26,311 nucleotides of DNA, taken from positions 1 through 26,311 of IMG/VR virus record IMGVR_UViG_3300027833_000193; one strand, 5' to 3'. This DNA comes from a virus. The notes beneath the pieces are model-generated. The model saw only the letters and a program-made list of their open reading frames with translations, did not search any database and was not told the origin of the DNA. A program made the translations under genes and the position numbers. Position 1 is the first letter of the stretch. The number at the start of each line of letters is the position of its first letter. Of the stretch, positions 1 through 26,311 are shown in pieces.

Positions 1-543
1 CTCAAGTGGCAACTCGGTAGACCTAAGTGCATTAACACCAACTTCATTAGCGTGGAGTGCCATTACAAGCACGCCAACTACTATTGCAGGTTATGGTATT
101 ACTGATGCTTTCGATGGTGCATACAGTAGTTTAACTGGAACACCAACTATACCAACACAAACAGTAATAAACAACAATGCAGACAATAGACTTATTACAG
201 GTAGTGCTACAGCAGATAACCTTAATGGTGAATCAGACTTTACATGGGATGGAACTAACGCACTTATAGATGGAACAGCAACAGACCTAACAACACCAGT
301 ATTACATCTTAAAACAGATAATAGTAATTGGTTTACAGGACAATTGATGTGTAGTGATTCAAACGGAGCAGTGTTTACACAAGTAGGTAGACACAACACT
401 GGAAACAGTGTTTTCCAATGGAATATTACATTAGACCCAGAACACACAGAACCTAGAACAAATGTTCCTGGTAATGGTGTAACATGGCCAGGTGATTACT
501 TTGTGGGATTAGAAAAGAACTATTCCGACACTGATGAAATAAC
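1..543 (+). repeat. Terminal repeat, left copy (fibre gene segment)
   Basis: Bases 1-124 are identical to 25619-25742 and about 167-543 match 25933-26311 with scattered substitutions, mostly between 175 and 330. The right copy has an extra 150 bases between the two blocks. The contig begins and ends inside the same gene, as expected of a circular or terminally redundant genome assembled from a mixed population. Confidence 0.9.
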
Positions 544-1597
544 CATGGACATGAAAATATATGGTGCACATGATGGCTTTAACCTTACAGTCAATGATGA
601 CTTTAATGGTGGAGTAGATTCATATAGTCGTAGACCAATGTCAATTAATGCTAGACAACTGAGAGTTTACACCGACAGCGCTGGTAGCACTAGAAGTTTA
701 GATGTAACAGACAGCGGTATTAAGTTCTTTAATGCATATACATTCCCTACAACTGATGGTAGTGCTAACCAAGTATTACAAACAGATGGCAGTGGTAACA
801 TTACATTCCAAACAGTAAGTGGTGGTGGAAGTCCAAGTATAACTCCAACACTAACTGGTGATGCTACTGGTTATCAAGGCTTAGACTATGTAATAGGTAT
901 AACAAACTATAGTGACTATGTTAGATACAGTCAGATGAATATATCAATTACAAAAGACAGTGATAGCAGCACAGTTATTAGTAACAATATGCCAACAGAT
1001 AATGGTGATGGAACATTCACAGTTACAATACCAGGCAATGCTACTGGAGCACATACTGTTAGAGTAAAAGCCCAAAACTTTGGACAAGCAGAAAGTGCAG
1101 AAGCTACTATGAGTCTCACGCTAGCAGCATTAAATGTAACAGCTCGTTATTGGAGAATTAAAGACTTTGATGGTGGAAGTGGACCGGCAGGCACTAACAC
1201 AAGTATAATGGTAGCAAACTTCCGTATGTATGATGCATCTGGACAAACAGGAACAGCATACCCTAGCAATATGACTACACACAATGCACCAACACCGTTT
1301 TATGTAACTGCTCAGGGTGCTTATAGTGCAGCATATGATGATTGGAAAGCATTTGATAGTGACCCTACTAATACATTTTATTGGAACTTGGGAACAACTA
1401 ATATGGACACAGACTATATAGCTATTGATTTAGGTTCAGCACAATCTATTAAAAGCTGGAGCTTTAAGAGTGGTAATAGTGCAGCCTATACTGGACCATT
1501 TACAATTTACTATGCAACACAGTCAGACTTTAGTGATGAAGTTAAATTAAAAAGTTTAGAATTCACTAGTGCAGGTCAGGTGGTTAACTTTGGATAA
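2..1597 (+). CDS. Large tail fibre protein, C-terminal part (5' end outside window)
   Basis: The frame is open from the first bases to the TAA at 1595-1597 (531 residues) with no start, so this is the 3' part of a longer gene. The beginning is a fibre shaft with typical phage motifs (AGYGITDAF, then TDGSANQVLQTDGSG near residues 252-265). Residues about 277-376 form a beta-rich Ig/fibronectin-like domain. Residues about 380-531 resemble an F5/8 type C (discoidin, galactose-binding) domain: a YWRI start, a DDWKAFD segment, and YIAIDLGSAQSIKSW followed by IYYATQSDFSD. Such domains bind glycans, so this is the likely receptor-binding tip. The N-terminal part of the same kind of gene lies at 24507-26311, and the first 543 bases match the window end. 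Fibre identity is well supported; the domain calls are by eye. Confidence 0.85.
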   Translation, partial: SSGNSVDLSALTPTSLAWSAITSTPTTIAGYGITDAFDGAYSSLTGTPTIPTQTVINNNADNRLITGSATADNLNGESDFTWDGTNALIDGTATDLTTPVLHLKTDNSNWFTGQLMCSDSNGAVFTQVGRHNTGNSVFQWNITLDPEHTEPRTNVPGNGVTWPGDYFVGLEKNYSDTDEITMDMKIYGAHDGFNLTVNDDFNGGVDSYSRRPMSINARQLRVYTDSAGSTRSLDVTDSGIKFFNAYTFPTTDGSANQVLQTDGSGNITFQTVSGGGSPSITPTLTGDATGYQGLDYVIGITNYSDYVRYSQMNISITKDSDSSTVISNNMPTDNGDGTFTVTIPGNATGAHTVRVKAQNFGQAESAEATMSLTLAALNVTARYWRIKDFDGGSGPAGTNTSIMVANFRMYDASGQTGTAYPSNMTTHNAPTPFYVTAQGAYSAAYDDWKAFDSDPTNTFYWNLGTTNMDTDYIAIDLGSAQSIKSWSFKSGNSAAYTGPFTIYYATQSDFSDEVKLKSLEFTSAGQVVNFG

Positions 1598-1609
1598 AGG
1601 AGCAAATTT

Positions 1610-1825
1610 ATGAGCATGAAACAACAATGTCAAGATGCAATATACAACTATGTAGATGCAGACACACAGCGTAACGCTGCACTAACAGGTGAACACAAAG
1701 AATATGTGTGCCTAGTGCTACAGCTATTGCGTGATGAATACCATATACAACTAAGTGCAGGCGCAACTGAGTTTACAGTGCCAGACAATATACATACAAC
1801 ACTAACAGAATTGAGTCCCTGGTAA
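1610..1825 (+). CDS. Hypothetical 71-aa protein in the tail-fibre cluster
   Basis: A short protein beginning MSMKQQCQDAIYNYVDADTQ, starting at ATG 1610 a few bases after an AAAGGAG ribosome binding site that overlaps the previous stop. Its TAA shares one base with the next ATG (TAATG at 1823-1827), so it is probably translationally coupled to the following fibre gene. It has two cysteines and a mostly helical N-terminal half, with no signal peptide or membrane segment. I do not recognise the family. Its place between fibre genes suggests a fibre-associated or fibre-assembly role, which is inference only. Confidence 0.7.
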   Translation: MSMKQQCQDAIYNYVDADTQRNAALTGEHKEYVCLVLQLLRDEYHIQLSAGATEFTVPDNIHTTLTELSPW

Positions 1826-2340
1826 TGGCGTTAATTAAGATTAATGGCATCCACGGAACACAAAGTTTTGCAACAGCTGAAGATATTCAAACTGTAACAA
1901 ACTTAGATAACCTACACGATGTGCAAATTGATGGCACACTAAGTAACGGCCAGTATCTAGTATACAACGGCACTTTAAATCAATGGAAGAATGTAAACAC
2001 ACCCCCAGTGGTAAGTCTATTAGATGATTTAACTGATGTTGATACAACTGGTAAACTCGACAACTATGTGTTAACATGGGACAACGCTGCCAGCTTATGG
2101 GAAGCAGCACCAAGCGGACACTATACAGACGCCGATGTAGACACACACTTAAATACAAGCAGTGCAACAACCAATGAAGTATTAAGTTGGAATGGAACTG
2201 ATTACGACTGGGTAACACAAGCTAGTGCCATTGCTCAGAATTTAACATTTACAAGCCCCAATACACTAGCTATCTCTGGTGGTAATAATGTTAACCTAAG
2301 CAGTCTTGAAGTAACCACAGTAGACGGAGGAACATATTAA
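1825..2340 (+). CDS. Short tail fibre-like protein
   Basis: A 171-residue protein with the low-complexity, Thr/Asn/Asp-rich repeats of phage fibre shafts. It has tandem variants of a short module: LDDLTDVDTTGKL..YVLTWD..ASLWEAA, then VDTHLNTSSATTNEVLSWNG with a YDWV tail. The second form recurs almost word for word in the 50-residue insert of the large fibre at the window end (VDAHLNT..EVLTWSGSDWNW). It overlaps its neighbours by one base on both sides (TAATG), indicating a coupled fibre operon. It could be a separate short fibre, a spacer subunit, or a piece of a once longer fibre gene that has been split. Confidence 0.75.
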   Translation: MALIKINGIHGTQSFATAEDIQTVTNLDNLHDVQIDGTLSNGQYLVYNGTLNQWKNVNTPPVVSLLDDLTDVDTTGKLDNYVLTWDNAASLWEAAPSGHYTDADVDTHLNTSSATTNEVLSWNGTDYDWVTQASAIAQNLTFTSPNTLAISGGNNVNLSSLEVTTVDGGTY

Positions 2341-3818
2341 TGAGTATTATTAAACCCAAAAGAGGAACAGGCACACCAGCAGGAAGCATTGTAGCTAATG
2401 AAATAGCTATGGATACAACAAGCAGAACCCTTTACACAAGCACTGATGGAAGTGACGCAGTTATTATTGGCAATGATACAGAATACTTTTTAGCAAACAA
2501 TACCATTAGTGGATTAACTAATGAAACGCCTACATACAATGGTGTTATTAAATCAATCAGACAGAACACAGCACAAAACTTTGTGTTAACAGGTGCAGAA
2601 ATTGTCAGAGACTTAGGCAGTGATGGAGCTGTATCTGGTAATGAACCTAGAACTGCTTCATTAGACTTTAGTATAAAGAGTGATGCAACCAATACAAACA
2701 ACGCTCCACAAAACATTTATGCAGGCGGCTTTTACGGCGGCTCTGGATCAAATGATGGAACAGGTGCAAACTATCTTGCTTGTTTTGCATATGATGATGG
2801 TATTACTAGCTTTAGTAAACCAATTATATGGGAAGGCACTAAGGATTATTTTAAAACAGAAGTAGAACTACAAGCCAATGAAGGTATATTAACTGAAAAA
2901 GTTACAATAACAGCACCTATTGGATCTACTAATGCTAATTTAATTATTGATCAAGATCAATACACAACCAACGGAATAGAGCTATTAGCAGACAAGTCAG
3001 CGTCAGACAGAAATCAACTGTGGTTTAACTATGATAATAACGGAACAAAAGAATATGTTGGCGGACATATGTGGCGAGTAGATGGTGGGTCAGCAGGAAG
3101 TGGTGATCATTATTACCGTGTAGCAAGTTGGACAAATGGTCCACAGTCAGATGTTATATTTGACCACCATAAGAATGATTATACTAGAATAGCAAACGGA
3201 TATTATGATAGTAGCAATACACCGTTGGGTGAGATGAGATTAAACCAGGACACGGTTACTATTGACGGATTAGGTCTAAATGTTGAGACTGGTAGAAGAG
3301 GCAGCACCGGCACATTAAGTCCAAATACATTAAGAGTATCAACAGATATGAGTCAAGACACCTCTGTTAGTATTCAGAACAGTGCAACATATGTATTGGA
3401 TTATGGTAGCTCAGCTATCCCAACAACCTATACACAAAACACAATGACATTTACAGTGCAAAATGATGCTGGTGAAACAGCAGGTGATGATCCAGTAGTT
3501 GGCAGAATATCTGCAGTGCGTAACGCAGACCCATTACTAAATCAAATGATATTAAGATCAAGCAACCACGGTAACACAGGTGGTAATGCAGATAATGGTG
3601 CAACGCAAGGTGGTGACATGACGCTGACTTCATACAAGTTAAATGTAAATGTTCCAGTGGCATTACCAGTGTATACAGTAACAGAAGCAAACGCATTATC
3701 TAATGTTGATGATGGGTCATTGATATATGTATCCAACGGTAATGCTGGTGCTAAAACGCTAGCAGTATGGGATGGATCAGATTGGAAAGTTGTAGCACTA
3801 GGTGCAACAATAAGTTAA
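2340..3818 (+). CDS. Tail fibre protein
   Basis: A 492-residue structural protein. The N-terminus (IIKPKRGTGTPAG, then IVANEIAMDTTSRTLYTSTDGS) is the form seen in many phage fibres whose first residues attach to the tail. The middle is beta-rich, and the C-terminus (LPVYTVTEANALSNVDDGSLIYV.. ending with WDGSDWKVVAL) is a common fibre end module. It starts at ATG 2340, sharing one base with the previous stop, and an AAAGGAG directly after its own stop serves the small terminase gene. No catalytic residues or chaperone cleavage motif were seen. It is probably a side fibre or second adsorption protein; its target is unknown. Confidence 0.8.
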   Translation: MSIIKPKRGTGTPAGSIVANEIAMDTTSRTLYTSTDGSDAVIIGNDTEYFLANNTISGLTNETPTYNGVIKSIRQNTAQNFVLTGAEIVRDLGSDGAVSGNEPRTASLDFSIKSDATNTNNAPQNIYAGGFYGGSGSNDGTGANYLACFAYDDGITSFSKPIIWEGTKDYFKTEVELQANEGILTEKVTITAPIGSTNANLIIDQDQYTTNGIELLADKSASDRNQLWFNYDNNGTKEYVGGHMWRVDGGSAGSGDHYYRVASWTNGPQSDVIFDHHKNDYTRIANGYYDSSNTPLGEMRLNQDTVTIDGLGLNVETGRRGSTGTLSPNTLRVSTDMSQDTSVSIQNSATYVLDYGSSAIPTTYTQNTMTFTVQNDAGETAGDDPVVGRISAVRNADPLLNQMILRSSNHGNTGGNADNGATQGGDMTLTSYKLNVNVPVALPVYTVTEANALSNVDDGSLIYVSNGNAGAKTLAVWDGSDWKVVALGATIS

Positions 3819-3829
3819 AGGAGCTCATC

Positions 3830-4183
3830 GTGAGTAAAAACGAGAATGACTCAATGCTAGAGGAAAAAAGCAAAGCAGGTAGACCAAAACATAAGTTTAC
3901 CAGCGAAGAAACTGAAATGGTTAAACGCCTTAGTGAACTGTTTTGTTCACAAGAAGAGATTGCTTATGCAATGGGTTGTAGTAGAAGCGTATTACGCAAT
4001 TACACTGACCTTATAGCAGAAGGCAAAGCTCAGGGTAGAGTTAAACTGAGAAGAGCACAGATGGCAAAAGCCCTAGAGGGTAACCCAACTATGCTTATAT
4101 GGATGGGTAAACAGTTGCTTCAGCAATCAGATCAGCCTACAGACGGTGATGACACTATGGTGTTGCCGTGGGAAAGTAAATAG
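3830..4183 (+). CDS. terS: Terminase small subunit
   Basis: A 117-residue DNA-packaging protein that recognises phage DNA and hands it to the large terminase. I choose the GTG at 3830 because an AAAGGAG sits 6-7 bases upstream and just after the fibre stop; an in-frame ATG at 3767 would overlap the fibre gene by 52 bases. A basic AGRPK stretch (16-20) precedes a helix-turn-helix at about residues 38-58 (SQEEIAYAMGCSRSVLRNY). A helical segment then ends with GNPTMLIWMGKQLL (84-97), a signature of phage small terminases. The large terminase follows about 1.1 kb later, separated by small genes. Confidence 0.85.
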   Translation: MSKNENDSMLEEKSKAGRPKHKFTSEETEMVKRLSELFCSQEEIAYAMGCSRSVLRNYTDLIAEGKAQGRVKLRRAQMAKALEGNPTMLIWMGKQLLQQSDQPTDGDDTMVLPWESK

Positions 4184-4207
4184 TATTATTATATAGGATA
4201 AATCAAA

Positions 4208-4486
4208 ATGATTAAACCAAAGTCTAAGTCTAAAGCAGAAACAGAAGAATGCCGTCAATGGATCGAAGTTACAGAAACAATTGAACAACAAACCGCTAAG
4301 AACAAAGATGACATTAAGGATATTAAAAATAGTATTGACACTATTAAAAATAACCATCTGCACCATATTGAGAAAGATATGGAAAAACAGTCTAAGGCTA
4401 TTGAAAAGATCGACACAAGGATCTGGGCCGTTTTGATTATACTTGTAGTATCAACAGTAATAGGGATGGTAAAAAATGGCTTATAA
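4208..4486 (+). CDS. Coiled-coil protein with C-terminal membrane anchor (possible holin/XhlA-like)
   Basis: A 92-residue protein with a lysine-rich start, a charged helix of about residues 15-70 with heptad-like spacing (IKDIKNSIDTIKNNHLHHIE), and one membrane segment at about 72-88 (IWAVLIILVVSTVIGMV). This topology, soluble coiled coil followed by a single C-terminal helix, is like the XhlA (haemolysin) group of small phage lysis proteins and also like membrane-anchored spacers. An AGGAT box lies 5 bases before ATG 4208. The 3' end overlaps the next tiny gene by 11 bases. A lysis role fits the surrounding small membrane proteins but is unproven. Confidence 0.65.
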   Translation: MIKPKSKSKAETEECRQWIEVTETIEQQTAKNKDDIKDIKNSIDTIKNNHLHHIEKDMEKQSKAIEKIDTRIWAVLIILVVSTVIGMVKNGL

Positions 4487-4517
4487 GAAAAAAGGCAAAG
4501 GCAAAAAAAAGAAATAA
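4476..4517 (+). CDS. Lysine-rich 13-residue micropeptide
   Basis: ATG at 4476 opens a 13-codon frame reading MAYKKKGKGKKKK and ends with TAA at 4515-4517. It overlaps the 3' end of the coiled-coil gene in another frame and is directly followed by a strong ribosome binding site for the next gene. Nine of 13 residues are lysine. Very small basic peptides do occur near packaging and structural genes of marine phages, but nothing here proves translation, and the frame is short enough to be chance in A-rich DNA. The strong lysine bias and the start/stop packing are the only arguments. Confidence 0.35.
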   Translation: MAYKKKGKGKKKK

Positions 4518-4530
4518 TAGGAGAGATATT

Positions 4531-4665
4531 ATGAAAAAGAAGATATTAGATATATTAAAGAAGAAAAGAGTATGGTTAACTGCAAGCATTGTAGCTGTAG
4601 CCGTAACTGCTTGGTATATGTTACCTGCAGTATTAGGTTGGTGGTTAGCTGCACCAGCAGTATAG
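4531..4665 (+). CDS. Small single-span membrane protein, 44 aa
   Basis: ATG 4531 follows a good TAGGAGAGA site at 4518-4526 with ideal spacing; the stop is TAG 4663-4665. The protein starts with a basic head (MKKKILDILKKKR) and then one long hydrophobic stretch, residues 14-42, containing several Trp and Ala. It could be a small holin, a pinholin-like peptide or another membrane effector. It lies in a run of small genes between the two terminase subunits. The last bases of the gene enter the leader repeat that starts at 4665. The strong ribosome binding site makes translation likely; the function is not known. Confidence 0.6.
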   Translation: MKKKILDILKKKRVWLTASIVAVAVTAWYMLPAVLGWWLAAPAV

Positions 4666-4849
4666 AGAAGTGTTACACTAGTAGTATAATAGCATAATAG
4701 TATATTAAGTATTTAATTATACCAAATAAATCTAAAAAAACATCTATTAAATCTATTAAATCTACTAAAGTAATACAAACAAACCAAAAGAACTAACTTA
4801 TAGATAGACTCTGTAAGTGGAACATTAAACAAAAGGAACAGACATTATG
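4665..4849 (+). repeat. Leader cassette, copy 1 (promoter-like region and 5' leader)
   Basis: This 185-base stretch shares its two ends and part of its middle with 22615-22762. The first 29 bases (GAGAAGTGTTACACTAGTAG and on to a TATAAT at 4685-4690) are identical. A CTAAAAAAAC tract is shared, as is the last part, with GACTCTGT, GGAACATTAAACAAAAGGAAC and the start codon. The middle of this copy differs and carries a 9-base tandem repeat. Each copy ends exactly at a start codon, so the element is a portable leader with a -10 box and ribosome binding site. The -35 match is poor. Confidence 0.75.
4742..4768 (+). repeat. Three tandem 9-base repeats
   Basis: Three consecutive units, ATCTATTAA, ATCTATTAA and ATCTACTAA, lie in the leader upstream of the 84-aa gene. 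They are absent from the second leader copy, which instead repeats an ACCTAAAAAAACACAA-type unit. They may be slippage products or protein-binding iterons; three short AT-rich units are weak evidence for either. Confidence 0.6.
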
Positions 4850-5101
4850 TTATATAAAATTAAAGTTGGCAAAGAAGAACTAACAGTTCAAGCTAATAGT
4901 CAAGCTAGTGCTGAAGCATGGGTTGCTAAAAAACATGGTAAACCAGCAACAGCAGTTGAAGCTCCAGAATATCCAGAAGTAGAAGTTACTGCAACTCCAA
5001 TTGAAGAGATTGAAGCGGTAGAAGAACTAACTACACTAGAAGAATTAGCTGATGAGTGGGATGAACTAGATGAAGATGAAACTGACTCCGACGACTCTTA
5101 A
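4847..5101 (+). CDS. Acidic hypothetical protein, 84 aa
   Basis: The first half is a small beta-alpha domain (LYKIKVGKEELTVQANSQAS, then AEAWVAKKHGKPA). The second half is strongly acidic, with alternating Glu/Val then a Glu/Asp tail (DEWDELDEDETDSDDS). It starts at ATG 4847 with AAAAGGAAC nearby, directly at the end of the duplicated leader, so it probably has its own regulation. Acidic tails of this kind occur in DNA-mimic proteins, phage assembly factors and inhibitors of host nucleic-acid enzymes, but no family is recognised. The 3' end overlaps the next gene by 32 bases in another frame. Confidence 0.7.
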   Translation: MLYKIKVGKEELTVQANSQASAEAWVAKKHGKPATAVEAPEYPEVEVTATPIEEIEAVEELTTLEELADEWDELDEDETDSDDS

Positions 5102-5288
5102 CAGTTGGCGTATAGTTCCAAGAGCATTAATACTAACATATGTGGTTGCATTTTATGATGCTACACAATGGTTTATGGCCTTGCCCGACCCTACTAATGC
5201 ACAAAGCGGATTCGTGAGTGTGATTGTGGGTGCAGGAGCAGGCTTCTTTGGCATATATGTTAATGGTGGTAACAAGGAAAGTAAATGA
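5070..5288 (+). CDS. Two-span membrane protein upstream of large terminase (holin-like)
   Basis: A 72-residue protein with membrane segments at about residues 16-36 (VPRALILTYVVAFYDATQWF) and 47-65 (GFVSVIVGAGAGFFGIYV), joined by a short ALPDPTNAQS loop, with a charged C-terminus. Small proteins with this shape and loop are common beside packaging genes in marine phages and are often taken as class II holins. Two nearby ATGs (5070, 5076) are possible starts, and no clear ribosome binding site is seen because the start lies inside the previous gene. It ends ATGA with the large terminase start. Holin is the best guess, without an endolysin nearby to support it. Confidence 0.65.
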   Translation: MKMKLTPTTLNSWRIVPRALILTYVVAFYDATQWFMALPDPTNAQSGFVSVIVGAGAGFFGIYVNGGNKESK

Positions 5289-6514
5289 GTTTAACAAACC
5301 CCCAACAAGCTATATTTGATGATGAGAGTAGATTCAAATGTGTAAGTGCAGGCAGACGATTTGGTAAAACATATCTAAGCATGTATGAGATAGCAAGAGC
5401 AGCAAGGTATCCAGATCAAAGGATCTTTTATATTGCTCCCACATATAGAATGGGTAAACAAATCATATGGAAACAACTGTGTGATGAGATGAGACAGCGT
5501 AGATGGGTTAAAAAAATTAACGAAAGTGATTTAACATTGACATTAATTAATAAATCTACTATTAGTGTGCGTAGTGCAGATAACTTTGATGCTATGCGTG
5601 GAGTTAGTCTAGATTTTTGTGTATTAGATGAAGTTGCATTTATGAAAAAAGAAGTGTGGACAGATGTATTACGCCCAACACTAAGTGACAGACAGGGAAA
5701 GGCAGTTTTTATATCCACTCCACAAGGCTTCAATTGGTTTTATGATATGTGGAACTTTGCCAAGAACGCAGATGATTGGAGTAGTTTTCAATATACTACA
5801 ATTGAAGGTGGGAATGTTAAAGCTGAAGAAGTAGAATCAGCTAAAATGGACTTACCATTAAAGACATTCTTAACAGAGTATGAAGCTAGATTTGAAAACA
5901 GTGGACATTTGATATACTACAGCTTCGATATGGAAGACAATGTAAAGAGTTTCACTGAAGAAACTCCAAGAGAAGTGGTAATTGGACTAGATTTCAATGT
6001 AAATCCCATGAGTGCAGTAGTAGCCAGACGAAACAAAGAAGGATTACATATATTTGATGAAATAGTATTACCAAACTCACACACAGAAGAGATGTGCCAG
6101 GAAATACGCAATAGATATCCCAATAATCAGATAGTAGTGTTTCCAGATCCTGCAGGCCGGGCCAGAAAATCGAGCTCGAGTAGAACAGACCATGCTATAT
6201 TAGAGCAATGGGGCTTTACAGTTAAAGTAAGGCGAGCACATACTAGTGTTAAAGACAGAATAAACGCAGTAAACAGATTATGGTGCGATGCAAGTGGACA
6301 TAGAAGTATGTATGTTGACCCAATGTGTAAAGAAACTATTAGTTGCACAACAAAGCATCAATATAAAGAAGGGACAACAGTGCCTTCAAAAGGTGAAACG
6401 GGTGTGGACTATTCACACCAGAATGATGCATTAGGCTACTTAGTAGACTACTTGTATCCTATTAAACGCCCGCAACCAGAGGATACTGGAACGCAAAGAT
6501 GGGGACATTTTTAG
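5285..6514 (+). CDS. terL: Terminase large subunit
   Basis: The 409-residue packaging motor and nuclease. ATPase part: Walker A SAGRRFGKT at residues 21-29, Walker B CVLDE at 112-116, and the coupling motif STPQG at 144-148. Nuclease part (RNase H fold): VIGLDFN with catalytic Asp236, FPDPAG about 60 residues later, and HQNDALGY near the C-terminus supplying the last acidic residue. The length is on the short side but all parts are present. The start codon overlaps the previous stop by 4 bases (ATGA). The portal gene follows after 68 bases, the usual order. The packaging strategy (cos, pac or other) cannot be told from the sequence. Confidence 0.96.
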   Translation: MSLTNPQQAIFDDESRFKCVSAGRRFGKTYLSMYEIARAARYPDQRIFYIAPTYRMGKQIIWKQLCDEMRQRRWVKKINESDLTLTLINKSTISVRSADNFDAMRGVSLDFCVLDEVAFMKKEVWTDVLRPTLSDRQGKAVFISTPQGFNWFYDMWNFAKNADDWSSFQYTTIEGGNVKAEEVESAKMDLPLKTFLTEYEARFENSGHLIYYSFDMEDNVKSFTEETPREVVIGLDFNVNPMSAVVARRNKEGLHIFDEIVLPNSHTEEMCQEIRNRYPNNQIVVFPDPAGRARKSSSSRTDHAILEQWGFTVKVRRAHTSVKDRINAVNRLWCDASGHRSMYVDPMCKETISCTTKHQYKEGTTVPSKGETGVDYSHQNDALGYLVDYLYPIKRPQPEDTGTQRWGHF

Positions 6515-6582
6515 ATGATAAATACATTATACGCAATTGATCACTGCGGTGCCCCGACGATAACCTATAGGAAAACAACAAC

Positions 6583-8028
6583 ATGGATTTAGATAACATA
6601 TTATCAACACATCCTGCATATGATGAAGTAAGCACCCAAGCACAGTATCTTTATAGAAGTTATGTGGGTGGCCAAACATATAGAGCCGGACATTACTTAA
6701 CACATTACATTGGTGAAGACCAAGGTCCTGGCGACCAGTATGGTAAAAGACTACTAGCAACACCGTTGGACAATCATGTTCAAACAACTATTGATATCTA
6801 TCGTAGCTTTCTGTTTAGAGAAGCACCAAGTAGAGAACTAGGCAGTTTAGCAGGCAACAGCAGTGTTGAAGATTGGATTAACGACACAGACCAAGCAGGA
6901 CAAGGTATGAACAGCTTCTTAAAGACAGCTAACGATATCGCGCTTGTGACAGGAAATATTTGGATACTAGTTGATAAACCAACATATAAAGTGCAAACTA
7001 GAGCAGAAGAAGAAGCATTAGGCATTAGAGCCTATTGTGCTACTTACACTCCTGACAATGTGCTCAATTGGGAATACGAACGCAACATAGCTGGTAAGAT
7101 GGTTCTTAATCATATTAAAGTTAAAGAATCAGACAACGATGAACAAACAACTATAACATGTTGGTATCCAGACTATATTATGCGTTATGTAATAACCAAA
7201 GACAAGAACGGTGATCCAGATGTTATTCACAGTGAACAACAGTTTGAAAACCCATTGGGTTATATACCGTTTGTGAATCATATGCCATTACGCAGTCCTA
7301 TACAAGGTGTGGGATACAGTCTCGTGAGCGATGTTGCGGATGGACAGAGATATATTTACAATCTATTAAGCGAATTAGAGACTACTATTCGTATAAGTGG
7401 ACACCCTACATTAGTTAAGACACAAGCAACCAGTGCCGCAGCAGGTGCAGGTGCTATTATTCAAATGGACAATGATATGGATCCAGGACTTCGCCCATAC
7501 TTACTACAGCCAACAGCTGCAGGAGTAAATGGTATCCTAGACAGTATTGATAAAGTAGTTGAAGGTATACAGCGTATGACACATACAAGCGCCGTGCAAG
7601 CAACTAAAGGATCACCTATTAGTGGAGTAGCATTAACTGTCGAAAGACAATTGTTAAATGCAAAGCTGACAGACATTGCAGACACATTACAAGAAACAGA
7701 ATATAAGTTATGGGATATATGGTTTAACTGGCAAGCAATTGAAGAACCAGCAGACTTTGATATTACATACTCAATGAACTTTGATGCAAAAGATCAACAC
7801 AGTGAGGTTGAATTGTATCGCAAAGCTATCGAGGTAGCACCAAATGGCGCTCTCGTTAAGTTTTTGCAAGAAGATGTAGCAAGGATGCTGATAGACGACC
7901 CAGAAGATTTAAACATTGTCTTAAAGGCTATGAATGAATCTACTGAAGAACCTGAAGCAGAGACGCACGAAATGCCAGACGGCACTATAATGCCAGGTGC
8001 ATCACATGGTGATTTACCAGAGGCATAA
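6583..8028 (+). CDS. Portal protein
   Basis: A 481-residue protein forming the dodecameric ring at the capsid vertex through which DNA passes. Support: its position directly after the large terminase and before scaffold and capsid genes, the length, and portal-like segments such as TPLDNHVQTTIDIYRSFLFR early, a long helix region at VEGIQRMTHTSAVQAT with SGVALTVERQLLNAKLTDI, and an aromatic LWDIWFNW stretch in the wing/stem region. The C-terminus is acidic and His/Met-rich. The start is ATG 6583 with a TAGGA site upstream. Confident as portal; the subfamily is not assigned. Confidence 0.92.
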   Translation: MDLDNILSTHPAYDEVSTQAQYLYRSYVGGQTYRAGHYLTHYIGEDQGPGDQYGKRLLATPLDNHVQTTIDIYRSFLFREAPSRELGSLAGNSSVEDWINDTDQAGQGMNSFLKTANDIALVTGNIWILVDKPTYKVQTRAEEEALGIRAYCATYTPDNVLNWEYERNIAGKMVLNHIKVKESDNDEQTTITCWYPDYIMRYVITKDKNGDPDVIHSEQQFENPLGYIPFVNHMPLRSPIQGVGYSLVSDVADGQRYIYNLLSELETTIRISGHPTLVKTQATSAAAGAGAIIQMDNDMDPGLRPYLLQPTAAGVNGILDSIDKVVEGIQRMTHTSAVQATKGSPISGVALTVERQLLNAKLTDIADTLQETEYKLWDIWFNWQAIEEPADFDITYSMNFDAKDQHSEVELYRKAIEVAPNGALVKFLQEDVARMLIDDPEDLNIVLKAMNESTEEPEAETHEMPDGTIMPGASHGDLPEA

Positions 8029-8089
8029 ATAACATTATACTAGTTTACTTTAGTAGGCTGGATTAACCCTCAAATAGGAGAATACGGAT

Positions 8090-8764
8090 ATGGACGATAA
8101 TACCATAGTTAATACTGAAACTGTTGCTACTGGAGCACAGGATTCAGGAGCAAGTCAAGATAACATCCAGGAAGTGGCTTCATTTTCACAGGAAGATGTG
8201 GATAAGATAGTTGCGAAACGCTTAAAGCAAGTTCAAAAGAAATACGAAGGTATTAATGTTGATGAATATCAACAACTAAAGAGCTTACAAGAGCGTGTTG
8301 AAGAGCAGGAATTAATGGATCGTAAAGATTTTGATGTTCTCTTAAAGAAGACTAAAGACAAGTATGATAACGAAGTTGTTACACTTAAAAGTCAACTAGA
8401 GAGTGTTAAGATTGATGGTGCATTGATTGATGCCGCTTCCAAACAAAAGGGAATAGCGCCAGAGCAAATATCTAAGTTGCTTCGCGATAGTGTAAAGCTG
8501 AACTCAGCAGGTGATGTAGTAATCAATGACAATGACGGACAAGTCCGTTACAATGATGAAGCAACTCCAATGACAGTAGAACAGCTTGTAAAGGAGTTTT
8601 TGGACACAAATACTTTTTATCGTGCAGCAGGTCCAACGGGGACACAGAGCGAAGGCAATGTTTCGATAGCAAACAAACAGAAGTTTGATTTGGGGTCACT
8701 TGATATGACCAACCCTGAACACCGTAAAATCTTTAAAGAGATGAAGGCGTCAGGGAAACTATAA
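8090..8764 (+). CDS. Capsid scaffolding protein
   Basis: A 224-residue, highly charged helical protein between portal and major capsid genes. The N-terminus is flexible and acidic, then SQEDVDKIVAKRLKQVQKKY begins a coiled coil running to about residue 110 (RVEEQELMDRKDFDVLLKK). The C-terminal part ends with NPEHRKIFKEMKASGKL, a basic end typical of scaffolds that bind the capsid protein. These features match phage scaffold proteins of the DUF4355-like type. No protease signature was seen, so it probably leaves the procapsid by another route or host protease. The start is ATG 8090 with TAGGAGAA upstream. Confidence 0.85.
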   Translation: MDDNTIVNTETVATGAQDSGASQDNIQEVASFSQEDVDKIVAKRLKQVQKKYEGINVDEYQQLKSLQERVEEQELMDRKDFDVLLKKTKDKYDNEVVTLKSQLESVKIDGALIDAASKQKGIAPEQISKLLRDSVKLNSAGDVVINDNDGQVRYNDEATPMTVEQLVKEFLDTNTFYRAAGPTGTQSEGNVSIANKQKFDLGSLDMTNPEHRKIFKEMKASGKL

Positions 8765-8784
8765 CTTAAATAAGGATAATAATC

Positions 8785-9597
8785 ATGGCTTTTAATACAG
8801 CATACGACTTAGACGCACTTATGGTGCCTACTAAGACCCAAGCAATTTTCACAGCACAAGAAAATAGCTTATACCTACCTGGAACAATGATTCCACAGGT
8901 AAAAGTGAACTCAGGTTCATTCTCAATCCAAGTCCCAGTATTTGGACAAGTAGCAGCTACAGAACTTACAGCAGCATCTCACGCAGGTGACGACTTTGCA
9001 GTAACTAATGTAACAGCAGCTAAAGTTAGCATTGATGCTAACATCTTTGCCGCTCGCGATGTAATTCGTGACTTAGGCGATATCGACCCTATGGAATTAG
9101 GTCGTGTTTTAGGTAAATCTGTTGCACTAGCATTTGATACTTCTGTATCAACACTAATGACAGATGCGTCTATTACTCAAACAGCAGTAACAGGTGGATC
9201 GGTTGATACAACTGAGCTATTTACAGCAGCAGCAGTATTACGCGGTAACGGCGAAATGGGACAGCTTTTTGCAATCCTATCACCAGCAGCGGCAGCAGGC
9301 TTGCTAACACAAATTGGCACATCTGCTTATGCAGGTTCAGATCTACAAAATTCAGCAATGACAAATTCATATGTTGGTAATGTAGCTGGAATCCAGGTAT
9401 ATCAATCAGCTAGCATTTTAGCTGGTGCTGATGGAACTGTATTCTCTGAAGATGCATTCCGTATTGCAATGTTTAAAAATGTTGATCTAGAAGCACAGCG
9501 TAGAGCTGCTGCGGTTGGAACAGACATCGTTGCATCACTACATGCAGGCGTTGGCATCACTGATGTTACTCGTGCATATAGAATGACTACTGCTTAA
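8785..9597 (+). CDS. Major capsid protein
   Basis: A 270-residue, Ala-rich protein after the scaffold gene, with the codon use of a highly expressed gene (more GCT/CGT/GGT than its neighbours). The sequence fits a small HK97-fold coat protein: an N-arm up to about residue 40, a beta-rich ESGxF-like start (NSGSFSIQVPVFGQV), a spine-helix region (IDPMELGRVLGKSVALAFD), and an A-domain C-terminal part with FRIAMFKNVDLEAQ. No separate decoration gene or prohead protease is seen next to it. A strong AAGGATAAT site precedes ATG 8785. Just after the stop lie a 14-base palindrome and a 9-bp hairpin. Confidence 0.92.
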   Translation: MAFNTAYDLDALMVPTKTQAIFTAQENSLYLPGTMIPQVKVNSGSFSIQVPVFGQVAATELTAASHAGDDFAVTNVTAAKVSIDANIFAARDVIRDLGDIDPMELGRVLGKSVALAFDTSVSTLMTDASITQTAVTGGSVDTTELFTAAAVLRGNGEMGQLFAILSPAAAAGLLTQIGTSAYAGSDLQNSAMTNSYVGNVAGIQVYQSASILAGADGTVFSEDAFRIAMFKNVDLEAQRRAAAVGTDIVASLHAGVGITDVTRAYRMTTA

Positions 9598-9632
9598 TAT
9601 TAAGCAAAGAGCAGTGGACATTAGTCCACTGC
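9592..9632 (+). promoter_or_regulatory. Palindrome and hairpin after the capsid gene
   Basis: GCTTAATATTAAGC (9592-9605) is a perfect 14-base palindrome spanning the capsid stop codon. It is followed by a perfect 9-bp stem, GCAGTGGAC/GTCCACTGC with loop ATTA (9611-9632). No T-run follows, so it is unlikely to be an efficient intrinsic terminator. It may protect the abundant capsid mRNA from 3' exonucleases, act as a processing site, or partly attenuate downstream expression. Confidence 0.65.
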
Positions 9633-9651
9633 AATAAACCTGGAGATAAAG

Positions 9652-10071
9652 ATGGCATTTGCTACAAACCAAATACTACAAGAATATGTAAACGACATCT
9701 TCGAACACGGTGTTGATGACTGGACAGATGAATTAAACAAAGCAGAAGGTGATGTGATTAATCAGATCAAAGTCCGCTATTGGAACAAGATGCATAGTAG
9801 AAGTGCTTTTGATAAAACAAAACTTACCTCTACACAATGGACTCGTGCCACTGTTTATCGTGCTTTAAGCACACACATTATGCCCAAGTTATCTACCTAT
9901 CGTGTAGATGATGTGTTCATGGAGCAAATAAAGTTTTATAAAGAACAATACGCTGAGGAACTAGACACACAGTTTGCAGTAGGTATCGAATATGATGCTG
10001 ATGGCAGTGGTGATGTTGACCCGGATTCGGAAGTTACTGAGTGGGATGTTACTAATAGGCTTTATCGATGA
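9652..10071 (+). CDS. Head-tail connector / adaptor protein
   Basis: A 139-residue protein directly after the capsid gene, where connector (gp6/gp15-like) genes usually lie. It is mostly helical, with a long C-terminal region ending WDVTNRLYR. Residues 113-127 read EYDADGSGDVDPDSE, close to an EF-hand loop (Asp115, Asp117, Ser119, Asp121, Val122, with Glu127 one place later than canonical), suggesting a bound Ca2+. Similar DxDxSG loops near an Arg-Tyr-Arg end occur in other phage connector proteins. The start is ATG 9652 with CTGGAGA upstream; the 3' end overlaps the next gene by 4 bases. Confidence 0.75.
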   Translation: MAFATNQILQEYVNDIFEHGVDDWTDELNKAEGDVINQIKVRYWNKMHSRSAFDKTKLTSTQWTRATVYRALSTHIMPKLSTYRVDDVFMEQIKFYKEQYAEELDTQFAVGIEYDADGSGDVDPDSEVTEWDVTNRLYR

Positions 10072-10478
10072 GCAGTATACGAGAACAAATAGTATCTAAG
10101 ATTTACAGTGCTCTAAGCAATCAGAGAACTGTGAAGCTTGGGGTAGTAAAGCGTGATCCAATTATCCCTGATGAATTACCTAGAACTGGTTTTCCAGCAC
10201 TAAGTATTGAATCCACTGACGAAGAAAGAACACCACTGACAAGCACCATGTATGAAAGTATAATGGAAGTTGAATGTGTTGTTTATGTTAATGGAGCCAA
10301 CAGAGATAGTCAACGCAATGAAGTATTATTTGCAGTCGAGAATAAAATATTGGCTGATGTAGAAATAAAGGCTTTGGTGAGTGATATTTATGTCACCAGG
10401 ATAGAGAACATAGAGAACGGTCAAGCTAGTCCATACGCAAGTAGTAGATTAGTCTTTACAGTTCGATATTGTTATTAA
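10068..10478 (+). CDS. Tail terminator / tail completion protein
   Basis: A 136-residue protein with an alpha-beta pattern of tail terminators (lambda gpU-like position): an N-terminal helix (REQIVSKIYSAL), a central strand region PALSIESTDEERTPLTSTMYE, strands MEVECVVYVNG, a helix NEVLFAVENKIL, and a final strand LVFTVRYCY. It starts at ATG 10068 overlapping the connector stop (ATGA) and lies just before the major tail protein. The assignment rests on order, size and predicted fold rather than a diagnostic motif. A minor tail completion protein is the alternative. Confidence 0.7.
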   Translation: MSSIREQIVSKIYSALSNQRTVKLGVVKRDPIIPDELPRTGFPALSIESTDEERTPLTSTMYESIMEVECVVYVNGANRDSQRNEVLFAVENKILADVEIKALVSDIYVTRIENIENGQASPYASSRLVFTVRYCY

Positions 10479-10502
10479 TGTTTAATATAGGAGAATATAA
10501 AC

Positions 10503-10907
10503 ATGGCATGTTATGAAGGACGCAATGGCGTCGTAAAAACAGGTGTAGTAGGATCTGAGGTAGCTGTTGCACAGTTAACTTCTTACACTATTACAGAGAC
10601 AGCTGACACAGCTGAATGCACACACTTTGACACCGCTGGTTTCAGAGAATATAAAACTACTTTCCGTTCGTGGGAACTTAGTGCAGATATGGTTTGGGAC
10701 CGTCAAGACGGTGACCTTACTGTAGGTAGTGAAGTAGCAATCGAAGTATTTCCTGAAGGTGATACAGACGGTGTTACTGACTGGTTAATTTCTGGAGCAG
10801 TTGCTATTATTACATCTATGGATGTAACAGCAGCAACAGAAGACAATGTTACAGCATCTGTTACTATGCAGGGTTCTGGCGCATTAGTTCGTGCAGCAGC
10901 AGGTTAA
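10503..10907 (+). CDS. Major tail tube protein
   Basis: A 134-residue, beta-rich protein preceded by a strong ATAGGAGAA site. Segments TSYTITETADTAECTHFDTAGFRE and SWELSADMVWD are typical of small gpV-like tail tube subunits, where a long loop and a two-sheet barrel polymerise into hexameric rings. The short C-terminus has no added Ig-like domain. Codon use resembles the capsid gene (CGT, GGT), fitting high expression. Its presence, with a tape measure and the G/GT chaperones, supports a long flexible siphovirus tail; no sheath gene was found. Confidence 0.85.
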   Translation: MACYEGRNGVVKTGVVGSEVAVAQLTSYTITETADTAECTHFDTAGFREYKTTFRSWELSADMVWDRQDGDLTVGSEVAIEVFPEGDTDGVTDWLISGAVAIITSMDVTAATEDNVTASVTMQGSGALVRAAAG

Positions 10908-10915
10908 TACATACT

Positions 10916-11212
10916 ATGGGCAATCAATCAAAAGCGGTTATGAAAGACCTCAAGCGAGAGATTGCCCATGACTTTAAGGACTATAATAAAGATCTATTAG
11001 ATAACTTAAAGAAGAACACGCCAGTAGGCACTAGCGGAAAAGCACGCCAAGGCTGGAAGAATAAATACAATAACGAGATTGGAAAGAAAAGCAAATACAA
11101 TCTAGTTGAGAATAAAGTCCCCTACATTGGTGTCCTAGACACTGGTAGCAGTAATCAAGCGCCAAATGGCATTGTAAAGCCTGCATTAACTAAAACAAAA
11201 CAAGGAAAATAA
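10916..11212 (+). CDS. HK97 gp10-like head-tail joining / tail completion protein
   Basis: A 98-residue basic protein. The central and C-terminal motif NKVPYIGVLDTGSSNQAPNGIVKPAL is characteristic of the HK97 gp10 / lambda gpZ-like tail completion family (Y-x(2)-V-L-x-x-G-x(2)-QAP-G). The N-terminus is a helix rich in Lys and Asp. Unusually for this family it lies after, not before, the major tail gene. It starts 8 bases after the tail tube stop. The next gene follows after one base. Confidence 0.75.
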   Translation: MGNQSKAVMKDLKREIAHDFKDYNKDLLDNLKKNTPVGTSGKARQGWKNKYNNEIGKKSKYNLVENKVPYIGVLDTGSSNQAPNGIVKPALTKTKQGK

Positions 11213-11213
11213 A

Positions 11214-11549
11214 ATGAGCGTAATTAATAAAGCAAGTGATCACTTCAAAGAGATCGTATCACAAGGAATGAAAAGTATTGAAGTCCCAGAATGGGGTTCA
11301 ACATTATACTTTAAGGCAGCAGTTAGTTTTGCCGCAGAACAAAAAGTAATACAACTACACACTGAAGGCAAGCAAGTGGAAGCACTATGTGAGTCATTAG
11401 TTAACCGTGCATGTGATGCAGACGGTAAGCGAGTATTTAAATCAGCTGATAAGGTAATACTAATGAACAGTGTTGACCCAGCAGTTATCTTGCGTGTGGT
11501 TAACCAGATGAATGCACTAGAGGTTGCACCAGACGACTTGGGAAACTAA
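11214..11549 (+). CDS. Tail assembly chaperone G-like
   Basis: A 111-residue zero-frame product. It lies between the tail tube and tape measure genes, as lambda G does. The sequence has a conserved-looking central region (VEALCESLVNRACDADGKRVFKSADKVILMNSVDPAVI) similar in style to gpG-type chaperones that coat the tape measure protein before tube polymerisation. The stop TAA at 11547-11549 directly follows a slippery heptamer. The start is ATG 11214 with AAGGA upstream. The longer GT form is listed separately. Confidence 0.8.
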   Translation: MSVINKASDHFKEIVSQGMKSIEVPEWGSTLYFKAAVSFAAEQKVIQLHTEGKQVEALCESLVNRACDADGKRVFKSADKVILMNSVDPAVILRVVNQMNALEVAPDDLGN

Positions 11550-11698
11550 TAAAGGACAAGGAGATATTCTTCTTGTTCCAGTTAGCAGAACAACTTCATA
11601 TACCAGTTGGCGAGTTAATGAATCGCCTTACTAGAATAGAGCTTCAAGCATGGGCCAAATATTATGAACATAAGGCACAATTAGCCAAAAGGAAATAG
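11214..11698 (+). CDS. Tail assembly chaperone GT-like frameshift product
   Basis: A -1 shift at GGGAAAC (11540-11546) would bypass the zero-frame stop and add 50 residues from CTA 11546 to TAG 11696-11698, giving 161 residues. The added segment begins LIKDKEIFFLFQLAEQLHIP and continues with GELMNRLTRIELQAWAKYY. The MNRLT..EL..W..YY pattern is the classic end of phage T-type chaperones, which bind tail tube subunits while G binds the tape measure. No independent start or ribosome binding site for this segment is evident, and the tape measure gene begins 5 bases later. All parts of a canonical frameshift site are present. Confidence 0.85.
11540..11579 (+). promoter_or_regulatory. Programmed -1 ribosomal frameshift signal
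   Basis: Slippery heptamer G GGA AAC (11540-11546) in the zero frame, followed directly by TAA. A 7-base spacer leads to a hairpin at 11554-11579. Its stem pairs GGACAAGGAGA with TCTTCTTGTTCC around a TAT loop, 11 pairs with one bulged T and one G-T. Slip sequence, spacer and stimulator match the -1 frameshift rule known from lambda G-T (G GGA AAG) and retroviruses. Confidence 0.85.
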
Positions 11699-11703
11699 GA
11701 CAC

Positions 11704-14700
11704 ATGACAACTAGATACGATATATTAATTGAAGCAAACGATAAAGCTAGTAAGAATATCAAGGCCATTAATGTTGCATTAAAGAAAACAGATACTAATG
11801 CAACAAAGGCTGCTAAAGCAGTTGGTAAAATGAGTGGCAATTTAGCTAAGGCGAGCTTTAAGGTAGCCACTGGTGGTATGAAGGGCTTAGCGGCCGCAAC
11901 AGTAGCGGCAACAGCCGCTTTTGTCGTTTTTGGAACCAAGAGTATTAACGCACTAGATGAGCTTGGAAAACTAAGCACAAAGTTAGGTGTTAGCACAAAG
12001 TTCCTAAGTGAATACGGCGCAGTAGCTGATAAGGCTGGACTAAGTCAAACACAGTTCTCTACAGGTGTGCAACGATTCCTAAGGCGATTGGGTGAAGCAC
12101 AACAAGGAACTGGTGAACTACTCAAGCCACTTAAAGCACTGGGTATTGAACTCAAAGACAACAATGGTAACTTCCGTGAAGGCACAGAAGTGTTTCAGGA
12201 ATACATTAAAAGTCTGGGTGAGATGGAAAATGCACAACAAGCATTAGCATTTGGCACAAAAGGTTTTGATACTGAAGGTGTTGCATTTATTAACATCGCC
12301 AAACTAGGCACAGCAGCAATTAACGAATTAAAACAATCAGCAAGGGATGCTGGACAAGTAGTAGATGATAGACTAGTCAAAGCGGCAGAGGATGCTAAAA
12401 CTGCACTCGGTAAACTAGCTGATATTGCAGGCGGTTTTGGGAAGCAGTTCTTTGGTAACTTAGCAGCACCATTAGCAACATTTGCAGACGATCTAAGAGC
12501 TAAAATAAATGAAGCTGTAAAAGGCGCTGGTGGAATGGAGCAGTTTAGTAAGAAACTTGCTGGCAGTTTCCTTGGAGCAGTAGCTGATACCCTAGAAGCA
12601 TTTGGAGAACTGTTTAATGGTTTTGCCAACACCATGCGAATACTTGGTAATGTAGTTAAGATAGTGTTAAGTAAGATTCCAGCTGAGTTAACAGGTGGCG
12701 TTCAATTTGAGATTTCCGACGGTAGCCTAGACACGAGAATCGAAGCTTTAAACACACAGTTAGAACAAACAATTAAGTTAAGAGACGAGCTACAAGAAAA
12801 TCAAGATATGCAAGGGTGGAAGAAATGGATTCCAAAGTTTGCACCAGGAGGGTCACCTCTAAGTGCAGGTAGCACATTTGTAACACCTGTAAACGATTTA
12901 GGGAAGCTTGACTTACAGATAGTCCAAATTCAAAAGAACATAAAAGCATTAGAAAATGTAACACCGTTGCATTTAGATCTTATTCCATCTGATTTATTAG
13001 CTGAAGGTGGCACACTTGACACTGGTATAAAAAAACTAAGAGACTGGAAAAAAGAGATGCAAGCCCCAATTGCATTGCCAGCTCGTAAACCAGGTGATCA
13101 TCATCCAGACTCACCAAAAGCAAAAACAGATACCACAATTGCAATGGAAGTTGCAGCAATTGATGCACTTATAGCTAAAAACAAAGCATTAATGCCTCAA
13201 CAATCTCAACTAATAGCACAATATGAAGCGTTGAGAGTTAAGATAAGCGAATTTAAAGATAAACTTGGTGAAGGAACAGCTGCAACAGATGAACAAAAGA
13301 CTGCACTTAACGAACTACTTAAATCAGCAACTGAAGAAAAGAATATACTACACAGTCGTATTAAGATGGGTGAAACTGTTAATGCAATATACCAATCAAG
13401 TGCAACTGCATTAGCTACATTAAAAACAAAAGAAACAGAACTTGAAAGTGCAATAACTCAAACTGTAGCTACATTAAAAGATGAAAGATTTGCAACAGAA
13501 GAAAGAAAAGCATTATTAATAGCACTTAAGGCTGCACTCGCAGAGAATCAGATTGCACAAGACAAGTTAACAGGCACATATAAAGAAGCAGCCAAGCCAA
13601 TGGAAACATTAGCTGAGTTTATGGCTAAAATAACAGAACAAGGCAAATTAGCAACAAACGCAAGTTACAATTTACAGACCGCAATTAACATAATGACAGC
13701 TGATATAATTGCAGGACGAGGCAATATAATAGAACTAGCGGCAGCACTAGAGATACTTAATGGCATGCTAGAGAAAACAGATAAAGCATCTAAAACATTA
13801 AGTGTAGGCGAAGATGCTAAAGAAAGATTAGATGCATTAGTTAAAGAAACAGAATATACACCTAGACTAGTAGCGGCACTTAAAGAACTTGGTGCAACAA
13901 GAGAACAACTACTTAACCTTGGCGTTGTAGATGAAACAATGCAAGAGTCAATGGTTAAAAGACTAGATATGTTGCGTGAAGAACAGAACATGGCTCCGGA
14001 CATACTTAAATATTTGCAAGATAAGTATGATCTTACAATGAAAGAAGCTGAAGCATTGGGACTGGTAAATGAAGCAAGTTTAACTGCAACAGAAACACTG
14101 TTCAAAGGCATGGATGAGAATCTTAAGAAGTTTAATGAAATTGAAGCTACACTTAACAATGCAGACGCCATAGAAGACTTAGCAGCTAAGTATGGAACTT
14201 CAACTGCAAATATTATAGCATTCTTAGAAGAAGCACAAAGCAGGATATCTGTATTCAAAGACGAAACTACAACCATAGCTGGTATTATAAGTGATACTTG
14301 GGACCAGATGGGTAAGAACATGGCAGCCGGTATAGCACAAGGTATTATGAAGGGTGAAGGACTGTTTAACAGCTTTAGTGGCTTCTTAAAGAACTTCGCT
14401 AACCAAGTTATAACACAGATTATACAAAAGATGCTAGTTCAGCCAATGATAAATCAAATGACACAATTTGGTAGTAGCCTTATGGGCGGACTTGGCGGTG
14501 GCGGAATGAGTGGTGGTGGCAATGGAATTGCAGGACTCATAAGCAGTGGATTGAAGTATTTCGCAGGTGGATTTGCCGAAGGTGGTAATATACCAGGTGG
14601 TAAGTTTGGACTGGTTGGAGAGAACGGTCCAGAATTTATAAATGGTCCAGCGAGAATTACGCCAATGAACAATGATATAAATAGTAGTGAAGGCTTAACA

Positions 14701-14826
14701 GTTAACTTCAATATTAACGCAATATCCACTTCAGACGGGACTAGCTTTATCTTAGAGCATAAGAAAGAGATTACCGGAGTAATACAAAACGCATACAACA
14801 AGCGAGGCCGACAAGGAATCTATTAA
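11704..14826 (+). CDS. Tail tape measure protein
   Basis: A 1040-residue protein that sets tail length and may reach the host membrane during DNA entry. The N-terminus (TRYDILIEANDKASKNIKAI) is typical, followed by a hydrophobic stretch at about residues 60-80 (GGMKGLAAATVAATAAFVVFG). Then come long coiled-coil regions rich in Ala, Lys and Glu, with several repeated helix patterns between residues about 480 and 870. The C-terminal part is Gly-rich (MGGLGGGGMSGGGNGIAG), then FAEGGNIPGGKFGLVGENGPE, a common lambda gpH-like ending. At about 1.5 angstrom per residue this would give a tail near 150 nm. It starts 5 bases after the chaperone frameshift frame ends. Confidence 0.93.
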   Translation: MTTRYDILIEANDKASKNIKAINVALKKTDTNATKAAKAVGKMSGNLAKASFKVATGGMKGLAAATVAATAAFVVFGTKSINALDELGKLSTKLGVSTKFLSEYGAVADKAGLSQTQFSTGVQRFLRRLGEAQQGTGELLKPLKALGIELKDNNGNFREGTEVFQEYIKSLGEMENAQQALAFGTKGFDTEGVAFINIAKLGTAAINELKQSARDAGQVVDDRLVKAAEDAKTALGKLADIAGGFGKQFFGNLAAPLATFADDLRAKINEAVKGAGGMEQFSKKLAGSFLGAVADTLEAFGELFNGFANTMRILGNVVKIVLSKIPAELTGGVQFEISDGSLDTRIEALNTQLEQTIKLRDELQENQDMQGWKKWIPKFAPGGSPLSAGSTFVTPVNDLGKLDLQIVQIQKNIKALENVTPLHLDLIPSDLLAEGGTLDTGIKKLRDWKKEMQAPIALPARKPGDHHPDSPKAKTDTTIAMEVAAIDALIAKNKALMPQQSQLIAQYEALRVKISEFKDKLGEGTAATDEQKTALNELLKSATEEKNILHSRIKMGETVNAIYQSSATALATLKTKETELESAITQTVATLKDERFATEERKALLIALKAALAENQIAQDKLTGTYKEAAKPMETLAEFMAKITEQGKLATNASYNLQTAINIMTADIIAGRGNIIELAAALEILNGMLEKTDKASKTLSVGEDAKERLDALVKETEYTPRLVAALKELGATREQLLNLGVVDETMQESMVKRLDMLREEQNMAPDILKYLQDKYDLTMKEAEALGLVNEASLTATETLFKGMDENLKKFNEIEATLNNADAIEDLAAKYGTSTANIIAFLEEAQSRISVFKDETTTIAGIISDTWDQMGKNMAAGIAQGIMKGEGLFNSFSGFLKNFANQVITQIIQKMLVQPMINQMTQFGSSLMGGLGGGGMSGGGNGIAGLISSGLKYFAGGFAEGGNIPGGKFGLVGENGPEFINGPARITPMNNDINSSEGLTVNFNINAISTSDGTSFILEHKKEITGVIQNAYNKRGRQGIY

Positions 14827-14828
14827 TT

Positions 14829-17258
14829 ATGAGAAGCATATTTACATACCCAAACAATCCGTTTTACATTGACCCAGACTATCTAGGTGATGATACAGCA
14901 GGATTTCAAAGACGAATTAAAGACTTAAAAGACGGAACATATTTACCTTGGGGTCCAACTCAACAACCAACAGATAGTGTTGATGATTTAATGACTGCTG
15001 TTGGTAAGTATTACAATTTTTATGATACAGTAGGAACTCCAAACATTACCCGACATGACATGTGGGAACAGAGTTTAGTTGAACTTAACCTGGAAGAGAT
15101 TCCAGGTAGAGCACCAATTAGTTTTGAAATAGTAAGTAGCTATCCTACACTAAACAGCAACAACAAACCCTTTGCAGTATATAGATTTACATGTGCAACA
15201 CCACACGGATTTACAACAGGTGATCCTATAGTTGCTCCAGGTGGCAATGCAGTTCCAGTAAGTGGAGCCGCAGGCAGTCTTGCAGATGGCTTTGCAAAAG
15301 CTGTTGATGCAACTACATTTGAAATATATAGCAACGCTGCATGCACAGAAGTATTAGGTGGTGGCACAGATTTTCTTACTACTATGACAAGTGCTGATGA
15401 AGTGTTTATATGGAACAATTTTGCATCAAGTAGTAATGCATACGGTGCACCCCAAATGGGATTGCATTTACCAAATGGTAGTGCAAGCTTCTTAGATGGT
15501 AGTGCAATTAGAAGAACAGAAGATTTAGACAACACTAACTGGAGCGGTGATGGTGCAAACAATGTTGTAAGATATGTTGATAATGTAGGTGCAAACGATA
15601 TTAGATTATATGAAGATGCAGCATTAACTACACCACTAAGTGTAACTCCAGAATTTGTTAATACTAACAATGCTGTAAATGGTAGTCAAGGATTTAGTTC
15701 AACTTCTGGCGCTGTTTTGCATGTATTAGAAAACATTCAATATGTAGGTGATCAAAACACAAGATTCAAAGCATTATCGTGTTTTGGACAATCAGGTGAA
15801 CAGAGAATAAAAGGTTATGTAACTGTATACTCAGGCGATTATGGAACTGACCCAGTAATGACCTTTAGTAATGCAAGTGTTGGTGTAGCATTTGGTGCTC
15901 CTTTTGCAACAACATCAGACTATAATAAACCAAGATACCAAAAACCAGTTTGGATTGAATGTGATACAACAAGTTTTGATCTATATGATGCAAAAACAGG
16001 TGGTAATAAACTTCAATTTTATGCAACATCTGGACTTAACATTCAAACAGCATATTGGGATGTGTGGGTTATTGAACCAGCACTTAACCAAAGCAGTGGC
16101 AGTTGCACAGTAGATGAACATACATGGTTCAAATATGCAGACGGAAGTGTAGCAGGTGGTGATGCGTTTTGGCCTTTCTGGAGAAACATTGAATGGAGTA
16201 TTCCAGGAAATTATGCAAAACACAGATACCAGACACCAGATGTAATAATCAAAGGTGTAAACACATACATATATCAAGACAGTAACAATGTAACACAGCC
16301 TGGTGCACAGTTTAGTAGTTATGTATCACTACCAGGTGACTATCCATATTCACTAAGAACATCGTTGCAGGGCACTGAAGTTGAAGCGGCTGTATTTACA
16401 ATTAACTTAAATGCAACCTACTCGCAACTTGAAAGTATTACTACAACAGGTGGAATATATGATTCACCAAGTCACACACAGTTCCAACAACCAATACTAA
16501 GATTACCAAGTCAATATGTGCCACCAGCACCAACACCAGTGCAAACAGCGGCAGCACAAGATAACTTTGATCTAAATGATGTATGGTATACAACAACTAC
16601 AAACTATGACTATAGTAGAGACAAAGATTGGCCAAGATATCCTAGTCCAGCAAGTGCAGAACTAACAGAGACACAACCAAGTATTACTACTAACAGTCAA
16701 GCTGGTATTAAGTATACAAGAAGCGGTGGATTTAGTAAAAGCGGTATATCTTTAGAATATCCATTACTAAATGAAGCTGACTTCCGTGTGCTACAAAACG
16801 CAAGTCAATTAGCAAGAGGACAAACAGCAGTATTTCGTTGGTATTTTGTGAATCCATCATATACAAACACTTATATTTGGAAACTTAATCTAAAATCAAA
16901 TAGGGTGCCGTATGTAGTATCTTTAAGAGATCAAGATAGAGTATATTTACTAGAAGGCTTTGGTTCAAACGAAGCTGAAGTATTAAAAGAAGGTCAATTA
17001 GTTGCTATAGGTAGTAGCTATAATGGTGAACTAAGTCAAAATGTTGCTACAGTAAATGCAAATGTATTTGGCGAAGTTGAGTCTAGACTAGCATATAAAC
17101 CAGGACATTGGTTACAAGACCCCGGACAAACTTGCTGGTTAGGTATTGATAGTATAGTAGTTACACTTGCAGAAGATGATTTTGTTTACAAAGTTAGACC
17201 AGATGGACTGTATGATGTTAGTGTTAAGTTTGACTTTTCTTGGTATCATAACTCATGA
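14829..17258 (+). CDS. Large minor tail / distal tail protein
   Basis: An 809-residue protein following the tape measure after 2 bases. It is beta-rich throughout, with few charged helices. It has an HGFTTGDPI segment around residues 126-134 followed by VDATTFEIYSNAACTEVL, a beta-barrel module often compared with the E1 FCCH fold in phage tail proteins. A second variant (NDIRLYEDAALTTPLSV) lies about 100 residues on. The C-terminal ~150 residues (EADFRVLQNASQLARGQTAVFRWYF .. GIDSIVVTLAEDDFVYKV) look like a distal tail or gpM-like end. It probably joins tube and tip. The length is greater than usual for gpM or Dit, so it may be a fusion. Confidence 0.7.
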   Translation: MRSIFTYPNNPFYIDPDYLGDDTAGFQRRIKDLKDGTYLPWGPTQQPTDSVDDLMTAVGKYYNFYDTVGTPNITRHDMWEQSLVELNLEEIPGRAPISFEIVSSYPTLNSNNKPFAVYRFTCATPHGFTTGDPIVAPGGNAVPVSGAAGSLADGFAKAVDATTFEIYSNAACTEVLGGGTDFLTTMTSADEVFIWNNFASSSNAYGAPQMGLHLPNGSASFLDGSAIRRTEDLDNTNWSGDGANNVVRYVDNVGANDIRLYEDAALTTPLSVTPEFVNTNNAVNGSQGFSSTSGAVLHVLENIQYVGDQNTRFKALSCFGQSGEQRIKGYVTVYSGDYGTDPVMTFSNASVGVAFGAPFATTSDYNKPRYQKPVWIECDTTSFDLYDAKTGGNKLQFYATSGLNIQTAYWDVWVIEPALNQSSGSCTVDEHTWFKYADGSVAGGDAFWPFWRNIEWSIPGNYAKHRYQTPDVIIKGVNTYIYQDSNNVTQPGAQFSSYVSLPGDYPYSLRTSLQGTEVEAAVFTINLNATYSQLESITTTGGIYDSPSHTQFQQPILRLPSQYVPPAPTPVQTAAAQDNFDLNDVWYTTTTNYDYSRDKDWPRYPSPASAELTETQPSITTNSQAGIKYTRSGGFSKSGISLEYPLLNEADFRVLQNASQLARGQTAVFRWYFVNPSYTNTYIWKLNLKSNRVPYVVSLRDQDRVYLLEGFGSNEAEVLKEGQLVAIGSSYNGELSQNVATVNANVFGEVESRLAYKPGHWLQDPGQTCWLGIDSIVVTLAEDDFVYKVRPDGLYDVSVKFDFSWYHNS

Positions 17259-17836
17259 GTAATAACAGAGGCATGAGTGGTGCCTTAACCACTACAACAA
17301 AAGAAGCTACAGTTCAATATTATGAAATAGTTCACATCGATGTTAACAGTGGATACTATCTTACAAACGCTCCTTGGGACATTATATATGATGGCATAAG
17401 ATATTATGCTGCAGGTAATATGTTAGAGCTTGATGGAGTTGAAGAGAATGTTGGATTTGAAATTGAAAGTTTAACAATTAACATTGGCGGCATTGACCCA
17501 TTACCAGGTGATGGCACTGAGCCATTTATTAAAAAGATATTAACAAGTGATTATGTTGAACGCAATGTAACCATTACTAGAGTATACTATGATGTTGATG
17601 GTGGTGTAGTAGATGGCGTTGTATTATACAGTGGCTTTATTAATACTGCAAGTGCAGCAAGTGGACTTGGACCGGATGGAGCAGCAGTTAGCATACAAAC
17701 AAGTAACAACTGGACAGACTTTGCCAAACTTAGCGGTAGACACACAAACGATACAAGTCAACAAGCAGTATTTCCAGGCGATCTTGGATTTGAATATGCA
17801 AAAGAAGTCCAAAAACAAGTCGAATGGAAGGAGTAA
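17255..17836 (+). CDS. DUF2163/gpL-like baseplate hub protein
   Basis: A 193-residue protein that starts at ATG 17255, overlapping the previous stop (ATGA). The middle (DVNSGYYLTNAPWDIIYDGIRYYAAGNML) and the C-terminus (SGRHTNDTSQQAVFPGDLGFEYAKEVQ) match the pattern of DUF2163 or lambda gpL-like tail tip proteins, in which a G/R-x-T-x(3)-QQ..FPGD.GFE ending is usual. In that family this region lies beside an iron-sulphur site, but only the fold-level similarity can be seen here. The context (after the distal tail protein, before NlpC-like and J-like genes) fits tail-tip assembly. Confidence 0.8.
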   Translation: MSNNRGMSGALTTTTKEATVQYYEIVHIDVNSGYYLTNAPWDIIYDGIRYYAAGNMLELDGVEENVGFEIESLTINIGGIDPLPGDGTEPFIKKILTSDYVERNVTITRVYYDVDGGVVDGVVLYSGFINTASAASGLGPDGAAVSIQTSNNWTDFAKLSGRHTNDTSQQAVFPGDLGFEYAKEVQKQVEWKE

Positions 17837-17839
17837 AAT

Positions 17840-18244
17840 ATGAGCATTAATTTAGAATTATTTAAATATATAGAAAGACACAAGTATGACAAATATCTGT
17901 GGGGTGAAAGAGATTGTATGTTATTTCCATCAATATGGATTGATACATACTACGGCGAAACTACAAGCAAAACTATCAAACACCAGTATTATAATAGACG
18001 CACAGCATTAGTGTTTTATAAAAACTATATAAGCACAGACACTGTGCTAAGAGGTGTAAACTTCGTAGAACAAGAAGATATAAGTAGTGTAGAAGACGGT
18101 GACATAGTGCAAACAGGAACACTTGAATGGCCTCTATTATGGTTGATGTATAACGATGCAGCATACTGTATGAGTGAACAAGGTCTTATCTATGTAACAT
18201 ATGAAGCACTAAGCCCTCAAGTCTTAAAAGTCTGGAGACGATAA
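17840..18244 (+). CDS. NlpC/P60-like tail tip protein, probably without catalysis
   Basis: A 134-residue protein in the place of lambda gpK. WGERDCMLFPSIWID (residues 21-35) is the cysteine motif of NlpC/P60-like and DUF6950-like phage tail proteins, with Cys26. The region where the family normally has its catalytic His (VEDGDIV.. then WPLLWLMYNDAAYCMSEQGLIYV) has no histidine; the residue is replaced around Trp/Asn. The protein therefore may serve structurally rather than as a peptidoglycan hydrolase. It starts at ATG 17840, 3 bases after the previous stop, with an AAGGAG in the 3' end of the previous gene. Confidence 0.65.
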   Translation: MSINLELFKYIERHKYDKYLWGERDCMLFPSIWIDTYYGETTSKTIKHQYYNRRTALVFYKNYISTDTVLRGVNFVEQEDISSVEDGDIVQTGTLEWPLLWLMYNDAAYCMSEQGLIYVTYEALSPQVLKVWRR

Positions 18245-18245
18245 T

Positions 18246-19715
18246 ATGCCTTTCTTAGCACCTGCAGCCGCAGCACTAGGTGCATTTGCTGCCACAGCAG
18301 TAGGTGGATTCCTTATTAACTTAGCAGTGACCTTTGTCATTGGCAAGGTTATGCAAAAGCGTATGAAGAAAAAGATGGAAGCTATGCAAAGAGCTAACCG
18401 TCCAAGTGTTATGGTTAACACTGCTTCAAACACCGAAGCTATTCCAGCATTATATGGACAAACAAGAATTGGTGGTAACAGACTATTTACAGAATCAACA
18501 GATGGAACAGGTAACACAAGTATCAACAGTCACCTTAATATGTTGTTTAGTATATGCGAAGGCGAAGTAGAAACACTACAACAAATCTATTTTGATGATA
18601 CTATAGTATGGGATGCAGACAACGGTGGTGACTTTGAAGCTGATGGTATTCAACTTAACGGCTTCACTGGTAAGTATGAACCAGCACTAAATGCCGCATC
18701 AGGGTCTAAATTAGTATTTTACAAAGGCGCAGACAGTCAAACTAGTAACAGTTTACTACAAACAAGTATTGGTAGTCAATGGACATCAGCACACAGATTG
18801 CGTGGAATATGTTATATTGGTATGGTGTTAAAGTCAAACGCAGAGATATACAAAGGTGGATTGCCGTTAATGACATTTGTGGTTAAGGGTAAAAAGATTA
18901 AAGATGTAAGTGCATTACCAAGCAGCGTAACTCTTACAAGTGGCGCAGATCAAAACCCTGTTGATGTGTTATATGATTACATCACAAACCCTAGATATGG
19001 TAAAGGACTTGATCACGACAGCAGTGGAAACTACAGTGCAGGACTTAACATTGATTTAGATAGCTTTAAAACAGCTAGAACACAAGCAACAGGATACTAT
19101 AAAATTAATGGTATACTAGATACAAGTCAAGACTTGTATGCTAATATTGGTGAAATACTTGAAAGCATGAATGGCTTGTTAGTATTCCAAAACGGCAAGT
19201 ATATACTTAAACTTCAAAGTAGAAGTGAAACAAGTGTAGCTTCACTTACTGCAATTGATATACTATCACCAATGAGTGTGCAAATGCCAGCTAAAAGTGA
19301 CAAGTTTAATAAAGTATTAGCAGACTACAGAAATAAAGCCAGTGGCACAAATTACAATGATGATATAGTTATTGTAGAAAGTTCAACATTCTTAACAGAA
19401 GATAAAGGAACAGAACTTGAAAGCAGAATTCGTTTAGACTTAGTAGATGATGAAAGTCTTGTTACAGATATTGCAAATTACGCAATGAACTCTAGTCGCT
19501 TCCAACAAACAGTGTCATTTGACGCAGCACACACGGCATTAAGATTGCAGTGTGGAGAGATTATTAAATTAAACTTATCTGAATTTGGCTGGAGCACAGC
19601 CGATGGTTATACAGACGGTAAGCCGTTTAGAATAACACAAATGAGTCTCAACCCAGACAATAGTATATCAATCACCGCAACCGAATATGAATCAACAATT
19701 GAATTAATACCATAA
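18246..19715 (+). CDS. J-like tail tip attachment / central hub protein
   Basis: A 489-residue protein with a hydrophobic Ala/Gly-rich N-terminus (residues 1-34), then a basic stretch KVMQKRMKKKMEAM and the segment IPALYGQTRIGGNR, which resembles the start of phage J-like hub proteins. The central part includes DVLYDYITNPRYGKGL and a region KINGILDTSQDLYANIGEILESMNG, both common features of Phage-tail_3 domains. The C-terminus (GEIIKLNLSEFGWS .. PFRITQMSLNPDNSISITATEYE) is another conserved piece. It is much shorter than lambda J and lacks its C-terminal receptor domain; receptor binding is probably done by the separate fibres. The hydrophobic start may contact the membrane. Confidence 0.82.
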   Translation: MPFLAPAAAALGAFAATAVGGFLINLAVTFVIGKVMQKRMKKKMEAMQRANRPSVMVNTASNTEAIPALYGQTRIGGNRLFTESTDGTGNTSINSHLNMLFSICEGEVETLQQIYFDDTIVWDADNGGDFEADGIQLNGFTGKYEPALNAASGSKLVFYKGADSQTSNSLLQTSIGSQWTSAHRLRGICYIGMVLKSNAEIYKGGLPLMTFVVKGKKIKDVSALPSSVTLTSGADQNPVDVLYDYITNPRYGKGLDHDSSGNYSAGLNIDLDSFKTARTQATGYYKINGILDTSQDLYANIGEILESMNGLLVFQNGKYILKLQSRSETSVASLTAIDILSPMSVQMPAKSDKFNKVLADYRNKASGTNYNDDIVIVESSTFLTEDKGTELESRIRLDLVDDESLVTDIANYAMNSSRFQQTVSFDAAHTALRLQCGEIIKLNLSEFGWSTADGYTDGKPFRITQMSLNPDNSISITATEYESTIELIP

Positions 19716-19731
19716 ACTATACAGGTGATAC

Positions 19732-20280
19732 ATGGAAGCGGAAGCCCCAACATACAGCAGAGCCCTTACCGTCTCTGACAGACTTAGGTCATTAATAAAC
19801 GGAAAACTTAGAAGCAGAGAATGTTATAACATACACAATGTTAGTGCTATATGGCATGTAGAAAGTTGCAAAGGTATACACTTACCAAAATGCAGAGGTG
19901 GAATAGTATACCCAAATGCTAAAACACAAGAAAATTATAAAGTAGTTGTATTCGTAACAGACCCACAGTTTAATAACTGGGCTGAAGATGCAGGATTAAA
20001 GATTAAAGCCAAGTGGACCAATCAACATCATATAGCAATAAGCACAGGCAAAGTAACTAAAGTAGATAAACCATTAAAACAAACTTACAATGAAGTGTAT
20101 AACCAACTATGGAAATTAGTTGATGATTTAGCTTCGCCTGCAACTATAGCTGAAGAACTAGGTATTGGATTAGGCAGAGCAAGAGGTTTTAAACACAAAA
20201 TGCGTTTAGAACAAGCTAGAGCAAGAACCAAAGCTGAAGAAGCTAAGAATAATAAGCGTATTAGCGTAGGTCATAAATAA
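19732..20280 (+). CDS. Unknown 182-aa protein with possible helix-turn-helix
   Basis: A basic protein after the tail tip gene, with an AGGTGA site 6 bases before ATG 19732. The middle has three cysteines (31, 46, 54) and a beta pattern (YKVVVFVTDPQFNNWAED, then IKAKWTNQHHIAIS). The C-terminal part has a convincing helix-turn-helix-like region at about residues 133-155 (LASPATIAEELGIGLGRARG), followed by a Lys/Arg/Ala-rich helix. This is the last gene before the non-coding block and terminator, so it could be a late regulator or a DNA-binding protein packaged with the virion. No family is recognised. Confidence 0.7.
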   Translation: MEAEAPTYSRALTVSDRLRSLINGKLRSRECYNIHNVSAIWHVESCKGIHLPKCRGGIVYPNAKTQENYKVVVFVTDPQFNNWAEDAGLKIKAKWTNQHHIAISTGKVTKVDKPLKQTYNEVYNQLWKLVDDLASPATIAEELGIGLGRARGFKHKMRLEQARARTKAEEAKNNKRISVGHK

Positions 20281-20318
20281 GTATGTAATGTTAAGAGACT
20301 GATTAAATTAACATATAC
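20281..20318 (+). other. AT-rich hairpin directly after the last late gene
   Basis: ATGTTAA (20288-20294) pairs perfectly with TTAACAT (20308-20314), and the flanking GTAT/ATAC extend the stem across a three-base bulge. The loop is 13 bases. It begins immediately after the stop codon of the 182-aa gene and may protect or process the mRNA end. Confidence 0.5.
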
Positions 20319-20406
20319 GGTAACAGAGAACTCTTATACACGGCAAGTCAGCCAGATAGGACTCCTTTCGATTAAATACGCCTTATAAGGCCCACACGCT
20401 GTTACC
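20319..20406 (+). ncRNA. Candidate structured RNA closed by an 8-bp stem
   Basis: GGTAACAG (20319-20326) is perfectly complementary to CTGTTACC (20399-20406), enclosing 72 bases that contain smaller pairings: GGC/GCC around AAGTCA, AGTC/GACT, and the 12-base palindrome GCCTTATAAGGC at 20380-20391. No reading frame is present. It lies between the late genes and a terminator-like hairpin, so it would be made as the 3' part of the late transcript unless it has an unseen promoter. It does not fit the tRNA layout (no T-loop). The class is unknown. Confidence 0.5.
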
Positions 20407-20411
20407 CATTA

Positions 20412-20448
20412 AGCCCTATATGCATCATGTTGCACATAGGGCTTTCTT
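20412..20448 (+). terminator. Rho-independent terminator ending the late region
   Basis: An 8-bp stem AGCCCTAT/ATAGGGCT (20412-20419 and 20436-20443), with a further TGCA/TGCA pairing inside, is followed by TTCTT. This is probably the end of the late structural operon. Confidence 0.75.
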
Positions 20449-20630
20449 ATGACTAGATGTAGTTAAACTAGGTGTCTTAGACGCTCAAATAGGACTATAT
20501 AGCGTGTCTAAATTACTAGAGTGCATAGTAGTAGCCAAAACACTAATAAAACCAAAAGACGCCTTTTAAACCTGTTTAAACACTTAAAACCTGTATATAG
20601 ATAAATAAAAGTGTATAAAGCAACAAGAGG
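20449..20630. other. Non-coding AT-rich stretch before the early promoter
   Basis: There is no reading frame of note. It has an inverted repeat TTAGAC (20477-20482) / GTCTAA (20516-20521), two AAACCTGT copies separated by TTAAACACTT (about 20567-20594), and a very AT-rich run (TATATAGATAAATAAAAG) just upstream of the promoter. Such an arrangement would suit a replication origin or operator region, but no clear iterons are seen and the idea is inference only. Confidence 0.4.
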
Positions 20631-20659
20631 TTGACAAATAGACTAACTTGTGTTACACT
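20631..20659 (+). promoter_or_regulatory. Sigma-70-type promoter of the early/replication module
   Basis: A perfect -35 box TTGACA (20631-20636), a 17-base spacer and TACACT (20654-20659, 4 of 6 to consensus). Transcription would start near 20666, about 45 bases before the first gene of the module. The -10 lies inside GTGTTACACTA, a motif also present in both leader repeats. Confidence 0.8.
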
Positions 20660-20711
20660 ATATAAGTAAAGTAAGTTAATGATTAACTACTCAAAACCAA
20701 AGGAGATACAT

Positions 20712-21155
20712 ATGTTATACATATACCCAACATTAAGAAAATTACAAGCAAGAAGCCACGGCAGACAAGCTCATGCTAGTGTGCAAGTAAAACTCACACA
20801 AGGTGAGAAAAACAAAGTCCTAGAGCTGTTCCACAAACACAGCAACTTTTACCAAGAATATCCAGAATTGTATTATGAACACAATGACAGGATTGGTCTT
20901 GACAACAGAGCTTATACCACATCAAAAATAATTAAAGATATTAATGCTAAGATTCCAGACTGGATGCAAAAGAAGAATGACTTGTATGAAAGTTATTTAA
21001 TCCGTCATAATCATATAGTAACTGTAACAGCAGAGAAAATATGCAAAACTCACGACACTAGAGTAGCTGATGAGTATATTGATCAATACTTTATAGACTA
21101 TGGAACACCAGCGCCAAGACACACTCCAAGCAACAACTTGTGGGAAACAGACTAA
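20712..21155 (+). CDS. Unknown early protein, 147 aa
   Basis: ATG 20712 is preferred over the in-frame ATG 20679 because an AAAGGAG (20699-20705) lies at ideal distance. It is the first gene after the early promoter. The protein is basic, helical and His/Tyr-rich: SHGRQAHASVQVKLTQGEKNK, then FYQEYPELYYEHNDRIGLDNRA, and LYESYLIRHNHIVTVTAEKI. There is no membrane segment or known motif. Its TAA shares one base with the next ATG, so it is coupled to the next two genes. Being first and coupled to a polymerase-like gene, it may act in replication or early takeover; this is inference from position only. Confidence 0.7.
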   Translation: MLYIYPTLRKLQARSHGRQAHASVQVKLTQGEKNKVLELFHKHSNFYQEYPELYYEHNDRIGLDNRAYTTSKIIKDINAKIPDWMQKKNDLYESYLIRHNHIVTVTAEKICKTHDTRVADEYIDQYFIDYGTPAPRHTPSNNLWETD

Positions 21156-21547
21156 TGAGAGAACATAACCCCCCAATGTTCTTGAAGAAACTAAGTGCAG
21201 CTCATTTATTAAAACAAATAGAAGCTGGAACTTACTTCAAGGACATTGACACTACAGTAAGAGACATTGTTAAATGGGAAAACATTCAACGAGATGAAGA
21301 ACCACATGATACAGCCAAGTATGATCCAGGAACTGAACCTGCTATACTACTAGCAGTATTGCGTGTGGTAGCTGTAACAGAAACAATGAGTGTTGGTGGT
21401 GTAACAGCACTAGTAGCAGGTGTATTGCTTGATGCTAAACTAGAAGATGCATACGATATTGTAAAACAAAACAAAGTAGAGGCTGCAGTGCATAAGAAAA
21501 AGTATGCATATGTAAGAAAGCTACTAGACAGCTTGGGACCAAAATAA
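21155..21547 (+). CDS. Unknown early protein, 130 aa, with hydrophobic centre
   Basis: I take ATG 21155, overlapping the previous stop as TAATG; a GTG at 21140 in the same frame would extend it by five residues. The N-terminal half is helical (FLKKLSAAHLLKQIEAGTYF). Residues 62-93 are hydrophobic with a small-residue turn (PAILLAVLRVVAVTETMSVGGVTALVAGVLL), which could be a buried helix pair or one membrane hairpin. The C-terminus is Lys-rich. No ribosome binding site is visible, so translation probably depends on re-initiation from the upstream gene. The family is not recognised. Confidence 0.65.
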   Translation: MREHNPPMFLKKLSAAHLLKQIEAGTYFKDIDTTVRDIVKWENIQRDEEPHDTAKYDPGTEPAILLAVLRVVAVTETMSVGGVTALVAGVLLDAKLEDAYDIVKQNKVEAAVHKKKYAYVRKLLDSLGPK

Positions 21548-22647
21548 TGACACACTACACCCCCAACTTCAATGATCCTAGAGTAGTTAAAAGAGTAAAC
21601 AGTGCAATAGGATTTACTAATGCACTGCTTAGTGACAAACCAAAACAAATGTATACACGCTACATAGACAAACACTTTGGTGCAAGCAGTCACAAGTTAA
21701 GCAAGTATCTTAGGTCACATCTATTGATATGCATTGACACACACTACGATATGAAGAATGGGTTGTGTAAGATGTATATAAGAAACAAACGAGGTATGCT
21801 TTACCTAAGTGACATGATACAGTATAACACCAGCAAACACACTAGTCAAGAAGCAACACAGTATAGCACAGGATTAAACTGGGCAACCAATACATATGCA
21901 GAACAAATATCAAGTGGTGACTTTGATTACGAAGAAAGATCACATAGATTGTGTAGTCCTATACAAGGCATACGCACTACAGTGCGAGAAGAGATGTTTC
22001 ATAACAGTGGATACAGTTATAACTATGATATAAGCACTGCCGCACCTACAATAATGTATCAACACTATATGCAATGTGCAGACTATTGTGGATTGGTATT
22101 GGAAACTATAGAAGACTATATAGCTAATAAGGCACAGCGTAGAGCAGAACTATGCAAAGGTGCAAACCTAGAAGCTGATGTAGTTAAGAAGATATTCAAT
22201 GGATTGTTTAACGGTGCGAAGCTCAGCATACACTATAACACGCAGTTATTCAAACTAATAGGCTGTGATGTAGCTAAGATGCGATACTTACAGCAGCACG
22301 AGTATTTGACAGACTTAAAAGCGGATATAAAGACTATGTGGGACACTATAAGAAGTGGATTGCCTAAACAGTATTACACAGATAGATTCAACAAAAACGG
22401 ATCACCAAGAGCTAGACAATTCAATTCAAAACAAAAGTGGAACATATACTTCCAACTAGAGCGTAAAGTATTAAACGAGATGCGTGATTACTTAAAAACA
22501 CTAAGATGTAGATTCTTCCTAGAGCATGATGGATTTAGATGCACAACAAAGATTAACACAGTTGACATAAGTCAATGGATAGAGGCTGGAACAGGGTTCA
22601 AACTAACGCTTACAGAGAAGTGTTACACTAGTAGTATAATAGCGTAA
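21547..22647 (+). CDS. Compact family-A-polymerase-like protein (putative replicative polymerase)
   Basis: A 366-residue protein, coupled to the previous gene by TAATG. By eye it carries the three core motifs of the PolA/T7-RNA-polymerase superfamily. Motif A is YDISTAAP (Asp161, Ser163); motif B is VKKIFNGLFNGAK (Lys214, Gly219, Gly223), matching K-x4-G-x3-G of the O helix; motif C is LEHDGF (His327, Asp328). Spacing Asp161-Lys214 is 53 and Lys214-Asp328 is 114, against 53 and 122 in Taq polymerase (610, 663, 785). Odd points: no exonuclease domain, Asn222 in place of the O-helix Tyr, and Ala at the steric-gate place (166) where DNA polymerases have Glu. It could be a DNA polymerase, an RNA polymerase or a primase-like enzyme. 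The assignment is inference. Confidence 0.5.
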   Translation: MTHYTPNFNDPRVVKRVNSAIGFTNALLSDKPKQMYTRYIDKHFGASSHKLSKYLRSHLLICIDTHYDMKNGLCKMYIRNKRGMLYLSDMIQYNTSKHTSQEATQYSTGLNWATNTYAEQISSGDFDYEERSHRLCSPIQGIRTTVREEMFHNSGYSYNYDISTAAPTIMYQHYMQCADYCGLVLETIEDYIANKAQRRAELCKGANLEADVVKKIFNGLFNGAKLSIHYNTQLFKLIGCDVAKMRYLQQHEYLTDLKADIKTMWDTIRSGLPKQYYTDRFNKNGSPRARQFNSKQKWNIYFQLERKVLNEMRDYLKTLRCRFFLEHDGFRCTTKINTVDISQWIEAGTGFKLTLTEKCYTSSIIA

Positions 22648-22762
22648 TACTATAATAAGTATTCAATTAAACCTAAAAAAACACAATACTATGACACTTA
22701 AACCTAAAAAAACACAACAAGACTCTGTCAAAGGAACATTAAACAAAAGGAACAACAATATG
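22615..22762 (+). repeat. Leader cassette, copy 2 (promoter-like region and 5' leader)
   Basis: A second copy of the leader seen at 4665-4849. It begins inside the last codons of the polymerase-like gene, which therefore gets its C-terminal residues CYTSSIIA from the repeat. It includes the shared GTGTTACACTA motif and TATAAT (22635-22640), an A-rich middle with two CCTAAAAAAACACAA units, and the same GGAACATTAAACAAAAGGAAC end, stopping at the start codon of the next gene. It probably gives that gene its own promoter and ribosome binding site. Confidence 0.75.
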
Positions 22763-23110
22763 ATAGTAGTAGAGATATATGGATATGAAAACAAAGAAAG
22801 AACACATTATATAAGAGAGTTCGCTGATGAAGAATCATGGGAACGAGACTATATGATAAGAAAATTATCAGGAACTTGGGTAGGGCATAAGATATACCGA
22901 GACCTAAGTATGCGAGAGTGGGCACAAATGACACCTGAACATCGTATGATACTAACACCTGAACAAAAGTTTGATAAAGAAGCTTACCTATCTAACAAAA
23001 GTGATAGTGGTATAACTATGAAACAAGTGCTGGAAGCAACAGACTATGTGAGTGGTGCACAACCTGATATTATAAATACTAACACAAACAAAGGAGCAAC
23101 CCCCAAATGA
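22760..23110 (+). CDS. Unknown early protein, 116 aa
   Basis: I choose ATG 22760, preceded by AAAAGGAAC in the duplicated leader, exactly as the 84-aa gene is in the other copy. An in-frame ATG at 22691 would put 23 low-complexity residues from the leader onto the protein. The product is charged and soluble: VVEIYGYENKERTHYIREFA, then RDLSMREWAQMTPEHRM, and a flexible Asn/Thr-rich tail. It overlaps the next gene by 4 bases (ATGA). There is no known motif. The shared leader suggests it is expressed together with the acidic 84-aa protein. Confidence 0.7.
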   Translation: MIVVEIYGYENKERTHYIREFADEESWERDYMIRKLSGTWVGHKIYRDLSMREWAQMTPEHRMILTPEQKFDKEAYLSNKSDSGITMKQVLEATDYVSGAQPDIINTNTNKGATPK

Positions 23111-23301
23111 AAAAACATATACATGATGCAGAACATAATGCACACTTAGATCAATACCGAGATGGATTGGTTAGACAAGAGTTCATCTGTTATACTAAGA
23201 CTAACAGTCGCTTGCGTAAAGAAACAGTTGTGAGAACATACTATACCAATGGTGAATACACAGATTCAAGCACTACTGAGACTATAACCGATGTCAAATG
23301 A
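23107..23301 (+). CDS. Unknown 64-aa early protein
   Basis: ATG 23107 lies 8 bases after AAAGGAG and overlaps the previous stop (ATGA). The N-terminus is His-rich (MKKHIHDAEHNAHLDQYRDG) and the C-terminus is a Thr-rich beta pattern (ETVVRTYYTNGEYTDSSTTETI). The three to four early histidines could bind a metal, but no cysteine pair or known fold supports this. It overlaps the following gene by 11 bases. Confidence 0.65.
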   Translation: MKKHIHDAEHNAHLDQYRDGLVRQEFICYTKTNSRLRKETVVRTYYTNGEYTDSSTTETITDVK

Positions 23302-23680
23302 TCAAGGCAATGCCATGAATGCTAGAGTAAAAACATTCAACAACTGGTGGCGTAAGAACAAACGCAGTCCTAAAGCTATGCTATGGTTAACTTCACACGC
23401 TAAACGCATAGCATTTGCATACAACCTACCCCCACACACTTGGGATGAGATAACCACAATAAACAAACGATTCCTACACAGTGAATACAAACGAATGAAC
23501 CGTGCTAGTGCTTGGAAACTGTGGAAGTTCACACATCCACTAAGCACAAATCGTATCGAACGCATAGGTGATACAGCAGACTATCTTATGGATGCTAAAC
23601 ATAATAAAAACACATCTAAGCCCAAAAAGGAAGTTACAGTGGTATATAAGAATAAAAAAAGGTTGACAGACCAAAGTTAA
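23291..23680 (+). CDS. Unknown basic early protein, 129 aa
   Basis: A strongly basic protein rich in Trp, Lys, Arg and Asn: FNNWWRKNKRSPKAMLWL, then HTWDEITTINKRFLHSEYKRMNR and ASAWKLWKFTHPLS. The C-terminal tail is lysine-rich (KPKKEVTVVYKNKKR). Such a make-up suits nucleic-acid binding. It starts at ATG 23291 inside the previous gene and without a clear ribosome binding site, so it is probably coupled. Its last codons overlap the promoter at 23663-23691. It is the last gene of the early module. The family is not recognised. Confidence 0.65.
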   Translation: MSNDQGNAMNARVKTFNNWWRKNKRSPKAMLWLTSHAKRIAFAYNLPPHTWDEITTINKRFLHSEYKRMNRASAWKLWKFTHPLSTNRIERIGDTADYLMDAKHNKNTSKPKKEVTVVYKNKKRLTDQS

Positions 23681-23691
23681 CCGTGTATACT
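23663..23691 (+). promoter_or_regulatory. Sigma-70-type promoter upstream of a small RNA candidate
   Basis: TTGACA (23663-23668), a 17-base spacer and TATACT (23686-23691, 5 of 6 to consensus): the best promoter match in the window. Both it and the early promoter read GGTTGACA at the -35 and continue TATA just after the -10 box. Transcription would begin near 23698. No gene follows for 300 bases. Confidence 0.85.
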
Positions 23692-23697
23692 ATATAC

Positions 23698-23844
23698 ATA
23701 GTGTCGCAATAGTGGACATTATACCCCTTTAACGGACTGTGGTGGACCGTTAACTATTGTTATGGTCAGCGAGTGCTGATCGAGTTACGAATGTAGCTCA
23801 CTAAAACCTTACTATATCTGACATGGGTGTAGTAGGGTTTTTTT
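23698..23844 (+). ncRNA. Candidate small RNA with a chain of hairpins
   Basis: The RNA expected from the strong promoter is about 147 bases and has no reading frame. Pairings: CAATAGT (23707-23713) with ACTATTG (23753-23759), enclosing TAACGG/CCGTTA; GGTCAGC/GCTGATC around GAGT (23764-23781); GAGTTAC/GTAGCTC around GAAT (23782-23799); and the terminator stem. Almost every base lies in or next to a stem, which is not expected of chance sequence. It may be a regulatory RNA, an antisense or sponge RNA, or a packaging RNA. No known class is recognised. Confidence 0.65.
23803..23844 (+). terminator. Rho-independent terminator of the small RNA
   Basis: A 12-bp stem AAAACCTTACTA/TAGTAGGGTTTT (23803-23814 and 23830-23841) with one G-T pair and a T-run to 23844. 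The A-run on the other side makes it potentially active in both directions. Confidence 0.85.
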
Positions 23845-23854
23845 ATGCCCCAAG

Positions 23855-23915
23855 GTAAATACTAACAGCACAAGACGGCCTGGGGGTTGGCCAGTGTTAG
23901 AGCGCATTGAGCTCG
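23855..23915 (+). ncRNA. Second structured segment, possible read-through RNA
   Basis: CTAACA (about 23861) pairs with TGTTAG (23895-23900), and between them GGCC and GGCC flank TGGGGGTT. GAGC/GCTC forms a further hairpin. CACAAG (23868-23873) is complementary to CTTGTG in the loop of the next terminator, so the RNA could form a pseudoknot or an antiterminator. The segment is GC-richer than its surroundings. No promoter is visible directly upstream; it may be made by read-through of the first terminator. Confidence 0.4.
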
Positions 23916-23945
23916 GCCTCTACCACCTTGTGTAGGGGCTTTTTT
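23916..23945 (+). terminator. Second rho-independent terminator
   Basis: An 8-bp stem GCCTCTAC/GTAGGGGC (23916-23923 and 23932-23939) with an 8-base loop, followed by six T. It is a strong terminator 100 bases after the first one and seals off the tail-fibre genes from the early region. Confidence 0.85.
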
Positions 23946-24003
23946 ATGGCCTAAAACCAGTGAAATTCTTTGTCATAAATAACTACAACAAGGAGTAATT
24001 ATT

Positions 24004-24156
24004 ATGAGAGAATCAATTAACACAACCCCAGAGATGAAGAGTCTTATTAAAAACTTGGATAACTTAGTTATTGTAGTAACAATATACGCCATTATAAGAT
24101 GGAGTTATGAAGCACTACAGTTCCTAGCCAGCAGTGTTGCAACACTGTTTAGTTAA
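24004..24156 (+). CDS. Small membrane protein, 50 aa
   Basis: ATG 24004 follows AAGGAG (23990-23995) at a good distance. The protein reads MRESINTTPEMKSLIKNLDN, then a membrane-like segment LVIVVTIYAIIRWSYEALQF and a short Ala/Ser C-terminus. One membrane span is likely. It is the first gene after the double terminator and just before the fibre-associated gene, so it is probably late. It may be a holin or a small tail-associated membrane peptide; there is nothing more to say from the sequence. Confidence 0.6.
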   Translation: MRESINTTPEMKSLIKNLDNLVIVVTIYAIIRWSYEALQFLASSVATLFS

Positions 24157-24177
24157 AATACCTATAGGAGAGATAAC

Positions 24178-24510
24178 ATGGCAGCAGCCGTTTACAACAT
24201 TACAATAGATGCCCAAGCCGACTTTGGTCGTGCCTTTGAGGTAAGTGAATCAGGTGTGCCAATTGATATAACTGGTTATACCTTTACAGCACAGATTAGA
24301 GAACATTTCCATTCAACAACACACACCAGCTTTACTACATCAATAACAAACGCTGCATTAGGGTTGTTTAGCATCGGTTTAACAGATACACAAACAGCCG
24401 CACTAGTAACTGGCAAACAATACTACGATATTGTTATGACAGATGCAGGTGGTAATAAACAAAGATTACTACAAGGTGATGCACTAGTTGCTTGGGGGAT
24501 TACACGATGA
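24178..24510 (+). CDS. Baseplate/fibre-associated beta-sandwich protein
   Basis: A 110-residue protein with the pattern AVYNITIDAQADFGRAFEV, IDITGYTFTAQIREHFHS, LGLFSIGLTDTQTAALVTGKQYYDIVM and LLQGDALVAWGITR. This is a common small protein found just upstream of tail fibre genes in many marine phages, related to BppU-like N-terminal domains that link fibres to the baseplate. A TAGGAGAGA lies before ATG 24178. The stop overlaps the fibre start (ATGA at 24507). Its likely job is as adaptor for the large fibre. Confidence 0.78.
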   Translation: MAAAVYNITIDAQADFGRAFEVSESGVPIDITGYTFTAQIREHFHSTTHTSFTTSITNAALGLFSIGLTDTQTAALVTGKQYYDIVMTDAGGNKQRLLQGDALVAWGITR

Positions 24511-26311
24511 GCACTAAAATAACACCACAAAGTGACAGTAACTTAGATGTTACAGTAACAGAATCAGATAACCTGGTTAGCTTAGACATTCAACCAGCCA
24601 GCTTTATTATAACAGGCGCAGGCTTAGGAACAGTAACACAAGTAATTACAGGAACAGGATTAACAGGCGGACCAATAACAACAAGTGGAACAATAGCCGT
24701 TGATTCAACAGTAGCAACACTAGATGGTAGTCAAGCCTTAACCAACAAAACAGGATTGATATCACAATGGACTAACGATGCTGGTTATATTACAAGTGAG
24801 ACTGATAACCAAACATTAAGTTTTGTAAACCCAGACTTAACAATTAGCAATGGTAATACAGTTGACATAACAATGTATGACCAGACTCTAAACACTACAG
24901 ATGATGTAACCTTTAACAGTGTTACCTCAGACTTCTTTGGTGTGCAACATTTTACAGCCAAAGCAAGAGAAACTATATCAGCAGGACAACCTGTTTACAT
25001 TAGTGGACATTCAGGCAACACACCAGAAGTAATGGTAGCTGATTATGCAGACCCAGCCAAGATGCCAGCCTTTGGTATTGCAAGTGCAGACATAGCTAAC
25101 AACACTAATGGTAGTATATCCACATATGGTGATCTTAAAAATGTAGACACAACTGGCAGTGCTGAAAGTGAAACATGGGCAGTTGGTGATAGTTTATATG
25201 TTAATGGATCAAAACTAACAAACATTAGACCCAGTAGTGAAACACAAGAAGTTCAGAAGATTGCAAAGATTATCCGTGTGCATGCTAACACTGGACAAAT
25301 GTTCCTTATGGGTGCAGGTAGATCAAATGATACACCAAACCTAGATCACTATCATGTGTTTATAGGTAATGCCGGTGGAGTTGAAAAGCGTCAATTAACA
25401 TACACAGACATATTAAACACTCCAACCATTCCAACAAACAACAATCAATTAACAAACGGTGCAGGCTACACAACCAATACTGGAACTGTAACACCTACAA
25501 GCACAGACACATTTACTAACAAATCAGGTAACATTAGCCAATGGACAAATGATGCAGGCTATTTAACAAGCGAAACTGATAACCAAACCCTATCGTTTGC
25601 CAATCCAAACCTCAGCATCTCAAGTGGCAACTCGGTAGACCTAAGTGCATTAACACCAACTTCATTAGCGTGGAGTGCCATTACAAGCACGCCAACTACT
25701 ATTGCAGGTTATGGTATTACTGATGCTTTCGATGGTGCATACAGTTCATTAAGTGGACTACCAACATTGTATGACAATGCAGCAGTAGACGCACACCTAA
25801 ACACAAACCTAGCTAATGCACAGGAAGTATTAACTTGGAGTGGATCAGATTGGAATTGGACTACACTATCAGATGTAGCAACTAGCAATGATTATAATGA
25901 TTTAGATAATCGCCCAACAATTAACAATACCACAATTAACAACAATGCAGACAACAGAATTATTACAGGTAGTGCTACAGCAAATAACCTAAATGGTGAA
26001 TCTGACTTTACATGGGATGGAACTAATGCACTTATAGATGGAACAGCATCTGACCTTACAACACCAATACTACATCTTAAAACTGATAATAGTAATTGGT
26101 TTACAGGACAATTGATGTGTAGTGATTCAAACGGAGCAGTGTTTACACAAGTAGGTAGACACAACACTGGAAGCAGTGTTTTCCAATGGAATATTACATT
26201 AGACCCAGAACACACAGAGCCTAGAACAAATGTTCCTGGTAATGGTGTAACATGGCCAGGTGATTACTTTGTGGGATTAGAAAAGAACTATTCCGACACT
26301 GATGAAATAAC
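24507..26311 (+). CDS. Large tail fibre protein, N-terminal part (3' end outside window)
   Basis: The frame is open from ATG 24507 to the window end (601 codons). It begins MSTKITPQSDSNLDVTVTES, followed by IITGAGLGTVTQVITGTGLTG and shaft repeats. A 43-codon module (NKTGLISQWTNDAGY, TSETDNQTLSF) occurs at 24741-24869 and again at 25515-25643. Between them, about residues 145-275, is a beta domain with ISAGQPVYISGHSGNTPEVM and KMPAFGIA, frequent in cyanophage-type fibres. The last ~690 bases match the window start apart from a 50-codon insert. If the ends join, the whole fibre is about 900-950 residues. It starts inside the stop of the adaptor gene. Confidence 0.88.
   Translation, partial: MSTKITPQSDSNLDVTVTESDNLVSLDIQPASFIITGAGLGTVTQVITGTGLTGGPITTSGTIAVDSTVATLDGSQALTNKTGLISQWTNDAGYITSETDNQTLSFVNPDLTISNGNTVDITMYDQTLNTTDDVTFNSVTSDFFGVQHFTAKARETISAGQPVYISGHSGNTPEVMVADYADPAKMPAFGIASADIANNTNGSISTYGDLKNVDTTGSAESETWAVGDSLYVNGSKLTNIRPSSETQEVQKIAKIIRVHANTGQMFLMGAGRSNDTPNLDHYHVFIGNAGGVEKRQLTYTDILNTPTIPTNNNQLTNGAGYTTNTGTVTPTSTDTFTNKSGNISQWTNDAGYLTSETDNQTLSFANPNLSISSGNSVDLSALTPTSLAWSAITSTPTTIAGYGITDAFDGAYSSLSGLPTLYDNAAVDAHLNTNLANAQEVLTWSGSDWNWTTLSDVATSNDYNDLDNRPTINNTTINNNADNRIITGSATANNLNGESDFTWDGTNALIDGTASDLTTPILHLKTDNSNWFTGQLMCSDSNGAVFTQVGRHNTGSSVFQWNITLDPEHTEPRTNVPGNGVTWPGDYFVGLEKNYSDTDEI
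24741..24869 (+). repeat. Fibre shaft module, copy 1
   Basis: This 43-codon unit (NKTGLISQWTNDAGYITSET and on to NGNTVDI) is repeated at 25515-25643 with many silent changes but few amino-acid changes, showing an old, protein-level conserved duplication inside the fibre shaft. Confidence 0.8.
25515..25643 (+). repeat. Fibre shaft module, copy 2
   Basis: The second 43-codon unit (NKSGNISQWTNDAGYLTSET and on to SGNSVDL). Its last codons lie in the terminal repeat and so are also present at the window start. Confidence 0.8.
25619..26311 (+). repeat. Terminal repeat, right copy with 50-codon insert
   Basis: This is the counterpart of 1-543. The insert (about 25743-25932) codes for a LYDNAAVDAHLNT..EVLTWSGSDWNW module, then YNDLDNRPTI, in frame. 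Only about five residues differ elsewhere (for example Asp/Asn, Thr/Ser and Val/Ile changes). Confidence 0.9.

Follow-up and report, generated by a model that had tools for sequence, protein, structure and literature searches.

A minimal family-A-like polymerase of small phages, with a possible role as a primase-polymerase

The mini-polymerase gene and its phage

The window (the whole stretch of viral DNA analyzed here, 26,311 nt) comes from a small marine phage and carries on its plus strand an open reading frame of 366 residues, complete from ATG to stop, which had been called at the same position in the initial annotation and whose product we refer to as the mini-polymerase. The gene closes an operon that begins with a 158 aa ORF and continues with a 135 aa ORF (Table 1); a relative of the 158 aa ORF (cluster c38) also lies upstream of the polymerase gene at two other loci (L006 and L022). 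Since the total of promoter-like sites in the operon region equals that of shuffled sequence, we regard the sigma-70-like promoter listed in Table 1 as suggestive only. Another host-type promoter-like site was seen at 23663–23691, before the tail-fibre region, again with counts not above those of shuffles.

Because a 97%-identical contig (L001) runs from the right end of the window into window position 1, and because the window ends share 147-nt and 300-nt stretches that are 95–96% identical at differing offsets (1–465 and 25619–26233), we take the window to represent a nearly whole genome, some 25.6 kb in length. The shared stretches sit within a repeat-rich tail-fibre gene and reflect a circular map with strain variation. 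Contig L001 also encodes, at 4472–5848, a 458 aa ParB-N plus N6/N4 DNA methyltransferase in place of the window's 64 aa ORF (23107–23301). Judged by gene content the phage is siphovirus-like: TerL (phrog_2, E 8e-45) and portal (phrog_145) were recognized, the genes follow a scaffold-capsid-tail-like order, and one ORF of 1040 aa is tape-measure-like. Among annotated TerL proteins the closest, at 43–46% identity, belong to phage DSL-LC06, Vibrio phages and the pelagiphages HTVC202P and HTVC026P. The initial annotation had stated that the phage has no other replication genes, and this holds as far as tested: the window has no match to PF00476, and its early ORFs gave no convincing match in Pfam or PHROG. 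No origin iterons were recognized in an iteron search. Two repeats were found elsewhere in the window, one of 70 nt (89%; 4661–4730 and 22611–22680), which contains TATAAT and whose second copy overlaps the end of the mini-polymerase gene, and one of 35 nt (91%; 4806–4840 and 22720–22754). Each precedes two operons, and they are possibly duplicated promoters.

Table 1. Positions, in window numbering, of the mini-polymerase gene, its operon and the elements of the encoded protein.
Feature	Position	Strand	Basis or remark
Sigma-70-like promoter, TTGACA-17-TACACT (suggestive only)	20631..20659	+	TG before -10; 10 of 12 matches; before the 158 aa-135 aa-polymerase operon
158 aa ORF, operon gene 1	20679..21155	+	Overlapped by the 135 aa ORF
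135 aa ORF	21140..21547	+	Stop overlaps the mini-polymerase start (TAATG)
Mini-polymerase, minimal family-A-like	21547..22647	+	ORF; AlphaFold2 pLDDT 95.6; Pol I fold matches; 62 homologues
N-terminal domain, residues 1-80, winged-helix-like (a1-b1-a2-a3-b2-wing-b3), predicted	21547..21786	+	Secondary structure, both models
Helices 81-95, 101-116 and 118-123; helix pair, predicted	21787..21915	+	Secondary structure only
Beta-hairpin with R134 and LQ element with Q140 (TxxGR / LQN equivalent)	21931..21966	+	62/62; strands 129-131 and 134-136
Motif A, YDIxxAAPTL	22018..22053	+	D161, first catalytic Asp, 62/62; A166, steric-gate position, 61/62
R199	22141..22143	+	62/62; hand-aligned with Klenow H734 (dNTP phosphate ligand), correspondence inferred
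Motif B (fingers), K214-x8-G223-A	22174..22218	+	No Arg at K-4, no Tyr at K+8
W265	22339..22341	+	Invariant, 62/62
Y301 and E305	22447..22461	+	Invariant, 62/62; helix 294-318 preceding motif C
Motif C, F-L-E-H-D-G-F	22516..22536	+	H327 and D328 62/62; D328, second catalytic Asp, at hairpin turn

Homologues and conserved residues

Searches with the mini-polymerase sequence alone were negative against Pfam, PHROGs, PDB sequences and 50,697 phage records, and yielded only one relative, a 98%-identical IMG/VR contig, when viral contigs and genomes were included. We reached its family through the tail gene at 18246–19715, which led to related phages, and then through shared gene order: two of the tail-gene relatives (L005 and L006) encode a 36%-identical protein at the same place. 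Alignment-based iteration yielded 17 and then 76 viral loci (about 75 viral contigs), together with 4 bacterial genome contigs, and the alignment used hereafter (A3) holds 62 homologues with a mean pairwise identity of 35% (minimum 20%). None of these belongs to a credible Pfam or PHROG family, there being only stray matches to unrelated families (E 0.002–0.01); PF00476 was matched by none of the 62 at E ≤ 0.01, and profile searches of PDB and Pfam with the family were empty. Using tblastn with three distant members against the 50,697 phage records, we retrieved only a Desulfovibrio phage (two records). The family is widespread and is missing from the reference databases that were searched; in the open-access literature we found no published description of it and no experiment on it.

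Invariant in A3 (62/62) are R134, Q140, Y160, D161, I162, R199, K214, W265, Y301, E305, H327 and D328, and A166 and G223 are each kept in 61 of the 62 homologues. The spacing is 24–27 between R134 and D161, always 9 between K214 and G223, and 23–25 between E305 and D328. The initial annotation had read polymerase motifs from the mini-polymerase alone, and every position that it gave was correct: D161, K214, G219, G223 and D328, with 53 residues from D161 to K214 and 114 from K214 to D328, as well as A166 (D161+5) and N222 (K214+8). Conservation of the two Asp residues among homologues, which it had set as a check, was borne out in full. Its K-x4-G-x3-G motif survives in part, in that K214 and G223 are conserved but G219 is not (Ala in 47 and Gly in 5 of the 62); likewise, Asn at the place of the O-helix Tyr is present in the mini-polymerase but is not fixed in the family, where most sequences have A, C, N, Q or S at this position. 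A chance motif match as the source of these motifs was rejected in view of the conservation across 62 homologues together with the structural model described below.

The A3 consensus near R134, S-x-R-L-W-H-P-L-Q-N, resembles, in what we take from a hand alignment, the family-A element T-G-R-L-x-x-x-x-P-N-L-Q-N-I-P; by hand alignments too, R199 and K214 presumably correspond to Klenow His734 and Lys758. A166 stands in place of Glu710, and residue 222 in place of Tyr766. Both Glu710 and Tyr766, described as universally conserved in family A (PMC4882331), are absent in almost every A3 member, with Ala at motif A +5 in 61 of 62. Absent from the A3 fingers, too, is the RxxxK of TV-Pols, position 210 being mostly V/E/P/L ahead of the invariant K214.

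Predicted fold and relation to known polymerases

Modelled by AlphaFold2 with A3, the protein showed a family-A-like palm and fingers (mean pLDDT 95.6, pTM 0.89). A fold search of the PDB returned 22 matches at E ≤ 0.001, all of them family-A DNA polymerases, including M. smegmatis Pol1 (3.7e-5), Bst, T7 DNA polymerase, Taq and Pol theta (probability 0.99–1.00). The fold check set by the initial annotation was thereby met, since the predicted fold has a palm and Pol I enzymes lead the PDB matches (E 3.7e-5, probability 1.00). The TM-scores of these Pol I-type matches are modest (0.33–0.43 by query length, with an rmsd near 10), which missing domains and a different position of the fingers may explain. 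When viral models were searched, two uncharacterized Caudovirales proteins came first (1.7e-10, TM 0.61; and 4.2e-9), and the best named matches were the helicase/primase/polymerase of Qinghai Lake virophage (2.5e-7) and the Zamilon DNA replication protein (2.5e-6). In the model, D161 ends strand 158–162 and D328 lies at the turn between strands 323–326 and 329–332, a placement like that of Pol I motifs A and C. We consider well supported a palm bearing D161 and D328, a Lys/Gly fingers helix (K214, G223), a hairpin with R134 and the lack of a nuclease domain, in keeping with the earlier statement that no exonuclease domain is present. With an RRM-like palm carrying the motif A and C Asp residues and with K-x8-G in the fingers, the features of the superfamily are met, and the mini-polymerase belongs to the family-A superfamily; its description as a compact family-A-like protein of a possibly undescribed branch stands. 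Overlooked at that stage were the N-terminal domain, the invariant residues R134/Q140 (TxxGR / LQN element) and R199, and the likeness to TV-Pols.

Residues 1–126, modelled alone, gave a pLDDT of 94.3, and a PDB fold search with this model was led by winged-helix proteins (SarZ, FOXK1, FabT and MarR types), none of them significant (E ≥ 0.45). Since the best match reached only E 0.45, we name the N-terminal domain a winged helix tentatively; it is apparently DNA-binding. The helices at 81–95 and 101–116 could form a short two-helix thumb, a counterpart of the antiparallel one that TV-Pols have ahead of the hairpin, as far as predicted secondary structure can tell.

The closest solved structures are primer-dependent DNA polymerases, and the mini-polymerase could itself be a primer-dependent, non-proofreading enzyme that extends recombination intermediates or RNA primers supplied by the host, without priming by itself; CCPol alone, for comparison, merely extends primers (PMC10061031). 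Speaking against such an enzyme, the otherwise universal Glu710 and Tyr766 are replaced in almost all members, its grip on duplex would be poor because the thumb is minimal at most, and no phage primase or helicase feeds the mini-polymerase. We hold this explanation to be unlikely, if still one to reckon with.

Over residues 116–359, profile comparison linked A3 with a protein of Desulfovibrio phage 7757 (hhalign E 1.8e-12; reversed control 0.66), the cultured phage with the nearest relative of the mini-polymerase that we found. This unannotated 760 aa protein (L088, about 8093–8344, minus strand) has the same polymerase core with large extensions. A weak link was found to MAP_030 of Microcystis phage Ma-LMM01, the best of 49 long ORFs, which adjoins a transposase; it has the pattern LQ...YD...K-x8-GA and HDG in common with the mini-polymerase and is, like the mini-polymerase family, without the RxxxK Arg. 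TV-Pols have been described in phages including Ma-LMM01 (PMC2579912), and we infer that MAP_030 is the protein meant there. Another candidate for the TV-Pol of that phage, BAF36105, was wrong, as MAP_030 matches best. An ordinary PolA profile (one phage group) compared with A3 was not significant (E 0.1), divPolA1 and divPolA2 showed no significant link to the A3 profile, and a divPolA2 search of viral contigs found no relatives.

Bacterial DNA polymerase I and T7 DNA polymerase (PF00476) share with the mini-polymerase the palm and fingers, the A-B-C order, the HD of motif C, the LQN and the A-B spacing of 53, whereas the mini-polymerase lacks an exonuclease and equivalents of E710, Y766 and R754 and has at most a short thumb; because PF00476 and E710/Y766 are unmet, we do not file it as PolA. 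The divPolA1 and divPolA2 proteins of large phages are also divergent family-A palms, exonuclease-free or inactivated, and the GRMYDLGIQNLP...YDF region of divPolA2 resembles R134-Q140-D161 of the mini-polymerase; they occur mostly in phages of 80–190 kb, alongside a regular polymerase (PMC11348598). The CCPol-MP / PolA-SSB primases of SCC-type elements are likewise exonuclease-free family-A polymerases on mobile DNA, of which CCPol makes primers de novo with its partner MP (PMC7581432, PMC10061031). CCPol keeps E710 and F762 and needs dNTPs (PMC7581432), whereas in the mini-polymerase family these positions are taken by Ala and mostly by Asn, so that ribonucleotide use is a fair prediction for the family. 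Furthermore, CCPol, a close relative of Pol I, depends on the OB-fold partner MP and is encoded beside a helicase, whereas the mini-polymerase has neither a helicase nor a recognized partner; its 158 aa and 135 aa neighbours have too few homologues for a reliable structure prediction.

With the TV-Pols (Iyer, Abhiman and Aravind 2008, PMC2579912; Sputnik V13, Ma-LMM01, mobile elements) the mini-polymerase shares the family-A palm and fingers and the two Asp residues. Further likenesses are a hairpin with an invariant Arg (R134, strands 129–136), the lack of a nuclease domain, and small viruses and recombinase-bearing elements as carriers. TV-Pols often lie beside a D5 helicase or are fused to one, an arrangement that is common but not universal. 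The mini-polymerase differs from them in having no RxxxK, no D5 helicase, an N-terminal winged-helix-like domain and a length of about 366 aa, and we do not file it as a strict TV-Pol because RxxxK and the D5 helicase are unmet. The mini-polymerase family probably works most like the TV-Pols, as a neighbouring branch.

Genomic context and proposed role

Context was compared over 44 family-bearing records of 20–101 kb, which are possibly incomplete. DnaB_C was found in one of these (the 101 kb record) and ResIII over the cut-off in one, while D5_N and PF00476 (ordinary PolA) were found in none of the 44; ResIII matches below the cut-off lie in frames of 450–674 aa and were not counted as helicases. 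As the records may be incomplete, absence from any one of them proves little, but the pattern over all 44 is strong, and the mini-polymerase is the only recognizable replication enzyme of these phages. Most of the ORFs around it are small and unknown or encode HNH-type endonucleases. At three of the four bacterial loci (L085, L086 and L087) tyrosine or large serine recombinases adjoin the gene, as has been reported for TV-Pols (PMC2579912), and CCPol too is found on recombinase-bearing mobile DNA. In the window's own phage the gene has no recombinase or transposase neighbourhood.

Two of the bacterial loci can be described further. On the Caballeronia udeis chromosome (L085:5265–13101) two tyrosine recombinase genes enclose the polymerase gene, which is accompanied by an ApeA-like HEPN defence gene; this arrangement suggests a small element of the integrative or satellite-like kind. 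On a MAG contig (L087:122–4817) a family member has a tyrosine recombinase on one side and a large serine recombinase on the other. Around two bacterial copies no convincing attachment repeats and no tRNA genes were found.

The initial annotation had offered three functions, of which primase-polymerase fits best and RNA polymerase for late genes is the weakest. A single-subunit RNA polymerase with which the phage transcribes its middle or late genes would be related to the T7/N4 type, which belongs to the same superfamily and likewise has a small residue at the steric-gate position; the mini-polymerase has Ala at the position occupied by Gly in T7 RNA polymerase and by Glu in DNA polymerases, and the 70-nt and 35-nt repeats preceding two operons (4661/22611 and 4806/22720) would suit such an enzyme. 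The solved structures matched at E ≤ 0.001, however, are exclusively DNA polymerases, with no T7/N4-type RNA polymerase among them. No promoter-recognition domain is seen in the mini-polymerase, and we infer that there is no room for one of T7 type. Its spacing of 27 between the hairpin Arg and motif A is nearer to that of Pol I than to that of T7 RNA polymerase. The family also occurs in bacterial islands with recombinases, and host-type promoter-like sites (before the polymerase operon, in the tail-fibre upstream region, and as TATAAT in the 70-mer) point away from a phage-specific transcription system, although their counts are not above those of shuffles. On the strength of the solved-structure matches and these sites, we rank this function last and hold it to be very improbable.

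Our preferred interpretation is that the mini-polymerase is the replication polymerase of the phage itself, a minimal family-A (Pol I / TV-Pol) enzyme and most likely a primase-polymerase, to which we assign a probability of roughly 0.55, the activity being inferred and not shown. D161 and D328 would carry out two-metal nucleotidyl transfer, R199 and K214 would hold the triphosphate, and the N-terminal domain may grip the single-stranded template or the phage origin. With small residues in place of the Glu of the steric gate and the Tyr of the O-helix, the enzyme might accept ribonucleotides or an initiating nucleotide and start chains without a primer. The absence of a phage helicase or primase favours a primase-polymerase that relies on the host, whose helicase, SSB, clamp and DNA polymerase III would complete replication. 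The helicase-like gene that a sister phage (L004) has at the same place and the recombinases beside the bacterial copies also count in favour of this interpretation. The mini-polymerase would act in the manner of a TV-Pol or of the CCPol-MP primase, though on its own. Against the primase-polymerase stand the lack of an identified partner protein like MP of CCPol, of a D5 helicase and of iterons, as well as the modest TM-scores to Pol I, the non-significant comparison with the ordinary PolA profile and the tentative nature of the winged helix.

The small size, the winged-helix-like N-terminus, the missing steric gate and the solitary position in the genome would also suit a dedicated primase or origin initiator, with origin binding by the N-terminal domain, synthesis of a short RNA or DNA primer by the palm and elongation left to host DNA polymerase III; no origin repeats were recognized, however, and the palm and fingers are complete enough for elongation, and we consider this restricted role rather unlikely. 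As a tentative elaboration that we would not yet rely on, the mini-polymerase may be a one-protein initiator, in which an origin-binding winged helix is joined to a thumb-poor, steric-gate-less palm that begins DNA synthesis from an RNA or mixed primer of its own making. Equally tentative is the corresponding reading of the genomes, whereby a gene of this kind could serve, without a phage helicase, primase or SSB, as the sole replication gene of a broad group of small phages and integrative islands.

To our knowledge, primases are almost all of the DnaG or AEP type, and family-A primases come only from a few mobile elements. If the primase-polymerase interpretation is true, it adds a large, apparently unannotated family of family-A primases in small phages, shows how little of the Pol I fold suffices for replication and explains how phages of 25–40 kb without a known helicase, primase or polymerase are copied. 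With Glu710, Tyr766 and RxxxK lost, the link between sugar selection and priming would be directly testable in one small protein.

In a sister phage (L004:12256–13602), another of the tail-gene relatives, a 448 aa DEAD/ResIII helicase-like gene (phrog_2467, E 2e-28) lies at the place of the polymerase gene, a possible replication-module swap.
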